Assembly (NCBI GenBank): GCA_016124585.1
Contig: WGNL01000013.1
Location: 186,001 to 250,000 of the forward strand
From: Bacteroidota bacterium
GTDB lineage: Bacteria > Bacteroidota > Bacteroidia > Chitinophagales > Saprospiraceae
Length of the DNA stretch: 64,000 bases
Direction of reading: 5' to 3'
Positions within the stretch are counted from its first letter, which is position 1. The number at the start of each line of letters is the position of its first letter. The translations under genes were made by a program, and so were the position numbers. The notes beneath the pieces are model-generated. The model had not been told where the DNA came from. It made no database searches and was given only the letters and a program-made list of their open reading frames with translations. Positions 1 to 64,000 of this stretch are shown one piece after another.

Positions 1-289
1 GGACGTAATCTTCCCACTGTACTAAGTAATAATCCAAATGCAAAAAATGGTGAGCAAGTGCAGGTTCTGGAATGCTCTTCCGCTCTATCAATTTGAACGG
101 CACTCCCCTGCCTTCTAGCAGCCCGATTAGGACCAATTCGTCTACATCATCCAAGGCTTGGTTGACGATGAAAAGCGTAGGTTTTTTTACAGCAAGGTTT
201 TTCAAATCACGCTCATCGGCTTCGATTTGCACATTTTTCTTTCGAAGGGCTTCTTGGACAATTGGACTGTTCGTAAAATTTTCAGGCAT
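1..289 (-). CDS. Hypothetical protein, 3' end beyond the window
   Basis: An open frame runs on the minus strand from an ATG at 289 to the window edge, giving 96 codons without a stop. The peptide begins MPENFTNSPIVQEALRKK and continues with LAVKKPTLFIVNQALDDVDELVLIG, so it looks like a small soluble alpha/beta protein with no signal peptide. A Bacteroidota -7 box lies about 60 bases upstream, which supports this start. I do not recognise the family. The gene is divergent from the membrane protein at 411-965. Confidence 0.6.
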   Translation of the reverse strand, partial: MPENFTNSPIVQEALRKKNVQIEADERDLKNLAVKKPTLFIVNQALDDVDELVLIGLLEGRGVPFKLIERKSIPEPALAHHFLHLDYYLVQWEDYV

Positions 290-349
290 AATTCCGTTTT
301 CAAGGCAAGGCAAACAAAATCATATTTCGTCTAAATTGCCGTATTGCCC

Positions 350-357
350 CAAAGTTA
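350..357 (-). promoter_or_regulatory. -7 box (TAACTTTG) for the leftward gene
   Basis: On the minus strand the sequence reads TAACTTTG, which matches the Bacteroidota consensus TAnnTTTG. It lies about 60 bases before the ATG at 289. No clear TTTG -33 element was seen at the expected distance. Confidence 0.4.
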
Positions 358-381
358 ATTTCACTGGAACGGATTTAAACT

Positions 382-389
382 TAATTTTG
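382..389 (+). promoter_or_regulatory. -7 box (TAATTTTG) for the 411-965 gene
   Basis: TAATTTTG fits TAnnTTTG and lies 21 bases before the ATG at 411. This implies a very short leader. The partner -33 element is weak. It faces away from the leftward -7 box at 350-357. Confidence 0.4.
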
Positions 390-410
390 CCCAAAATCAA
401 ACCTTTCAAC

Positions 411-965
411 ATGAAAATTAACCACCTATTCACCTTTATTTTACTCTTCGCATTTATCTGTTGCAATGCGCAAAAAAAGGTTTTCGACATAGGCATTGAG
501 GCACAGATCTACCCAACTGGCTATATACCCGGCTTTTACGCTGAAAAAAGTTTTAGCCAGAGAGACTTGGGAACAGTGCGGTTTGGCTACCAAATTATTG
601 ACCACCGTGACCAAGGAAAACATGACAGTGAAAAGGGTTCTGGTTATGGGGGCACTTTAGGATACAAACATTATTTTAAAAAATATTTTGTGGGGCCTAG
701 TTTAAGTCTGCGTACTGATTTTTGGGCGAACAAGCTAGACTGGACAACCAATTTGGAAGCTGGTGGTGAAATCAAAGGAAAAACTGATATTTTGGTCTTG
801 CAGCCTACGTTGGAATTCGGCTGGGCATTTGCCATTGGCGATAATTTTGCCTTGACGCCTACCGTTGCTTATGGTTTTGAGAAAAACATAAAAACCAAAG
901 GTGAACCAACAGGAGAGGGAGCAATCATGCTAGCCGGACTTAAAGCTGCTTATCGGATTTGGTAA
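411..965 (+). CDS. Outer-membrane beta-barrel-like protein
   Basis: This 184-residue protein starts with a clear signal peptide (MKINHLFTFILLFAFICCNAQ, likely cleaved near NA/Q) followed by alternating polar and hydrophobic segments rich in Gly, Tyr and Phe. It ends in an aromatic residue (AAYRIW), as outer-membrane barrels often do. I chose the ATG at 411 because the frame stays open upstream to 72 but the extra 113 residues overlap the divergent gene and both promoters, while 411 gives the signal peptide. The 31-base gap to the malic enzyme gene holds no obvious promoter, so the two may be cotranscribed. The exact function is unknown. Confidence 0.7.
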   Translation: MKINHLFTFILLFAFICCNAQKKVFDIGIEAQIYPTGYIPGFYAEKSFSQRDLGTVRFGYQIIDHRDQGKHDSEKGSGYGGTLGYKHYFKKYFVGPSLSLRTDFWANKLDWTTNLEAGGEIKGKTDILVLQPTLEFGWAFAIGDNFALTPTVAYGFEKNIKTKGEPTGEGAIMLAGLKAAYRIW

Positions 966-996
966 TTGTTCAATCCATTTCACAACCTAACCAAAC

Positions 997-2187
997 ATGG
1001 ATTATTTTAAAGAATCACTCAGCCTTCACAAAAATTTGAAGGGCAAAATCAGAATCACGCCAAAAATGGACGTTCGGACAAAAGAAGAATTGTCCTTGGT
1101 TTACTCGCCCGGAGTAGCAGCCCCTTGCCTCGAAATAGCAGAAGAACCTGAGAAAGTTTGGGATTACACCATAAAATCCAATTCGGTGGCTATCGTCACC
1201 GATGGTTCGGCTGTGCTTGGGTTGGGCAATATCGGCGCTCATGCCTCCATCCCAGTGATGGAAGGAAAGGCTTTGCTTTTTAGGCGTTTCGCAAGGATTG
1301 ACGCCTTCCCGATTTGCATTGATTCGCAGGACACTGATAAAATTGTGGAAACCGTTCGCCTTATCGCCCCTGTTTTTGGTGGGATTAATCTGGAAGACAT
1401 AGCCGCACCTCGCAGCTTCGAAGTCGAAGAACGGCTGCAAGACCTTGGCATCCCAGTTTTTCACGATGACCAGCATGGCACGGCCATCGTGGTGCTAGCG
1501 GCTTTGCTCAACGGAGCCAAAGTGATTGGCAAAAAAATCAATGACCTGACGGTGGTCATCAATGGTGCAGGCGCAGCGGGCATTGCCATTGCGAAGCTGC
1601 TGAAAGGCGTTGGCCATGAGGAAAGCGAACGCCGGGTTTCTGTGAAGGAAGTGATTCTTTGCGACACGAAAGGCATTTTGCACAAAGACCGCAATGACCT
1701 GAATTCTTCAAAAAAAGCGGCACTTGAATTCAGCAATTTGACCAATAAACAAGGCAGTTTTAAGGACGCACTCGTCGGTGCCGATGTTTTCATCGGGGTG
1801 AGCATCGCCAATTTGATGGACAGAAATGATGTGAAAACGATGGCGAAAGACCCCATCATTTTGGCCTTGGCCAATCCGATTCCCGAAATCATGCCCGATG
1901 AGGCATATGCTGGCGGAGCAGCCATCGTTGGAACTGGCCGCAGCGATATGCCAAACCAAGTTAACAACGTACTCGGGTTTCCTGGCATTTTTCGTGGGGC
2001 TCTGGATGCGAGGGCAAAACGCATTACCCAAGGCATGAAATTGGCAGCCGCTTATGCTATTGCCGACCATCTTCGCAATCCGACTTTTGACAATATCATC
2101 CCGGCAACGCTCGATGAGCAAGTGGCTTGGCAGGTTGCCGATGCAGTTAGGGCCGCTGCAGAAAAGGAAGATTGGTCAAAATACTGA
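997..2187 (+). CDS. Malic enzyme, short form without phosphotransacetylase domain
   Basis: This enzyme oxidatively decarboxylates malate to pyruvate with NAD(P). At 396 residues it matches the short bacterial form and lacks the C-terminal phosphotransacetylase-like half found in longer MaeB proteins. Key sites are visible: Tyr36 in LVYSPGVAAPC, Lys91 in EGKALLFRRF, acidic metal ligands at E133/D134 and D157/D158 (FHDDQHGTA), and a Rossmann motif INGAGAAGIA near residue 190. I cannot decide NAD versus NADP from the motif alone. The gene follows the barrel-like protein by 31 bases and converges on the PSD-like gene, whose stop lies 9 bases away. Confidence 0.93.
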   Translation: MDYFKESLSLHKNLKGKIRITPKMDVRTKEELSLVYSPGVAAPCLEIAEEPEKVWDYTIKSNSVAIVTDGSAVLGLGNIGAHASIPVMEGKALLFRRFARIDAFPICIDSQDTDKIVETVRLIAPVFGGINLEDIAAPRSFEVEERLQDLGIPVFHDDQHGTAIVVLAALLNGAKVIGKKINDLTVVINGAGAAGIAIAKLLKGVGHEESERRVSVKEVILCDTKGILHKDRNDLNSSKKAALEFSNLTNKQGSFKDALVGADVFIGVSIANLMDRNDVKTMAKDPIILALANPIPEIMPDEAYAGGAAIVGTGRSDMPNQVNNVLGFPGIFRGALDARAKRITQGMKLAAAYAIADHLRNPTFDNIIPATLDEQVAWQVADAVRAAAEKEDWSKY

Positions 2188-2195
2188 TAGTAGGT

Positions 2196-2867
2196 TCATT
2201 TTATTTTGGCTAAAACCGTCTCGCCGTCAATGACCGTTTGACCGATTTTGACAGTGGGCAAGGTATTTTCTGGTAAAATTAGCCCGACTTGGCTGCCCAT
2301 TTTGATTAGGCCAATTACCTCGCCAGCCACTACTTCCTGTTGTGGCTCTACATAATCCTCTATCCGTCTAGCTAGCAATCCTGCCACTTGAATGACTTTG
2401 TAACGCAGTCCATTTTTTGTCTCAAAAAGTAGATCGTTCCGCTCGTTTTCCAGCCGTAGCCCGAAGCGATTGGTTTGAATCAAGGCGTTGTTGAATTGCC
2501 CTTTCACGTATTCATTTTTCAAAAAACGGGCTGCCATAGGAGCTTTTTGGTAATGCACATTCGTCACATCCATTTCGATAGCGATTAGCCAGCCGCTGGA
2601 GTCCACGTCGGTCGTCATCACTTGCACTACGCCGGCATCCTTTTCCCAAGCAATGGAGTCGGCAGTCCAGTGAAGTACCGCTACCACTTCTCCGTTTGCT
2701 GGGCTGATGAATGCAGCGCTATCATTCGGGGTATGGCGGGTAGGCATTCTCAGAAACCAAAACTGGTAGTAGGCGATGCAAGCCAATACTATCAAAAAAG
2801 TCGCTAAGACTAGCCTGAATAAAATTTTTTTTGGTTGGAAATTATTCATGAAAATGTTTGAAATCAT
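2196..2867 (-). CDS. Phosphatidylserine decarboxylase-like protein with substituted catalytic Asp
   Basis: The protein has about 220 residues and one N-terminal membrane helix (LVLATFLIVLACIAYYQFWFL). It then shows the order of motifs of the short PSD-A family: SPANGEVV, an NVHYQKAP histidine region, NERND, VIQVAGLLARRIEDYV and a GLIKMGSQVG site where the Gly-Ser bond would be cleaved to form the pyruvoyl group. In active PSDs the first motif is SPADG and its Asp drives self-cleavage. Here codon AAC gives Asn instead. The protein may be inactive or repurposed. Two in-frame ATGs (2867 and 2849) are possible starts. It is convergent with malic enzyme. Confidence 0.75.
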   Translation of the reverse strand: MISNIFMNNFQPKKILFRLVLATFLIVLACIAYYQFWFLRMPTRHTPNDSAAFISPANGEVVAVLHWTADSIAWEKDAGVVQVMTTDVDSSGWLIAIEMDVTNVHYQKAPMAARFLKNEYVKGQFNNALIQTNRFGLRLENERNDLLFETKNGLRYKVIQVAGLLARRIEDYVEPQQEVVAGEVIGLIKMGSQVGLILPENTLPTVKIGQTVIDGETVLAKIK

Positions 2868-2941
2868 TGAGATTCAAAGAAAAAAAGCGGAATCGGAACT
2901 AAGTGTTCAAATGATGTTTTTCTAAAAAATCTTTGAAGCAC

Positions 2942-2971
2942 TTTGAAAAATTAAAAAAGCCAATATCTTTG
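2942..2971 (+). promoter_or_regulatory. Promoter of tRNA-Phe (TTTG-N18-TATCTTTG)
   Basis: TTTG at 2942-2945 and TATCTTTG at 2964-2971 are separated by 18 bases, a near-perfect Bacteroidota housekeeping promoter. The tRNA begins 35 bases after the -7 box. Confidence 0.7.
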
Positions 2972-3006
2972 CGCTCGCTTTTGACAAATGAGTCAGTACA
3001 AAGCAC

Positions 3007-3082
3007 GGTGTGGTAGCTCAGTCGGTAGAGCAATGGACTGAAAATCCATGTGTCGGGGGTTCAAATCCCTCCCGCACCACCA
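3007..3082 (+). tRNA. tRNA-Phe (GAA)
   Basis: All four arms fold. The 7-bp acceptor stem is GGTGTGG/CCGCACC with one G-T pair. The D-arm is GCTC/GAGC. The anticodon stem ATGGA/TCCAT encloses CTGAAAA with anticodon GAA. The T-arm has a TTCAAAT loop. The discriminator is A3079 and CCA is encoded at 3080-3082. Total length is 76 bases. Confidence 0.97.
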
Positions 3083-3089
3083 CCTAAGG

Positions 3090-3126
3090 CCCCTTCCGAG
3101 TTCGATTGGAAGGGGTTTTCTTTTTT
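3090..3126 (+). terminator. Intrinsic terminator after tRNA-Phe
   Basis: An 8-bp perfect stem, CCCCTTCC (3090-3097) with GGAAGGGG (3108-3115), is followed by TTTTCTTTTTT. It starts 8 bases after the tRNA CCA end. Confidence 0.85.
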
Positions 3127-3132
3127 CGCCAT

Positions 3133-4101
3133 TCAAGATTTGAGTCCGTTCAAAAAATCCACCGCTGACAGCCGCTTTCGGCCTTGCAACTGCATTTCCA
3201 GCAAATGAACGAACCCATCGGAAGTCGCCACTTTCAGCAGTTTTTTTCCGTCGGTGACGAAATGGCCGGGCTTAAATTCGTGTGTTGCGACTTCCTTTTT
3301 CGTCTTAAAAACTTTTAGTTCGACGCCCTGCACTGCTTCCCAATTCGCTGATTGCCAATGGGTTCCATCTTCCAAAGTCAATGGCATCGCCACCACCTTC
3401 CAAGCACCGGGGAACGGACTGAGGCCCCGCACAAAATTGTGAACCTCAGCGGTAGTCTTCGAAAAATCAATTTCACAGGTTTCGTGGAAAATCTTTGGTG
3501 CATGACAAGCCTGTGAATCATCTTGTTTTTGTGGAACATAGTCGTCCCGCTCAATCGCCTGCACCGTTTTCAAAACCAAATTGGCTCCCATCACCATCAT
3601 CCGGTCATGCACTTCGCCTGCCGTTTCGTCTTCGCCGATTGGCATTTTTGCTTGGAAAAGCAGGTCGCCCGTATCAATTTCGTGTTGAAGGAAAAAAGTC
3701 GTTGCCCCAGTTTCCGTTTCCCCGTTGATGACCGCCCAATTGATGGGAGCTGCGCCACGGTACTTGGGGAGGAGTGAACCATGCAGGTTGAAACTGCCGA
3801 TTTTAGGCATGGCCCACACCACTTCAGGCAACATTCGAAAAGCCACAACAATCTGTAAATCAGCCTCGTAGCTTCGCAATTTTTCCAAAAACTCTGGAGA
3901 ACGAAGCTTCTCCGGTTGAAGCACTGGGATGCCATGACTGACAGCACACTTTTTCACTGCCGACTCCAACAGTTGCTTTCCTCCACGGCCACCAAGTTTG
4001 TCGGTAGCGGTGACGACGGCAACTACCTCATATCCATTGTCCAATAGAATCTCAAGCGAAGGCACAGCGAAATCGGGTGTGCCCATGAAAATAATCCTCA
4101 T
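3133..4101 (-). CDS. fmt: Methionyl-tRNA formyltransferase
   Basis: The enzyme formylates initiator Met-tRNA using 10-formyltetrahydrofolate. The 322-residue length is typical. It starts with MRIIFMGTPDFAVPSL and carries the formyl-transfer signature around residues 103-121 (FNLHGSLLPKYRGAAPIN). Asn105, His107 and Asp143 fall where the catalytic triad is expected. The C-terminal OB-like domain is present and ends near VDFLNGLKS. The start ATG lies only 4 bases after the stop of the lipoprotein gene at 4106-4465, so the two are probably cotranscribed. Confidence 0.96.
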   Translation of the reverse strand: MRIIFMGTPDFAVPSLEILLDNGYEVVAVVTATDKLGGRGGKQLLESAVKKCAVSHGIPVLQPEKLRSPEFLEKLRSYEADLQIVVAFRMLPEVVWAMPKIGSFNLHGSLLPKYRGAAPINWAVINGETETGATTFFLQHEIDTGDLLFQAKMPIGEDETAGEVHDRMMVMGANLVLKTVQAIERDDYVPQKQDDSQACHAPKIFHETCEIDFSKTTAEVHNFVRGLSPFPGAWKVVAMPLTLEDGTHWQSANWEAVQGVELKVFKTKKEVATHEFKPGHFVTDGKKLLKVATSDGFVHLLEMQLQGRKRLSAVDFLNGLKS

Positions 4102-4105
4102 GTAT

Positions 4106-4465
4106 TTATTCTCTTTTCAAAGTCAATTTTTCAGAAACGCCGCCACGGTTCATATCGAAAGTTAAAGAATCGGCGGTCAGTTGGATGATTTTCACCATAA
4201 TTTCCTGCTGACCCTCTGCGTGGGTGTAGAGTTTATCACCTTCCACCCGAAAGCTGCCAGCCTCTTCTCGTGCGCCCAGCACAGCTTTGTAGGAATTATC
4301 TGTGAAAGAAAATTTCACGCCTGCAGCATCCCGTGCATCCGGCTTACCATCCACCGACCATTGCACGCCCTGCCAATTACCTTGTATTGCCTGCTGATAG
4401 CCAAGGTCTTTGGCACAGCTGATGATGAAAAATAATCCAACCAGGAAAATGCTTACGTATTTCAT
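4106..4465 (-). CDS. Small lipoprotein, lipocalin-like
   Basis: From the ATG at 4465 the product has 119 residues with a lipoprotein signal (MKYVSIFLVGLFFIISC, acylated Cys then AKDLG). The mature part begins QGNWQGVQW and contains FSFTDNSYKAV and a C-terminal beta-rich stretch, the pattern of small Bacteroidota lipocalin-like lipoproteins. The frame is open to 4567, but the extra 34 residues would bury the lipobox, so I reject that start. It is immediately upstream of fmt and probably in the same transcript. The ligand, if any, is unknown. Confidence 0.75.
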   Translation of the reverse strand: MKYVSIFLVGLFFIISCAKDLGYQQAIQGNWQGVQWSVDGKPDARDAAGVKFSFTDNSYKAVLGAREEAGSFRVEGDKLYTHAEGQQEIMVKIIQLTADSLTFDMNRGGVSEKLTLKRE

Positions 4466-4696
4466 TTTGAAAATAGTTTTGTGAAAATGTGTCCATAACT
4501 CGAAAGTTCGAGGAAGCAACAATAGGGTAATTCTAGTTAATCGGGGCAAAACAGGGCCCATTTTCACAGTTTTACAATAAAAAGACAGAGCTAATTATAG
4601 CTGATAAAACAAAAAGCCCCGGTCTTTGCTTAATCCATAACCGTTTTTTGAATTTTGGCTTGCATCTTTTAAAAGCTTTAGACTTTCTTTGCTTTG

Positions 4697-6688
4697 ATGA
4701 AAATTCTGTTGTCATTCAGCCTGTTTATTTTTAGTTTTTGGTCGATCTTCGGTCAATGCGACCCGCATTTTGTCCCACCAAAAAGCGCACGTCCGACCAG
4801 TTATGTGATGGACGTGCAATACGACCTTCCGACGAAATCCATCAAATCAACTGGTCAGGTTATTTTCAAAAACAACTCACCAGTCCCTATCACCGAGTTG
4901 CATTTTTACATGTATCTGAATTCGTTCAAGAACATGAACTCTACTTTTTTGAAAGGAAGTGGTGGGAATATTTTTGACCAAAATATCGGAAGCCGTGGGG
5001 AAGATACTTGGGGCTGGATTCGGGTGGACGATATTGCTGATGCACAAGGAGCAAACCTCTCGCAATCAATGCGTTATATCCAGTTGGACGATGGAAACAA
5101 AGACGACCAATCGGTGCTTTCCGTTACACTTCAAAAACCAGTTCAACCGGGAGAGACCGCTGTTTTTGACCTAAAATTTTCAGCAAAACTTCCCAAAATC
5201 ATAGCCCGTGCGGGGTACAGCAAAGACGATTATGCGCTTTGGGTGCATTGGTTTCCGCAGTTGGGTGTTTGGGAGCAAAACCCAACTGGGGATTGGGCTT
5301 GGAACTGCCACCAGTTTTTCAGGACAACGGAGTTTTTTGGCGATTTTGGTACTTACGATGTAACCATCACCGCACCAGATCAGCTTGTCATTGGCGCTTC
5401 GGGTTGCTTGATGAGCGAAGAAAAACTATCTGGCAACCTTGTCAAAAGGCGGTTTTTGGTGGAGGATGTGATTGATTTCGCTTGGACGGCCTATCCCGGT
5501 TTTCAAGTTTACGAAGATAAATGGCAGCATGTGAATATCCGGCTACTGATTGCCCCAGAGCATTCCATGCACGCCCAGCGGTTCATTACTGCCGTCAAAC
5601 AGAGTTTGGAGTACATGAACGAGCATGTTGGCCCCTACCCTTTTGCCAGCATCACCATGGACGACCCGCCGTTTCATGCCTTGCGAAGTGGCATGATGGA
5701 ATACCCGACCTTCATCACATTAGGCTCGTTTTATGGTACCCCGAAAGGCATCCGAAACGTGGAATCGCTGGCAGTGCATGAGTTCGTACACCAGTATTTT
5801 ATGATGATGCTGTCCAGCAATGAGAAGGAGGAAGCATGGCTGGACGAGGGATTCGTGACCTATTTTGAGGACAGAATCACAGACCATTATTACGGTAAAA
5901 AAACGGGCTACGTGGATTTTGAAGGCTATCGGATGGGCAACCACGAACTTACCCGCAATGAATACACGGGCATGCCAAACCCCAAGGAGGACTACGCCGA
6001 CAAGCCCGGTTGGACGTTTGACGGACGGCACAAAGGCATCATCTACAGCAAAACTGCTACGATGCTCCGCACCATGCAGGCCATTTTTGGTGATGAAGCG
6101 ATGGATGAGTTGATACGGACTTACTTCGACCGATGGCAATTCAAGCACCCACGTGGTACTGATTTTTTTGCTGTCGCAAACGAGTGGGTGGCCAAGCACC
6201 CCAACACCAGTTTTGGCAATAATTTGGATTGGCTTTTCAAAGGTGTATTGCAAGGGACGGATGTTTGCGACTACGCAGTTTCCGAAATTTCAAACATCGA
6301 AAATTTCACGTCACATGGCCTTTACGATGACGGGAAAGGTGGTTTCGAGTTTAAGACGGGGCAACCTTCCGGTGATTTTACTACCTCCACGACCTTGCAT
6401 CGATTGGGCGAGTTGATTTTTCCGGTGGATGTAGAAATTACATTCGAGGATGGAACGGTTAAAACAGAACCTTGGGACGGGCAAGACCGCACCAAGATTT
6501 TCAGCTACCAAAGCAAGTCAAAAATCGAAAGTGTCCATATTGACCCAGCGCAGAAAATCTATCTGGACATTGACCTGAACAACAACAGCCTTTCCTTGAA
6601 ACCCAAGGATTCGGTTTTTTGGAAATTCACTTTGAAGGCAGTTTTCTGGATGCAAAACCTGATGCAATCCGTCAGTTTTTTGGTTTAA
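4697..6688 (+). CDS. Secreted M1-family metallopeptidase
   Basis: This zinc aminopeptidase-like protein of 663 residues has a signal peptide ending near WSIFGQ. The catalytic signature HEFVH (361-365) is followed after exactly 18 residues by Glu384 in WLDEGF, the HExxH-18-E spacing of family M1. The upstream SGMMEYP (331-337) corresponds to the exopeptidase GxMEN loop, with Tyr in place of Asn. A later YSKTATML segment supplies the usual conserved Tyr. There is no T9SS tail, so it probably stays periplasmic or in the outer membrane. A TTG at 4694 precedes the chosen ATG. The membrane-protein gene follows after 5 bases. Confidence 0.9.
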   Translation: MKILLSFSLFIFSFWSIFGQCDPHFVPPKSARPTSYVMDVQYDLPTKSIKSTGQVIFKNNSPVPITELHFYMYLNSFKNMNSTFLKGSGGNIFDQNIGSRGEDTWGWIRVDDIADAQGANLSQSMRYIQLDDGNKDDQSVLSVTLQKPVQPGETAVFDLKFSAKLPKIIARAGYSKDDYALWVHWFPQLGVWEQNPTGDWAWNCHQFFRTTEFFGDFGTYDVTITAPDQLVIGASGCLMSEEKLSGNLVKRRFLVEDVIDFAWTAYPGFQVYEDKWQHVNIRLLIAPEHSMHAQRFITAVKQSLEYMNEHVGPYPFASITMDDPPFHALRSGMMEYPTFITLGSFYGTPKGIRNVESLAVHEFVHQYFMMMLSSNEKEEAWLDEGFVTYFEDRITDHYYGKKTGYVDFEGYRMGNHELTRNEYTGMPNPKEDYADKPGWTFDGRHKGIIYSKTATMLRTMQAIFGDEAMDELIRTYFDRWQFKHPRGTDFFAVANEWVAKHPNTSFGNNLDWLFKGVLQGTDVCDYAVSEISNIENFTSHGLYDDGKGGFEFKTGQPSGDFTTSTTLHRLGELIFPVDVEITFEDGTVKTEPWDGQDRTKIFSYQSKSKIESVHIDPAQKIYLDIDLNNNSLSLKPKDSVFWKFTLKAVFWMQNLMQSVSFLV

Positions 6689-6693
6689 AAAAT

Positions 6694-7548
6694 ATGATTT
6701 CAACGATAAAAACGGCTTTCATTACTGGCCTAAAGTTCTGGAAAATAGTACTGCTGGTCTATTTCCTTCAATTGCTAGTAGCTATTCCACTGGCCATGCA
6801 GGTATGGCACGTTCTTGAAGCGAGCATCGGCAACTCGCTGGAAATCAACAAGTTGTTACCAGGTTACGACCACACGGTTATTTCTGATTTCCTGAAAGTA
6901 CATGGGGGGAGCATCACGCCACTCATCGGGCAATTGCGTTGGGCGCTGGTAGTTTGGGCGGTGGCCAGTGTTTTCATCAATGCAGGTGTGCTTTTCACTT
7001 TGGTAAAAAAAACACCCAACTGGCTGGCCTTTTGGACGGGTGGCGCCACCTATTTTTATCGTTTCACAAAAATTTCAACGATTTTCTTGTTCATACTGCT
7101 GGTCTGGACAGGCATCACCATCCTACCCTACCTTGCCAATCTCCAAGTCAACCTCGAAACGATGGCCTCTGAAAAAACGGTTTTGGGCTACCTGCTGGTG
7201 CTGGTGATAGTCTGGTTGGCAGGTTTTGTTTACTTGTTTTGTGCTTCCGTCATTGCCAAAACTGCCATCATTGAACTGGGATTAAGCACTTGGAAAGCCC
7301 TGAAAAAAGGGCTGGGATTTGGCTTTCGAAATTATTTCAGTTTGGCGGGTATCTTCTTGGCTTTCACTGCTTTGCAATTGCTGGCTTTGGCACTTTACTG
7401 GTGGTTGGAGGGGAAATCAGGGATGGTGACCGTCGGATTGGTGGTGGTTTTCTTTTTGATTCAGCAGGCATTGGTTTTTTGGCGGCTGATGGGGCGGGTG
7501 ATGATGGTGGGGGGAGTGAGTGGATTTTACGCTGAAAAAACTATTTGA
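6694..7548 (+). CDS. Integral membrane protein, unknown function
   Basis: The 284-residue product has about six hydrophobic spans, among them VLLVYFLQLLVAIPLAM, LVVWAVASVFINAGVLFTLV and VGLVVVFFLIQQALVF, separated by short polar loops. I chose ATG 6694 because it lies 5 bases after the peptidase stop and starts the hydrophobic region cleanly. An open frame back to 6619 overlaps the peptidase. No catalytic motif was seen. Close coupling with the M1 peptidase suggests cotranscription. Its last 8 bases overlap the 3' end of the convergent thioredoxin-like gene. Confidence 0.7.
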   Translation: MISTIKTAFITGLKFWKIVLLVYFLQLLVAIPLAMQVWHVLEASIGNSLEINKLLPGYDHTVISDFLKVHGGSITPLIGQLRWALVVWAVASVFINAGVLFTLVKKTPNWLAFWTGGATYFYRFTKISTIFLFILLVWTGITILPYLANLQVNLETMASEKTVLGYLLVLVIVWLAGFVYLFCASVIAKTAIIELGLSTWKALKKGLGFGFRNYFSLAGIFLAFTALQLLALALYWWLEGKSGMVTVGLVVVFFLIQQALVFWRLMGRVMMVGGVSGFYAEKTI

Positions 7549-8137
7549 CCTGTTCAGACCAACTTTCTAGCGCTAGAATCAATTTTGAAATAAAATATTC
7601 TGGATCTTTCCTGTTGTAAGAGAATGGCTGAATTAGGTTTTGACCTTTTGAATTTACAAGTCCAAAAAACACTTGTGAATTATTTTTAAAAACACTTGTT
7701 TGAACTGCAGAATTTAAATGGCCAATTGTTTCAAACCTTCTAGAAGTATCAAACTCGATTCCAGCTTTACCATATCTTTCTAGAATATCCACTTCACTTT
7801 CATTCAAATTATTTTTGTCGTCCACATGAAGAAGCACAGTGACAAAATCATTTTTTAAAATCTCTCTAACTTTTTTACTTTTTAATAAATCCTTCGCAAA
7901 AACGTCATATCCCACACAAGCATAGACTGTAAAAACTACAAGTACAGGTTTATGCTGAGATGCTGCGCAATTAAGACCTTCTAGGTAATCGTAGAGAAAT
8001 GGCAGTTCAAATTTTTTCTGAAGTCCTAATTTGTATTCTAGATGTTTCCCACAAACTTCATACTCCCAATTATCTGATGAACACCCTTTTGTTAACAGGC
8101 AAAAAATAAAGAGGAAAATCAGTTGAATTGTTTTCAA
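7541..8137 (-). CDS. Thioredoxin-fold lipoprotein (DsbD C-domain-like) lacking the CxxC pair
   Basis: The 198-residue protein has a lipoprotein signal (LFIFCLLTKGC). A central segment, KPVLVVFTVYACVGYDVF followed by VTVLLHVDDKNNL, resembles the C-terminal domain of DsbD-type reductases, which read FTGxxCVNCR and LYVDD. Here the second Cys is replaced by Tyr (CVGY). The usual cis-proline segment (NSQPFY) reads NSQVFF. It therefore looks redox-dead or single-cysteine. It lies 22 bases after the nuoN stop and may be read with the nuo transcript. Family assignment is by pattern only. Confidence 0.6.
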   Translation of the reverse strand: MKTIQLIFLFIFCLLTKGCSSDNWEYEVCGKHLEYKLGLQKKFELPFLYDYLEGLNCAASQHKPVLVVFTVYACVGYDVFAKDLLKSKKVREILKNDFVTVLLHVDDKNNLNESEVDILERYGKAGIEFDTSRRFETIGHLNSAVQTSVFKNNSQVFFGLVNSKGQNLIQPFSYNRKDPEYFISKLILALESWSEQVK

Positions 8138-8159
8138 AGTTTAGAAGTATTAAGTTTTT

Positions 8160-9509
8160 TCACACCACTGGCCAGACCGTCAAAGCAATCAACAAACCAC
8201 AGCAAACATACAGAAACACCTTGTCTGCCAAATGCAATGGCCGAACGGGAGCCTGCTCCGAAGGTTCGAACATCACAATGACGATTTTGAAATAGTAATA
8301 AATTGCCAAAAGCGAAGCCAGAATCCCTACCACGACCAGCCAGCCTTGCCCAGCCGCTGAGGCAGCCGCCAGTACCCGGTATTTTGCGATAAAACCTGCC
8401 AACGGTGGAATCCCCGCCATCGAAAGCATCGCCATGATGACGGACACAGCAGCCAATTGATTGGTGTGCAACAATCCCCTAAAGTCCTGAATATCAGCCA
8501 CTTCATTTCTCAAATACCAAAGGACTCTGAAAGCTGTGAGACTGGCAATGCCATACACCAAGGCGTAGTAAGTCAGCAGATGCTCGGCACCTTCTTTTTG
8601 GCAAAAAATGCCAATCAGCATGAATCCCGTATGTGAAATGCTTGAGTAAGCCATCAAGCGCTTCACGTTTTTTTGCGAAGCAGCAATGAAATTGGCGACC
8701 ATCAGGGTGAGGAAGCAAAGTCCGTAGATTGACCAAGCCACGGTCTGTGGAATCGCATTTTGAAAAGCCTGGAAAAACTTCAACAAGGCAGCAAATGCAG
8801 CCACTTTGACCACTGTCACCATGTAGGCGGTGACCGGAGTGGGTGAGCCTTCGTACACATCGGGTGCCCAAAAATGGAAGGGGGCTGCTGCTACTTTGAA
8901 GGCAAAAGCGGCGACCGTCAGCACAAAACCAACTTGCAGGAGACCTTGGTTTTGGGAAGTTAAGTTGGTCGTTTTCGAAGTGATTTCGGCCAAGTCAAAT
9001 GTTCCGGTAGCGCCGTAAAGCAAGGCAATTCCGAAAAGCAGGAATGCAGAAGAGAACGCTCCCAACAGGAAATATTTGAACGAGGCTTCGTTGCCTTTCA
9101 CGTCTGACTTGTTGCTACCTGCCAGCACGTACACGGGTATTGACAGTATCTCCACCCCCAAAAAAAGCATGGCGAGATTGGTGTAGGAAACCATACAGAC
9201 TGCACCGGCAAAGGAAAAAAGCGTGAGCGCAAAATAGTCTGTGGTTGTTTTTTCAGCTTCGAAAAAGCGGCGGAAACCCCAAAACCATAGCACGCCTAAA
9301 GTACAAAGCACCATCAAAAATGGCCTGGAAAATCCATCGAAACTGGCCATGTTGTACACCAATTCGGACGTGCCCAGATGCGAAAAACTCAGCCCCAAGA
9401 CGACCAACAGAGCCAAAATGGCCAAAGGCAACAGTATTTTCCGAAGGTTCAAAAACTCGGAAACGAGGGCGGCCACACCTGTCAAGGAAAGTATGATCAG
9501 TTCAGTCAT
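8160..9509 (-). CDS. nuoN: NADH-quinone oxidoreductase subunit N
   Basis: This is one of the three antiporter-like proton-pumping membrane subunits of complex I. At 449 residues it is slightly short for NuoN. Signature segments include FKVAAAPFHFWAPDVYEGSPTPVTAYM, with the conserved Lys and the discontinuous-helix region, and LMAYSSISHTGFMLIGI. About 13 membrane spans are expected. The gene begins one base after the nuoM stop region (nuoM ends at 9511), so translation is probably coupled. It is the last nuo gene of the locus. Confidence 0.95.
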   Translation of the reverse strand: MTELIILSLTGVAALVSEFLNLRKILLPLAILALLVVLGLSFSHLGTSELVYNMASFDGFSRPFLMVLCTLGVLWFWGFRRFFEAEKTTTDYFALTLFSFAGAVCMVSYTNLAMLFLGVEILSIPVYVLAGSNKSDVKGNEASFKYFLLGAFSSAFLLFGIALLYGATGTFDLAEITSKTTNLTSQNQGLLQVGFVLTVAAFAFKVAAAPFHFWAPDVYEGSPTPVTAYMVTVVKVAAFAALLKFFQAFQNAIPQTVAWSIYGLCFLTLMVANFIAASQKNVKRLMAYSSISHTGFMLIGIFCQKEGAEHLLTYYALVYGIASLTAFRVLWYLRNEVADIQDFRGLLHTNQLAAVSVIMAMLSMAGIPPLAGFIAKYRVLAAASAAGQGWLVVVGILASLLAIYYYFKIVIVMFEPSEQAPVRPLHLADKVFLYVCCGLLIALTVWPVV

Positions 9510-9510
9510 A

Positions 9511-10959
9511 TCAGAATTTCAAGCCTTGTAAAAGTTCCATCACCGATTTTTCGGAGATAGCCAAAATGGGTTTCGGGTAAACGCCGAATCCGACAATCAA
9601 TACACAAACCACCAGCAACAATAGCGTCTCTTGGCGGGTCTGTTTTTTATAGAGCACAGCTTCGTCCTTCACTTCTCCCAACATCATTTTCTGGAAGGAG
9701 CGGAACATGTAAACCACCCCAAGAATGATGCTTATCCCTGCCAAGGCACCCAAAATTTGGTGGTACTGAAACAGGCCGATGATGAGCAAAAACTCTCCCA
9801 CGAAACCATTGGTGAAAGGCAGTGCCACCACACTCAGCACGATGATGAGGAACATAAACCCGAGCCTTGGGTCAATGTCCCGGATGCCACCCAACCTGTC
9901 CATATCGGAAGTGCCTGTGCGGGTCACGATGATGTCGTACACGAAGAAAAGCCCGACAGTGTTGATACCGTGACTCAACATTTCCACCAAACCACCTTGA
10001 ACACCTTGCACGTTGGCAGATAGAATGCCCGCTGCAATCAAGCCAACGTGGGCAATGGAAGCAAATGCGATAAGTCGTTTGTAATCTTTTTGAACAATCG
10101 AAATGAAGGAAGCGTAGAGGATGCTCACCACCGCAAAACCCACGGCCCAAATGCCGTACTCGCCCACTCCTTGCGGCACTATCGGAATCAACCAGCGTAT
10201 GATACCGTAGGTCGCCATTTTCAGCATGATACCTGAAAGCAGCATGGCTCCTGGTGTTGGGGCGATGTAGTAGGTTTCCGGCTGCCAAGTATGGAGCGGG
10301 AAAATGGGCATTTTGATGGCAAAAGCGAGAAAAATCCCAGCAAATACAAGGCCCTGTTGCGTGACTGGCAAAGCCCGGCCTGCTTCGTAAAGTGATTGCA
10401 GCGCAAAAGAATGGTCGGCCGTGTGCTGGTACAAATAGATGAAGGAAAACAGCATGAACAAACTGCCGACCATTGTGTAAAGGAAGAATTTCAAGGTGAC
10501 CCGTTGGCGGCCTTCCCCACCCCATTTCAGGCAAATAAAGTAAATGGGTATTAGCGCTATTTCCCAAAAAACATAAAACAAGAAGCCATCCGCAGCGATG
10601 AAACTGCCCGCCATTGCGAAGTCCATCAGCATCATCAGGGCATACAGGACGTGGCGGTCGGGGTAGTCCCGGTTGAAGGAAGCATAGAGCACCATCGGCA
10701 TCACGATGGAGGAAAGGATGGTGAGCATGAGGCTGATGCCATCCAACATCAGGTTGAAATTCGCTCCCAATTGTGGAATCCAAGGCATGGAAAACGTGAG
10801 GGTCTCCTGCCCGTTCGTGTTGTAATGGTACAGCAGGAACAACACGTAGGCGAGGTTGAGCAGCGACCCGGCCAGCGACACGTACTTGGCATTTTTACCC
10901 GAAAAATAGGTAAGAATCGCCGTGACCAAAGGGATGATGAGTATAGGTAAAATTAGCAT
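9511..10959 (-). CDS. nuoM: NADH-quinone oxidoreductase subunit M
   Basis: This is an antiporter-like proton-pumping subunit of the complex I membrane arm, 482 residues long. It shows the conserved WEIALIPIYFICLKWGG glutamate helix, FAIKMPIFPLHTWQPETY with the broken-helix Lys, and LIAFASIAHVGLIAAGI. Order and orientation match nuoL-nuoM-nuoN. A 64-base spacer without a strong hairpin separates it from nuoL. Confidence 0.96.
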   Translation of the reverse strand: MLILPILIIPLVTAILTYFSGKNAKYVSLAGSLLNLAYVLFLLYHYNTNGQETLTFSMPWIPQLGANFNLMLDGISLMLTILSSIVMPMVLYASFNRDYPDRHVLYALMMLMDFAMAGSFIAADGFLFYVFWEIALIPIYFICLKWGGEGRQRVTLKFFLYTMVGSLFMLFSFIYLYQHTADHSFALQSLYEAGRALPVTQQGLVFAGIFLAFAIKMPIFPLHTWQPETYYIAPTPGAMLLSGIMLKMATYGIIRWLIPIVPQGVGEYGIWAVGFAVVSILYASFISIVQKDYKRLIAFASIAHVGLIAAGILSANVQGVQGGLVEMLSHGINTVGLFFVYDIIVTRTGTSDMDRLGGIRDIDPRLGFMFLIIVLSVVALPFTNGFVGEFLLIIGLFQYHQILGALAGISIILGVVYMFRSFQKMMLGEVKDEAVLYKKQTRQETLLLLVVCVLIVGFGVYPKPILAISEKSVMELLQGLKF

Positions 10960-11023
10960 TAATCAGTTTGGTTGAAAGGTTGGCGGATGAGTTTTTCAAA
11001 TGCCAAATTCCTCTTAAAACCAT

Positions 11024-12925
11024 TTATATCAGTATCGCAATCAACGCTGCAACGGCCAGTACGAACACCACCAAGTAGTGCTCCAACTGCCCTGATTGTA
11101 TTTTTCGAAGTTGACCGCTGACGGAATTCACGGCAACGCCGACATTGTTCACCAAGCCATCGAGCAAACGGCCTTCCACCACTTTTTCGAGTAGTTCGGC
11201 AAATTTGTCATTGGCCCGCACGATATAATTTTTGTAAAATTCATCAATGAAAAAGCGACCTGCTACCAAGCGGGAAGCGCCAGTCAGTTCCTCCGTATCA
11301 CGCACTGGCCGAACCCGGTTTTTCACGTAAAGCTGGTAGGCGTAGTAAATGACAGCGATAATAAGCAGTGTCGTAAAGCTCATTGTCAGAAGCTCACTTC
11401 CGAGACTTGCATTAAGTTCGAAAGTACCCAAAACAGGGGCTAAAAAAGCATCAATGCTCCCGTGAATTCCAGCCGCATGAGCTACTGCATGAGGTATCCC
11501 TACCCAGCCACCAACGATGGAAAGTGCTGCCAATATTATCAATGGGATGGTCATGATGGCGGGGGATTCGTGTAAATGGTGACGCTGGTCCTCCGTTCCC
11601 CGGAACTCGCCAAAAAAGGTCAAGAACACCAACCGGAACATGTAAAAAGCCGTCATCAAGGAAACGCCCAAGCCAAGCACGAAGAAAATAGGCGCCGACT
11701 CCATGGCAGAAGCAAGTATTTGGTCTTTGCTGAAAAAACCCGCCAAAGGTGGTATGCCTGAAATGGCCAAACTGCCAATGAGGAAAGTCCGGTACGTAAT
11801 GGGCAAATGTTTGCGAAGACCACCCATCCGACGTATGTCCTGCTCGCCACTCATGGCATGGATAACGCTACCTGAGCCGAGGAATAGCAGTGCTTTGAAA
11901 AACGCATGAGTAACCACGTGAAAAATAGCTGCTGTGTAAGCACCCAAACCCAGCGCCATGAACATCAAACCCAGCTGACTTACGGTGGAATAGGCCAAAA
12001 CCTTTTTAATATCTGTTTGCAAAAGGCCGATGGCTGCACCAATCAAAGAAGTCGCTGTGCCAATGGTGACCACCAGCATGGAAATGCCCGGTGTCAATTC
12101 AAATAGGGAGTGTGTTCGGGCGATGAGGTAAATGCCCGCCGTTACCATCGTGGCTGCATGGATGAGCGCCGAAACAGGCGTCGGGGCAGCCATCGCATCT
12201 GGCAGCCAAGTGAACAATGGAATCTGCGCACTTTTCCCGACTGCACCCAGCACCAAGCAACCAGCAATCAGACTGAGTAAGCCTGGAGAAAGCTGTTGAA
12301 GCACTGGCAATTTTTCCCCCATAAAAAGCTCGTGGTATTCCAAGGAGCCCACATTTACGAAGAGCAAACACATGGCCATCAGGAAACCAAAATCGCCGAT
12401 GCGGTTCATCACGAAGGCTTTTTTGGCGGCGTCGTTGTTCTTCATTTCTTTGAAATAGAAACTGATAAGCATGAAGGAACAGAAACCAACACCTTCCCAA
12501 CCGATGAAGGTAATCAGGAAACTGTCAGACATGACCAGCACGAGCATGAAAAACGTAAAAAGGTTCAGATAGGAAAAAAATCGGCGAAACCCATCGTCTT
12601 CCCACATATAACCCACTGAAAACAAGTGAATTAGGAAGCCTACCCCTGTGATGAACATTAAGAAAACCGCCGTCAGTCTGTCAATCAAAAAGTTGAACAA
12701 CGAACTGAAAGTGCCACTGGAAATCCATTCATAGACACTCACCACCGCCGTGTGGGGGTTGGTGTATTGGTCGTAAAAAATGGCGCAGGCGCAAACAAAG
12801 GAGGTGAATACTCCCAAGCAGGCCACCACTGCCGTCAGCGTTTTCGACAGCCATTTGTAGCAAGTGAGTATCACCAAGAAACTCACAAGCGGGGCAAAGG
12901 CGGCTATTTTTATAAATAAATCCAC
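11024..12925 (-). CDS. nuoL: NADH-quinone oxidoreductase subunit L
   Basis: This is the distal antiporter-like subunit of complex I, 633 residues. Motifs include GWEGVGFCSFMLISFYF, KSAQIPLFTWLPDAMAAPTPVSALIHAATMVTAG and LAYSTVSQLGLMFMALG. The C-terminal part contains the long lateral (piston) helix region and a final hydrophobic anchor (YLVVFVLAVAALIAILI). The start codon is GTG at 12925, with no nearer ATG that keeps the first membrane helix. A 14-bp perfect hairpin lies in the gap to nuoK. Confidence 0.96.
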   Translation of the reverse strand: MDLFIKIAAFAPLVSFLVILTCYKWLSKTLTAVVACLGVFTSFVCACAIFYDQYTNPHTAVVSVYEWISSGTFSSLFNFLIDRLTAVFLMFITGVGFLIHLFSVGYMWEDDGFRRFFSYLNLFTFFMLVLVMSDSFLITFIGWEGVGFCSFMLISFYFKEMKNNDAAKKAFVMNRIGDFGFLMAMCLLFVNVGSLEYHELFMGEKLPVLQQLSPGLLSLIAGCLVLGAVGKSAQIPLFTWLPDAMAAPTPVSALIHAATMVTAGIYLIARTHSLFELTPGISMLVVTIGTATSLIGAAIGLLQTDIKKVLAYSTVSQLGLMFMALGLGAYTAAIFHVVTHAFFKALLFLGSGSVIHAMSGEQDIRRMGGLRKHLPITYRTFLIGSLAISGIPPLAGFFSKDQILASAMESAPIFFVLGLGVSLMTAFYMFRLVFLTFFGEFRGTEDQRHHLHESPAIMTIPLIILAALSIVGGWVGIPHAVAHAAGIHGSIDAFLAPVLGTFELNASLGSELLTMSFTTLLIIAVIYYAYQLYVKNRVRPVRDTEELTGASRLVAGRFFIDEFYKNYIVRANDKFAELLEKVVEGRLLDGLVNNVGVAVNSVSGQLRKIQSGQLEHYLVVFVLAVAALIAILI

Positions 12926-12944
12926 GAGTTTAGGAATGAAGAGT

Positions 12945-12986
12945 GAGGAATGAGGGATAAAAGTGCACGGTCATCCCTCATTCCTC
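12945..12986. repeat. 14-bp perfect inverted repeat between nuoK and nuoL
   Basis: GAGGAATGAGGGAT at 12945-12958 is exactly complementary to ATCCCTCATTCCTC at 12973-12986, with a 14-base loop. No T-run follows, so it is not a standard terminator. It may stabilise or process the nuo mRNA. Confidence 0.8.
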
Positions 12987-12995
12987 ATCCCTGAT

Positions 12996-13295
12996 TTACC
13001 ATTTAAGTTTACTTAAAATCGAAGTATCCGTCGAGCGGATATTCCTGAAAATCATCATCAAGATGGCCAAGCCGATGGCTACTTCTGCAGCAGCAACAGC
13101 CATGATGAAGAAAACGAAAACCTGTCCCTGCGCCTGTCCCCAAACCGTGCTGAAAGCGACCATGAGCAGGTTCACCGCATTCAGCATCAACTCAATGCAC
13201 ATGAATTTCAGGATGGCGTTCCGACGAAACATCACCCCGAATGCACCAATGCAAAACAGGATGGCGGAAAGGATAAGGTAGTAGTTGATTGGCAT
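12996..13295 (-). CDS. nuoK: NADH-quinone oxidoreductase subunit K
   Basis: The 99-residue product has three membrane helices. Conserved acidic residues lie in [13 protein letters not shown] and [13 protein letters not shown], the two membrane glutamates of the NuoK proton path. The size is exactly typical. It sits between nuoJ and nuoL, with inverted repeats in both flanking gaps. Confidence 0.95.
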
Positions 13296-13303
13296 TTTAC
13301 AAT

Positions 13304-13374
13304 GTTAAATGGTAAATGATGAATGATTAATTGGAAGTCTGATTTACCATTAACCATTTATCATTTACCATTAA
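13304..13374. repeat. Imperfect inverted repeat between nuoJ and nuoK
   Basis: An arm around 13304-13325 (TTAAATGGTAAATGATGAA) is nearly complementary to 13355-13374 (CATTTATCATTTACCATTAA). The second arm runs into the nuoJ stop codon. The sequence is unrelated to the other nuo hairpins. Confidence 0.7.
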
Positions 13375-13871
13375 GATAGTTGCTTTTTACTAAGCAAAAC
13401 CGCTCCCACCATCGCTGATAGGAAAAGTAGTGCGGATATTTCAAACGGCAACAGAAACTCATTGAAGAGGCTGTTGCCGAGACTTTCGACGGTTCCAATA
13501 TTGGCGGCGCTTTTGGTCAATTGGCTCAAATCAGCTTGTTTTCCTGCAACAGTCAGCACCAAAAGCAACAATCCGGCGGAAATGGCTGAGATGATTTCGA
13601 ATAGAGTTCGCTTCGTGAAGCCCATGTTTCCGTGCATATTGACCATCATAATAATGTAGAGGAAAAGCACCATGATGGCACCTGCGTACACGATGATGTG
13701 AACCGCTGCGAGGAATTGGGCATTCAGCAAAAAATAATGCCCGGCGATGGCGAAGAAGGTCAGAATCAGGCAAAGTGCGCTGTAAACGGGGTTTTTGACC
13801 ACGACCACCAACATGGCGCAAATCACTGCCACTGCCGATAAGAACCAAAAAAGTATTTCTGAAATTGGCAT
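13371..13871 (-). CDS. nuoJ: NADH-quinone oxidoreductase subunit J
   Basis: The 166-residue membrane subunit of complex I has five hydrophobic helices, including the conserved FAIAGHYFLLNAQFLAAVHIIVYAGAIMVLFLYIIMMVN region that holds the mobile helix 3 near the quinone site. The start ATG is 4 bases after the nuoI stop, which indicates tight translational coupling. The stop codon lies inside an inverted-repeat arm. Confidence 0.95.
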   Translation of the reverse strand: MPISEILFWFLSAVAVICAMLVVVVKNPVYSALCLILTFFAIAGHYFLLNAQFLAAVHIIVYAGAIMVLFLYIIMMVNMHGNMGFTKRTLFEIISAISAGLLLLVLTVAGKQADLSQLTKSAANIGTVESLGNSLFNEFLLPFEISALLFLSAMVGAVLLSKKQLS

Positions 13872-13875
13872 TTCG

Positions 13876-14472
13876 TTAATGTTCGTCTAAATCAATCAAG
13901 TCCTTAATGGTCACGTTGTGCTGGTGAAATTTGTCCTTCTTGAACTCCAACATCGCAGGCGTCTGCCGCCTCGTTACATCCACGGGGTTTTCCATCGTTT
14001 CAACCAGTTTGTCCTTTCCGAATACGAAACCATTGCGGCCATAGTTGCTTGGAATGATGCGGTCAGTCAGGAAAATTGCTTCCTTTGGACAAGCTTCTTC
14101 GCACAGTCCGCAGAAAATGCAGCGAAGCATATTGATTTCGTAAACGGCGGCGTATTTCTCTTCCCGGTAGAGGTTTTCTTCGCCTTTCTTCCGCTCGGCA
14201 GCCGTCATCGTGATGGCCTCGGCGGGACAAGCCACGGCGCAAAGTCCGCAAGCGGTGCAGCGTTCGGCACCTGCCTCATCCCGCTTCAGTACATGATGGC
14301 CCCGGTAAACGGGCGCTATCGGGCGCAGTTGCTCCGGGTACTGTACCGTTGCTTTCTTTTTGAAAATATGGCGGAACGTGATGGACATCCCACCAGCAAT
14401 GGCAGGCAGATAGAGCCGCTCGGCGAGCGTCATCTGCTTTTTTTCCATCACTTTGCTTCTGTTCGTTAACAT
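13876..14472 (-). CDS. nuoI: NADH-quinone oxidoreductase subunit I
   Basis: This ferredoxin-like subunit carries clusters N6a and N6b on the path to quinone. The two CxxCxxCxxxCP motifs are at C72-C82 (CTACGLCAVACP) and C118-C128 (CIFCGLCEEACP). Length is 198 residues. The N-terminal helix (GGMSITFRHIFKKKATVQYPE) matches the family. Its upstream gap of 88 bases holds a hairpin and separates it from the CsaA-like gene, not from nuoH as is common. Confidence 0.95.
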   Translation of the reverse strand: MLTNRSKVMEKKQMTLAERLYLPAIAGGMSITFRHIFKKKATVQYPEQLRPIAPVYRGHHVLKRDEAGAERCTACGLCAVACPAEAITMTAAERKKGEENLYREEKYAAVYEINMLRCIFCGLCEEACPKEAIFLTDRIIPSNYGRNGFVFGKDKLVETMENPVDVTRRQTPAMLEFKKDKFHQHNVTIKDLIDLDEH

Positions 14473-14477
14473 TTTGT

Positions 14478-14561
14478 GAGGTTTAGAAGGGTTTAGAGAG
14501 TTTAGAGGGTTTAACGAGGTCCCAAACTAAACCTCCTAAACCATCTAAATTTTCTAAACCC
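14478..14561. repeat. Imperfect long inverted repeat upstream of nuoI
   Basis: A GGTTTAGA-rich arm (14478-14513), made of repeats of GTTTAGAG/AG, pairs imperfectly with a TAAACC-rich arm (14528-14561). The right arm reaches the end of the CsaA-like gene. Arm sequence is unrelated to the other nuo repeats. Confidence 0.65.
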
Positions 14562-14890
14562 TAAGCTATCCGTAACCCATTCGGCACCTGCCTTTCGGGC
14601 TGCAAAAGTGTCACTTCTTTTTCATCTCCAACTACTCCGAGCACCAAACATTCGGACATAAAATTGGCGATTTGCTTTGGGGGAAAATTGGTGACGGCAA
14701 TCACCTGTTTTCCCACCAAATCTGCTTTTTCGTACAATTTGGTGATTTGGGCAGAACTGCGTTTTACGCCAAATTCACCAAAGTCTATTGTCAACTGGTA
14801 GGCCGGTTTTTTCGCCTTCGGAAAATCCTCAGCTGCGATTATTGTACCTACCCGCATTTCTATCTTTTCAAAATCGGCCCAATTAAGCAT
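14561..14890 (-). CDS. csaA: CsaA-like tRNA-binding-domain protein
   Basis: The 109-residue protein is a single EMAP/tRNA-binding OB-fold domain. It starts MLNWADFEKIEMRVGTIIAAEDFPKAKKPAYQL and ends LLQPERQVPNGLRIA, a close match in size and motifs to CsaA, proposed as a secretion chaperone and able to bind tRNA. It has no known role in complex I, yet it lies between nuoH and nuoI. Its upstream region runs into the terminal repeat of the 14906-15460 element. Confidence 0.88.
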   Translation of the reverse strand: MLNWADFEKIEMRVGTIIAAEDFPKAKKPAYQLTIDFGEFGVKRSSAQITKLYEKADLVGKQVIAVTNFPPKQIANFMSECLVLGVVGDEKEVTLLQPERQVPNGLRIA

Positions 14891-14905
14891 GACCTCGTGA
14901 TTTTG

Positions 14906-15460
14906 CCCCTGACTCCTAAAGGGGAACCTAAAACCATGAATTCTCAGCTATTTATCAATGATGTGTTAAGCTGATTATCAAATAATTAAATTCAATCTTC
15001 CTTATTTTCCAGCAAGTAGTAAGCTTCATTAAAACTTGCATCGTTTTCTTTTTCAATCAAAATTGACTTGTTCTGGACTCGACAAACTTGATTTTTGAAA
15101 AAGTAGGATTTTTTACTTCCTTTATTATGTCTGTATTTCCATTTTGTTTTTTTGGTAGAATTTAGGAACAAGGTGTCACTCCGCAAAACCCAATTTCCTT
15201 TGTCCTTGATTGAATACATGGTGTGACGACCCTCATAATAATCATATTCCCTATTTTCACTCAAATTCAAAGTCACCCAGGAAAACCCAAATCTGCCACC
15301 TTTGTATTCTCCACAAATTTCACACGAAGTGTTTTCAATTTTTTTATCAAAACCTATTTGAGTAAAAAGTCCAAAAACGAACATTAATAACCACATCATA
15401 CCTACTTATTTGAAGCTCCCAAAAATGTGCGTCCTTGGGTTCCCCTTCAGGGGTCAGGGG
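14906..15460 (-). mobile_element. Cargo-bearing inverted-repeat element (copy E3)
   Basis: The ends are 14906-14928 (CCCCTGACTCCTAAAGGGG then AACC) and 15437-15460, which reads as the near-complement. Inside the right end, on the minus strand, GGGGAACCC is followed after 17 bases by GGAGCTTC, the same layout as copies E1 and E2 (GGAACTTC). Here the interior holds a complete 135-residue gene (14992-15399) in place of a short spacer. It is inverted relative to E1 and E2. It has no transposase, so mobility would need help in trans. Confidence 0.6.
14992..15399 (-). CDS. Unknown small secreted or membrane-anchored protein (element cargo)
   Basis: The 135-residue product starts with a hydrophobic segment (MMWLLMFVFGLFTQIGF) and is then Lys/Asn-rich with paired cysteines (CEICGEYKGG). 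I do not recognise the family. The coding sequence is strongly AT-rich: bases 15061-15120 contain 19 G+C of 60, against 41 of 60 in a nuoF stretch (18841-18900). It is enclosed by the E3 terminal repeats, so it looks like acquired cargo. Two adjacent ATGs (15399, 15396) are possible starts. Confidence 0.6.
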   Translation of the reverse strand: MMWLLMFVFGLFTQIGFDKKIENTSCEICGEYKGGRFGFSWVTLNLSENREYDYYEGRHTMYSIKDKGNWVLRSDTLFLNSTKKTKWKYRHNKGSKKSYFFKNQVCRVQNKSILIEKENDASFNEAYYLLENKED

Positions 15461-16489
15461 TTAATTCAATTTCCCCGTCAAATACATCACCACCCCCGTC
15501 AAGAAGATATTCAGCAACGACAGTGGCAGCAGCACTTTCCAGCCGAGGTTCATCAATTGGTCGTAGCGGAAACGGGGCAATGTCCAGCGCACCCACATGA
15601 ACAGGAAGATGAAGGCAAATACCTTCCCGAAGAACACTACCGTCTGCACCGTGGCGAGGGCGTTCGGGCTTAGGCCAAGCTCGTGCTGGAAGGGGAAATT
15701 GTATCCGCCCCAGAAGAAGCTGACCATGATGGCCGACGAGATGAACATATTGATGTACTCCGCAAACAGAAACAAGCCCAGTTTCATCGAAGAATACTCG
15801 GTGTGGTAGCCGCCGATGAGTTCCGTCTCGCATTCAGGTAGGTCGAAGGGAGCACGGTTCGTTTCGGCGAAAGCGCAAATCATGAAAATCAAGAAGGCCA
15901 GCGGCTGGTAGGCCACATTGGCGAGACCTGCATCCTGCTGTGCCACGATTTCCCGAAGGCTCAAAGTCCCCGTCATCATCACCATCGCAATGATGCTGAA
16001 ACCCATCGCAATTTCGTAGCTAATCATTTGGGAACTTGCTCGTAGGGCGCCCAACAGCGAGTACTTGTTATTGCTCGCCCAACCACCAATCATGATGCCG
16101 TAAACCCCGACTGATACGACACCAAAAAGGTATAGCACCCCGATATTGATGTCAGTAATTTGTAGCGCAAATGATTCGCCACCGATGTTCACGTCGCCGC
16201 CCCAAGGAATCACTGCCCCAGTGATGAGCGCCGTCAGCATGGCAATGCCCGGCCCGATGATGAAGAGGAATCGGTTGCTCCCTTGCGGAATCAGTTCCTC
16301 TTTCGTGAACATTTTGATGCCATCGGCCAGCGGTTGCAGCAGCCCCAGTGGCCCTGCCCTATTCGGTCCGACCCGGTCCTGCATCACAGCGGAAAGCTTC
16401 CGCTCTGCCCATGTGCTGTACATCGCTATCAGCATGGTGATGCCGAAAACGGACAGGACGAGGATTATTTTGAAAATTAATACGGTCAT
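15461..16489 (-). CDS. nuoH: NADH-quinone oxidoreductase subunit H
   Basis: NuoH links the peripheral and membrane arms and helps form the quinone channel. From ATG 16489 it has 342 residues. The conserved AERKLSAVMQDRVGPNRAGPLGLLQPLADGIKMF and FAETNRAPFDLPECETELIGGYHTEYSSMKL segments are complete. A TTG five codons upstream is less likely. The TAA stop directly abuts the terminal repeat of element E3 at 15460. Confidence 0.96.
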   Translation of the reverse strand: MTVLIFKIILVLSVFGITMLIAMYSTWAERKLSAVMQDRVGPNRAGPLGLLQPLADGIKMFTKEELIPQGSNRFLFIIGPGIAMLTALITGAVIPWGGDVNIGGESFALQITDINIGVLYLFGVVSVGVYGIMIGGWASNNKYSLLGALRASSQMISYEIAMGFSIIAMVMMTGTLSLREIVAQQDAGLANVAYQPLAFLIFMICAFAETNRAPFDLPECETELIGGYHTEYSSMKLGLFLFAEYINMFISSAIMVSFFWGGYNFPFQHELGLSPNALATVQTVVFFGKVFAFIFLFMWVRWTLPRFRYDQLMNLGWKVLLPLSLLNIFLTGVVMYLTGKLN

Positions 16490-16514
16490 CTTATTTAGAT
16501 TCAAAATGGATTGA

Positions 16515-16593
16515 TAAGCCTGAGGAACGAAGGATTATTAAGCCATTTAATCTCTAATTCTAGGCTTAGCAATCCCTCCTATCGTCGGGCTTA
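16515..16593. repeat. Imperfect inverted repeat between nuoG and nuoH
   Basis: TAAGCCTGAGGAACGAAGGA (from 16515) pairs imperfectly with 16571-16593, which reads AATCCCTCCTATCGTCGGGC plus TTA. A smaller TAAGCC/GGCTTA pair is nested inside. Confidence 0.55.
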
Positions 16594-16606
16594 CCATTCC
16601 TTTTGT

Positions 16607-17644
16607 TCAAATATTATTAGGATTCAGCGCTCCTTCGCCCAGCGTCACCTTATCACCATGTGGAAGTGCCGCTGTTTCCAATTGTTTTTCTTCGAAACGT
16701 TCACCTTCATCGCTTTCATAGTGATTGGCGGAGATAACCGAATGTCTGTCCACATGCGTAATTTCATCAATCACCCAATCGTTTGTGTGTTTCTTCTCGA
16801 AGCGGCATTCGTTGCAAATCCAGCCAGCCTCGCCGTTTTCCAGTTTGGCCACTTCGTCGAATTCGTCCTTGCGGGCAGTCACCCGAAGGATTTCCTCGCC
16901 TTTGTACCAGAGGCGAACCTTGCCGCAGCATTTTTCGCAATGGCGATGCGCCTCCACCGGCTTGGTGTACCATACCCGGCTCTTGAAGCGGAAAGTCCTG
17001 TCGGTCAAAGCACCAACTGGGCAGACATCAATCACGTTGCCGGAAAAATCGTTGTCAATCGCCTGTTCGATATAGGTGGAAATCTCCGCATGGTCGCCCC
17101 GGCCGATGACACCATGAACCCTGCCGTCCGTAATTTGCTCACAAACCTTCACGCAGCGGTAGCAGAGGATACAGCGGTTCATGTGCAGCTTGATTTTGTC
17201 GCCAATATCAATCGGCTCGAAAGTGCGGCGGCGGAATTCGCTGCGGGTGTCCAATTTGCCATGCTCGTAGCCGAGGTCTTGTAGCTTGCATTCACCTGCT
17301 TGGTCGCAGACGGGACAGTCGAGCGGGTGGTTGATTAGCAAGAACTCGGTAACGCCCGCCCTAGCCTCAATCACTTCCGGCGAGGTTTCGTTGCGCACGA
17401 CCATGCCATCCATCACCGTGGTGCGGCAGCTTGGCACCAGCTTGGGCATGGGCCGTGGGTCTTTGGCCGAGCCTTGTTCCACCTTCACGAGGCAGGTACG
17501 GCAGTAGCCGCCGCTTCCCTTCAGCGAGGAGTAGTAGCACATGGCTGGCGGCACGAGGTCGCCGCCAATCATGCGGGCCGCATTGAGAATCGTCGTGCCT
17601 TCGGGCACTTCGATTTGGAAATCGTCTATGGTTACGAGTGGCAT
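16607..17644 (-). CDS. nuoG: NADH-quinone oxidoreductase subunit G, short form
   Basis: This subunit carries iron-sulfur clusters of the electron path. The 345-residue protein has the [2Fe-2S] ligands C36, C48, C51 and C73, the His-Cys3 cluster H106/C110/C113/C119, and the [4Fe-4S] ligands C158, C161, C164 and C208. It stops after a partial zinc-ribbon-like region (EKCCGK, ICNEC) and lacks the large molybdopterin-like C-terminal domain of the roughly 900-residue E. coli protein. Short NuoG proteins of this kind are known in Bacteroidota, so this is probably not a truncation. Confidence 0.93.
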   Translation of the reverse strand: MPLVTIDDFQIEVPEGTTILNAARMIGGDLVPPAMCYYSSLKGSGGYCRTCLVKVEQGSAKDPRPMPKLVPSCRTTVMDGMVVRNETSPEVIEARAGVTEFLLINHPLDCPVCDQAGECKLQDLGYEHGKLDTRSEFRRRTFEPIDIGDKIKLHMNRCILCYRCVKVCEQITDGRVHGVIGRGDHAEISTYIEQAIDNDFSGNVIDVCPVGALTDRTFRFKSRVWYTKPVEAHRHCEKCCGKVRLWYKGEEILRVTARKDEFDEVAKLENGEAGWICNECRFEKKHTNDWVIDEITHVDRHSVISANHYESDEGERFEEKQLETAALPHGDKVTLGEGALNPNNI

Positions 17645-17662
17645 TTACCTAAGTTCAAATAT

Positions 17663-18340
17663 TTATTCAGCGATTCCCAACATTGGAGCATCACCTATTT
17701 TCATTCTGAGGTTTTTCAATTTTTCAATTGGATAAAAAAATGAGATGTCTTCAATTGAACCAATTTTCAAAACAAAGGGTGAATTTTCACCTCTATCAAC
17801 GAAGACTCTGTATTCACTTTGGTGCTTAAATCGTTTTGGTTTATAAAAAACATTTAGGTCACCTGTGTGAGCATTCTCATCATAGTATTCAACTAAGCCC
17901 ATTGTGGGTTGAATGTTGAGCTCATTAAGCGCATTTTTTACCCTATTCAGAAACTCACTTGGATTATTGATTATTAAAAATGCGTTGCCAAATTCCATCA
18001 ACTTCTCATCTAATTTCTCAAATTCAGAAACAAGTTCTGATGTTACTGCAATCAGAGAGAAAATGTTACCAGTTAGCCCTGCATTGTCTATCCTCATGTG
18101 AGCCGTAGTTAAATTGGGACTTGGGCCAAGCTTAGTAAAATTAATTTCCCTTTCCTCCAACTTAACGGTAAACCAATCCATCTGCTCAATTCTTTCGATT
18201 CCTTCAAAATCGTCTCGCCTTTCAACATTTGTCTCGATGGCTTTATGGTGGTTGATTGGGTTCATATAAAGGATACCCTCTTTTTGAGTTTGCCTCAAAT
18301 ATTTTTCATCAGCTATCCTTATGAAAAATGAAATCTTCAT
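17663..18340 (-). CDS. Unknown protein, possibly DUF2971-like
   Basis: From ATG 18340 the product has 225 residues and no signal peptide. The order RIADEKYLRQTQKEGILYMNP, then DDFEGI, a central GNAFLIINNPSEFLNRVKNAL and a late KHQSEYRVFVDRG recalls DUF2971-type proteins, but the match is loose. The sequence is AT-rich: bases 17941-18000 hold 20 G+C of 60, while nuoF next to it is GC-rich. It sits between nuoF (16-base gap) and nuoG (18-base gap). It looks like a later insertion into the operon. The role is unknown. Confidence 0.6.
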   Translation of the reverse strand: MKISFFIRIADEKYLRQTQKEGILYMNPINHHKAIETNVERRDDFEGIERIEQMDWFTVKLEEREINFTKLGPSPNLTTAHMRIDNAGLTGNIFSLIAVTSELVSEFEKLDEKLMEFGNAFLIINNPSEFLNRVKNALNELNIQPTMGLVEYYDENAHTGDLNVFYKPKRFKHQSEYRVFVDRGENSPFVLKIGSIEDISFFYPIEKLKNLRMKIGDAPMLGIAE

Positions 18341-18356
18341 TTGCTTCAATGAATAT

Positions 18357-19697
18357 TTAAACCGTCTCCAACCGATTCACCCGATAATAATGCCTTACCT
18401 CCCTTATCCCCTCCGGCCTCGTCACATACTCCTCAAACTCATGCCGGAAATGCCGAATCGCTGCCGCAACGGGCCAGGCCGCAGCCTCGCCGAGCGGGCA
18501 GATAGTCTTGCCCTCGATTTTGCTTTGCACGTCCCAGAGCAGGTCAATGTCTGCCAAGGTACCTTTGCCAGCGAGGATTTTTTGGATGATGCGCTCCATC
18601 CAACCCGTGCCTTCCCGACAGGGGCTGCATTGGCCGCAGCTCTCGTGGTGGTAGAAACGGGCGAAGGTGTAGAGGTTCCTGACGATGCTCGTGTCCTCGT
18701 CCATGACGATGAAGCCGCCGCTGCCGAGCATCGTGCCCGTTGCGAAGCCGCCATCGCCGAGACTTTCGTAGCTCATGAGGCGGGGTTCCCCGGTGGCGGT
18801 TTTCAGGATGAGGTGCTTGGGCAGGATGGGCACGGACGAACCGCCCGCTACCACGGCCTTCAAGTCCTTGCCGTTGCGGATGCCGCCGCAGTACTCGTCG
18901 GAGTAGATGAACTCCTCAACGGGAACGCCGAGCTCGATTTCGTAAACCCCCGGCTTGTTGATATGGCCACTGGCCGAGATGAGCTTAGTTCCCGTGCTCT
19001 TGCCGATGCCAATGCCAGCGTAGGCGTCGCCACCCATTTCGATGATAGGCACGACGGCGGCGATGGTTTCCACGTTATTTACCACCGTGGGACAGTCCCA
19101 AAGCCCCTTTACGGCCGGGAATGGCGGCTTGAGGCGGGGATTGCCACGCTTGCCTTCGAGGCTTTCGAGCAGGGCGGTCTCCTCGCCGCAGATGTAGGCA
19201 CCCGCCCCGATTTGCACGTAGCAATCGTGGTCGAAGCCGCTGCCGAGAATGTTCTCGCCGAGCAATCCGGCGGCGTAAGCCTCGTCAATCGCCTTTTCGA
19301 GGATGCGCAGGATGTAGAAATACTCGCCCCGAATGTAGATGTACGAAGTCCTTGCCCCCAGCGCAAAGCTGCTGGCTATCATCCCTTCGATGAGCAGGTG
19401 CGGGATGCGCTCCATCAGGTAGCGGTCCTTGAAAGTGCCGGGTTCGCTCTCGTCGGCATTGCAGACGAGGTAGCGTGGCACTCCCTCCGGCTTGGCCAAG
19501 AAGCTCCACTTCATGCCCGTCGGGAAGCCCGCACCGCCCCGGCCCCGCAGGCCGGACTTCTTCACCTCCTCCACAATGGCATCCGGGGCCATGCCGAGCG
19601 CCTTCTTCAAGCCCTCGTAGCCCCCGTACTTCTGGTACACCTCCAAGGTGTTGATGCCGGGGATGTGGTCGTTTTTAATTAGTATTTTTCGAGACAT
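18357..19697 (-). CDS. nuoF: NADH-quinone oxidoreductase subunit F (NADH/FMN)
   Basis: NuoF oxidises NADH through FMN. The 446-residue protein shows the glycine-rich GLRGRGGAGFPTG (49-61), the ADESEPGTFKDR nucleotide-binding stretch (81-92), ICGEETALLESLEGKRG, and the [4Fe-4S] ligands C354, C357, C360 and C400. Base composition is strikingly GC-rich compared with the inserted genes on both sides (41 G+C of 60 at 18841-18900). That richness also creates a long false frame on the opposite strand. Upstream lies a 404-base gap with a repeat array. Confidence 0.97.
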   Translation of the reverse strand: MSRKILIKNDHIPGINTLEVYQKYGGYEGLKKALGMAPDAIVEEVKKSGLRGRGGAGFPTGMKWSFLAKPEGVPRYLVCNADESEPGTFKDRYLMERIPHLLIEGMIASSFALGARTSYIYIRGEYFYILRILEKAIDEAYAAGLLGENILGSGFDHDCYVQIGAGAYICGEETALLESLEGKRGNPRLKPPFPAVKGLWDCPTVVNNVETIAAVVPIIEMGGDAYAGIGIGKSTGTKLISASGHINKPGVYEIELGVPVEEFIYSDEYCGGIRNGKDLKAVVAGGSSVPILPKHLILKTATGEPRLMSYESLGDGGFATGTMLGSGGFIVMDEDTSIVRNLYTFARFYHHESCGQCSPCREGTGWMERIIQKILAGKGTLADIDLLWDVQSKIEGKTICPLGEAAAWPVAAAIRHFRHEFEEYVTRPEGIREVRHYYRVNRLETV

Positions 19698-19751
19698 TTT
19701 GTCTTAATTCTTCTAAGCAATTGATTTTCAATGGGTTAAAAAATCATATTA

Positions 19752-19961
19752 CGCTTAGCAATCATTGTAAGGTTTCCCAAAAACTGCGTTGTTTTATCCA
19801 AATACTACTTCAGGTTGCCGAAACTTAACGTAAAGTCGTCGCAACTGGTAGTTAAGTTCTTACAACTTGACGTTAGGTTATGACAACTGGTAGTTAGGTT
19901 ACTGTAACCAAAAGCAAACTAACAGTAAACAAATGTCGGATGACAGTAACCAAATGTTCGG
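19752..19961. repeat. Degenerate tandem array with 21-bp period upstream of nuoF
   Basis: Six successive units of exactly 21 bases start at 19836, 19857, 19878, 19899, 19920 and 19941. They share a core like CAACTGGTAGTTA-GG or GTAACCAAA. Less clear units extend left in the same phase to about 19752. Units differ by several bases, unlike CRISPR repeats, and there are no constant spacers. It occupies about half of the 404-base gap 19698-20101. The rest of that gap holds two short GC hairpins (CCGCAA/TTGCGG near 20000 and GCCACAAG/CTTGCGGC near 20080) and no gene I can support. Confidence 0.7.
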
Positions 19962-20101
19962 TTTTAATTGGCTTTTTGTCATTGCTGCAGGCAATCCGCA
20001 ACGTCTTGCGGGGCTGCCCTCATGGCTTTGCTGTTTCCCTTCAGGAATGACAAAATTGGAGTTTGGCTATTGCCACAAGCATTCTTGCGGCAGCAGGGTT
20101 A

Positions 20102-20419
20102 TTAATCAAGCCAATCGAAAGGAATGTCCTCTAAAATTCCTTTTACTTTTGATAATCTAAATCCAATTGGTCTTGATATTTCAATTACTAGCTTCTTCTT
20201 TTTTTTCTCATTTATTTCCCTAACAATCTCTTGAATATTAGATTTCCGAAGCCAAATGGACATTTTTTTTTGACTTTTCGTGTCCTCTGAAAAAGCACTG
20301 ATTAGATATTTAGGATAATTGTCTTCATAAACAACCCACTCTCCATAACTGAAATCTGAAAGCGAAGCCCAGTACCTTATTCCAAATAGTGTCAATATTT
20401 TTTCTATTGCAATTTCCAT
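20102..20419 (-). CDS. Unknown small protein in the nuo locus
   Basis: From ATG 20419 the product has 105 residues: MEIAIEKILTLFGIRYWASLSD, then a Lys-rich stretch (REINEKKKKKLVIEI) and an acidic end (EDIPFDWLD). There is no signal peptide or membrane span and no family I recognise. It starts one base after the nuoE stop, so translation is probably coupled. An in-frame extension to 20452 would overlap nuoE and is rejected. The sequence is AT-rich compared with nuoE and nuoF, suggesting later acquisition. Confidence 0.55.
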   Translation of the reverse strand: MEIAIEKILTLFGIRYWASLSDFSYGEWVVYEDNYPKYLISAFSEDTKSQKKMSIWLRKSNIQEIVREINEKKKKKLVIEISRPIGFRLSKVKGILEDIPFDWLD

Positions 20420-20420
20420 C

Positions 20421-20942
20421 TCAACAATACCTACTCCTCTCCCCCTTTCCATCCCATTCCTTCACCAGCGCATCTACCTTTTCCAGTGTAAGGTTCTCAT
20501 GAAAGTCCGCCCCAATCATCATCATCGGAGCTGTGCCGCAAGAGCCGAGGCATTCGACGGTCTTGAGGGTGAACTTGCCATCGGGCGTGGTCTGGCCTTT
20601 TTTGATGCCGAGCTTTTGCTCCAGGTGCTTCACGATGTCGTCAGCCCCCATCAACCAGCAGGAACTGGTGTGGCAAACCTCAATGAGGCACTTGCCCACT
20701 GGTTCGAGGTTGAACATTGAGTAGAACGAGGCCACTTCATAAACTTCGATGGGCTGGAGTTCGAGAAGTGAGGCCACGTAGTCCATCACTGGTACGCTCA
20801 GCCAACCGTCGAACTCGGCCTGCGCCAAGTGCAGCACTGGGAGGAGCGCCGATTTTTGGCGGCCAGCTGGGTAGCGCTTGATGGTCCTTTGCGCCAAGGC
20901 CAAGGTTTCGTCGCTGAATTTTATGTATTGAGTTGTGGTCAT
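20421..20942 (-). CDS. nuoE: NADH-quinone oxidoreductase subunit E
   Basis: This thioredoxin-like subunit holds the [2Fe-2S] cluster N1a beside NuoF. From ATG 20942 it has 173 residues with ligands C90, C95 (CHTSSC), C131 and C135 (CLGSC). The open frame extends to 21017, but those 25 extra residues (CARGFPFRGQGL) are a translation of the upstream E2 repeat, not protein. The 3' end is directly followed by the small unknown gene. Confidence 0.95.
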   Translation of the reverse strand: MTTTQYIKFSDETLALAQRTIKRYPAGRQKSALLPVLHLAQAEFDGWLSVPVMDYVASLLELQPIEVYEVASFYSMFNLEPVGKCLIEVCHTSSCWLMGADDIVKHLEQKLGIKKGQTTPDGKFTLKTVECLGSCGTAPMMMIGADFHENLTLEKVDALVKEWDGKGERSRYC

Positions 20943-20966
20943 TTTATTACTTCTGCCTTGACTTAA

Positions 20967-21102
20967 CCCCTGACCCCTAAAGGGGAACCCACGGGCACAC
21001 AGGTGTAGGAACTTCAAAGAATAATTTAAAAAGTTATCGGCAATCCTCAGTTGGATTATCCAAAAACTGACTGGATTTAGGTTCCCCTTTAGGGGTCAGG
21101 GG
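20967..21102 (+). repeat. Inverted-repeat element, copy E2 (136 bp)
   Basis: The left end CCCCTGACCCCTAAAGGGG plus AACCC (20967-20990) and right end 21080-21102 are exact reverse complements over 23 bases. From the left end, 17 bases (with GCACA) lead to GGAACTTCAA at 21008. The right end is preceded by ATTTA. It fills the gap between the DUF559 gene, whose stop begins 2 bases from the repeat, and nuoE. It has no coding capacity and resembles a MITE or large REP element. Confidence 0.75.
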
Positions 21103-21103
21103 T

Positions 21104-21487
21104 CTATCGCCGTAAACTCGCCCTGATTTTCACCAAAACCTCCTCCAAGTTTGTCAAAACCTCATGGTTCGTAAATCGAATGATTTTCAAACCAGAAGCT
21201 TCAATACGCATAGTTCTTTCTTCATCATATTCCTTTTGGTTAGGGTCGAGGTGGTACTCGCCGTCCACTTCTACTGCCAGTTTTACTTCATGGCAGTAGA
21301 AATCAACGACATAAGAACCGATTGCGTGTTGGTTCCTGAACTTGAATCCATCCAACTTCTTTAAGCGGATGGCCTCCCATAATGCGGCTTCGGCAGGGGT
21401 GTTTTGCTGCCGATTTTTTTTAGCATTTTCAAATACACTGGGCATTGCCCCTTGGTGCATTGGGATTTTGTCGTGTGGGTTTTCCAT
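21104..21487 (-). CDS. DUF559 endonuclease-like protein
   Basis: From ATG 21487 the product has 127 residues. The core is that of the DUF559/Vsr-like nuclease fold: NTPAEAALWEAIRLKKLDGFKF, a QHAIGSYVVDFYCHEVKLAVEVDGEYH segment with the acidic catalytic-type residues (D in VVDFY, E-x-D in VEVDG), and a late GLKIIRFTNHEVLTNLEEVL. No complex I role is known. It sits between nuoD and nuoE and is bracketed by elements E1 and E2. An open extension to 21538 translates the repeat (GSPLGGRG) and is rejected as a start. Confidence 0.85.
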   Translation of the reverse strand: MENPHDKIPMHQGAMPSVFENAKKNRQQNTPAEAALWEAIRLKKLDGFKFRNQHAIGSYVVDFYCHEVKLAVEVDGEYHLDPNQKEYDEERTMRIEASGLKIIRFTNHEVLTNLEEVLVKIRASLRR

Positions 21488-21512
21488 AGTATTTGGTTTT
21501 CTCGTGATATTA

Positions 21513-21644
21513 CCTCTGCCCCCTAAAGGGGAACCCACAGAGGCACAATCGTCGGAACTTCAATATTTTCAAGTTTACTGCTTAATTTAACTATCGAATT
21601 AAGCTGGGAATGAATGATTTAGGTTCCCCTTTAGGGGTCAGGGG
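21513..21644 (+). repeat. Inverted-repeat element, copy E1 (132 bp)
   Basis: The left end at 21513-21536 (CCTCTGCCCCCTAAAGGGG plus AACCC) pairs with the right end 21622-21644 with two mismatches. As in E2, exactly 17 bases containing GCACA separate the left end from GGAACTTCAA (box at 21554). ATTTA precedes the right end. It lies between nuoD (stop 12 bases away) and the DUF559 gene, in the same orientation as E2. Confidence 0.75.
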
Positions 21645-21655
21645 TCGCCGCCACG

Positions 21656-22852
21656 TCACGCATCCAATTCCCCCGCAATCACATTCAAACTACTCATCGT
21701 CAAAATCGCATCGCTGAGCATCGCCCCTTTTATCATCTCCGGGTAGGCCTGATAATAAATAAAGCAAGGCCGACGAAAATGCAAGCGGAACGGCGTCCGC
21801 CCACCATCGCTGATGAGGTAGAAACCCAATTCGCCATTGCCCCCTTCGACACTGTGATAAACCTCGCCCTTTGGCACGTCCATCTCGCCCATCACGATTT
21901 TGAATTGGTAAATCAGTGCCTCCATTTTGGAGTACACATCTTCTTTTGGCGGCAAGTAAAAATCTGGCACATCGGCGTGGATAGGGCCGTCCGGCATGTT
22001 CTTCATCGCCTGTTGGATGATGCCGAGGCTCTGTTTCATTTCTTCCAAACGAACCATGAAGCGGTCGTAAGTATCGCCATTGGTACCGACAGGGATTTGA
22101 AAATCAAAATCCTCATAGCTGCTGTAAGGGTTCATCACCCGCACATCGTAGTCCACACCAGCGGCACGGAGATTGGGTCCGGTGAAACCGTAAGCCAAAG
22201 CTCGCTCTGCACTGATAGGCCCAACGTTGATGGTGCGGTCCATGAAGATGCGGTTGCGGAGCAGCAGGTTTTCGAATTCTTGGAGCTTTTCGGGGAAATG
22301 CTTCACGAAATACTCCAGTTTCTCCCAAGCTTTTGGGGAGAAATCACGTTCCATACCTCCGATGCGACCCGTGTTGGTCGTCAATCTTGCGCCACAAACT
22401 TCTTCGAAAATCTCGTAGATATGTTCCCGCTCCTGAAAGATGTAAAGGAAGCCCGATAGCGCACCAGTATCCACCCCAATGACCGAGTCACAAATGATGT
22501 GGTCGGCGATGCGGGCCAATTCCATGATGATGACCCGGATGTACTGCGCCCGCTTGGGCACTTCGCAGCCGATGAGCTTCTCGACCGTCATGTGCCAGCC
22601 CATATTGTTGATCGGGGCCGAGCAATAGTTGAGGCGGTCGGTGATGGGGGCGATTTGGTTGTACGGCCTGCGCTCAGCCAGCTTTTCGAAGGCTCGATGG
22701 ATGTACCCGACGGTAGGCTCGGCTGACACGATGATTTCCCCGTCCATCTTCAGGATGTTTTGGAAAATACCATGCGTGGCAGGGTGCGTTGGACCGAGGT
22801 TCAGCGTCGTGTATTCCTTTTCAGGAACGAGTATGTTTTGATTCTCTGTCAT
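21656..22852 (-). CDS. nuoD: NADH-quinone oxidoreductase subunit D
   Basis: NuoD forms the quinone-binding pocket with NuoB. The 398-residue protein shows NLGPTHPATHGIFQNIL with the pocket histidines, IGYIHRAFEKLAE-type helix (here VGYIHRAFEKLAE), the RIGGMERDF region and the C-terminal SLNVIAGELDA. No NuoC domain is fused; nuoC is a separate gene upstream. The gap to nuoC contains a 28-bp perfect hairpin. Confidence 0.96.
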   Translation of the reverse strand: MTENQNILVPEKEYTTLNLGPTHPATHGIFQNILKMDGEIIVSAEPTVGYIHRAFEKLAERRPYNQIAPITDRLNYCSAPINNMGWHMTVEKLIGCEVPKRAQYIRVIIMELARIADHIICDSVIGVDTGALSGFLYIFQEREHIYEIFEEVCGARLTTNTGRIGGMERDFSPKAWEKLEYFVKHFPEKLQEFENLLLRNRIFMDRTINVGPISAERALAYGFTGPNLRAAGVDYDVRVMNPYSSYEDFDFQIPVGTNGDTYDRFMVRLEEMKQSLGIIQQAMKNMPDGPIHADVPDFYLPPKEDVYSKMEALIYQFKIVMGEMDVPKGEVYHSVEGGNGELGFYLISDGGRTPFRLHFRRPCFIYYQAYPEMIKGAMLSDAILTMSSLNVIAGELDA

Positions 22853-22888
22853 TTATGAAAAAAACATTTCACAAAGCTTAGTTATTCT

Positions 22889-22947
22889 GTCGTGGAATCC
22901 CAACCCTGTTAGGGTTTTGAACCCTAACAGGGTTGGGATTCCACGAC
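22889..22947. repeat. 28-bp perfect hairpin between nuoC and nuoD
   Basis: The arm 22889-22916 (GTCGTGGAATCCCAACCCTG and 8 more bases) is the exact complement of 22920-22947. The loop is only 3 bases. Each arm also contains the self-complementary AACCCTGTTAGGGTT. No T-run follows. Predicted stability in mRNA is very high. Confidence 0.9.
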
Positions 22948-22951
22948 CAAC

Positions 22952-23470
22952 TCACCTTCCAAACTTCGCATCATCCTTATCATGTTTCCCAAGGTCTTCC
23001 AACGGATACTGTTTCCTCATTGGATGATAATTCATTTCATCCATGTTTAAAATGCGCCGCAGGTCAGGGTGTCCGACAAAATTGAAACCAAAGAAATCGT
23101 ATTCCTGACGCTCCATCCAATTGGCCGTTGGCCAAAGGGCGGAAACAGTTGGAACGTCGAGGTCATTCTCACCCATGAAAATCTTGATGCGCAATCGCCT
23201 ATTTTCGGGCATATTGTGCAACTGGTACATCATACCGAACTCGCCGCCTTCGTAATTGGGGACATGCAATCCGCAGAGGGTGGTCAAGAAGGTGAAGCCC
23301 ATGCTGGGGTCGTTTTTCAAAAAGGCCAAAATGTCAATAATTGCCTTCTTCTCAACGACGATGACCGGGAAATCATAGGCCTGCTCTACATTGAGTACCT
23401 GCTCCCCAAAATTCTCTCGAAGCCGCCCGGCGACTTCTTCCAGCCAGTCTATTTCAATCGGTATTTTCAT
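22952..23470 (-). CDS. nuoC: NADH-quinone oxidoreductase subunit C
   Basis: NuoC is the 30-kDa-type peripheral subunit of complex I. From ATG 23470 it has 172 residues with the family signature WMERQEYDFFGFNFVGHPDLRRILNMD near the C-terminus. A TTG immediately upstream is ignored. The start is 8 bases after the stop of the lipoprotein gene. Confidence 0.94.
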   Translation of the reverse strand: MKIPIEIDWLEEVAGRLRENFGEQVLNVEQAYDFPVIVVEKKAIIDILAFLKNDPSMGFTFLTTLCGLHVPNYEGGEFGMMYQLHNMPENRRLRIKIFMGENDLDVPTVSALWPTANWMERQEYDFFGFNFVGHPDLRRILNMDEMNYHPMRKQYPLEDLGKHDKDDAKFGR

Positions 23471-23477
23471 CAAGGCA

Positions 23478-23909
23478 CTATTTTTTTTGTTGCTGTTTGC
23501 CCTTTACTGAAATTCCCAACCCTGTGACTTCAACAGCCCTTCGGTAATAATTTACAATCAACAATGGGATTACCAATTTCTTGACTTTTTGCCTTGGCAA
23601 AAGCAGACCATCAGAATTGGGCAGTTTTTCCACCGCTTCGTAATAAGCATTATCATACAATTCCTCAGCAGTTTTGTGCTTTCCTATAGGTATAAAAAGC
23701 AAATAAAACTGAGAACTACTGGCAGTCCCCGATGTAGATCCCAAAACCTCGTATTCATCCCGTTTCAGGGGTTCAATTTCAGCAGTTGGGTTACTGATGC
23801 TAATTTGGGTGTTTTGACTCTTCCGACCCAGCCCGAAACCAATGCCGCATGAATTCAAACTTGTGAGAAATATTGCAAACGCCAGTGCCTTGAGAATCGG
23901 TTGCTTCAT
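23478..23909 (-). CDS. Lipoprotein of unknown function inside the nuo operon
   Basis: The 143-residue product has a lipoprotein signal (ALAFAIFLTSLNSC, then GIGFGLG). A mature domain reads YEVLGSTSGTASSSQFYLLFIPIGKHKTAEELYDNAYYEAVEK, a pattern of small Bacteroidota lipoproteins resembling DUF6567/TRL-like families, though I am unsure of the family. It sits between nuoB (26-base gap) and nuoC, so it is probably cotranscribed. No complex I function can be claimed. Confidence 0.65.
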   Translation of the reverse strand: MKQPILKALAFAIFLTSLNSCGIGFGLGRKSQNTQISISNPTAEIEPLKRDEYEVLGSTSGTASSSQFYLLFIPIGKHKTAEELYDNAYYEAVEKLPNSDGLLLPRQKVKKLVIPLLIVNYYRRAVEVTGLGISVKGKQQQKK

Positions 23910-23935
23910 AATTTAATCAGCTAATTGTTTTGTTT

Positions 23936-24481
23936 TTATTCCAATCCGTAGTTAGCCTGCATTTCTTTATACTCAGCAGAATGTCGGCGGCGTAAGCTTT
24001 CATTTTTTGCCAGTTCTTGAATTTTCAGAATCCCATCCAACACCTGTTCTGGGCGTGGCGGACAGCCGGGGATATACACATCCACGGGGATGATGCGGTC
24101 AATGCCCTGCAAGACCGAATAGGTATCGAAAATGCCGCCACTGCTGGCACAGGCACCCATCGAAAGCACCCATTTTGGCTCGGCCATCTGCTCATAAACT
24201 TGCCGCAGGATGGGTCCCATTTTCTTCGCAATGGTTCCCATAACCATCAGCAAATCGGCTTGGCGGGCGGAGAAGCTAAGACGCTCGGCACCGAAGCGGC
24301 CAAGGTCGTAGTGAGCCGCCATCGTCGCCATGAATTCAATGCCGCAGCAGGAGGTGGCGAATGGCAGCGGCCAAAGCGAATTGGCACGGGCAAGACCGAC
24401 CACCTTGTCGAGCGAGGTAGCGAAAAAGCCTGCGCCTTCAATGCCGGGCGGCGTATTTTCTGGACGGATGTCAATATTCAT
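23936..24481 (-). CDS. nuoB: NADH-quinone oxidoreductase subunit B
   Basis: NuoB holds cluster N2, the last iron-sulfur centre before quinone. From ATG 24481 it has 181 residues with the four expected ligands C45 and C46 (SCCGIEF), C111 (GACASSGG) and C140 (PGCPPRPE). The frame is open to 24535, but the additional AIRNSKSA-type residues are a translation of the intergenic repeat, so I reject that start. Confidence 0.96.
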
Positions 24482-24564
24482 TGCGGATTTCGAATTGCGG
24501 ATTGCGGATTTAAGGTCGCAGGTTTCGGCATACAATCCGAAATCCGCAATTCTAAATCCGCAAT
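24480..24564. repeat. 31-bp inverted repeat between nuoA and nuoB
   Basis: The arm 24480-24510 (ATTGCGGATTTCGAATTGCG and 11 more bases) pairs with 24534-24564 with two mismatches, with a 23-base loop. The left arm touches the nuoB start codon, so it could fold over the ribosome-binding region of nuoB. Confidence 0.85.
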
Positions 24565-24568
24565 CCCA

Positions 24569-24922
24569 TCATTCCCACTTTAGCGCTCCTTTTTTGAAAA
24601 TATACATCAGGCCGACGAAAAGCACGGCCATGAAGGCGAACATCTCCAATAAACCTTTGATGCCCAACGCCTTAAAATTGACGGCCCAAGGGTACATGAA
24701 GATTACCTCTACATCGAACAAAACAAAAAGGATCGCTACGAGGAAATATTTGATGGAAATGGGGGAACGTGCGTCACCAATGGATTCGATTCCGCACTCA
24801 AAAGCTTCATCTTTTACTTGGGTTTTGCGCTTCGGGCCTAGGAAATGTGTCGCCAAAAGCGTTACAACCACAAAGCCCAGGGCAACTGCCAACACCATCA
24901 GAATGGGAAGATACGGATTCAT
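24569..24922 (-). CDS. nuoA: NADH-quinone oxidoreductase subunit A
   Basis: NuoA is the small three-helix membrane subunit at the arm junction. The 117-residue protein contains the signature EAFECGIESIGDARSPISIKYFLVAILFVLFDVEVIFMYPW. It is the first gene of the nuo locus, and a -7 box lies 20 bases upstream of its ATG. Confidence 0.95.
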   Translation of the reverse strand: MNPYLPILMVLAVALGFVVVTLLATHFLGPKRKTQVKDEAFECGIESIGDARSPISIKYFLVAILFVLFDVEVIFMYPWAVNFKALGIKGLLEMFAFMAVLFVGLMYIFKKGALKWE

Positions 24923-24941
24923 GACTTCAAATTTTCAGGCG

Positions 24942-24949
24942 CAAAAGTA
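24942..24949 (-). promoter_or_regulatory. -7 box (TACTTTTG) of the nuo operon
   Basis: On the minus strand TACTTTTG matches TAnnTTTG and ends 20 bases before the nuoA ATG, giving a short leader. A matching -33 element at 17-23 bases was not seen. Confidence 0.5.
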
Positions 24950-25085
24950 GATACAAAAAATATTATGCGGTCTGCGAATTATTGTGATGAAAACTACTGG
25001 TTTTACTGATTTTATGACAATCAAACCAATGTTTTTTTGCAATTTTAAACGGACAATTTCGGTGTGGTCTGGGGTTTATTTCGCT

Positions 25086-25125
25086 GAAAATCCAAAAGTT
25101 GACAAATTTTATTTTGGATTTTTTT
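25086..25125 (+). terminator. Orphan terminator-like hairpin in the 24923-25290 gap
   Basis: AAATCCAAAA (25087-25096) pairs with TTTTGGATTT (25111-25120), followed by further T residues. No plus-strand gene ends before it. The 368-base gap between nuoA and the hydrolase otherwise shows only the nuoA -7 box and a weak 61-codon frame (24984-25169) that I do not accept. Confidence 0.35.
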
Positions 25126-25290
25126 TGCACCTACTATCTCCAACCATGCCAAAAGCAAATTGTTTGTGAAAAATGCTGTTAATTTTCAACGGGAAGTTTG
25201 GCAGTGCGGTTGCTTAATTTGGCAATTATTTGGCTTTTGGGAAACAGTTTCTGATTCGTTTGTTTGTTTTGCAATTCAAAATTTGGAAAA

Positions 25291-26118
25291 ATGCAAATCG
25301 TTGATTTTCAGCAACAAAATAAAATTGGCCTAAACCTTCATTTTCGAAACTGGCAGGTGGAATGGCCTAGGGCTGTGGTTTGCCTCGTGCATGGACTTGG
25401 TGAGCACATTGGCCGATACGACCATGTAGCCAAGTATTTGGCAAGCCGGAACATCGCAACAATTGGCTTCGACCACCAAGGGCATGGCCGAACTGATGGC
25501 AAGCGGGGGCATACGAATGGCCTTGAATCCATGTTGGATGATGTGGATTTATTGCTAAAAACATCGGATGAAAAATATCCCAGTTTACCCGTTTTCCTTT
25601 ATGGTCATAGCATGGGAGGCAATGTGGTATTGAATTACGCATTGCGAAGAAAAACTAAAATAAATGGCTTGATAGCTACGGCACCTTGGATAAAACTTCC
25701 GAAACCACCTTCTGCTTTTTTGGTGCTTTTTGGGAAAATCATGGACAAAATTTCACCATCGCTCACTCAGGCTAACGGACTGGATACCAACGAGTTATCC
25801 AATGACCCAAAAGTGATTGAAACCTATTTGAAAGACCCGCTTGTACACAATAAAATATCTGTTCGGGCAGGTACTTCACTATTACAAGGCGCAGAATATT
25901 TGGCGCAATTCAAAGGAAAAGTATCCGTACCAATGCTTTTGATGCACGGAACAGCGGATAAAATTACTAGCCCCGATGGCTCAGCCATTTTTGCGAAGCA
26001 GGCAAGTGGAGAAGTGACGAGAAAAGAATGGCAGGGTTTGAAGCACGAAATCCACAATGAACCGCAACAAAACGAGGTCTTGGCCTTTTTAGTCGAATGG
26101 ATGGAGCGGTTAATTTGA
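25291..26118 (+). CDS. Alpha/beta hydrolase, monoacylglycerol-lipase-like
   Basis: The 275-residue serine hydrolase resembles monoacylglycerol lipases/lysophospholipases. It has the oxyanion region VHGLGEHIGRYDH, the nucleophile elbow GHSMGGN, an acid in LLMHGTADKITSP and the catalytic His in GLKHEIHNEP. No signal peptide is present, so it is cytosolic. I chose ATG 25291 over the TTG at 25264 because the hydrolase fold begins directly after it. The SCP2-like gene follows after 55 bases, and the two may form a lipid-handling pair. Confidence 0.88.
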   Translation: MQIVDFQQQNKIGLNLHFRNWQVEWPRAVVCLVHGLGEHIGRYDHVAKYLASRNIATIGFDHQGHGRTDGKRGHTNGLESMLDDVDLLLKTSDEKYPSLPVFLYGHSMGGNVVLNYALRRKTKINGLIATAPWIKLPKPPSAFLVLFGKIMDKISPSLTQANGLDTNELSNDPKVIETYLKDPLVHNKISVRAGTSLLQGAEYLAQFKGKVSVPMLLMHGTADKITSPDGSAIFAKQASGEVTRKEWQGLKHEIHNEPQQNEVLAFLVEWMERLI

Positions 26119-26173
26119 AAAATTGCATCTTGCCGGCTCGATTTCAAAAATTTTCCAATTCAATATTATACAA

Positions 26174-26524
26174 ATGGACTTGAACAAAATTCCCAAACTT
26201 AAAATAGAAAATGCACGTGACTTCTTGACATCGTTGCCTGATAATGTGAAGCCAGAATGGCTGAATGATGTGGATACGAATTTCCATTTTGACATCGATG
26301 GTGAAGGTGGTGGTCAGTTCAGCGTTATAGTCAAGGACAACAAAATGGAAGTTTATCCTCATTTTGAGGGAGAGCCAAAGTGCAAGATTACGGCCAAAGA
26401 GAAAAACTTTATTGCGCTGCTCAGGGGTGAATTAAATCCGATGATGGCTGTTTTTACCGGAAAACTAAAAATCAGCAACACGGCTGAGATCATGAAATAC
26501 GCCAAACTTTTCGGTATCATGTAA
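26174..26524 (+). CDS. SCP2 sterol-binding-like domain protein
   Basis: The 116-residue product consists of one SCP2-type lipid-binding fold: FHFDIDGEGGGQFSVIVKDNKMEVYP, then CKITAKEKNFIALLRGELNPMMAVFTGKLKISNTAEIMKYAKLF. The GELNPMMAVFTGKLKISG-like end is characteristic. There is no signal peptide. The start at 26174 is preferred to a TTG at 26123. It lies downstream of a lipase-like gene and is followed by a strong terminator. Confidence 0.85.
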   Translation: MDLNKIPKLKIENARDFLTSLPDNVKPEWLNDVDTNFHFDIDGEGGGQFSVIVKDNKMEVYPHFEGEPKCKITAKEKNFIALLRGELNPMMAVFTGKLKISNTAEIMKYAKLFGIM

Positions 26525-26553
26525 AGCGATTAATTGCGCAAAACTAATTTCAT

Positions 26554-26595
26554 AAAAGCCGAAATATAGGTCACGCCTACTTTTCGGCTTTTTTT
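26554..26595 (+). terminator. Intrinsic terminator after the SCP2-like gene
   Basis: AAAAGCCGAAA pairs with TTTTCGGCTTTT around a short loop and runs into seven or more T residues. It closes the hydrolase/SCP2 unit. Confidence 0.8.
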
Positions 26596-26734
26596 ATGCC
26601 TTCATTGCAATGTTTGGCTTGTTTTTTTCACCAATTGTTAAAAAATATTTGACTGCCTTTAAACTTTTCAAAACAAGATAAGTCAACGCATCACTTCCTT
26701 GTAAGAAACCATCGATTATCAAAATTTTTCACTA

Positions 26735-28438
26735 ATGGATAGAAGAACTACCCTTTCCAAGTTACTTGGTCAGAAAATAGCCCAAACAACTGTTGCTCCA
26801 ATAGAAATGGTATCAGGACTTACGCCCTATTCGGGTCCATTTCAATACGAGCAAGCGGCCCATTTGCTTCGGCGAACAACCTTCGGGGCTAATTATCAGC
26901 AAATCAAGGAAGTCGCAAACATGGGACTGGATTCAGCTTTGTATCAGTTGTTTACAACCTTGCCAATACCTGAGGCTCCAGTGAACCCTAGCTTTACGGA
27001 TGACACTGGAACACAAATTGGCGAAACTTGGGTTAACAAACCAGTTCTTCCAAATGTGATGGGGTTTAAAGCCTACCGCGATCAGTCATTAAGGTCCTGG
27101 ACACTGGATTTGATTAGGACAGAGAGCATAAATATTCGTGAAAAAATGGTGCTATTCTGGCACAACCATTTTCCTACCGCCGATATTTTTGACACACGGT
27201 TTGTCTACAATTACTCAAAATTACTTCGGGAACATGCCACGGGCAATTTCAAGGAATTAACCAAAGCCATGACAATTGACCCGGCCATGCTGGTTTACTT
27301 AAACGGAAGAGACAACACTGCTACATCGCCCAATGAAAACTATGCCCGGGAATTATTGGAACTTTTTACCATAGGCAAAGGCCCCTTAGTAGGCCCTAAT
27401 GACTACACCAATTACACGGAGCAAGATGTAGTTGAAATGGCAAAAGTGCTGACAGGTTGGCGCATTAACATCCTCGACAATCCTTTACCAAATGTAGGAA
27501 CACAGTCCATTGTTTCAGTTTTTAATTCAAATTTCCATAATACAACCACTAAGGAGCTTTCCTTTCGCTTCAATAATACCCAAATCCCAAATGCTGGGGC
27601 ACAAGAATATTCGAATTTGATCGACATCATTTTCTCGCAAGATGAATGCGCCCGTTTTATTTGCCGTAAGCTTTACCGCTGGTTTGTTTATTATGAAATT
27701 TCACAGCAGGTAGAGGACGAGGTGATTGCGCCAATGGCCCAAATCATGTTGGCCAATGATTACGAAATCAGGCCGGCGTTGGAAGCCCTTTTGCGAAGCG
27801 AACACTTTTTTGACATTTTGAACTTTGGGCCAATGATCAAGAACCCGATTGATTTCACCATGGGTGTCTTTCGGATTTTTGATATTGATTTTTCGCAGGC
27901 CAGTCTAGCCCAGAATTATGGACTTTTGAACAGAGTGTACACCTCAGCAATCCAACAAATGCAAATGCCTTATTACGACCCTCCAAGTGTGGCTGGGTGG
28001 AAGGCGTACTATCAAGAGCCAAGCTACTATCGGACTTGGATTAATGCAGTCACTCTTCCATTCAGAGAAGGATTTGTCAAAAGAATGCTCACCAATAATG
28101 GGATAACTTTTTCGACCTTCGATGACCAAGGCAATGAATACAAGTTTACAACCCCCATTGATGTTTTGAAATTTGCTGCTAGCATTGATAACCCAATTGA
28201 GCCAAATAATTTGATTGATGAATTTGTGAAAATTCTTTTTCCACAACCCATCACTCAGGGTCAGCATGACTATCTGAAAGGAATCCTTTTGCCTGGGCTA
28301 CCTGATTATGAATGGACGGATACCTACAATGCCTACCTGAATGCACCTAATAATAATGCATTGAAGAATGAGGTAACTGTCAAATTACGACAACTGCTTA
28401 CGGGCATGATGACTATGCCTGAGTTTTACCTTAGCTAG
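26735..28438 (+). CDS. DUF1800 family protein
   Basis: The 567-residue protein opens with YEQAAHLLRRTTFGANYQQI, the hallmark of DUF1800, and contains REKMVLFWHNHFPT, NYARELLELFTIGKGP and VVEMAKVLTGWRI further on. The biochemical function of DUF1800 is not established. The family is nearly always paired with DUF1501, as here, where the partner starts 62 bases downstream. No classic signal peptide or T9SS tail is visible. Confidence 0.88.
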   Translation: MDRRTTLSKLLGQKIAQTTVAPIEMVSGLTPYSGPFQYEQAAHLLRRTTFGANYQQIKEVANMGLDSALYQLFTTLPIPEAPVNPSFTDDTGTQIGETWVNKPVLPNVMGFKAYRDQSLRSWTLDLIRTESINIREKMVLFWHNHFPTADIFDTRFVYNYSKLLREHATGNFKELTKAMTIDPAMLVYLNGRDNTATSPNENYARELLELFTIGKGPLVGPNDYTNYTEQDVVEMAKVLTGWRINILDNPLPNVGTQSIVSVFNSNFHNTTTKELSFRFNNTQIPNAGAQEYSNLIDIIFSQDECARFICRKLYRWFVYYEISQQVEDEVIAPMAQIMLANDYEIRPALEALLRSEHFFDILNFGPMIKNPIDFTMGVFRIFDIDFSQASLAQNYGLLNRVYTSAIQQMQMPYYDPPSVAGWKAYYQEPSYYRTWINAVTLPFREGFVKRMLTNNGITFSTFDDQGNEYKFTTPIDVLKFAASIDNPIEPNNLIDEFVKILFPQPITQGQHDYLKGILLPGLPDYEWTDTYNAYLNAPNNNALKNEVTVKLRQLLTGMMTMPEFYLS

Positions 28439-28500
28439 TCAAGTAGTTTTTTCATTCTCTCACCCAATCCATCAATCCTTAATTCAATCAATCCTTTCCT

Positions 28501-30048
28501 ATGAAACGGAGACATTTTATACAATCTACAGGACTTTCATTGCCAATGCTACTCAACGGATTCAAGCTGCGAGCAACACCGAAGTCCTCTTTGTTTACCA
28601 GTATTTCAAATGAAAACGACCGTGTCTTGGTGCTTATTCAGTTGAGTGGCGGCAACGACGGACTGGGTATGATTACCCCATTAGACCAGTATGACAAATT
28701 GGCTAACGTTAGAGGCAATATCCTCATTCCACAGGGAAGTCTATTGGATGTTGGTTACAACCAGGCATTTCACCCATCAATGTTTGGATTGCAATCCGTT
28801 TTTGATGAAGGCAAAATGGCCGTCGTTCAAGCCGTAGGATACCCTAACCAGAATCGCAGCCATTTCCGAAGCACAGATATTTGGACTTCAGGTTCACCAG
28901 CTACCGAGAATTGGACAACTGGTTGGTTAGGCCGATATTTCCAGCAGGGCCAACCTAACTTCCCTAACGGCTATCCAAATGCTGAGTATCCTGATCCATT
29001 TGCTCTCACGCTGGGCGGCAATGTCACGGAAACTTGTCAAGGTACTCTTGCTAATTTTAGCATGGCTATTAACGACCCATTCAACCTAACCACACTTAGC
29101 ACCGGAGGTGATTCCACGCCGTCTTCAACTCCTTATGGAGAAGAATTGGCGTTCCTTCGTCTAACTATTGAGTCAACAAATGCCTACAGTGATGTAATTG
29201 AAGCAGCTGCAAACGGAGGCTCCAACATGGGTAATTATCAAGTTGACAATCTACTTGCGCAACAATTGAAAAATGTAGCCTTACTAATTTCAGGTGGATT
29301 AAAAACTAAAGTATATGTTGTTAATCTGGGTGGATTTGATACTCATGCAGGACAGGTGGTAACAGACCCGACCCTTGGAACCCACTCCGAATTACTGCAA
29401 ACATTGAGCGACGCCGTGACTTCTTTCCAACAGGATTTAGCATTGCTTGGGATTGAAAAACGGGTGATTACGATGACCTTTAGTGAGTTCGGACGCCGCA
29501 TTCGCTCCAATGATAGCCTTGGCACCGACCACGGTGATGCCGCCCCATTGATGCTTTTCGGCTCATGTGTAAGACCTGGTTTTACAGGCGAAAGCCCAGA
29601 AATCCCTGTAAATCCTTCAGTTGAAGAAGCGGTAGCAATGCAGTATGATTTCCGCAATGTTTATGGTTCGATACTCATGGATTGGTTTGAAGTCGAGCAG
29701 GCAGATGTACAGAATCTATTGTTCCAAGATTTTTCTTATATACCCTTAGTTGATGGATGCAATATTAGTGCAACAGCTGGATTACCAGCAGCAGAGTTGA
29801 CAATTGTCCCTTATCCAAACCCGTTCAGCAGGGTGATAAACGTGAAATTCTCCTCTGGGAACGAGCATGTCAGGTTAAGCGTCTTCAACAATGCTGGCCA
29901 AGAACTTAAAGTGTTGATTAACAAACGCTTGAATGCGGGAGAACACACAATCACTTATGAAAACGGTGATTTGCCAAGTGGAAATTACTATTTCAACCTA
30001 CGCTTGGAAAATGGAAGACAGAAGACTAAACTAGTGGTGAAGTCTTAA
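28501..30048 (+). CDS. DUF1501 family secreted protein with T9SS C-terminal domain
   Basis: The 515-residue protein has an N-terminal signal (MKRRHFIQSTGLSLPMLL) with a twin Arg-like start. The DUF1501 core follows: VLIQLSGGNDGLGMITPL, a NRSHFRSTDIWTSG segment and FSEFGRRIRSNDSLGTDHG, which place it in the alkaline phosphatase/sulfatase-like superfamily. From about residue 430 a sorting domain appears (PYPNPFSRVINVKF ... LPSGNYYFNLRLENGRQKTKLVVK), typical of T9SS cargo. It probably acts with the upstream DUF1800 protein; the substrate is unknown. Confidence 0.88.
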   Translation: MKRRHFIQSTGLSLPMLLNGFKLRATPKSSLFTSISNENDRVLVLIQLSGGNDGLGMITPLDQYDKLANVRGNILIPQGSLLDVGYNQAFHPSMFGLQSVFDEGKMAVVQAVGYPNQNRSHFRSTDIWTSGSPATENWTTGWLGRYFQQGQPNFPNGYPNAEYPDPFALTLGGNVTETCQGTLANFSMAINDPFNLTTLSTGGDSTPSSTPYGEELAFLRLTIESTNAYSDVIEAAANGGSNMGNYQVDNLLAQQLKNVALLISGGLKTKVYVVNLGGFDTHAGQVVTDPTLGTHSELLQTLSDAVTSFQQDLALLGIEKRVITMTFSEFGRRIRSNDSLGTDHGDAAPLMLFGSCVRPGFTGESPEIPVNPSVEEAVAMQYDFRNVYGSILMDWFEVEQADVQNLLFQDFSYIPLVDGCNISATAGLPAAELTIVPYPNPFSRVINVKFSSGNEHVRLSVFNNAGQELKVLINKRLNAGEHTITYENGDLPSGNYYFNLRLENGRQKTKLVVKS

Positions 30049-30057
30049 ATTATTCGT

Positions 30058-30119
30058 GGAATTGTTTGATCGCTTGATGGTTGTGGCAATTTGGAAGCAA
30101 TTCAGCAATCAAGCAATTC
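30058..30119. repeat. Imperfect inverted repeat after the DUF1501 gene
   Basis: GAATTGTTTGAT near 30059 pairs with ATCAAGCAATTC near 30108, with a 37-base loop. There is no T-run. It may be a dispersed repeat and not a terminator. Confidence 0.4.
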
Positions 30120-30190
30120 TATGCTATGTTTTCTATGAATTTTCCAAAAAACTTAACTCTTGTTGGCGGCAAATGAACCGCTTGTTGCTG

Positions 30191-30198
30191 TAGCTTTG
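30191..30198 (+). promoter_or_regulatory. -7 box (TAGCTTTG) before the endonuclease-like gene
   Basis: TAGCTTTG matches TAnnTTTG and ends 24 bases before the ATG at 30223. TTG triplets lie about 25 bases upstream, slightly farther than ideal. Confidence 0.45.
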
Positions 30199-30222
30199 CC
30201 GCTAAATTTTATCAAGAGAAAA

Positions 30223-31269
30223 ATGAAACAAACCTGTCTATCCTTCCTTTTGCTTCTAGCTTTTCATCCAATATTTTCACAAAAACAACAGTACAAAGTC
30301 GCCTGTATCGGATTTTACAACCTGGAAAATCTTTTTGACACGATTGATAGCCCTGACACGGATGACTCTGAGTTTTTGCCAGACGGCAAGAGGCACTGGA
30401 CCCCAGCAGTTTACCAAGAAAAGTTGGGGAATCTTTCAAAAGTGATATCTGAGTTAGGCACTGAAATGACCCCTGACGGTGTGGCGATATTAGGTGTTGC
30501 AGAAGTAGAAAACCAATTGGTTTTGGAGGATTTGGTGAAGCAGGAGAAAATAGCAAACCGCCATTATGAAATCGTACATTATGAATCTCCAGACCATCGA
30601 GGTATCGATGTAGGCCTGCTTTACCAACCTAAATATTTCAAAGTCCTGGGCAGTCGTGCTATCCCATTGATGATTTACGGAGACGATGGTGCTCGAATAT
30701 ACACCCGTGACATACTGTACGTTAGTGGTCTTTTGGATGGTGAACCATTGCATATTTTGGTAAACCACTGGCCCAGCCGCCGTGGTGGCGAGGCTGCTAC
30801 CCGTCCTTTGCGGAATGCTGCTGCGCTGATTTGTAAGACAGTTAAAGACTCATTGCTTACGATTGACCCAAATGCAAAAGTCATTGTCATGGGCGACTTG
30901 AATGACGACCCAAACAGCCCAAGTGTAAAAAAGGTTTTAGCAGCGTCTGGTGATAAATCCAAGGTAAAGAAAGGTGGCTTTTTCAACCCAATGGAAGCTT
31001 TTTTTAAGCAGGGGTTTGGCACGATGGCATACAATGATGCATGGAGTTTGTTCGACCAAGTCATCATCTCACAAGGACTTGTCAAGGAGCGGCAAGATGG
31101 CTACCGTTTCCAAAAAGCGCATGTTTACAACAAACCTTATTTGATTCAAAAATCAGGGCAATACAAGGGCTATCCTTTCCGCACTTTTGATTTTGACAAT
31201 TATATTGGGGGTTATAGTGATCACTTTCCAGTTTATTTGATGATGGTAAAAGCAGTCTCAAAGCCATAG
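30223..31269 (+). CDS. Secreted endonuclease/exonuclease/phosphatase family protein
   Basis: From ATG 30223 the 348-residue product has a signal peptide (MKQTCLSFLLLLAFHPIFSQ) and the metal-dependent EEP fold. Motifs include GFYNLENLFDTID, the acidic AEVENQ, NHWPSRRGG, MGDLNDDPNS and the terminal SDHFPVYLMM. It probably hydrolyses extracellular nucleic acid or phosphoesters, but the substrate cannot be read from sequence. The open frame back to 30160 would cover the promoter and is rejected. Confidence 0.85.
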   Translation: MKQTCLSFLLLLAFHPIFSQKQQYKVACIGFYNLENLFDTIDSPDTDDSEFLPDGKRHWTPAVYQEKLGNLSKVISELGTEMTPDGVAILGVAEVENQLVLEDLVKQEKIANRHYEIVHYESPDHRGIDVGLLYQPKYFKVLGSRAIPLMIYGDDGARIYTRDILYVSGLLDGEPLHILVNHWPSRRGGEAATRPLRNAAALICKTVKDSLLTIDPNAKVIVMGDLNDDPNSPSVKKVLAASGDKSKVKKGGFFNPMEAFFKQGFGTMAYNDAWSLFDQVIISQGLVKERQDGYRFQKAHVYNKPYLIQKSGQYKGYPFRTFDFDNYIGGYSDHFPVYLMMVKAVSKP

Positions 31270-31315
31270 TTTGTTATAAAATTTGAAGTTTTTTTTAAAT
31301 TTTCCAAATAAAGAA

Positions 31316-31323
31316 TAAATTTG
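31316..31323 (+). promoter_or_regulatory. Possible -7 box (TAAATTTG) before the Ig-repeat gene
   Basis: TAAATTTG matches TAnnTTTG and lies about 170 bases before the ATG at 31492, implying a long leader. No good -33 partner was seen. Confidence 0.3.
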
Positions 31324-31491
31324 TGCTCTAATTCGCAGCAAATCTCACCTATTCTTTTGCAACAACACTAGTCTTACTCAAATCATTTAGGCACAAGAAC
31401 CGTTACTTTTTGGCGTTCCAAAAAACGTCTTGAGAAAGTAATACGTATGTATCAGTTAGCGGAACAGTAATTACAGCAAAACAAACATAAA

Positions 31492-34197
31492 ATGAAACAA
31501 CTATCCTTAAAAACACCCCTATTTGATTTTTTCAAAATGAAAAAACATTTATGTTATCCTTTAATGACAATTTTGTTTTTTCTGAATTGTATTAATAATA
31601 CTGAGTTAAAAGCACAAGGGCCTTCTTCTTATTTTAGTATTATCTCCCCAACAGTAGAGTGTATAAACGTTAGTAGGACTTGGACAATTTCAGTGGGTAT
31701 CCCCACAGGTGCCACAGGTGAAATAGGTTGTTTTACAGTTCAAATACCTACAGGATTTACTTCACTTGGCACTCCCGTTATTACCCAACAACCTAACCCT
31801 AATTTGAAATGGGTCATTTCAAGAAGTGGAAATACCATAACTTCAATGTGTACAAATAATGGAGTTGGCAATAGAATAGGAAATGGAGAAACACTTATTT
31901 TCACAATTACGGCTACCACCCCCGCCGTTGAAAGTTTACCGCTCCAATGGACAACTATGGCTGGTGACCCCATAAATTGTAGCGCAAATAACTACTCGCC
32001 TACCTCCCAACCCACAGTTACGATAGGAAGTGTAGCTGGCACTACTTCTACTACAACCCCTAGCCTTTGCCTCACCAATGCAGCATCACTGTCAGTTTCA
32101 GGTTATGTTGGCACCATACAATGGCAACGTAAAGGCCCTTCCGATCCTAGTTTTTCAGATATTTTGGGAGCTAATGGAGCTACATTGTCCAATATACCAA
32201 CTACAGTAGGAACTTGGCAATATCAAGTTGTAGTCACCAATGGATCATGTGGTTCAAAGACATCAACCCCACCAACCTCAGTTACAGTAAATGCTAGTGT
32301 AGGTGGTACGATGAGCAATGGTGATTTTTCGTTTTGTCAAGGCGGGAATATCGGAACGCTTTCACTACAAAATGGCTCCTATTCAGGAACCTCATTCCAA
32401 TGGCAGTTAAATGCTTTAGGAGCTGGTTTTCAGAATATCACAGGAGCTACTGGCACAAGCTACACGAACAGCAGTCCAGTAGCAACCCCTGGAACATATA
32501 TTTACAGAGTTGTAGTAACAAATGGTGTTTGTGCATCTTCTACTTCTAGCACCGTAACTGTAACCGTAAACGCCAATAGTGTTGGTGGCTCTGTAAGTGG
32601 AACATCAACTATTTGTGAAGGCACAAATACAGGTGACATGACCTTGTCTGGCCAAACAGGAGCCGTCCTGACTTGGCAACAAAAGATTGGCGCCGGCACT
32701 TTCACTGATATTCCCATGAGTGCAGGGTATATGACCTGGAGTGACCTTTTAACAATTCCTGGCACATATTACTACAGGGCGGTCGTTCAAAATGGATCAT
32801 GCCCTTCTGTAAATTCAGTTGAAAATACGATTACAGTATCACCAGCCAGTGTTGGCGGTAGCCTCGGTGGAGGCAGCTCTCCCATATGTTTTGGTTCAAG
32901 CACTGGTGCCTTGAGCCTCAGTGGAGAAACTGGAACTGTGACCACTTGGCAAAAGCGACTTTCCCCGGCTGGCACTTTTACTGATATACCAGGCACAAGT
33001 GGCCAAACAATGTGGGCAGGAGAAACACCGTCCTCGGCAGGAACATGGGAATATAGAGTTGTTGTAACCAGTGGTGCCTGCGCTTCTTCTACTTCCTCAG
33101 TTGTATCGATTGTTGTTGATGCACAAAGTGTTGGAGGCACAATCACTGGAGGGAAAAGTCCGACCTGCACTGGTGACAATATTGGAACATTAATCTTGAG
33201 TGGCTATACAGGTAGCCTACAATGGCAAAAAGATGAAAATGGAATGGGCTACATGGATATTTCAGGCGCAACTAATCCGAGTTATTCCGAAACCATCAAT
33301 ACAGTTGGCACATACAATTATCGAGTTGTCGTTACAAATGGAGCCTGTGCCTCTTCTACTTCGAATGTCGCAACTATCGTGGTGGAACAATCAAGCATCG
33401 GTGGGGTAGTCACTGGAGGAATCGACATCATCAATCTGGGAGAAAGTACTGGGCTTATGACGCTAAGCGGTTATACGGGTATTGTTCTCAATTGGCAGAA
33501 AAGAGTAAACTTTGGCAGCTATACCGACTTTGCAAATACAACAGATACCTACCAGGAAACTCCAATTTCAACCGGGCTCTGGGATTACAGGGCTGTGATA
33601 AAAAATGGCTCATGCCCGATTGCTTATTCTGTAGAGCGGCAAATTGATGTGCAAACTCCTCTGCCCGTTGAACTAACAAGATTTACTGCAACAAAAAAAG
33701 GCACAGGCATCGAATTGAAATGGGTTACTGCCTCCGAATTTAACAATAACAAATTCATCATTGAACGTAGTGCGGATGCACTTGCATTCAAAGCAATTGG
33801 TGAAGTAAATGGTAATGGTACTACCCAACTAGAGCATGAATATCGTTTCATGGATAATAATCCAGTTCTTGGTCTCAATTACTACCGATTACAACAACTA
33901 GACTACAACGGCAATTTTGAGTACGGTCCAGTCAAAGTTGTCATGTGCGACAATTCGTCGGAAATATTAATTTATCCAACAATTACAGATGGAGAGTTGC
34001 ACATCGTGATTCCTGAAGGCAGTTCAAATGAAACAAAACTATCCATTTACAACTTGAGTGGGAGGTTGGTTTTTAGTCAAGCAATTGATATTGCAGCCAA
34101 TGCTATTATCAATTTGCCACCCTTGGCACAAGGGCAATACATTGTTTCTGTAGCAAATGGGAAACTGCTTAAACGGACCCGTATTTACAAAGATTAA
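31492..34197 (+). CDS. T9SS-secreted protein with six Ig-like repeats
   Basis: This 901-residue protein has an N-terminal signal region; either ATG 31492 or the ATG at 31537 (MKKHLCYPLMTILFFLNCINN) may be used. After a first beta domain, about six units of roughly 80 residues repeat a pattern of SVGG, Cys, LSG, TW/LQWQK, YRVVVTNGxCxSSTS. From about residue 725 a PVELTRFTATKKGTGIELKW module and a terminal sorting domain (ILIYPTITDGELHIVIP ... KRTRIYKD) follow. It is probably a cell-surface or secreted adhesin. The C-terminal part is paralogous to that of the next gene. Confidence 0.85.
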   Translation: MKQLSLKTPLFDFFKMKKHLCYPLMTILFFLNCINNTELKAQGPSSYFSIISPTVECINVSRTWTISVGIPTGATGEIGCFTVQIPTGFTSLGTPVITQQPNPNLKWVISRSGNTITSMCTNNGVGNRIGNGETLIFTITATTPAVESLPLQWTTMAGDPINCSANNYSPTSQPTVTIGSVAGTTSTTTPSLCLTNAASLSVSGYVGTIQWQRKGPSDPSFSDILGANGATLSNIPTTVGTWQYQVVVTNGSCGSKTSTPPTSVTVNASVGGTMSNGDFSFCQGGNIGTLSLQNGSYSGTSFQWQLNALGAGFQNITGATGTSYTNSSPVATPGTYIYRVVVTNGVCASSTSSTVTVTVNANSVGGSVSGTSTICEGTNTGDMTLSGQTGAVLTWQQKIGAGTFTDIPMSAGYMTWSDLLTIPGTYYYRAVVQNGSCPSVNSVENTITVSPASVGGSLGGGSSPICFGSSTGALSLSGETGTVTTWQKRLSPAGTFTDIPGTSGQTMWAGETPSSAGTWEYRVVVTSGACASSTSSVVSIVVDAQSVGGTITGGKSPTCTGDNIGTLILSGYTGSLQWQKDENGMGYMDISGATNPSYSETINTVGTYNYRVVVTNGACASSTSNVATIVVEQSSIGGVVTGGIDIINLGESTGLMTLSGYTGIVLNWQKRVNFGSYTDFANTTDTYQETPISTGLWDYRAVIKNGSCPIAYSVERQIDVQTPLPVELTRFTATKKGTGIELKWVTASEFNNNKFIIERSADALAFKAIGEVNGNGTTQLEHEYRFMDNNPVLGLNYYRLQQLDYNGNFEYGPVKVVMCDNSSEILIYPTITDGELHIVIPEGSSNETKLSIYNLSGRLVFSQAIDIAANAIINLPPLAQGQYIVSVANGKLLKRTRIYKD

Positions 34198-34328
34198 GGA
34201 TGAGCGAGGATAATTCAGCTTTTACAAGTCGCAAATAGAAAATTCCCAACAAATTCTTTACTTTTCAAACTCTCAAAAAGTAAGGTCGCAAAGTTAGCAT
34301 TGAATTTTATCTTTAATATAATTTAACC

Positions 34329-34361
34329 TTTGGTTCAAATTCAAAAAAAAGATTACCTTTG
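34329..34361 (+). promoter_or_regulatory. Promoter TTTG-N21-TACCTTTG
   Basis: TTTG at 34329-34332 and TACCTTTG at 34354-34361 are 21 bases apart, a close fit to the Bacteroidota consensus. The glycine-rich protein gene starts 150 bases downstream. This promoter is the only clear feature in the 314-base gap 34198-34511. Confidence 0.65.
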
Positions 34362-34511
34362 CGTGTCATTTGTTAAGGTTTCCTCACCTGAAAAAGTTAT
34401 TCCTAACAGCTACTAATTGAGATAAAACTTATCGCCATTTTAGAATGGCTCCGAAATCAAGGTTGTCCTTACCAAAAGGCAGCTACTTTTTAACACTATA
34501 ATTAACTTAAG

Positions 34512-35705
34512 ATGAAAAAAAGATTACTTCTTTCCTTTCCTTTAATATTCGTTGGGCTGCTCTGCTATGCTCAACCTACTAGTCAAACTTTCAACTCAAG
34601 TGGAACCTGGACAGTTCCTGCTGGTTACTCTGCTACAATTACCGTCGATGTCTGGGGTGGCGGTGGCGGTGGAGGAACTGGTACTGGTAGAGCTGGCGGC
34701 GGCGGCGGCGGCGCCTATGCAAGCTCAACTTTTGTAGTTGGCCCTGGAAATTATACTATTACAGTTGGAACAGGTGGTTCTCAAGGTTTACAAGGTGGCA
34801 CTTCAAGCTTCTCCTCAACTGTAATCGCAGTAGGAGGTAGCTCAGGTAGTGGAGATGGACCATTCGCAGGAGGAGCAGCTGCAAGCTCAACTGGTACAAT
34901 CAGATTTTCCGGAGGTGCAGGTGGTACTGCAGCTTCAAACGTTGGCGGCGGCGGCGGCGGAAGTGCATTTATTGGTTCAAATGGTAACCCAGGGGTAGGC
35001 CAAGCAGCAGGTACTGGTACTGGTACTGGAGGAACTGGCGGTGCTAACGGTGGTTCTGGCACCTTAGGAAGTACCCCAGGCGGCGGCGGCGGCGGTAAGG
35101 GTAACGGCTCGGGTCCCGTTTCTGGTGCAGGTGGAAGTGGGCGAGTAATTATATCTGTCATCGGCTCACTTCCAGTTGAGTTAACTTCTTTTGTAATCAA
35201 ACCAGTAAAACAATCTATTGAACTCAACTGGAATACAGCCTCTGAGATTAATAACGAAAAATTCCTTATTGAGCGCAGCACCGATGGAAAGACATTTAAG
35301 GTCATTGGTGAAAAAGCTGGCAATGGAAATACAAATGAGCCACAATCTTATCAATTCATGGATCAGCGTCCAGAGGCTGGCATTAACTACTACCGCCTGA
35401 AACAAATAGATTTTAATGGCGGCTTCGAATACAGTCAAGTTGCTTCAGCATTGATGCGTAATGTTGGAGAAATCTTGGTTTACCCAACTGTAACAAAAGG
35501 TGAACTAAAAATTGTACTTCCTGAAGACGCACTCACTTCAACTTTAGTGAACATTTATAACCTACAAGGCGTGCTTGTTTCAAAACAGGTGCAGGAAGGT
35601 AGTGGAACTTTGAATGTCACATTGCCACAATTGGTAGAAGGCCAATACATTGTTGAAGTTATCAATGGCAATATTTCAAAACGTACCCAGATCTTCAAGC
35701 AATAA
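34512..35705 (+). CDS. Glycine-rich T9SS-secreted protein
   Basis: The 397-residue protein has a signal peptide (MKKRLLLSFPLIFVGLLCYAQ). A TFNSSGTWTVPAGYSATITVDVWGGGGGG start is typical of the bacterial glycine-rich domain, with several further Gly runs to about residue 210. The rest is a PVELTSFVIKPVKQSIELNW module and a sorting domain ending KRTQIFKQ. Three stretches of repeated GGC codons encode the Gly runs and are candidates for slippage. It follows the Ig-repeat gene, has its own promoter and is closed by a terminator. The role is probably surface or matrix. Confidence 0.85.
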   Translation: MKKRLLLSFPLIFVGLLCYAQPTSQTFNSSGTWTVPAGYSATITVDVWGGGGGGGTGTGRAGGGGGGAYASSTFVVGPGNYTITVGTGGSQGLQGGTSSFSSTVIAVGGSSGSGDGPFAGGAAASSTGTIRFSGGAGGTAASNVGGGGGGSAFIGSNGNPGVGQAAGTGTGTGGTGGANGGSGTLGSTPGGGGGGKGNGSGPVSGAGGSGRVIISVIGSLPVELTSFVIKPVKQSIELNWNTASEINNEKFLIERSTDGKTFKVIGEKAGNGNTNEPQSYQFMDQRPEAGINYYRLKQIDFNGGFEYSQVASALMRNVGEILVYPTVTKGELKIVLPEDALTSTLVNIYNLQGVLVSKQVQEGSGTLNVTLPQLVEGQYIVEVINGNISKRTQIFKQ

Positions 35706-35729
35706 TTCTTGCTAAAGCCATAAACACAG

Positions 35730-35765
35730 CGGCCTGTGGACACCAACTCCACAGGCCGTTTTTAT
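35730..35765 (+). terminator. Intrinsic terminator after the glycine-rich gene
   Basis: CGGCCTGTGGA (35730-35740) and TCCACAGGCCG (35748-35758) form an 11-bp perfect stem with a 7-base loop, followed by TTTTTAT. Confidence 0.9.
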
Positions 35766-35858
35766 GTCTAGGGAAAAGAAAACACAATTGTAATAGGCAA
35801 ACATTTAAAATCCGTCTGGCCTAATCATAGGAATTCCTAAGCGAACCCCATTATAAAT

Positions 35859-38800
35859 TTAGTTTGTTATGGTTAATCGCTTTGTCATCGGTAGGCCATC
35901 TTGTTTGTAAACAGTTACGAAAATAAACTGGCTACCTATTGTTACCTCATCCAAATTCAATTGAAAAAAGGATTGGTTTTTAGTTTCAAAACGCCCAAGC
36001 TCCACTCCTTGCATGTTAGTCAGTTTAATCACTGCAGCATCAGGAGTATCATCAAAAGTCAAGAGTACCAAATTATTGGCGGGGTTTGGATACATCGTAA
36101 ATCCGCCTGGATAAACTTGGCTTAAAGCAATGGGCAAAGAAGGCAAGCCCATTCCATTCGACAAGCATGAAGTTACTTCAGAAATATTTACACTCATAGT
36201 GGCTGAACTGGGTGTTCCGTCCCCATCAGTAAGGCTGATAGTCAGCGATTTTACAATTTCTGAAATACTGACTGCAATAGTGGAAAATTGTGTGGAGCTG
36301 TAAACTCCTTGAGTCACAATTGCACCAAATCCATTGACATATTTGACAGTCACCTGCTCTTCGTATTTTTTATTGGGTCCACCAGCATTACTAGAGTTAA
36401 GCCCACTGATTGTGAAACTAACATTAGAATTTAATGGAGGGAAATCAATTTCGATTTGTGAGGCACCTGCTCCGGTATGCGTTAGTGTGTTTTGACTGAA
36501 ATTCGAAATAATCTGGTTGGAGCAATTTACAGCATCGCAGGCCTCTCCAACACCATCTTCATCAGTATCCAATTGGTCAGCATTTGGAGTAGTAGGACAA
36601 TTATCTTTACTATCACAAATGCCATCTCCGTCAGAATCAAGATAGGTGCCTAAGCAAGCTCCACAGCTCCAAATATCATTGACTGTGCAGTCATCATTGT
36701 CATTACATGGGCTGCCAATCAGATTATTATCGAAATTTGGGCACTGGTCTATCTCGTCACAAACTCCATCGCCATCTGAATCTATACAACCTTGACAGTA
36801 TGAAATATTTCCTAAATTAATTGAAACGTTTCCACTGAAGTCTCCATCATAACCATCTTCTAATGAAATAGTAACTGATTTGACGATACCATTAATCATG
36901 ATATTGACCACACTGAAATCAGTACCATAATAGCTTCCGTAAAAATGTGAAACATCATTTTCGTCAAGGTATTCCACTGTTACTTTATCAATATATCTAC
37001 TGCTAGGATTGCCGCTGGTTTTGGCGCTTAGACCAGAAATAACGAAGGATAAATCTTTGTCACCTTGTAAAAAGGCAACTGTACTCGCACTAAAACCTAC
37101 ACCAACATGGGTTAAAATATTGTTCGAGAAAGGTTTGACCCCTGTTGAGCAATCACAGTAATTGGGAATTCCATCATTATCTGCGTCTTCGAGGTCATTT
37201 CCACCTGGGCAGATATCATTGGCATCACAAACACTATCATTATCACTATCTGCAAATGTGCCGAAACAGTTACAATTCATATCCAGTACATCATTGATTG
37301 TACAGTCGTCGCCATCAGAGCATGGTGAGCCTGGGTGAATAGCTTCATTGGAATCATTGCAATCTCCACTGTTGCTAACATAACCTACAGGTGGCATGCA
37401 ATCCAATACATAAGTATCCGGATTTCCGAATCCATCACCGTCTTTATCTAAATAATAGGTATTCTGGCTGGAACAGGAGAAGCTACAAGTGCTGGCATCA
37501 TTAGCTGGATTGGTATACATCAGACCATTTACAGCAGTAGTTTTTGCAAAAAAATAATTTTGACTACCACTCACATCCATACCTGGTAGTGCGACGGTTG
37601 TTGTTGCATTGCTTTCAAGCGAACCTATCCAATCAAAATATAAAAGTTCATTGGAATTTATTCGATAAGCAATGGTCGCCTTTGTTAATACTTGAGTACC
37701 AAAATTTTTCAGCTCTACAGTTGGACTAATGAAAGTTTCGCAAATATTGGATTGCGGGGAAATTATTGAGGCTATTCCACCATCTATTAATGTACCACTT
37801 GAGCATGAAGTAAGACATGGTGCATCAGCCACTCTTTGTCGAATGAGGTCACCTGGTTGTTGTCCAAAACCGTTACTGAAGGCAACTCCTACCCCACTAA
37901 CTAAGTGGCAATAACTCATAATTGTGCCTCCATTGGTAGGTAATGGCCCAGCGCACCCTTCATTTGCACCTGCTGCTGGCCCACATCCATCCAATGCAGT
38001 ATTGTTTCCATTCCATGCGCAGGCATGTGTATGCGGAGAACCAAGACTATGTCCCAATTCATGTGTAATAACATGAACAGTCCAACTGTAAGTAGGAACA
38101 TCATTATACGACAATGAGATTGGACTGTAACTTGTTCCTACAATACTGTTACACAACACGTCCACATATGCGACTCCTCCCCCGCCTTTGGTTCCGACTA
38201 GTTGAGCAAGGTCACCAGGGTAGTTGCCATTTAGATTCATCCTAAACTGGGAGAGGTATTGCCCTGAACTTGGGCCAATGTATGGGTCAGTTATATCCCA
38301 AGCCTTTATTTGCTTTACATTTAGGTCAATCCCTTCATTGGCATAAAGCAGCGATACTTGGCTGAATACGCCCATTAGATAATCAAGTGAAGGTGTAACC
38401 CCCCCTTTTGCAATGACAAGGTCGTTATCAATTTCAAGATAAACCCTTACGCACTTGTCGCCGCTTTTCTCACCTCCTACGAATGGAGATTTTATCCTTG
38501 GTTGCTCTATTTCTTCAGTTTCACAACCAATAGAAGGCTGAGTTCTCAAATCGCCTTCCCGATAAAAAATATGCTCACCTGTTGAGCTTTTGTCCAGTTT
38601 ACCTATAATGAAATTATCACCACCATAGCTTACAAATCCCATCACCTCATCATTAGTAATAGAAATTGCAACTAGTGAATTAATGTCACCTTTTTTAATA
38701 CCCCAATAATAAGACCCTTGTTCATAAGGATAAACATCGCCATTGCTTGAGGCCGTCGTGACTATGAAATCAGGTGTTGAAATATCAGCCTTAAATAATT

Positions 38801-39113
38801 GCAGCTCTAAAGATACAGCTCCATTAATGGGGATTTCCATTGCTAAAAATTCAGGTCTTTCAGCAAGTAATTGTTTAATTACATCAGGTTGAAGAGAAAG
38901 GAGAGTTGCATTATTGACTCCATTTTGAACTGAAGCCAAATTCTTTAAATCCGCAATTTGCTTTGTGAATAGCTGGTAAGTAGTATTTAACTGCGGAGAA
39001 TCTAGGTTGTTCGAAATTCTTGCAGCTATGGAATTGTGATTTGTTTGTGCAAATAAATTAAAAGAAAAAATACAAAACACCACTAAACTGTGTAGTTTAA
39101 TAAACATTTTCAT
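35859..39113 (-). CDS. Large T9SS-secreted metzincin metalloprotease
   Basis: The 1084-residue protein has a signal peptide ending near FNLFAQ. A zinc-protease domain (about residues 215-440) contains HELGHSLGSPHTH with H351, E352, H355 and H361, the HExxHxxGxxH motif of reprolysin-like metzincins. It then carries several thrombospondin type 3-like calcium repeats (DADNDGIPNYCDCS, DSDGDGVCDEIDQC, DTDEDGVGEACD) alternating with beta domains. The end is a sorting domain (YPGGFTMYPNPANNLVLLTF ... MTKRLTITN). It is probably an exported, surface-attached or released protease. Confidence 0.9.
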   Translation of the reverse strand: MKMFIKLHSLVVFCIFSFNLFAQTNHNSIAARISNNLDSPQLNTTYQLFTKQIADLKNLASVQNGVNNATLLSLQPDVIKQLLAERPEFLAMEIPINGAVSLELQLFKADISTPDFIVTTASSNGDVYPYEQGSYYWGIKKGDINSLVAISITNDEVMGFVSYGGDNFIIGKLDKSSTGEHIFYREGDLRTQPSIGCETEEIEQPRIKSPFVGGEKSGDKCVRVYLEIDNDLVIAKGGVTPSLDYLMGVFSQVSLLYANEGIDLNVKQIKAWDITDPYIGPSSGQYLSQFRMNLNGNYPGDLAQLVGTKGGGGVAYVDVLCNSIVGTSYSPISLSYNDVPTYSWTVHVITHELGHSLGSPHTHACAWNGNNTALDGCGPAAGANEGCAGPLPTNGGTIMSYCHLVSGVGVAFSNGFGQQPGDLIRQRVADAPCLTSCSSGTLIDGGIASIISPQSNICETFISPTVELKNFGTQVLTKATIAYRINSNELLYFDWIGSLESNATTTVALPGMDVSGSQNYFFAKTTAVNGLMYTNPANDASTCSFSCSSQNTYYLDKDGDGFGNPDTYVLDCMPPVGYVSNSGDCNDSNEAIHPGSPCSDGDDCTINDVLDMNCNCFGTFADSDNDSVCDANDICPGGNDLEDADNDGIPNYCDCSTGVKPFSNNILTHVGVGFSASTVAFLQGDKDLSFVISGLSAKTSGNPSSRYIDKVTVEYLDENDVSHFYGSYYGTDFSVVNIMINGIVKSVTISLEDGYDGDFSGNVSINLGNISYCQGCIDSDGDGVCDEIDQCPNFDNNLIGSPCNDNDDCTVNDIWSCGACLGTYLDSDGDGICDSKDNCPTTPNADQLDTDEDGVGEACDAVNCSNQIISNFSQNTLTHTGAGASQIEIDFPPLNSNVSFTISGLNSSNAGGPNKKYEEQVTVKYVNGFGAIVTQGVYSSTQFSTIAVSISEIVKSLTISLTDGDGTPSSATMSVNISEVTSCLSNGMGLPSLPIALSQVYPGGFTMYPNPANNLVLLTFDDTPDAAVIKLTNMQGVELGRFETKNQSFFQLNLDEVTIGSQFIFVTVYKQDGLPMTKRLTITN

Positions 39114-39340
39114 AGTAATTGTTTTAACAAGTGAGACAATTTAATAATAACTAACTGCGGAGGGAAGGGTGAAAAAACTGTAAAAAACTAGGGTGTTTCT
39201 AAACAACTTCACTTTATCAAAACAATCGACAAAATGAGAGGAACAAAAGGGAGGGTATAAAAAAGCTTTACTTAACTTAGTACAAAAGTCGTGCGCTGTA
39301 AAAGCGAAAAATTGACAATAATTAATTTTTTGTGACAGGT

Positions 39341-39370
39341 AAATTCAAGAAAATTCAAGCCAATTCAAGC
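39341..39370. repeat. Triple 10-bp tandem repeat (AAATTCAAGM)
   Basis: AAATTCAAGA, AAATTCAAGC and CAATTCAAGC follow each other without spacers. They lie in the 457-base divergent gap between the metalloprotease and helicase genes (39114-39570), which otherwise shows only a helicase -7 box. Confidence 0.6.
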
Positions 39371-39542
39371 GTTCATAAGCTGTTGCTAATAATATTTGTG
39401 AAAATACTATTTGATAAATATTGATTTATTTCGAAAGTTTTTGTTCTGGCGGAAATGTTCGCCGGCCAATTACTTAGTGGAAGTCAAACAAACTCAAATA
39501 AAGTGAAATTATCATTTTCAAGATTGCTACCTATCAAAAACC

Positions 39543-39550
39543 TAATTTTG
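39543..39550 (+). promoter_or_regulatory. -7 box (TAATTTTG) before the helicase gene
   Basis: TAATTTTG matches TAnnTTTG and lies 20 bases before the ATG at 39571. A TTG at 39524-39526 is 16 bases upstream. Confidence 0.45.
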
Positions 39551-39570
39551 CCAAAACCCATTTGATTTTC

Positions 39571-40866
39571 ATGTCTCTTATCAGCAAAGTACCTCTTGAA
39601 TTGAATGAAGGCTTCAAATACGCACTTGACGTATTGGAAAAATCTAGGCAGAGTCTGTTTTTAACTGGCAAGGCAGGTACAGGAAAATCAACCTTATTAC
39701 AGCTTTTTCGGAGCACTACACGCAAAAAAATAGTGGTGCTGGCCCCAACTGGAATTGCTGCATTGAATGTACAAGGCCAAACTATCCATTCATTCTTCGG
39801 ATTTCCTCCCCGCCTTATCCAAGCCAAAGACATCTCCAAGCATTTCAACAAAAAATGGTTTAAGCGGATAGATGTAATAATTATCGATGAAATCAGCATG
39901 GTACGTGCCGATTTACTGGACGCCATCGATCGCTCACTTCGACTTAATCGGGAAAATCATCAGCCTTTTGGGGGGGTACAGATGGTTTTCATTGGAGATT
40001 TGTTCCAGTTACCACCCGTAATCGCTAGTGAGGAAGAAAAAAGGTTGTTTGAAATGGCCTATGAAACACCCTATTTTTTCTCCGCAAACGTACTCAAGGG
40101 TTTTGATTTTGAAAAAATGGAGCTCCGCAAAGTTTATCGCCAAGAGCATCGGCATTTCCTGCGTCTTTTGGAGGCAGTCCGTCATAATACAGTGGATTGG
40201 GAAGACCTTGACGATATCAACCAGCAGTATAATCCAGGTTTTGAAGCTGAACAATCATTTATTACGCTTTCACCTCGAAACGTTAAGGTTGACAGAATCA
40301 ACCAAAGGGAATTGATGAACCTAGAGACACCAACTCAAACCTTCATGGCCAAAATTCATGGAACTTTTGACCCTAAGCAATATCCAACTGAAATTGAACT
40401 CCGCTTGAAAATTGGGGCACAAGTGATGTTCATCAAAAATGACCCCGATGGTAGTTTTGTTAATGGCACCATCGGCAAAGTGACAGACTTTGATGAAACA
40501 GGAATTAAGGTATTTTCAGCTGAAACTGGTGTGCCTAAAGTCATTACTGTTGTACCAGTTAAATGGGAAATCATCCGCTACAGACCCAGTAAAGATGACC
40601 CAGTTGAGGTTGAAGCAGAGGTTATTGGAACCTTTGAACAATACCCGCTAAAGCTAGCATGGGCAGTGACTATCCACAAGTCGCAAGGAAAAACTTTTGA
40701 CAAAGTAATAATTGACATGGATTCAGGAGCGTTTGAACATGGTCAAACTTATGTCGCACTCAGTCGTTGCCGAACTTTGGAAGGCATTGTCTTAAAACAA
40801 AAATTAAAACCTTCCGACATTCTTACTGACGAGCGAGTTGTAGAATATTACGAGCAACATTTTTAA
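39571..40866 (+). CDS. Pif1-like SF1B DNA helicase
   Basis: From ATG 39571 the 431-residue protein carries all the main SF1B motifs: Walker A GKAGTGKST, APTGIAALNVQGQTIHSFF, Walker B VIIIDEISM, GDLFQLPPV, LRKVYRQ, and the late VTIHKSQGKTFDKVIID and YVALSRCRTLEG. This order matches Pif1/RecD2-type 5'-3' helicases. It stands alone between a metalloprotease and a small membrane-protein gene, with its own promoter. A WYL or other C-terminal accessory domain is absent. Confidence 0.92.
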   Translation: MSLISKVPLELNEGFKYALDVLEKSRQSLFLTGKAGTGKSTLLQLFRSTTRKKIVVLAPTGIAALNVQGQTIHSFFGFPPRLIQAKDISKHFNKKWFKRIDVIIIDEISMVRADLLDAIDRSLRLNRENHQPFGGVQMVFIGDLFQLPPVIASEEEKRLFEMAYETPYFFSANVLKGFDFEKMELRKVYRQEHRHFLRLLEAVRHNTVDWEDLDDINQQYNPGFEAEQSFITLSPRNVKVDRINQRELMNLETPTQTFMAKIHGTFDPKQYPTEIELRLKIGAQVMFIKNDPDGSFVNGTIGKVTDFDETGIKVFSAETGVPKVITVVPVKWEIIRYRPSKDDPVEVEAEVIGTFEQYPLKLAWAVTIHKSQGKTFDKVIIDMDSGAFEHGQTYVALSRCRTLEGIVLKQKLKPSDILTDERVVEYYEQHF

Positions 40867-40922
40867 GCTTGAAATTTTTGATTTCAAATAGGTAGTTACG
40901 AATTCAACAAAATCAATCAACT

Positions 40923-41345
40923 ATGAAACTGTCATTTAGGATATCAATCATTGCGTTAACATTGCTCATTAGTCTACCCTATTACTGTACTGCTGCTATT
41001 GCAAAGCAAAATCAATCAAAGGCTCCAATTGCGCAATCAAGACAAATTACCCAGAGCAAAAGAATTAGGCACCATCATTTTAAGGAGAAAATTAGAGAAC
41101 ACCTTACCAAATTCAAGCTAAAAATGCAACATTGGAAAAAATCCTTCCAAATGCGTTTTCCAACTGGAAAACTCTTGGCCTGTTTGGTTTTCCTCGTGCT
41201 TTCAATTGTCTTTTTTGCAGTGGCCGGAGTGACCACACTGGGTGTATTATTCAACGCATTGGGTTCTGCCGCTGTAATTGCCGCACTAGTAATCTTTGTG
41301 CTTTGGTTATCAGAAAGGAAAAACACTCCCTTACCAACTGATTAA
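40923..41345 (+). CDS. Small membrane protein, unknown function
   Basis: The 140-residue product has an N-terminal signal-like helix (ISIIALTLLISLPYYCTAA), a very basic middle (SKRIRHHHFKEKIREHLTKFKLKMQHWKK) and two C-terminal membrane spans (LLACLVFLVLSIVFFAVAGV and a second). It resembles small Bacteroidota proteins with YqaE- or DUF-type double helices, but I do not recognise it firmly. The stop overlaps the stop of the convergent 41342-41590 gene. Confidence 0.6.
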   Translation: MKLSFRISIIALTLLISLPYYCTAAIAKQNQSKAPIAQSRQITQSKRIRHHHFKEKIREHLTKFKLKMQHWKKSFQMRFPTGKLLACLVFLVLSIVFFAVAGVTTLGVLFNALGSAAVIAALVIFVLWLSERKNTPLPTD

Positions 41346-41590
41346 GCACCTGGTAGTTCAGAATCTTTTTTTCTGTTCTTATACCACAGAAAGCCCATCG
41401 TCATGACGAGCAAATATGGCATGGCAAGCATGTATAGGATTCCACTGTTTAGTCCATTTGCAGCAGTTCCTCCAGCTTTCAGGTTGCTTTCTGCACCAAT
41501 CTTACACATTGGACATTGAGTAGATGCTGGCACTGACATAACCAGAAAAAAAGCGAACAAGAGAATTTTGAGAAGCTTATTTTTCATCAT
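41342..41590 (-). CDS. Small CPMC-containing membrane protein
   Basis: The roughly 82-residue product has a signal peptide, then TQCPMCKIGAESNLKAGGTAANGLNSGILYMLAMPYLLVMTMGFLWYKNRKK, that is, one CxxC pair at the periplasmic face and one membrane helix. The CPMC pair could bind copper or be redox active. It is the last gene of the oxidase assembly stretch, 7 bases after DUF420. ATG 41590 or 41587 is the start. Function is inferred from context only. Confidence 0.6.
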   Translation of the reverse strand: MMKNKLLKILLFAFFLVMSVPASTQCPMCKIGAESNLKAGGTAANGLNSGILYMLAMPYLLVMTMGFLWYKNRKKDSELPGA

Positions 41591-41597
41591 CAATTAA

Positions 41598-42137
41598 TCA
41601 ATTGTAGTAAGGCTTAATCATCAAATAAAGAATTGGGCCAGTAACGGCGACATACAGCCAAAACCAATATACCCATCTTGCCATTTTATTGTGCTTGGCA
41701 AATTGGCTAGTGTATGCACGAATATAAGTAAATAAAATAAAAGGAAAAATGACTGCCGCCAAAACGATATGAGAAATGAGCAGAAAAAAATAGATAGGTC
41801 TAATCCAGCCTTGGCCACCAAAAGGAGTGTCAGGATTTGTAATGTGATACAAGACATAACCAAGCAGAAACAGCAAAGAAAGAATCATTGACAAGGTCAT
41901 AGCCTGTTCATGTTTTTTTTGCTGTCTGTTTTTGATAAAATAAAGTCCAACAAGCAATGATACAGCTGTCAAAGCATTCAGTACTGAATAGACTCCAGGT
42001 AAAAACTTCAAATCCACTCCAAAATCAAGGTGGATTTTGTGCATGACTGATACAAGTAGCACAACGACTACCGTAACAGCCCACGCTATACGATTAAGTT
42101 TCTTTTCAAGTAAAATATCAGGTTGAACTAAACTCAT
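41598..42137 (-). CDS. DUF420 membrane protein (oxidase assembly)
   Basis: The 179-residue protein has five predicted membrane helices. It contains MHKIHLDFGVDLKFLPGVYSVLNALTAV, YHITNPDTPFGGQGWIRPIYFFLLISHIVLAAV and WLYVAVTGPILYLMI, the conserved His- and Trp-bearing layout of DUF420. Members are linked to cytochrome oxidase assembly in other bacteria (CtaM-like). Its position behind the SCO-like gene and the cox genes agrees. Confidence 0.88.
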   Translation of the reverse strand: MSLVQPDILLEKKLNRIAWAVTVVVVLLVSVMHKIHLDFGVDLKFLPGVYSVLNALTAVSLLVGLYFIKNRQQKKHEQAMTLSMILSLLFLLGYVLYHITNPDTPFGGQGWIRPIYFFLLISHIVLAAVIFPFILFTYIRAYTSQFAKHNKMARWVYWFWLYVAVTGPILYLMIKPYYN

Positions 42138-42165
42138 TTTTTGAAAGATTTGGGTAAGAAACAGC

Positions 42166-42774
42166 TTATTTCCTTTTTTGTTTTGGAACTACTTTGGCGA
42201 TGTGCTCTATCATCCTACCCATTTGCTGGTTATTATTTATATCGTACAACTTCCTAACAACCAAGCTGGTATCCGCCATAGCTACACCGTTGAGAGGGTC
42301 GGTCAAATGATAGACATCCTTGGCCAAATGTTCCCATTCTTGAGCCGATGTTCCCAGCAAATACCATTGTTTGTGGTCTTCGATACCGAGTTGGGTTGCT
42401 CTTTGCAAGAGGGTTTGTGAAGTATCATTTTCAATGAATGAAAGCAGAATAACATCGTCCGTATCATCAAAACTTTGATGTACTTTGCTCATTCGGTCAG
42501 CTTTAGGCTTTGCTACAGTTAAATCTTTCGGTAAAAAATCTACAACTGTCACCTTTCCGTGCAGGCTTTCAGGAGTAATTACCTCATTTTGTTGGTTTTT
42601 CAATTCAAAGCCTGAGACTTTGCCTAGTTCTTCTAATTCCGCCTTGGCAGTGCGGGAGTGAGCACGCCCCATGTACAAATAATACAGTGAACCAAAGGGC
42701 AATAGAAACAATACAGCGAACATCATTGCTCGCCAAAACTTGTTTGCAGGTTTTACTTCTTCAATGTTTTCCAT
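42166..42774 (-). CDS. SCO1/SenC-like protein without the copper-binding CxxxC motif
   Basis: From ATG 42774 the 202-residue protein has one membrane anchor (MMFAVLFLLPFGSLYYLYM) and a thioredoxin-like domain with SCO features: GFELKNQQNEVITPESLHGKVTVVDFLP, then MSKVHQSFDD and ILLSFIENDTSQTLLQ. In SCO proteins the segment after the first strand is TxCPxxCP; here it reads FLPKDLTVAKPKAD with no Cys in the whole protein. It sits where sco normally lies in Bacteroidota oxidase clusters. Copper delivery by it seems unlikely; a structural or regulatory role is possible. Confidence 0.7.
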   Translation of the reverse strand: MENIEEVKPANKFWRAMMFAVLFLLPFGSLYYLYMGRAHSRTAKAELEELGKVSGFELKNQQNEVITPESLHGKVTVVDFLPKDLTVAKPKADRMSKVHQSFDDTDDVILLSFIENDTSQTLLQRATQLGIEDHKQWYLLGTSAQEWEHLAKDVYHLTDPLNGVAMADTSLVVRKLYDINNNQQMGRMIEHIAKVVPKQKRK

Positions 42775-42787
42775 AGTATTTGATAAC

Positions 42788-42820
42788 AAAAAAGGCGAGC
42801 CTTTTGGGTCTCGCCTTTTT
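42788..42820 (-). terminator. Intrinsic terminator after the subunit IV gene
   Basis: AAAAAGGCGAG and CTCGCCTTTTT form an 11-bp stem with T-runs on both strands. It lies 6 bases past the subunit IV stop and just before the SCO-like start, so the main cox transcript probably ends here, at least partly. Confidence 0.8.
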
Positions 42821-42826
42821 GATTTC

Positions 42827-43255
42827 TTAAATCAGGAACTGAGCCGTGGCCTCATCGTAGTCAATACTACCGGTGGCGGGTTTCTTCCCAGCTTCCTCGT
42901 GATTGAACTTATCAATCTGATTTCGCCGTGCACCCCATGATTTTCCTTCTTGGAAAAAGGCTATCACCGCCCAGACCAACAGCAGCATCGGCAAAAGTAC
43001 ACTCCAACGAAGTCCTTGCACCTCGTTCGCCATGTGCATAAAATTGTACACGATGAAATAGGCTTTGTAAAGACTGAAGCCAACCATCAGCGCCATATAG
43101 AAGTAATGCATTACACCTGTGAAGTGAATACTATGTACGATATGCCCTTTGGCAAGCAAGGCAATAAAAACCTCAATCAATGTAATGGCTCCCAATAACT
43201 TCAAGCCATACATCACCAGTTTTTTCTGTTCTTCGTACGATTGATGACCTGCCAT
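42827..43255 (-). CDS. Cytochrome c oxidase subunit IV (prokaryotic type)
   Basis: The 142-residue protein has three membrane helices (LKLLGAITLIEVFIALL, HYFYMALMVGFSLYKAYFIVYNFMHM, VLLPMLLLVWAVIAFF). The GMHMxxExxGLRW-type junction (here NFMHMANEVQGLRW) is the signature of the COX4_pro family. It is the small accessory subunit of the oxidase encoded upstream and is followed by a terminator. Confidence 0.88.
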   Translation of the reverse strand: MAGHQSYEEQKKLVMYGLKLLGAITLIEVFIALLAKGHIVHSIHFTGVMHYFYMALMVGFSLYKAYFIVYNFMHMANEVQGLRWSVLLPMLLLVWAVIAFFQEGKSWGARRNQIDKFNHEEAGKKPATGSIDYDEATAQFLI

Positions 43256-43305
43256 ATTTCCTAAAATTTAGATTTTTTTCGTTTTAAAAATTAGTGGTTC
43301 GAGAT

Positions 43306-44292
43306 TTAAAGAAGGTAGAACACCAAGAACACAAATACCCAAACCAAATCCACAAAGTGCCAGTAAAGACCAATTTTTTCCACCATCTCGTAGTGGTTGT
43401 GGCGCTTGCCATAGATTCCACTTGCTGCATTTATCATGACTATCGTCAAAAAGGCAACGCCAGAAAATACGTGGAAACCGTGGAAACCAGTGATGAAAAA
43501 GAAAAGCGCACCAAAGGCTACAGGGCCAAATGCCTCCCTTAGGATTTCACCTGTAGAAGATTTGTATGCCCCATGTTCGTATTGATGGGTATTGTGATTG
43601 ATGGTGATTAAATATGGCGATTCTGCCTCGAATTTTTCACCAGCAAACTTTTTACCATCGTGGCCGACTTTTTCGAAGTAGCGGTTCTCCTCTATGTCTG
43701 CCTTACCTTTTGGAAGATAATAAACTGATTCTGCACCATGCACATTTTGTTCAACCTTGGAGAAGCCTGCTGCCTCCAATTCCTGGCCAGATAAGTACTG
43801 TCCACCATCTGTATGCATGGAAAATGGGTCTGTATGAATGGTTACACCTTCCTCCTTGATAAGCGTTGTCCATTCCCACGCTTGGCAGCTAAGGAATGTT
43901 GCACCACCAATGATTGTCAAAAACATCCAAAGCACGACCCCACGTTTATTTTCACGGTGTCCTTCTTGAACGGCACGAACCATAGTGACCGAACTCGCAA
44001 TCAGGACGAAGGTCATGAAGGTTACGAAAACCAGTGGAGCCTTGCCGCCAAAAAGGTTATGAATACCAAAAGGTGCTTTTTCAAAAACAAAATCAGGAAC
44101 TGGCCAAGTGTTACTGCTGAAGCGCAGAGCGCCATAAGCTATAAGAAATCCTGAAAATGTAAATGCATCTGAAAGCAGGAAATACCACATCATCAGCTTG
44201 CCATAGCTCGCCTTAAAAGGTTCTCTCCCACCCGACCAAAGTTGCTCGTCCGTTTCGTGGCCGTGCTCTAAAACTGCTGCATCTGAAGCCAT
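43306..44292 (-). CDS. coxC: Cytochrome c oxidase subunit III with a large insertion
   Basis: The 328-residue membrane protein has subunit III helices, including YGKLMMWYFLLSDAFTFSGFLIAYGAL and GFHGFHVFSGVAFL with the final WHFVDLVWVFVFLVFYLL. Between helices, roughly residues 146-254, it carries a soluble insertion of about 110 residues (from EEGVTIHTDP to STGEILREAF) that is not part of the canonical fold. The function of the insertion is unknown; it might contact ACIII or subunit II. A second, short subunit III gene lies just upstream. Confidence 0.9.
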   Translation of the reverse strand: MASDAAVLEHGHETDEQLWSGGREPFKASYGKLMMWYFLLSDAFTFSGFLIAYGALRFSSNTWPVPDFVFEKAPFGIHNLFGGKAPLVFVTFMTFVLIASSVTMVRAVQEGHRENKRGVVLWMFLTIIGGATFLSCQAWEWTTLIKEEGVTIHTDPFSMHTDGGQYLSGQELEAAGFSKVEQNVHGAESVYYLPKGKADIEENRYFEKVGHDGKKFAGEKFEAESPYLITINHNTHQYEHGAYKSSTGEILREAFGPVAFGALFFFITGFHGFHVFSGVAFLTIVMINAASGIYGKRHNHYEMVEKIGLYWHFVDLVWVFVFLVFYLL

Positions 44293-44386
44293 AATGACTG
44301 AAAATTATTGGATTACTTTATTTTAGAAGTCTGATTGAACATCATTTTGAAATTCAACCAAATCTGAAATTTCAGCAATCAATCAT

Positions 44387-44965
44387 TTAGCGATAAAATG
44401 ATAAAAATATAAACAAATAGACCCAAAGGAAATCTACAAAATGCCAATAGGTCAAAGTTAATTCGAATCTTAATTTGCGCTTTGTTGTGACTTTGAAGTC
44501 GAGGCCATAAGCATGAATCAAAGCAACTGTCAAAGCTGCAAGCCCTCCAACCACGTGTGCCGCATGAAACCATGAAATCACATAGATGAAATCTCCAGAG
44601 GGATTGAGGGTGAATGGAATTCCATTGTCAGACAACGCCACCCAACCTTGATATTGAAAAACAAAAAACAGGATTGCCAGCAAGTAAGTAATCACCAACA
44701 AGGCTTTGTACTGTTTTTCCTTTCCATTTTTGAAAGCAATAAATGAAGCATGAAGCGTTCCACTGCTTAACAAAATCACCAAAGTGCTCAATTTGAAAAT
44801 ACTGGGTAACTGAAACTCCAACCAGTTACCTGCTGCTTGCCTCACCACGTATGCACTTGTTAGTGAAGCAAACATCATCAAAATAGAACCACACCCAACC
44901 CAAACGGCGAATTTCCAAGGGTGGATTTTGTTTCTACCTGTATTTTCTTGAATTGTCAAATCCAT
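44387..44965 (-). CDS. Second cytochrome c oxidase subunit III-like protein
   Basis: The 192-residue protein has five helices and matches the short CyoC/CoxC-like form: KFAVWVGCGSILMMFASLTSAYVVRQA, SGTLHASFIAFKNGK, SWFHAAHVVGGLAALTVALIHAYG and a C-terminal LTYWHFVDFLWVYLFIFLSFYR. It starts 2 bases before the ctaB stop region, so they are probably coupled. With the longer coxC it suggests either a two-part subunit III or an assembly variant; such gene pairs occur in other Bacteroidota. Confidence 0.88.
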   Translation of the reverse strand: MDLTIQENTGRNKIHPWKFAVWVGCGSILMMFASLTSAYVVRQAAGNWLEFQLPSIFKLSTLVILLSSGTLHASFIAFKNGKEKQYKALLVITYLLAILFFVFQYQGWVALSDNGIPFTLNPSGDFIYVISWFHAAHVVGGLAALTVALIHAYGLDFKVTTKRKLRFELTLTYWHFVDFLWVYLFIFLSFYR

Positions 44966-44967
44966 TT

Positions 44968-45870
44968 TCAGATTTTATCTAACCAGAGCGCAGTTAAGGC
45001 AACTGGTAAGTAAAAAAACGAGAAAAACATCAACTGCATCGCTGCTTTGCGGTTGCTTTTGAGGTAAAGATTCCATCCAAACCAAGCGTAACCAACGGCT
45101 AAAGCACTAACAATTATGGATGAAACCAACCCTGTGATATTGGTATAAAAAGGAACCAACCCAACAGGCAAAAGACAAAGCGCATAAAAAACAGCTTGAA
45201 GTCCAATGCTTCTATCTTGCTTTCCATCTTTCGAAACCACAAACTTGAAGCCTGCTTTTTGGTAATCCTCAAATCCAAGCCAACTGATAGCCCCGAAATG
45301 CGGAAATTGCCAAAAGAACTGCAACAAGAATAAAGTCAATGCAAGTGATGTCAATTCTCCTTGAAACGCAACACAACCAATCAGCATCGGCAAAGCTCCT
45401 GGAAGTGCTCCAACCGCTATGGCTGATGGCCCAATCCGCTTCATTGGCGTGTAGAGGAATGCATAACTCAACAAGGCGATAACACCAAAAAATGAAGCCC
45501 AAGGGTTGAATAATGCCAACAACATCAAGCCTATAATGCTCAATATCCCTGCCGCTAACACTGCCTCAGAAACCGTCATCCTGCCAGCCGCCAATGGGCG
45601 GTCTGCGGTACGTTTCATCAATTTGTCAAAATCCCTTTCAAGGACTTGGTTCAACGCATTCGCTGCACCAGAAACACAAAAGCCTCCAACTGAAAGTATT
45701 AGCACAGAAACCCAATCTATGCTTCCTTGTGCTGCGATCAAATAGGCCATCACTGCGGAATAAACAACAGTCAATGACAACTTGAATTTTACCAATTCCC
45801 CAAAATCTCGCACTTTTTGCGAAACCAATCTGAACGGCGAGGAAGTGGCAACCTTTGTATTATTATTCAC
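44968..45870 (-). CDS. ctaB: Heme O synthase (protoheme IX farnesyltransferase)
   Basis: CtaB adds a farnesyl chain to heme B, making heme O for the oxidase. The 300-residue polytopic protein has the prenyltransferase motif NALNQVLERDFDKLMKRTADRPLAAGRM and a later YTPMKRIGPSAIAVGALPGALP. The start is GTG at 45870; no ATG preserves the N-terminus. It lies between coxA and the subunit III genes, a common oxidase arrangement. Confidence 0.94.
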   Translation of the reverse strand: MNNNTKVATSSPFRLVSQKVRDFGELVKFKLSLTVVYSAVMAYLIAAQGSIDWVSVLILSVGGFCVSGAANALNQVLERDFDKLMKRTADRPLAAGRMTVSEAVLAAGILSIIGLMLLALFNPWASFFGVIALLSYAFLYTPMKRIGPSAIAVGALPGALPMLIGCVAFQGELTSLALTLFLLQFFWQFPHFGAISWLGFEDYQKAGFKFVVSKDGKQDRSIGLQAVFYALCLLPVGLVPFYTNITGLVSSIIVSALAVGYAWFGWNLYLKSNRKAAMQLMFFSFFYLPVALTALWLDKI

Positions 45871-45900
45871 TAGTGATTGTTAATCAAAATGTTAGCAAAA

Positions 45901-47751
45901 TCAATGGTCTTCCGTTTCTCCATCCCGCATCGGTTCTACCTGCGGCACGAATTCTTCACCATTTTTACCATAGTCATAAGCCCAACGATGCACAGCAGGA
46001 AGCTTACCTGGCCAGTTACCGTGGCCAACATTAATTGGTGTAGTCCACTCCAAGGTTGTAGCTCCCCAAGGGTTTTTGCTAGTGACTTTTTTACCTTTCC
46101 AAATGCTGTAGAAGAAATTCACAAACATCAACACCTGAAAGCCAAAGGTCACAATGGCTGCGATGGTGATGAATTTGTTCATTGAAGCAAAATGGGAAAA
46201 TGTGTCAAAGTTATCGAAACGATAGTAACGACGTGGAACACCAGCCATGCCTAAGTAGTGCATCGGCCAGAAGATAGAATAAGCACCTATCAAGGTTCCC
46301 CAGAAGTGCATTTTGCCCATCGTCTCATTCATGAATCGGCCAAACATTTTCGGGAACCAGTGGTAAACACCAGCGAACATCCCAAAGAACGCTGCGACAC
46401 CCATCACAATGTGGAAGTGAGCAACCACAAAATAAGTGTCGTGCATTTGGATGTCAATCACGGAGTTACCCAAGAAGATACCTGTCAAACCACCGGAAAT
46501 GAACATCGAAACAAAACCAATTGCGAACATAGATGCCGCATTGTATCGGACATTCGATTTATAAATGGTCGTTATCCAGTTGAACACTTTCACCGCAGAA
46601 GGAACCGCTATGATAAGTGTGAAGATTACGAAGAAATTGGCGATGAAAGGGTTCACACCGGACATGAACATGTGGTGCGCCCATACGATGAACGAAAGGA
46701 AACCAATTGCCAAAATTGAATAAACCATCGCCTTGTAACCAAAGATTGGTTTGCGGCAATGCACTGATAGAACCTCTGAAGTCAAGCCCATCGCAGGCAA
46801 AATGATAATATAAACCTCTGGGTGACCCAAGAACCAGAATAAGTGCTGGTAAAGAATGGGGCTACCACCAACATGGTCAAGTGCCTGCCCGCCAATGAAA
46901 ATTTCACTGAGGTAAAAGCTAGTGCCCATGCTCCGGTCAAACATCAACAAAAGGAAGCCAGAAACCAACACTGGGAAAGACAAAAGTGCCAAAATCGCAG
47001 TGACGAAGAATGCCCAAATCGTGAGCGGCATCCGCCACATGGTCATGCCTTTGGTACGAAGGTTCAACACAGTGGTAACGTAGTTAACTCCTCCCAATGC
47101 CACTGAAATTACGAAGAAAACTAAGCTCAAAATCCAAAGTGTCATACCTGTTCCAGAACCATCAGAAGCTTGAGGCAATGCACTCAACGGCGGGTAGGCT
47201 ACCCAGCCACCCGCAAATGGGCCAGTGCTGAGAAACAAGGAATAGAACATGACAATGCTGGCCAAGAAGAAAAACCAATAGGAAAGCATATTGAGCAACG
47301 GCGAAGCCATGTCACGGGCGCCCAACTGCAACGGAATCAAGAGGTTACTGAAAGTACCGCTCAAACCTGCCGTCAATACAAAGAATACGATGATGGTCCC
47401 GTGCATTGTAACCAAAGCGTAATAAAACTCAGGTGCCAATGTACCAACTCCAGCCTCATTAACTTCAATCCATTTGCCAAGCAATGGGCGGAGCCAAGAA
47501 AGACTTTCTTCTGGAAAACCCAATTGCAAGCGGAAAATCAAGGACATGCCAGCACCAATCAAAGCCCAAATCATCCCAGTAATGAGGAACTGACGAGCAA
47601 TGATTTTATGGTCCATGCTGAAGATGTACTTCATAATGAAGTTCGACTTGTATTTGTCGCCATGTTCATGCTCATGAAAATGGTCGTCAAATCCCAGTTC
47701 CTCTATCAACATGTCATCCCGATCTTGAACTGCTGTATGTGCGTTAGCCAT
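45901..47751 (-). CDS. coxA: Cytochrome c oxidase subunit I
   Basis: CoxA is the catalytic heme-copper subunit. The 616-residue protein has heme a ligand H117 (TMHGTI), the CuB site H310 with cross-linked Tyr314 (GHPEVY), H359/H360 (WAHHMF), and H445 and H447 (VVAHFHIVMG) for hemes a3 and a. The HPEVY tyrosine points to an A-type oxidase. The N-terminus has a His/Asp/Glu-rich cytoplasmic tail (DDHFHEHEHGDKY). The gene follows coxB by 34 bases. Confidence 0.97.
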   Translation of the reverse strand: MANAHTAVQDRDDMLIEELGFDDHFHEHEHGDKYKSNFIMKYIFSMDHKIIARQFLITGMIWALIGAGMSLIFRLQLGFPEESLSWLRPLLGKWIEVNEAGVGTLAPEFYYALVTMHGTIIVFFVLTAGLSGTFSNLLIPLQLGARDMASPLLNMLSYWFFFLASIVMFYSLFLSTGPFAGGWVAYPPLSALPQASDGSGTGMTLWILSLVFFVISVALGGVNYVTTVLNLRTKGMTMWRMPLTIWAFFVTAILALLSFPVLVSGFLLLMFDRSMGTSFYLSEIFIGGQALDHVGGSPILYQHLFWFLGHPEVYIIILPAMGLTSEVLSVHCRKPIFGYKAMVYSILAIGFLSFIVWAHHMFMSGVNPFIANFFVIFTLIIAVPSAVKVFNWITTIYKSNVRYNAASMFAIGFVSMFISGGLTGIFLGNSVIDIQMHDTYFVVAHFHIVMGVAAFFGMFAGVYHWFPKMFGRFMNETMGKMHFWGTLIGAYSIFWPMHYLGMAGVPRRYYRFDNFDTFSHFASMNKFITIAAIVTFGFQVLMFVNFFYSIWKGKKVTSKNPWGATTLEWTTPINVGHGNWPGKLPAVHRWAYDYGKNGEEFVPQVEPMRDGETEDH

Positions 47752-47785
47752 ATTTCGATTTTTTTCTTCTAAAATTTGGTGGTTC

Positions 47786-49288
47786 TTATTGGGTTAAAAT
47801 CTGGAATTCAGTTCGGCGGTTTTTAGCCTTCCCTTCTTCTGTCTCGTTCGAATCAACTGGTTTAGTTTCACCATAGCCCCTAGAACGCAAGCGGTTTGAA
47901 GCCACTTGATTTGTAACAAGGTAATCGTAAACTGCCTTCGCCCTTTCTTGAGACAAAGTCATATTAGCAGCATCGTCACCATCGCTATCTGTATGACCTG
48001 CAACTTCGATGGTCATATTCGGATATTTGTTAAGTACTGCTATCAAATTATCCAATTCATATTTAGAGCGGTCGTCCAATTCAGCCAATCCAGTTTTAAA
48101 ATAAACATAGTTGAGCCTGATGATTTTATCTTCAGGTTTTTCTGCTGAAAGTGCCTTCTCAACAGTCGAATTAAAATCTTGTTTACGTTGCTGAACTTCA
48201 ATGCCCAAGACTTCATCTTTACGTGGGTCAAAATCCTTACCTCTTACATTGGTTAGATAAAAGGACTGTTGCTCTTTCAACCATTTCTGGTATTCTTCCT
48301 CAGAAACAATTTTGACTAAACGACGCATTGAGAAGTGACCTTTTCCACAAAGCTCTGCACAGGCTAGTTCATATTCAAATGTTTTCCAAAGCGGGGCACT
48401 CTTGGGGTCGTTAGGGTCACTAGGTTGTTGGTACTCTGGATATTTGCTCAATTCTTGGCGATACTCCTCCGTTGTTTTTGAAGGAGTAAATACGAAATAG
48501 GTAGGCATGCCAGGTACAGCATCCATTTTCACCCGGAAATGGGGTAAATCAAAACTGTGCAAAACATCCATCGCTGTAATCCGTACCCTTACCTGCTTGC
48601 CAACTGGCAAAACTATTTCTGAAGGCATGATGTCATCCAAGTTCTTGTCATCAGTCCAATCCTGCCCCAAAGGGTTTTCGCCAGATTTTATCAACTTAAA
48701 ATTACGAGTTCCAAGTTTGCCATCTGGCCCTGGGTAACGCAAGTGCCATAAGAACTGTTGGCCGGTAGCTTCAATTTCCATGTAATCTTCACCTTCGGAA
48801 ACATCAGCCATCACCTCGTTCCAAGCAACAAGTCCACGAATTACCAAAAAGCACATTACCACAGCTGGAATTGCGGTCCAAATTACTTCCAACTTATTAT
48901 CATGCGGCATGAACTCGGCAATAACACCTTTCTTTCCTGCATATTTGTATGCAAACCAGAACAAAGCAATATGAGTTAGGACAAATACAATACCGGTGAA
49001 GAACAGCGTAATATTGAAAGCGCCGTCAATAGATGAGCCGTGAGCTGAGGCAGCTTGGTGAGGGCCATAGCCGAGCATCCAGTTTTTGTAGTGCCAAGCT
49101 GACCAACAAGTAAGCACTAAAAATGCCACCATGAAAATCAACATGAAATTGGCTGTTCTCTTATTGGTTTCCAATTGAACAGCTTCTTCACCTCTGATTT
49201 TGGCTGCCAAATCGGTGACCTTGCCAATTTGTATGATTACAATGACAATGAGAATTAAACAAGCTATGATAATTAATCCAGTACTCAT
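47786..49288 (-). CDS. coxB: Cytochrome c oxidase subunit II fused to an OmpA-like peptidoglycan-binding domain
   Basis: The 500-residue protein begins with an extra hydrophobic helix (residues 4-20), followed by two further helices near 48-65 and 94-112 and another near 136-152. The CuA domain then binds two coppers: H244, C310, E312, C314, H318 and M321 in CAELCGKGHFSM. After a linker (about 330-388), residues 389-500 form an OmpA C-like domain: YVYFKTGLAEL, IEVAGHTDSDGDDA, LSQERAKAVYDYL, RGYGETKP and NRRTEF. D434 and R449 have the 15-residue spacing of diaminopimelate-binding pairs in OmpA. The domain would face the periplasm, so it could anchor the oxidase to peptidoglycan. It lacks a cytochrome c domain. 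Confidence 0.95.
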   Translation of the reverse strand: MSTGLIIIACLILIVIVIIQIGKVTDLAAKIRGEEAVQLETNKRTANFMLIFMVAFLVLTCWSAWHYKNWMLGYGPHQAASAHGSSIDGAFNITLFFTGIVFVLTHIALFWFAYKYAGKKGVIAEFMPHDNKLEVIWTAIPAVVMCFLVIRGLVAWNEVMADVSEGEDYMEIEATGQQFLWHLRYPGPDGKLGTRNFKLIKSGENPLGQDWTDDKNLDDIMPSEIVLPVGKQVRVRITAMDVLHSFDLPHFRVKMDAVPGMPTYFVFTPSKTTEEYRQELSKYPEYQQPSDPNDPKSAPLWKTFEYELACAELCGKGHFSMRRLVKIVSEEEYQKWLKEQQSFYLTNVRGKDFDPRKDEVLGIEVQQRKQDFNSTVEKALSAEKPEDKIIRLNYVYFKTGLAELDDRSKYELDNLIAVLNKYPNMTIEVAGHTDSDGDDAANMTLSQERAKAVYDYLVTNQVASNRLRSRGYGETKPVDSNETEEGKAKNRRTEFQILTQ

Positions 49289-49368
49289 TTTGACGAATTA
49301 ATAATTTTTCAAGAATTGGGAATAATCGCTAGGCAGAAACCCACCTGATTAAAGCCCGATTTTATTCA

Positions 49369-50676
49369 CTATTCGTAGGACTGCACTTCGTGATGCAGAC
49401 TCTCCTCCATGTATGGGTCATTTAAAGGCATCAAAGGCGCTTTTGTCAATTGATTAAAGACCCAATAGATAAAAAATGCAGTAAATCCAAGGAATACACC
49501 AATCTCCAACAAACCGGGGATTGTGAACCCAGGTACGAAAGAAGCAGCGTGTTCAACTGCATGACCTGCAGCTTCATGTGCACCTTCTTTACCATGCTCC
49601 AATGCTTCTTTGGCTGTGATGAAAACACCAGGTTTAATCATGTAGAAATAATCGAACCAGTGACCAAAAAATACAAGTGCTGCTGAAAAAAACAAAGTTC
49701 CATAACGGCGCTTAGTGGTGTTGCGCATCAAAATCAAAAATGGCAATACGAAGTTGATAACAAGGTTACCAAAGAAAAGAACCGGATATTCGCTCTTGCG
49801 AGTAAAATAATAAATGGTCTCCTCTCCGTTGTTAGTGTACCAAATCAACATATATTGTGAGAACCAGCAGTATGTCCAGAATATACTGAAAGCGAACATG
49901 AATTTACCCAAATCGTGAAGGTGTTCTTTGGTTATTGCTTCAAGATAACCTTTCGATTTCAAGTAAATAATCAGCATAATTGTCAATGAACAACCAGCCA
50001 ACCACCAGCTGGCCATTGAATACCAAGCAAACAAGGTACTGTACCAGTGTGCATCGACTGACATTACCCACTGCCACACTATGGCTGGGCCTGTAAAGGC
50101 GGCAATAGGCAGGAAGATAGCGGCATATTTTCTTAGGTTTCTGTGGTAAGCGAAATCTGCGACTTCCGCACCGTGCTTATCCTCTTCTATTGAAATCTGG
50201 CGGAACTTTCTTCCAAAGAAAATCCAGCTACCTACAATGATGATGGATCCAAAGAGATACCAGTTTTTATTCAAAAATGAAGATTTACCAGTAAGCACTT
50301 TGTCCGAAGCCACAGCATCAGAATCTGCCCAATGGTATAAGTGGTTCATGTGAGCATATACGGCTATTCCGATAATAACCATCATGATAAGGCCAGGCAA
50401 CATAAAGGAAGAAAATGCCTCCCAAATACGCTTAAACACAACATACCAACCAGCATATGCAAGGGTAAATGCCGCTATCACAAAAGTAATCATGAAAGCG
50501 ATTCCTGTGAAAAAGACAACATTGAGCAAGAAGTTGGACCAAAAACGGGCGTGTGTTCCACCTTCTGCAATTTGAGCAGGCTCAAGGATGAAACTGAGAA
50601 TTAAGCAAAGAATGCCTAACCCCATCATTCCAATTAAAAAGTTCTTTTGTTTTGCTTCGAAAGTAAACTGCTTCAT
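49369..50676 (-). CDS. actF: Alternative complex III quinone-site subunit ActF
   Basis: The 435-residue polytopic protein has about ten helices and corresponds to ActF, the NrfD-related membrane subunit of ACIII. It contains VQWVMSVDAHWYSTLFAWYSMASWWLAG-like text (here VWQWVMSVDAHWYSTLFA) and FSIFWTYCWFSQYMLIWYTN, family hallmarks. It lies between actE and coxB, the usual order where ACIII and oxidase genes are joined. Its C-terminal part has a soluble Ala/Glu/His-rich loop (EALEHGKEGAHEAAGHAVEHAA). Confidence 0.92.
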   Translation of the reverse strand: MKQFTFEAKQKNFLIGMMGLGILCLILSFILEPAQIAEGGTHARFWSNFLLNVVFFTGIAFMITFVIAAFTLAYAGWYVVFKRIWEAFSSFMLPGLIMMVIIGIAVYAHMNHLYHWADSDAVASDKVLTGKSSFLNKNWYLFGSIIIVGSWIFFGRKFRQISIEEDKHGAEVADFAYHRNLRKYAAIFLPIAAFTGPAIVWQWVMSVDAHWYSTLFAWYSMASWWLAGCSLTIMLIIYLKSKGYLEAITKEHLHDLGKFMFAFSIFWTYCWFSQYMLIWYTNNGEETIYYFTRKSEYPVLFFGNLVINFVLPFLILMRNTTKRRYGTLFFSAALVFFGHWFDYFYMIKPGVFITAKEALEHGKEGAHEAAGHAVEHAASFVPGFTIPGLLEIGVFLGFTAFFIYWVFNQLTKAPLMPLNDPYMEESLHHEVQSYE

Positions 50677-50739
50677 GCTGCAGGTATTTTTTTGTTGCTG
50701 GTTATGGCCAGAATTTGATTAAATCAGGTTTTCAGAAAA

Positions 50740-51639
50740 CTAATGATGTTCAGTTTGGGAAGGCTCAGGCTCGCTCCCATGTTGTTCATCCATTTGTTCC
50801 TCCGTCTCTGTTGGTGTTGTCTCCACTGTTGGAACCGCCTTTGGGATGTTTGCCATTGGAATTCCAAATTCTGCATTGAGGCTGTTTGCATTCTCAGAAT
50901 AATTCGCTTTTTTAGCAACAGCTTGTAAGGAACGGATGTAGTGAATTACTTCCCACCGCTCTTCAAAACCTAATTTATCTGCATAACTGCCCATCGCATT
51001 TTTACCATACATAATTGCATGGAAAAAACGGCCATTAGATGATGCCACAAACTGACTATCTAGCAAATTAGCAGGTTGGGCAGGGTATTTTCCACCATCG
51101 TCTCTGACCAAATAACCACCACCGTCACCTTTGCCTCCGTGGCAAATTCCACAATAGATTGTATACAGTTCCTTGCCTCTTGCCAAACCATCTGTTGTGA
51201 TTGGAAAGGGATTGTACTTTATTTGTTGAATGGCCAAATTGCGGCCTTCCTCAGTATCAGGATAGGTGTAGGGCACATGTCCGTTCGGGGTGTATTCAAT
51301 TCCACCATTGTGATTCATCCTGCTCATCGTGCTTTGAACTGCGTCAAGAGCAGAAGCGTAAACACCATTGTAGGAGGCTGAACCAGCATAACCACGAGGA
51401 ATGGTTCCATGCACAGGTTGATGTGGCATAGATAATTCACGACGTGACTTCACACTTTCTTCATCCCAAGAGTTCAAATTGTACTTGGTCAAAATATTGG
51501 CTTCGTATGCAGTAGCATGTGCCATGTCAGGAATGAACTCACTTCCCGTGGAGTCTTTACCAGCTTGTTGACAAGAAGTTGTGCCAAAAATGACAGCCAT
51601 TATTGCCAATGCGATTAGAAAATTTGGATTGAATTTCAT
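50740..51639 (-). CDS. actE: Alternative complex III monoheme cytochrome c lipoprotein ActE
   Basis: From ATG 51639 the 299-residue protein has a lipoprotein signal (MKFNPNFLIALAIMAVIFGTTSC). One heme c site CGICH is followed by a probable axial Met in AIMYGKNAMGSY. In ACIII this subunit passes electrons towards the oxidase. The C-terminus is a long acidic, Thr/Glu-rich tail (TETEEQMDEQHGSEPEPSQTEHH). The frame is open to 51711, but those residues precede the lipobox and are rejected. Confidence 0.93.
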   Translation of the reverse strand: MKFNPNFLIALAIMAVIFGTTSCQQAGKDSTGSEFIPDMAHATAYEANILTKYNLNSWDEESVKSRRELSMPHQPVHGTIPRGYAGSASYNGVYASALDAVQSTMSRMNHNGGIEYTPNGHVPYTYPDTEEGRNLAIQQIKYNPFPITTDGLARGKELYTIYCGICHGGKGDGGGYLVRDDGGKYPAQPANLLDSQFVASSNGRFFHAIMYGKNAMGSYADKLGFEERWEVIHYIRSLQAVAKKANYSENANSLNAEFGIPMANIPKAVPTVETTPTETEEQMDEQHGSEPEPSQTEHH

Positions 51640-51733
51640 CTTCAAAAATGAATCTTGAATATGCTTAGGCTCAATAACCTGCCGATGAACAGCATGCGGT
51701 AATTTCACCAAAATCAGTTTTACGATTTAGTTT

Positions 51734-52282
51734 TCAAATAGTCTTTGTGTGCACTTCCTCGGCACCAGTTGATTGAAAAAACCCTTTAAGGTTGTCCACT
51801 GCACTGGCATCCATATCATTTGTCTGGAATGCCAGACAAAATTTGTCGTCTGTGATACGGTCATCCAATACTGGGTTATCAACACCAAAGCCTAACCCAC
51901 AAATGATGTAGAAAACGACAGTCATGCCGATAGCACAAAACAACACTGTCAACTCAAATGTGATAGGAATGAAGGCAGGAAGTGACCAGTATGGTTTACC
52001 ACCAAATATAGTTGGCCAATCACCATGAAACATCAAGCTGCCGCCAAATATCCAAGAGATACCAATCAATGCAGTTAGCGTGCCTAACATCCCAAAAATG
52101 AAGCCTACAATGTGCAATCTCGACTCCTCTAGCCCCATCACTGGGTCTAAACCGTGGATTGGAAATGGTGAATAAACATCCATTATATCGAGGTGCTGTT
52201 TGTTAGCCTTTTTAACGGCATTCATCAGTACCTCTTCGTCATTGTAGAGCCCGAACAGAACTTCTTTATGATGACCTTTCAT
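51734..52282 (-). CDS. actD: Alternative complex III subunit ActD (DUF3341)
   Basis: The 182-residue protein has two membrane helices (GFIFGMLGTLTALIGISWIFGG and LTVLFCAIGMTVVFYIICGLGF), with LYNDEEVLMNAVKKA at the start and a typical DYSPFPIHGLDP-like segment (VYSPFPIHGLDPVMGL). These are DUF3341 features. It lies between actC and actE in the conserved ACIII order. Confidence 0.93.
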   Translation of the reverse strand: MKGHHKEVLFGLYNDEEVLMNAVKKANKQHLDIMDVYSPFPIHGLDPVMGLEESRLHIVGFIFGMLGTLTALIGISWIFGGSLMFHGDWPTIFGGKPYWSLPAFIPITFELTVLFCAIGMTVVFYIICGLGFGVDNPVLDDRITDDKFCLAFQTNDMDASAVDNLKGFFQSTGAEEVHTKTI

Positions 52283-52323
52283 TTAATTTGAATATTTTTG
52301 ATAAAAGTCTGTTTTCCAATCAA

Positions 52324-53754
52324 TTAGTGATGTCCGTCATGTTCAACATCCTCTGTCGCATCATGATGATGGTGATGGTGTTTTGCATTTTCACCCATGT
52401 ATTGGTCGCCATATTGCTTTAAGATTGCCTTAACCTCTGCTGTGGCAACTACAGGGGCAACCCGAGCAAATACCAAGTAAAGCGTAAAGAACAAGCCGAA
52501 AGTACCCACATAAATACCAATCTCAACCCAACTTGGCCAGTAATAACTCCAGCTTGATGGCAGATAATCACGGGCTAACGTAGTGGCAATAATTACAAAA
52601 CGCTCGAACCACATTCCAATATTCACGAAAATGGATATGAAAAAAGTCCACCAAATATTCCGACGAATATTCTTTGACCAGAAAACCTGTGGTGCGAGCA
52701 AGTTGCAACCCATCATGCCAATATAGGACCAATAGTAAGGACCTAGTACCCTGTTGTAGAAGGCGAATTGCTCATAGATATAACCTGAGTACCAAGCAAT
52801 GAAAAGCTCAATCAGGTAAGCTGAACCGACCATGGTTCCTGTTACCAATATCACCTTATTCATGCTTTCAATATGATTAGTAGTTATGTATCCTTCTAAA
52901 CCAAAACATTTCCGTGTGATGACCATCAAAGTCTGAACCATTGCGAAGCCAGAGAAAATCGCACCGGCAACGAAATATGGCGGAAAGATGGTTGTATGCC
53001 AACCTGGAATTACCGACGTGGCAAAGTCAAAACTTACAATCGTGTGCACTGAAAGCACCAAGGGCGTGGAAATACCTGCCAAAATCAAAGACAAATATTC
53101 ATGGCGTTGCCAGTGTTTGGCTTTGCCAGTCCAGCCCATTGAAAAGAATGCATATAGTTTCTTGCGAACACCTTTAGCTCGGTCACGAACGGTAGCAAGG
53201 TCAGGAACTAGACCTGTATACCAGAAGAGCAATGAAACTGTGAAATAGGTCGAGATGGCAAACAAGTCCCAAAGCAATGGTGAGTTGAAATTCACCCAAA
53301 GTGGCCCACGTGTATTGGGGTAAGGAAACATGAAGAAGTCAAACCAAGGGCGGCCAGTATGTGTAGCAGGGAACAAGCCTGCACACATTACCGCAAAGAT
53401 GGTCATCGCTTCTGCAGCACGGTTAACCCCAGTCCGCCAACGTTGACGGAATAGTAAAAGGATAGCCGAAATCAGTGTACCTGCGTGGCCAATACCGATC
53501 CACCAAACGAAGTTGGTAATGTCGTATGCCCAGCCTATGGTACGGTTGGCGTTCCAAGCACCAATCCCAAACCAAAAGGTCCAGCACAAGGAAAATATGC
53601 CATAACCCAAAGTCATCACCGACAAAGTGAATGCAATTATCCACATCCGGTTAGGTGCCTTTTCGGTAGGTCCGATCAGGTCTTCCGTGATTTGGTGATA
53701 ACTTTTGTTCCCCATTATCAGGGGTTCACGAATTCGTGATACTGCTGCGCTCAT
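52324..53754 (-). CDS. actC: Alternative complex III membrane subunit ActC (NrfD/PsrC-like)
   Basis: The 476-residue polytopic protein is the main quinol-binding membrane subunit of ACIII. It has HAGTLISAILLLFRQRWRTGVNRAAEAMTIFAV, FPATHTGRPW and LSLILAGISTPLVLSVHTIVSFDFA, all typical of NrfD-like ActC. The last 23 residues form a histidine-rich tail including six consecutive His (KHHHHHHDATEDVEHDGHH), possibly metal-binding. The gap to actB is 66 bases. Confidence 0.94.
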   Translation of the reverse strand: MSAAVSRIREPLIMGNKSYHQITEDLIGPTEKAPNRMWIIAFTLSVMTLGYGIFSLCWTFWFGIGAWNANRTIGWAYDITNFVWWIGIGHAGTLISAILLLFRQRWRTGVNRAAEAMTIFAVMCAGLFPATHTGRPWFDFFMFPYPNTRGPLWVNFNSPLLWDLFAISTYFTVSLLFWYTGLVPDLATVRDRAKGVRKKLYAFFSMGWTGKAKHWQRHEYLSLILAGISTPLVLSVHTIVSFDFATSVIPGWHTTIFPPYFVAGAIFSGFAMVQTLMVITRKCFGLEGYITTNHIESMNKVILVTGTMVGSAYLIELFIAWYSGYIYEQFAFYNRVLGPYYWSYIGMMGCNLLAPQVFWSKNIRRNIWWTFFISIFVNIGMWFERFVIIATTLARDYLPSSWSYYWPSWVEIGIYVGTFGLFFTLYLVFARVAPVVATAEVKAILKQYGDQYMGENAKHHHHHHDATEDVEHDGHH

Positions 53755-53820
53755 ATTTTATCAATTTCTTGAACTTTTTTTCTAAAGTTCAGTCAGCTAC
53801 TTTTTTGAAAATTAGGTTTA

Positions 53821-56800
53821 TCAGCTCAACAACGCCTCGTCTCTATTTGTCACACGAGTTGTGTACTGCACAGAAGGACGGGTATTCACCTCTTCCAAAA
53901 CGATATAGTTCAGTTCATTTTTATATCGCTTCGCAATCGCTGAGTTTTCATCGTTCGTGTCACCGAATACGATAGCACCCGTTGGGCAAGCGGTCATACA
54001 AGCCGACTTAACATCACCATCACGAAGGGCACGACCTTCTTTTTTGGCTGTCAGTTTGCCTTCTTGGATACGTTGTACACAGAAGCTACACTTCTCCATC
54101 ACACCCCTAACCCTAACCGTAACATCTGGGTTAAGTACCATCCGGGTGAGGTTATCGGCTCCAAAAGGAACTTCACCATCGTATGGAACAAATGGCTCTG
54201 GTCCGTGCTCGTTTACTGGGAACAGGTCTGCCGTAGTGTAATCCATCCAGTTGAAGCGGCGTACTTTGTAAGGACAGTTATTTGCGCAATAACGGGTTCC
54301 AATGCAACGGTTATAAGCCATTTGGTTCAAACCTTCAGAACTATGGTTGGTAGCAGATACTGGGCAAACGTTTTCACAAGGAGCATTGTCGCAGTGCTGG
54401 CACATCATCGGCTGGTAAACCACGTTCGGGTTTTCATAATCGCCGTAGAAATAGCGGTCAATACGTAGCCATGTCATTTCGTGGTGGCGATAGACCTCAT
54501 ATTTACCAACTACGGGAACGTTATTTTCAGCGATACAAGCAACTTGGCATGCGCCGCAACCCGTACAAGAGTTAAGGTCGATATGTAAGCCCCAATGATG
54601 TCCTTGGCTATATTTTTCTGCCACATATTCATTGTAAGGGTACAATGATTTTTGATTCAACTCTTCAAATTCAGCCCGTTTTTCCTCCAATTCTTTGGAG
54701 AAATTTCCAAGGTCGCTCAAATTAGTACGGTTGATCACAGAGCGATCTACCAATGAGCCTTGGAAGCCTTTCCCTACAGTCATCAGGGCAATCTCATCAA
54801 CATTTACCTTTCCTTCGTAGCCGTCTGCTTTGCCAGTAACTCCCATTGTGTGGTGGTACTGAACGCTGGCATAGTTATCAGTTCCGACTTTTTCAGAAAC
54901 AGTACCGACTGCGGCAAAATATTGAGTGTTGCCATTGGTATCAATGCTGCACCATGGGTAAACATTCACACCAATATTGCGGCCAGCCGCACCAGAAACT
55001 TTACGACCATAACCCAAGGCCATGCTCACAGTATCCGTTTTCTGGCCAAATTGGCGAACACAAGTAACAGTTTGTTCTTTGCCACCAACAGCAATTTTTA
55101 TCATGTCAGCCTCTTTGTAGGCTTCTTTGGCATTCAAACCTTTGAACTTACCTACGCCATCAAAACGGCGGTTGCCATCAAATTCAATCGGAATTTGGAG
55201 GTAATTCCCCCAAACACAACGAGTGATAGGATCTGGCATTTCCTGCAACCATGGGTTGTCAGCATATTGCCCACCGCCCACATTTACAGTTTCAAAAAAT
55301 GAAATTTCTAAATCTCCACCACCAGGTTTGGTAATTTTTCCAGCAGCTGACTGAACATCGCCATTCCAGCCATATTCAGATAAAGTTTCTGATGGAATTT
55401 CAAAAACACCATCGTGGAGAACACTATCCCAAAAACCTTCAAAAGTGGCAAAATTGCGTTGGCGATTGAACATCGTCGCCTGCCAGTTTGCATTCAAGTA
55501 TTCGTAATATGGTTGCTCCGCACTATGGTTAAAATTTTGACTACCAGACCAGCGAAGCAATGTTTCCTCTGCTTGACGAGTTTTAAAAATTGGTGCAATC
55601 GTTGGCTGCATCAAAGTATAGTGCCCTTCTTTGGCCTCAGCATCTCCCCAACTCTCTAACCAATGATGAGATGGCGCAACATAATCACAAAGTGCTGTCG
55701 TTTCGTCAGGTGTGCCGTTGAAGGATACCTTAGTTTTCACCTTCGAAAATGCCTGCACAAACGCATCGCTATTAGGCAGGTCAAAAGCTGGATTTGCACC
55801 CCAAACGATTACGGTTCCTACTGCGCCAGTTCCCATTTCACGAATCAAGCCTTGAATTTCTCCATCAATGCCTTGGCGTTGCATGGAAGCATTGGCAAAA
55901 GTCATGGTGTTGCCCCAGCTATCAAGCATGTTATTGAGAGCGTTCACTAAAGTTTGTTCACCCACGTTATTTGTGCCACAAACAACAAGTGATTTGCCTT
56001 TACTAGCCACCAATTGATCGGCAACTTTTGCCAATGCGATAGCTGCCTTATCATTTACTTTAGGTGCAGACACAGTAGCTGCGCCAGTTTTACTTGCAAC
56101 TGCATTATACAGATTGGCAATGGCTGCCCCCATTTCTGAAGGACGAACCAAAATCCGGTGGTCGGCATTTGAGCCAGTTAACGTCATGCCACTTTCTACT
56201 TGGATGTGGCGAGACATTTTTGCCTTGCTGACTTCATCAATCCTACGGTTTTGTGCGTATTGGCGAGCAAATTCAATTGGGCTAATCCAAGTGCCTAGAA
56301 AGTCGGCACCGAAGCTGACAATCAAGTCTGCTTTGTCAAAATGGTAATTTGGAATAGCTTTTTTGCCATACCCCTCTTCATTCGCTTGCAATTGTGCAGA
56401 TGAGGAAACAGCATCATAGGTTACAACTGATGAACCCGGGTATTTTGCCAAAAACTCGCCCAAAGCTTTCTTTGCAGTTGGGCTCAGAATGGTGTTAGTG
56501 ATTACTTTTATTGAACCAGCAGACAATTTTCCACCTACCTCGTTGTCCAGGTCTTCCCAGCTCATTTTTGCCATCTTGCCGCCACTGTTCTTCATAGCAG
56601 ACTGGAAGCGATTCGTATCATAAAGGCTGAGTACACTGGCTTGAACACGAGCATTAGTGCCACCTTGTGTAACAGAAGACATGGTGTTGCCCTCAACTTT
56701 AATTGGCCGACCTTCCCGTGTTTTAACCAGAACTGGGCAGTAATCCCCACCTTTGACATATGTCGAAGCGTAGTAAGTGGCTACACCTGGTACAATTTCA

Positions 56801-57048
56801 TCAGGCTTGACGACAAAAGGAAGTGCCTTTTTGACGGGAATATTGCAGCTTGCAATGGTAGCCGCACCCACGCTAAAACCAAGGTACTTTAAGAAATCAC
56901 GCCTTGAAGTACCGGATTCGAGCGCAGCTTCATGTGACAAAGCTGGAGCATCACTGAACTCACGATTGATAGATTCCAAGAAAATTGGATCCTGCTCCAA
57001 ATGTTCCACCCCAATCCAGACTTCCGTATTATTATTTTGATTTTTCAT
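53821..57048 (-). CDS. actB: Alternative complex III iron-sulfur subunit ActB
   Basis: The 1075-residue protein is the two-part ActB. The N-terminus carries a Tat-type signal (SRRDFLKYLGFSVGAATIASC) after about 47 residues. The first large domain resembles molybdopterin oxidoreductases; known ActB proteins do not bind the cofactor. The C-terminal part has four Cys clusters: CTGCGACQVACIAEN, CQHCDNAPCENVCPV, CIGTRYCANNCPY and CSFCVQRI with CMTACPTGA, for [4Fe-4S]/[3Fe-4S] centres. It follows actA by 92 bases. Confidence 0.95.
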   Translation of the reverse strand: MKNQNNNTEVWIGVEHLEQDPIFLESINREFSDAPALSHEAALESGTSRRDFLKYLGFSVGAATIASCNIPVKKALPFVVKPDEIVPGVATYYASTYVKGGDYCPVLVKTREGRPIKVEGNTMSSVTQGGTNARVQASVLSLYDTNRFQSAMKNSGGKMAKMSWEDLDNEVGGKLSAGSIKVITNTILSPTAKKALGEFLAKYPGSSVVTYDAVSSSAQLQANEEGYGKKAIPNYHFDKADLIVSFGADFLGTWISPIEFARQYAQNRRIDEVSKAKMSRHIQVESGMTLTGSNADHRILVRPSEMGAAIANLYNAVASKTGAATVSAPKVNDKAAIALAKVADQLVASKGKSLVVCGTNNVGEQTLVNALNNMLDSWGNTMTFANASMQRQGIDGEIQGLIREMGTGAVGTVIVWGANPAFDLPNSDAFVQAFSKVKTKVSFNGTPDETTALCDYVAPSHHWLESWGDAEAKEGHYTLMQPTIAPIFKTRQAEETLLRWSGSQNFNHSAEQPYYEYLNANWQATMFNRQRNFATFEGFWDSVLHDGVFEIPSETLSEYGWNGDVQSAAGKITKPGGGDLEISFFETVNVGGGQYADNPWLQEMPDPITRCVWGNYLQIPIEFDGNRRFDGVGKFKGLNAKEAYKEADMIKIAVGGKEQTVTCVRQFGQKTDTVSMALGYGRKVSGAAGRNIGVNVYPWCSIDTNGNTQYFAAVGTVSEKVGTDNYASVQYHHTMGVTGKADGYEGKVNVDEIALMTVGKGFQGSLVDRSVINRTNLSDLGNFSKELEEKRAEFEELNQKSLYPYNEYVAEKYSQGHHWGLHIDLNSCTGCGACQVACIAENNVPVVGKYEVYRHHEMTWLRIDRYFYGDYENPNVVYQPMMCQHCDNAPCENVCPVSATNHSSEGLNQMAYNRCIGTRYCANNCPYKVRRFNWMDYTTADLFPVNEHGPEPFVPYDGEVPFGADNLTRMVLNPDVTVRVRGVMEKCSFCVQRIQEGKLTAKKEGRALRDGDVKSACMTACPTGAIVFGDTNDENSAIAKRYKNELNYIVLEEVNTRPSVQYTTRVTNRDEALLS

Positions 57049-57140
57049 CTTTTGTTGAAAATGCTGTTTGCAAAAAGGGTTTGAGAATCAAAGTTTGAAG
57101 AATTGATAAAAATTAAGTCAACCTTCAAATCCTACAAAAC

Positions 57141-58568
57141 TCAATAATGGCATTTCTGGCATTCCGTTCCGCCAATATCTTCTACGGTTACTTTGCTACG
57201 TTCGTTGTTCTCCATCTGTTTATGGTACATTTCGTAGTAATTGTCGTAGTACTTGTTGTCTGCAAATTTGACCTCCGTTTGACGGTGGCAGTTGATACAC
57301 CAGCCCATAGAAAGTGGTGCATATTGCTTCACTTCATCCATTTCCTCCACTTTGCCATGGCAAGTTTGGCAAGCTACTTTACCAACGGAAACGTGCTGCT
57401 GGTGACTAAAAAATACATGGTCAGGCAAATTATGGATACGAATCCATTCAATCGGACCTTGGATTTTGGTATCACCTGATTTCTTGTCAGTCAGAGAAGC
57501 CACGATGCCATCCCATTGCGATGCAAGCAAAGCCTCACCTTCCGCATCCATCGTATTTTTCTCTTTGATGTAGTTTTCAGAAATCCAGCCTTTGTAAATG
57601 GCCTCGATTTCCTTATCCGTCTTCTTGTCGTAATCCTTGATGAGTGTATCACCTTTAGGGTCGAAGCCGATGGAAGCGTAGATTTTTGTCAACTCAGCCG
57701 TTCCATATGTCGAACCGACTTTGATGGCCTTGTGGCAGTTCATACAAGTATTTGCAGCAGGAATGACACTATGCTTGCTTCTCCGAGCCCCATCGTGGCA
57801 GTAATTGCAATCAATTTTGTTGACACCTGCGTGTGTTGCGTGGCTAAACTTGATAGGTTGTGTTGGTTGATAACCTTGTTGGCGACCAAGATTGATGGCA
57901 TTACGAACTGTAAAATATCCGCCAAACAAGATGACTGCAAAAATTGCGAAGCTAACGACACCTTTGCTCGTTAATATTTCTGCCAATGACTTGCGGGCAG
58001 GCGCATCTGCACCCAATTCCTTTACTGCCGAAATATGGTTCAGGTTGGAAATGATCCTTGATAGGATGACTGCCAACAATGCCAAAATGAGGAAAAGGAA
58101 AACGTAGAGTAGGTTATTGTTACCGGCAGCGTTCCCAGCACCTGCATTATTACCTCCATCAACTGGCGGAGGCGGAGGATTACCCGGGCAATTACCAGCA
58201 GCAGTACAATTGATATAAGCCAAAATATTGGCAATGTCCCCATCAGAAAGGCTGGGGAAGCTGGTCATTACAGTTGGTTTGAACTCATTCCAAATGGCAA
58301 CGGCCCTTGGGTGGCCGCTAGCTATCTCTGCTTGTGAATTGCGGATCCATTTGTACAATGCCTCATCGTCACCCCAACGCTCTTGAGCGCCACCAAGCGC
58401 AGGCCCAGTGAGCTTGTCTTTCATGTTTTTGTTGTGACAAGAAGCACAATTGTTCTTGAAAAGTGCCTTCCCTGCTTCAACGGCGGCTTGGTCTTGAGCG
58501 AACAAGGCGGACAGGGAAAAGGTGAAAAGCAGAACTAAAATACTGTAATTCAGTCGTTTGTATATCAT
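57141..58568 (-). CDS. actA: Alternative complex III multiheme cytochrome ActA with added N-terminal cytochrome c domain
   Basis: From ATG 58568 the 475-residue protein has a signal peptide (ILVLLFTFSLSALFAQ) and six CxxCH motifs: NCASCH (C41-H45) in an N-terminal class I cytochrome domain, then DCNYCH, TCMNCH, ACQTCH, WCINCH and ECQKCH in the pentaheme part. A Gly/Asn/Pro-rich linker and two membrane helices (LYVFLFLILALLAVILSRII and VVSFAIFAVILFGGYFTV) separate the two parts. The monoheme head may exchange electrons with soluble carriers or the oxidase. It is the first gene of the cluster. Confidence 0.94.
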   Translation of the reverse strand: MIYKRLNYSILVLLFTFSLSALFAQDQAAVEAGKALFKNNCASCHNKNMKDKLTGPALGGAQERWGDDEALYKWIRNSQAEIASGHPRAVAIWNEFKPTVMTSFPSLSDGDIANILAYINCTAAGNCPGNPPPPPVDGGNNAGAGNAAGNNNLLYVFLFLILALLAVILSRIISNLNHISAVKELGADAPARKSLAEILTSKGVVSFAIFAVILFGGYFTVRNAINLGRQQGYQPTQPIKFSHATHAGVNKIDCNYCHDGARRSKHSVIPAANTCMNCHKAIKVGSTYGTAELTKIYASIGFDPKGDTLIKDYDKKTDKEIEAIYKGWISENYIKEKNTMDAEGEALLASQWDGIVASLTDKKSGDTKIQGPIEWIRIHNLPDHVFFSHQQHVSVGKVACQTCHGKVEEMDEVKQYAPLSMGWCINCHRQTEVKFADNKYYDNYYEMYHKQMENNERSKVTVEDIGGTECQKCHY

Positions 58569-58629
58569 CTTCGCAAGGTTGTAAACTTCAAATCTTGACA
58601 AAAACATGACTTAAATTCCTAAGTCGGCG

Positions 58630-58661
58630 CAAAGATAAAAGGAGAACCATTTTTTTAACAA
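58630..58661 (-). promoter_or_regulatory. Promoter of the act-cox cluster (TTG-N21-TATCTTTG)
   Basis: On the minus strand TTG (58661-58659) and TATCTTTG (58637-58630) are 21 bases apart. The ActA ATG is 62 bases downstream. No other consensus promoter was found before the later genes, so this one probably drives most of the cluster. Confidence 0.65.
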
Positions 58662-58865
58662 GATTTTAAAAATGCTTGAGTTATTTAGATAGGTTCTAAA
58701 TTTTATCACGCTATGCTATATAATTAATGTGTAAATTAGAAAGGCTTAAATCAAGTTTTGTGAAGGTTCTCTCGTAGAATGGCAAAGATGAAAATCAAAT
58801 CATTAGCAAAAAGCAAATGGGCGTTTTTTTTCTCAGAACTTGCGTTTTCTTATGAACTTTGAACC

Positions 58866-59606
58866 ATGATTTTAAGGACTGAAAATTTGGTAAAGGCCTA
58901 TGGCCAGCGAACAGTGGCAAAAAAAGTCTCGCTCAATGTGAAGCAAGGCGAGATTGTTGGCTTGCTTGGGCCGAACGGGGCAGGCAAAACAACTACCTTC
59001 TACATGGTTGTCGGGTTTATCAAGCCTAACTCCGGTAAGGTTTTTTTGGAAAATGAAAATATCACTTCGCTGCCGATGTACAAACGAGCCAGATTGGGAA
59101 TTGGCTATTTGCCCCAAGAACCGTCTGTATTCAGGAAATTGAGTGTGGAGGATAATATCAAGGCCGTACTGGAAATGATGCCGATGAATAAGGATGAGCA
59201 ATCCAATAAACTGGAATCGCTGATAGAGGAATTTGGTTTGGATAAAGTCAGGAAAAGCAATGGTGATACGCTTTCTGGCGGCGAGCGACGACGAACGGAA
59301 ATTGCACGTGCCCTGGCCAGCAACCCAAGTTTCATTCTGCTTGATGAACCATTCGCTGGCATCGACCCAATTGCCGTGGAGGATATACAAGCAATTGTAT
59401 TCAAATTAAAAGCCCGAAATATCGGCATCTTGATTACCGACCACAATGTTCAGGAAACACTTTCCATCACTGACCGAGCATATTTGATGTACGACGGCTC
59501 AATTCTTAAGGACGGTACTGCGGAGGAATTGGCCAGTGACGAACAGGTGAGGCGACTTTACTTGGGAATGAGTTTTGAGCTGAAAAAAAAGATAATTTCG
59601 GAGTGA
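58866..59606 (+). CDS. lptB: LPS export ABC transporter ATPase
   Basis: LptB powers transfer of lipopolysaccharide from the inner membrane. The 246-residue protein has Walker [10 protein letters not shown], the Q-loop at [17 protein letters not shown], signature [17 protein letters not shown], Walker [17 protein letters not shown] and the switch His in [11 protein letters not shown]. The LSVEDN and SGGERRR forms are typical of LptB. It is divergent from actA and not next to other lpt genes. Confidence 0.94.
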
Positions 59607-59692
59607 TTTGGCAAAAAAATTCAGTTTTTGAAAAATAATGCAACCAATTTTGACGTAAAACCTTCTTTTTAACATTGTTTCACAAAGTCAAA

Positions 59693-60274
59693 ATGAAAAT
59701 TATGAAAAAAGCAATTTTCTTATCAATCTTCATTTTCTCCTGTATCACTTTTGCACTTTCACAGGATAAACCCGTCAAATTCACTGTTTCAGTCAGCACT
59801 GATTCTATCTTGATGGACAACTATTTTGAAGTAAAGTTCATTTTAGAAAATGCGGATGGAAAGAACTTCGAAGCACCTGATTTTAGCCAACATTTCAATA
59901 TCATCAGTGGGCCGAATTTTAGCACCTCAATGAGCATTGTGAACGGTGATATTTCTAAGAAAATGACCATCACTTACTTTGTAGAGCCAAAAGAAACGGG
60001 CTTGTTTTACATCCTCCCAGCCAGTGTTACGTCGAATGATAAAGTACTGGAAACCAGTCCATTAGAAGTATTGGTTGTACCAAATCCTGATGGCGTTAAA
60101 CAAACATTGCCCCATGGTGATAATAACAATTATCAATTCAATTTTGGAAACCCTTTTGATATGGAATTTTCCATGCCTGACATCAAGGAGCTCCATGAGC
60201 GTTCGCAGCCTTTGCCCGAAGAAACCCAGCCAGTAGAAAAGCCCAAGAAGAAGCGAAAGACAATAAGGATTTGA
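59693..60274 (+). CDS. BatD-like N-terminal domain protein
   Basis: The 193-residue protein has a signal peptide (MKKAIFLSIFIFSCITFALSQ). One domain like the first repeat of BatD/oxygen-tolerance proteins follows: VKFTVSVSTDSILMDNYFEVKFILENADGKNFEAPDF, FNIISGPNFSTSMSIVNGD and LFYILPASVTSNDKVLETSPLEV. It ends in a basic tail (KPKKKRKTIRI) and lacks the other BatD repeats and membrane anchor. No other bat genes are nearby. ATG 59702 is an alternative start. Confidence 0.7.
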   Translation: MKIMKKAIFLSIFIFSCITFALSQDKPVKFTVSVSTDSILMDNYFEVKFILENADGKNFEAPDFSQHFNIISGPNFSTSMSIVNGDISKKMTITYFVEPKETGLFYILPASVTSNDKVLETSPLEVLVVPNPDGVKQTLPHGDNNNYQFNFGNPFDMEFSMPDIKELHERSQPLPEETQPVEKPKKKRKTIRI

Positions 60275-60323
60275 TTCAACAAAAAAAGCCTGTTCAAATT
60301 GAACAGGCTTTTTTTGTTGAATC
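60273..60323. terminator. 51-bp perfect palindrome, bidirectional terminator
   Basis: Twenty-five bases on each side of A60298 are exact complements. The GCCTGTTC/GAACAGGC core is bounded by seven A and seven T, so it has a U-run in both directions. It separates the convergent BatD-like and 60333-60755 genes, and its first two bases belong to the BatD-like stop codon. Confidence 0.9.
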
Positions 60324-60332
60324 ATGCCTTAA

Positions 60333-60755
60333 TCATCTTTTGTAGCCCAACCACCAACCAATTACACCTCCTACTAGGCCTCCCATTACGGCATAAATTA
60401 CTGAATCTAATATGACCCCTCCCCAAGTCAAGAGTGTTGTAGTAGCCAACATAACGCTGTCGTAGCTCAATGCAATCAAAAAACCAACAGTGGCGCCGCC
60501 AATTAGACCGCCCTTGAAAGTCCGAATACCTGCCCATCTTTCAAAGATATAAGCGAGTAAAAAGCCAGCCACTAAATTTCCAATGATTAACGCTACGAAG
60601 TCCATGTCAGCATTAGACCTTGTCACTGAAGCAGCACTGGCAGCCATCATTGACTCCATGGTTGACTTGAAAATTATGCCGTAAAGTACCCATCCAATAA
60701 AAAAATAGGCCACTCCACCTAGTAAAGCACCCACTAAGAGTTTGTTAGTATTCAT
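60333..60755 (-). CDS. Small glycine-rich membrane protein
   Basis: The 140-residue protein has four predicted helices. The first is LLVGALLGGVAYFFIGWVLYGIIF and the last is VIYAVMGGLVGGVIGWWLGY, with GxxxG zipper spacing. A short polar loop (SAASVTRSNADMDF) lies between helices 1 and 2. It resembles DUF1761-like small membrane proteins, without certainty. It is isolated, with a bidirectional terminator downstream. Confidence 0.65.
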   Translation of the reverse strand: MNTNKLLVGALLGGVAYFFIGWVLYGIIFKSTMESMMAASAASVTRSNADMDFVALIIGNLVAGFLLAYIFERWAGIRTFKGGLIGGATVGFLIALSYDSVMLATTTLLTWGGVILDSVIYAVMGGLVGGVIGWWLGYKR

Positions 60756-60901
60756 TTCGTTTTGTTTTAATGAAAAAATAAAAGATTAAACTAGGCGAAT
60801 TTAACAAATTCAAGAATTTTACCGAATAGATGACATGAAATCATAGGCTTATGCCCCTGTTTTCTTCAAAATTTCAAAACAAAATACAACCAAGAACTCC
60901 A

Positions 60902-63900
60902 CTACTGGATATATTTATCTAAACCCAGTAAAATAGCTGTGGAATTATTCCTTGCAAACACAAAACACTGCTGACCACCAACTTGGATAGCTCGAATCCT
61001 TCGAACTTCACCATCTATCATTTGGTCACCTAACGTCGAGACTGCCATTCCACCATCTTTTGTGAAGCTTAGCACATTCCCATAATTTGCATCGTACCTA
61101 CCCATTTCAATATTACATTCAAAAAAATTGCCAGCAAGAAGCACCTCCATACGGCCATCTTGGTCCAAGTCAGCCAATTGAGCTGTGTTGAGGGTAGAGT
61201 ACTGTAGCTCGTCCGGTAGTCGATGCGCTTCAAACAGACCATTCCCTTTGTTTTCAAAATACATATTTGCCAGTTCGTTAGCCTCCCGTTCCACTGCTTT
61301 TGATAAATTTTCTGTACCAACTAAATCGGCAGCACCTGCTTTGGCAAAATCCTTAGCATAAATAAATTTTTTACGTAATCCGGGCATCTGTTTGATGACT
61401 TCTGCATGAGTCGCAAACGGTACTTCCTTACCGCCAAGGTAATATGTTAGAAGCTGCTCCACTTGCTCGTTTTTGTCAAAATCGGAAACATACATGCGAA
61501 TCGGTTCTGATGGGGTTGGATGAAAACGGCTGTTCATGCCAGTATTGCCTGCCAGAATATCTAGATCACCATCGCCATCAAAATCGAAAGGAAGGGCAAA
61601 ATTCCACCAACCTGTGAGGGTTTGTGGGGTTGCCGATTTATTTGCTTGAGTTAGAACTTCAGCCTTTTCAAAACTTGCTTCCTTGTTATAAAATATAGTG
61701 ATTGGGCCCCACTCCATCGCTAATAATAAGTCAAGGGAGCCATTTTGGTCAATGTCAGACCAGGTTGCATTTTTCACTAATCCAACTTCAGCAAGCTCAG
61801 GCGCAATTTTATCTGTGACGTTTTCAAACTCTCCATTCCCTTTGTTTCGGAGCAGAACAGAGGTTGGCGACAATCCATAATTCCAAGGCAAAGCACGAGC
61901 CCCCAAGAATACATCTGGAAAACCATCTTTGTCAAAATCGCCGACGGTGGCACATGCAGCGGTCATGAAAACATCTGGAAAATCAATGCGTTGAAAGTTC
62001 CCATTCCCATCATTTCGATACCAACGCTGTTTCATCGCCTCCTCCTTTCCTCGGTATTCATTTCCTCCAGCTGCAATTACTAAGTCCTGGTCTCCGTCCT
62101 TGTCCATGTCAACAAATGTAGCATCAACATCTTCAAAAAGGCTGTCAGCTATAATAGAAGCAGGAGTTTTAAGGGTGAATTTCCCTTGGCTTGTTTGTAA
62201 ATAAAGCGCACTTCTTTCCCGTTTTGCGGAGCCAAAAAACACATCGTCCAAACCATCGCCATTGGCGTCACCTATAGCCAAAGCTGGGCCTTCTGCAGAC
62301 ACCATCTGTGGTATTAGACCTTCCCGATTGAACTCAACAAAAGGGTTTTCCTTATGTCGAAAATTTAGACCAAGATCAGCAGTCAAATCGCTGAACTTGT
62401 ATGGGCTGATTGGCTTTTCTGCTAAAATTTTAAAGTCAAAAATTGGTAAGCCGGACTTCCATTCAAGCTCAATTGTTGAATTGTAAGTGAATCCTGAAAG
62501 CCGTTGGTAGCTTCTATCTGGCCAAATCAAATCCACGGAATCAACAGCCGTTGTGTCACCAATTCCAAGATGTAAAGGGCCAATCATACTGGATTGGTAT
62601 CCTCGCACAGCATAGTTTTCATAAACGATTTTTTCGCCATTTTTTTTGAAAACAACCGCCTTTACCCCAATGCCATTTACATTTTCAGAAGTTCCTTTTA
62701 GTCTGATATTCAAGTAGTTGTGATTAGGTAGCCTCATTTCCACCGTCATGTTTTGATAGACAAATGGCTCATCTTCAATATTATTGGTGACGATGTCTAG
62801 GTCTCCGTCATTGTCAAGGTCAGCATAAATGGAGCCATTGGAGTAACTAGGTTGGCTATTTCCAATTTGGGAACTGATGTCCTCAAATTTTACCCCACCT
62901 CCATTTGTCGCGTTAATAAAAAACTTATTCGGGAGCTTGATTTTAGGCATTTTCTCTACCACCTTCAAGTCCGGCGAATCTAGGCTATCCACGAATTCCC
63001 ATTTTTCGTTTTTCTCGTCACTGGACATGAAATTAGCGTAGTCAATATCGTTCATCCTCCGTGGGATACCATTGCTGATGAACAAGTCCTTCCGACCATC
63101 GTTGTCAAAATCGGTAAAAAGTGACGCCCAGGACCAGTCGGTGGCAGGAACGCCAGCAAAATGAGAAATCTCGCTGAATTTAGGGGAAAGTCCAATGGTG
63201 TTAGGAACAGAATTCGGACCAGGTGCATGCATCCCAAGATTTAATTGGAGGGCATTGTGTGCAAATTGTTCGTTGTAACCATAGCCCAATTTGAACTGAA
63301 AAGTTGAAAAACCGTCCTCGCCCAAAGAGCTTCTCAAAATGACAGGATCTTCTGGCTGCATGTCAAGGGAGACGACATCCCCCCACCCATCATTATTCAC
63401 ATCGCCAATATCCACGCCCATCGAAAAGCGGCTTGTATGCTGCATTGACTCGGTGAGTACCTCTTTGAAAGTGCCATCTTGCTGGTTGATGTAGAGGTAG
63501 TCATTTTCATGAAAGTCATTCCCAATGTAAATATCCGGCCAACCATCATTGTTGATGTCGCCAGTTACGATGCCAAGGCCGTAGCCAATCACTGTGCTAT
63601 TGATGCCAGCCTCTAGGGTTACCTCCGTGAATTTATCGCCATCGTTGCGCATCAATTTGTCTCCAGCCAGCGGGTGCTGTTTTCCCACAAATTGCCGACG
63701 CTGCCCAAAAGTGCCATTTTGGTGGAGCGAGTGGTTAAGTTGGTACATATCCAAGTCACCATCCAAGTCGTAGTCAAAAAAGGCAGCTTGTGTTCCAAAA
63801 GCCTGAAAATCAAGACCATACTGAACTGCTAGATTTTCATAAATTGGAATTCCATCTTCAATTTTCTGGCATATCCAAAGTTCATTTTGCCCCTTCACAT

Positions 63901-64000
63901 TTTGATAATTCCCTACACAGCTGACGTAAATGTCGAGCATGCCATCATTATTGATATCAACTACAGATGCTCCGGTGCTCCATTTAGACAAACCTAAATT
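60902..64000 (-). CDS. FG-GAP/ASPIC-UnbV repeat protein, 5' end beyond the window
   Basis: At least 1032 codons are open to the window edge; a TTG at 63991 is not a convincing start because the frame continues as NLG before it. Around 12 calcium-binding FG-GAP units of the DxxxDGxxD type are visible (for example DINNDGMLDIYV, DFDNDGRKDLF, DFDGDGDLDILAG). In the middle is an ASPIC/UnbV domain (NYLNIRLKGTSENVNGIGVKAVV ... YQSSMIGPLHLGIG). Such CRTAC1-like proteins are secreted or surface proteins in Bacteroidota, often near SusD-type systems. The signal peptide is outside the window. Confidence 0.88.
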   Translation of the reverse strand, partial: NLGLSKWSTGASVVDINNDGMLDIYVSCVGNYQNVKGQNELWICQKIEDGIPIYENLAVQYGLDFQAFGTQAAFFDYDLDGDLDMYQLNHSLHQNGTFGQRRQFVGKQHPLAGDKLMRNDGDKFTEVTLEAGINSTVIGYGLGIVTGDINNDGWPDIYIGNDFHENDYLYINQQDGTFKEVLTESMQHTSRFSMGVDIGDVNNDGWGDVVSLDMQPEDPVILRSSLGEDGFSTFQFKLGYGYNEQFAHNALQLNLGMHAPGPNSVPNTIGLSPKFSEISHFAGVPATDWSWASLFTDFDNDGRKDLFISNGIPRRMNDIDYANFMSSDEKNEKWEFVDSLDSPDLKVVEKMPKIKLPNKFFINATNGGGVKFEDISSQIGNSQPSYSNGSIYADLDNDGDLDIVTNNIEDEPFVYQNMTVEMRLPNHNYLNIRLKGTSENVNGIGVKAVVFKKNGEKIVYENYAVRGYQSSMIGPLHLGIGDTTAVDSVDLIWPDRSYQRLSGFTYNSTIELEWKSGLPIFDFKILAEKPISPYKFSDLTADLGLNFRHKENPFVEFNREGLIPQMVSAEGPALAIGDANGDGLDDVFFGSAKRERSALYLQTSQGKFTLKTPASIIADSLFEDVDATFVDMDKDGDQDLVIAAGGNEYRGKEEAMKQRWYRNDGNGNFQRIDFPDVFMTAACATVGDFDKDGFPDVFLGARALPWNYGLSPTSVLLRNKGNGEFENVTDKIAPELAEVGLVKNATWSDIDQNGSLDLLLAMEWGPITIFYNKEASFEKAEVLTQANKSATPQTLTGWWNFALPFDFDGDGDLDILAGNTGMNSRFHPTPSEPIRMYVSDFDKNEQVEQLLTYYLGGKEVPFATHAEVIKQMPGLRKKFIYAKDFAKAGAADLVGTENLSKAVEREANELANMYFENKGNGLFEAHRLPDELQYSTLNTAQLADLDQDGRMEVLLAGNFFECNIEMGRYDANYGNVLSFTKDGGMAVSTLGDQMIDGEVRRIRAIQVGGQQCFVFARNNSTAILLGLDKYIQ

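Follow-up and report, generated by a model that had tools for sequence, protein, structure and literature searches.

Subunit II of the aa3-type cytochrome c oxidase (CoxB) encoded in the stretch of DNA analysed here (64,000 nucleotides of contig WGNL01000013.1 from a member of the Saprospiraceae; the window) continues in one uninterrupted frame into a C-terminal OmpA-type domain. This fusion is conserved in most of the family, its OmpA part is under purifying selection and matches known OmpA-type folds, and in some relatives an OmpA-type domain is instead found on ActE, a subunit of ACIII encoded in the same gene cluster. We infer, with a probability of roughly 70%, that the fusion protein ties oxidase and ACIII, joined in a supercomplex, to peptidoglycan, with the anchor borne by either of the two complexes and with a possible effect on their mobility.

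The gene lies at 47786-49288, as given in an earlier note made from the sequence alone, and is read from the minus strand: the plus strand of this interval holds many stops, the minus strand a single open frame. Its features are as follows (coordinates in the window, strand, description):

47786-49288, minus strand: coxB-OmpA fusion gene, 500 aa, ATG at 49288, stop codon 47788-47786
49091-49288, minus strand: two hydrophobic stretches ahead of the usual COX2 hairpin, residues 1-66 (hydropathy)
48839-49060, minus strand: COX2_TM hairpin PF02790, residues 77-150 (Pfam, 35.6 bits, cut-off 22.8)
48485-48778, minus strand: COX2 periplasmic domain PF00116, residues 171-268, including H244 (Pfam, 46.1 bits, cut-off 22)
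48326-48361, minus strand: CuA loop, residues 310-321, with C310, E312, C314, H318 and M321 (sequence and alignment)
48104-48325, minus strand: linker, residues 322-395, two predicted helices, length nearly constant among relatives (model)
47816-48103, minus strand: OmpA-type domain PF00691, residues 396-491 (Pfam and model)
47942-47989, minus strand: codons 434-449, from D434 to R449 (D in 84/84 and R in 84/84 fused CoxB)

The CuA site, described as complete in the earlier note, is indeed so: the ligands H244, C310, C314, H318 and M321 are invariant in all 39 aligned CoxB proteins including that of the window, and E312 is invariant in alignment A2. The NCBIfam model for CoxB (TIGR02866) scores 119.1 on the window protein, which lies under its cut-off of 147.7; this cut-off is reached in 2 of 60 relative genomes, with 2 of the 60 lacking any match. 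The window CoxB is not of the caa3 type, as it has neither a Pfam match to a cytochrome c family nor a CxxCH motif. The PF00691 match covers profile positions 1-98 of 98 with 83 bits against a cut-off of 27.2, so that the domain search proposed as a check did return OmpA, albeit with bounds of 396-491 rather than the 389-500 first suggested. Hydropathy analysis reveals four hydrophobic stretches, two of them before the usual hairpin, and the loop charges follow the positive-inside pattern that places the C-terminus outside, in the periplasm, as had been argued from topology. The N-terminal part (49091-49288) is weakly like SecG (21.5 bits, below the cut-off). A scan for promoters and terminators in and around coxB gave 5 against 3.6 in shuffled sequences and 2 against 1.9, respectively, and hence no useful excess. 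The source genome contains 42 PF00691 matches and one COX2-domain match: OmpA domains are common in this organism, and coxB-OmpA is its only oxidase subunit of this kind.

Within the window, coxB stands between the ACIII set actA-actF (58607 down to 49369) and the remaining genes of the aa3-type oxidase, all on the minus strand:

57141-58607, minus strand: actA, multihaem cytochrome with an extra N-terminal cytochrome c domain at 43-133 (domains)
53821-57048, minus strand: actB, molybdopterin oxidoreductase and 4Fe-4S domains (domains)
52324-53754, minus strand: actC, NrfD family (domains)
51734-52282, minus strand: actD, PF11821 (Pfam)
50740-51711, minus strand: actE, lipoprotein-type cytochrome c of ACIII, lacking OmpA in the window (domains)
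49369-50676, minus strand: actF, named by position, no Pfam match (position)
45901-47751, minus strand: coxA, PF00115 (Pfam)
44387-44965, minus strand: cox3-type subunit, 192 aa (domains)
43306-44292, minus strand: second cox3-type subunit, 328 aa (domains)
42827-43255, minus strand: cox4-type subunit (domains)

The oxidase side also includes UbiA-type, SCO-like and DUF420 genes on the same strand. Amongst the ACIII proteins ActD alone matches a model named for ACIII, with the other names assigned from domains and order; the succession actA-F, then coxB, coxA and cox3 on one strand is the gene order expected of an ACIII-oxidase supercomplex. ActE proteins that lack OmpA often end in a tail rich in His, Asp and Glu (in the window at 50740-51711, and at loci L054, L056, L071, L176, L302 and L303), which, as a guess, might bind metal.

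Structure modelling, also suggested in the earlier note, supported the assignment of the C-terminal domain. The model of full-length CoxB was poor (mean pLDDT 57.2), although Foldseek still ranked subunit II first with it, and the model of residues 329-500 was fair (mean pLDDT 72.5, pTM 0.69). The matches to the latter are OmpA-type domains, led by 5wtp from Capnocytophaga and including OprF, the complexes 3td5 (with stem peptide, rank 12) and 3td4 (with diaminopimelate, rank 18) and the domains of MotS, MotB and TagL; TolB/Pal (2hqs) is likewise in the list. D434 and R449, already pointed out in the earlier note, correspond to the pair that binds diaminopimelate in OmpA, and their conservation together with the fold supports such binding in CoxB.

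Other assemblies contribute nine relatives, with the label Saprospiraceae or Bacteroidota, that have the same uninterrupted frame at 67-87% identity. In order to see how widely the C-terminal PF00691 occurs, as the earlier note had proposed, 157 genomes of the window's family were surveyed: 146 have a whole CoxB, 9 yielded none, and two (G396 and G305) were dropped because CoxB is cut by the contig end. The domain is present in 113 of the 146, absent in 30 and replaced by a degenerate tail in 3. Of these fused genomes 76 were read as sequence, and the others were judged by profile coverage to at least position 495 of 498. Proteins of other families (six) and of MAG contigs (two) brought the total read to 84 fused CoxB, in which D434, G437, S446 and R449 are invariant and N442 (83/84) and L445 (82/84) nearly so. 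Between the last residue of the CuA motif and the OmpA domain lies a linker of 62-95 residues (median 73, sd 3.7; 81 of the 84 proteins, those in which the motif pattern was found). Amongst six close relatives (15 pairs), pN of the OmpA part is 0.12-0.26 and pS 0.71-0.93: substitutions are thus mostly synonymous, which indicates purifying selection, with synonymous sites so near saturation that we claim no exact dN/dS. The CoxB core of the same six relatives shows a pN of 0.06-0.13, making the OmpA part about twofold looser.

Beyond the family, CoxB-OmpA occurs in at least seven genomes from four other families of the order (G054, G059, G073, G108, G089, G216 and G153). In a phylum sample of 395 genomes a CoxB match was obtained in 88; all six of these that belong to the window's family are fused, and in the other 82 (13 from the same order, 69 from outside it) the match did not reach the OmpA part. 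A class sample, searched bluntly at a strict threshold of 1e-112, returned fused CoxB in the same six family genomes only. Loss can be seen inside a single genus, in which G003 and G004 lack the domain and G000 has it. As for the three degenerate tails, they are partly covered by the fused profile, with the domain degenerate or gone (two were read). The tails of G346 (L122:1809-3263) and G251 (L221), from one genus, are about 145 residues long and display neither a Pfam OmpA match nor the GHTD/Arg motif; judging from the sequence, they look like decayed OmpA domains. In some other genera (L119, L138, L139 and L188) the unfused CoxB bears different tails, 120-160 residues long and helical, for which Pfam gives no match.

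A scan for OmpA frames near unfused CoxB identified an alternative carrier in the same cluster, ActE. Of the 30 family genomes with an unfused CoxB, 10 have the fusion ActE-OmpA, against 0 of the 113 with CoxB-OmpA; no genome amongst the family genomes examined has both anchors, and 20 of the 146 with a whole CoxB have neither. ActE itself was found in 153 of the 157 family genomes (77/80 and 76/77). The count of exclusivity is based on 46 loci in which both genes were read (six from other families) and on 36 ActE frames, a set that overlaps with the first and includes a few frames from unfused genomes, the remaining genomes having been judged by profile coverage and frame length. Pfam recognised both cytochrome c and OmpA in all seven ActE-OmpA proteins submitted; in the family a lipobox-like start is present in 10/10 and the Asp/Arg pair in 10/10. 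The same pair is found in all six ActE fusions from outside the family (G037, G057, G047, G064, G101 and G088, from other families of the order, among 80 genomes), of which five were confirmed by Pfam, the sixth having a masked stretch. CoxB lacks the domain in the four of these six genomes in which it was read (in G064 and G088 CoxB lies off the stretch), and ActE lacks OmpA in all six read of the at least seven other-family genomes with CoxB-OmpA. A search of the phylum sample for ActE at 1e-42, with about four candidates scored per genome, returned family members only and no ActE-OmpA from outside the order, which makes for a weak negative. In the ActE-OmpA of G037 (L276:5786-7255) a His-rich linker of about 180 residues joins the haem domain to OmpA.

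A split of the OmpA domain into a downstream gene of its own was not seen in unfused relatives: of the 20 genomes lacking both anchors, 15 were read over 11-19.5 kb around CoxB, and no other OmpA frame lies there. Ten proteins from unfused clusters, eight of them CoxB from genomes with neither anchor, a degenerate tail or an ActE anchor, and one of them ActE, were scanned with Pfam for other wall-binding domains and none was found; actA was often cut off in these clusters.

By count, the mutual exclusion of the two anchors is strong: the chance of zero overlap across 146 genomes is 1e-7, a value that treats genomes as independent and so overstates the case. Once relatedness is taken into account, the supported branches offer no more than three independent pairs, with which exclusivity does not reach significance (p 1). 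In a tree of the CoxB core (133 rows) the fused state is seen on the deep family branches, and losses are scattered, down to the level of a single genus; on 108 family rows we count 12 state changes for CoxB-OmpA and 5 for ActE-OmpA. We read this as a gain at the base of the family followed by losses, a direction that parsimony counts do not separate. A tree of the OmpA domains (154 rows, 105 columns), which is weak, unites 76 of the 78 CoxB domains of the family, plus two others, in one group and sets the ActE domains and those from other families apart, hinting that the OmpA domain may have been recruited repeatedly. AU tests on 100 rows rejected neither one origin nor several (p 0.16-0.69; ActE domains together p 0.479, all CoxB domains together p 0.247, all anchors together p 0.161).

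In the mechanism we propose, CoxB would act as the working CuA subunit of the aa3-type oxidase, extended by a helical linker and the OmpA-type domain, and this domain would most likely use D434 and R449 to bind diaminopimelate in the stem peptide of peptidoglycan. CuA would face its donor as usual, with the linker bridging the distance to the wall, and CoxB bound in this manner would also tie the ACIII encoded next to it to the wall. In some relatives the C-terminal anchor would be borne instead by ActE, the ACIII subunit presumed to lie opposite CuA: if oxidase and ACIII form one supercomplex, a single anchor would suffice to hold both, whichever half it sits on, and the occurrence of OmpA on ActE in genomes without it on CoxB makes the anchoring of such a supercomplex more likely. 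Since 20 of the 146 genomes have neither anchor and three have degenerate tails, the anchor is dispensable in some lineages and its role is not essential everywhere. Holding the complex might serve to keep it at one site, to distribute it evenly or to connect the membrane with the wall. Limits on the diffusion of the oxidase, as envisaged in the earlier note, could follow from anchoring, and so could a fixed spacing to the outer membrane, for which the fairly constant linker is the one support.

A different role for the domain would be that of a periplasmic docking module for a protein, either an outer-membrane partner or a donor cytochrome, rather than mainly a peptidoglycan anchor. OmpA-type domains can contact proteins too, TolB/Pal appears amongst the Foldseek matches and the surface residues outside the motif vary; it is, however, the ligand site that is kept, from D434 to R449, and a carrier that switches between two subunits is easier to reconcile with a shared external ligand, for instance the wall, than with one partner and a single docking geometry. 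We consider docking improbable. We rate as equally improbable that the domain has no respiratory role and is a tolerated accretion, one of numerous OmpA-type domains that happened to become joined to a C-terminus permissive of tails. The 42 PF00691 matches of the genome, the 12 state changes with loss even within a genus, the genomes with neither anchor and the other tails of other lineages would all agree with this, but purifying selection, an invariant ligand pair and a nearly constant linker are at odds with it, as are the presence of the domain in 113 of 146 genomes and the second carrier in the same gene cluster. An error of sequencing or assembly that joined two genes is practically eliminated, given the same frame in nine other assemblies, the 84 CoxB-OmpA frames read and, for the remaining genomes of the 113, the profile coverage. 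The fusion has therefore passed the three points on which the earlier note had staked it, with no frameshift, an OmpA domain returned by the search and the D/R pair kept in relatives.

The common picture of respiratory complexes is one of diffusion within the membrane. If the proposed anchoring to the wall is true, respiration would be a positionally fixed process in these cells, and a conserved wall-binding domain on the oxidase, in a family where its partner complex can bear the domain instead, would argue on genetic grounds that ACIII and oxidase work as a unit. Natural pairs of relatives, one having the anchor and the other lacking it, would lend themselves to asking what fixing a respiratory complex does for the cell. 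For the order as a whole, we lean slightly towards a respiratory end built as a wall-anchored supercomplex, with an exchangeable anchor on CoxB or ActE, one of which is enough and which was possibly recruited several times.

Several known systems invite comparison. Caa3-type CoxB, with 2yev among the structural matches, likewise has an extra domain at the periplasmic C-terminus of subunit II, although there the added domain is a redox-active cytochrome c and here it is of the OmpA type without a haem motif. The ACIII-(c)aa3 supercomplexes of Rhodothermus marinus and Flavobacterium johnsoniae share the type of gene order seen in the window, and the extra cytochrome c domain of the window's ActA has a counterpart in F. 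johnsoniae ActA (PMC5928083, accessible part). That part also places ActE beside subunit II in the supercomplex of R. marinus and cites an ACIII-aa3 supercomplex from F. johnsoniae (PMC5928083). It mentions no wall anchor for either (PMC5928083), and fused CoxB was found in 0/69 phylum-sample genomes from outside the order. According to the accessible part of a further study, F. johnsoniae can do without ActE for electron transfer to aa3 (PMC8552683). The full-text literature, in a coverage that most subscription journals lie outside, yielded no report of a CoxB-OmpA fusion or of such an anchor.

The MotB/MotS stators and TagL/TssL of type VI secretion are also inner-membrane machines with a periplasmic OmpA-type wall anchor. 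Their anchors resist mechanical load, whereas we know of no such need for an oxidase, and hence the reason for anchoring must differ. A further parallel is PsaB of Gloeobacter violaceus photosystem I (7F4V, chain aB), residues 772-866 of 872 of which match the OmpA domain of the window: this too is a core subunit of an energy-converting membrane complex, but a photosynthetic and cyanobacterial one, with the domain on one subunit. The PsaB extension is reported to bind peptidoglycan, and a second carrier for this anchor is not known to us. The structure 7F4V is that of Gloeobacter PSI (PMC9000952, seen in part), and the words peptidoglycan, C-terminal and extension are absent from the main text of that paper. 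The principle of such anchoring is known from MotB/MotS, TagL and Gloeobacter PsaB; the carrier, CoxB, and the exchange of the anchor between carriers appear to be new.
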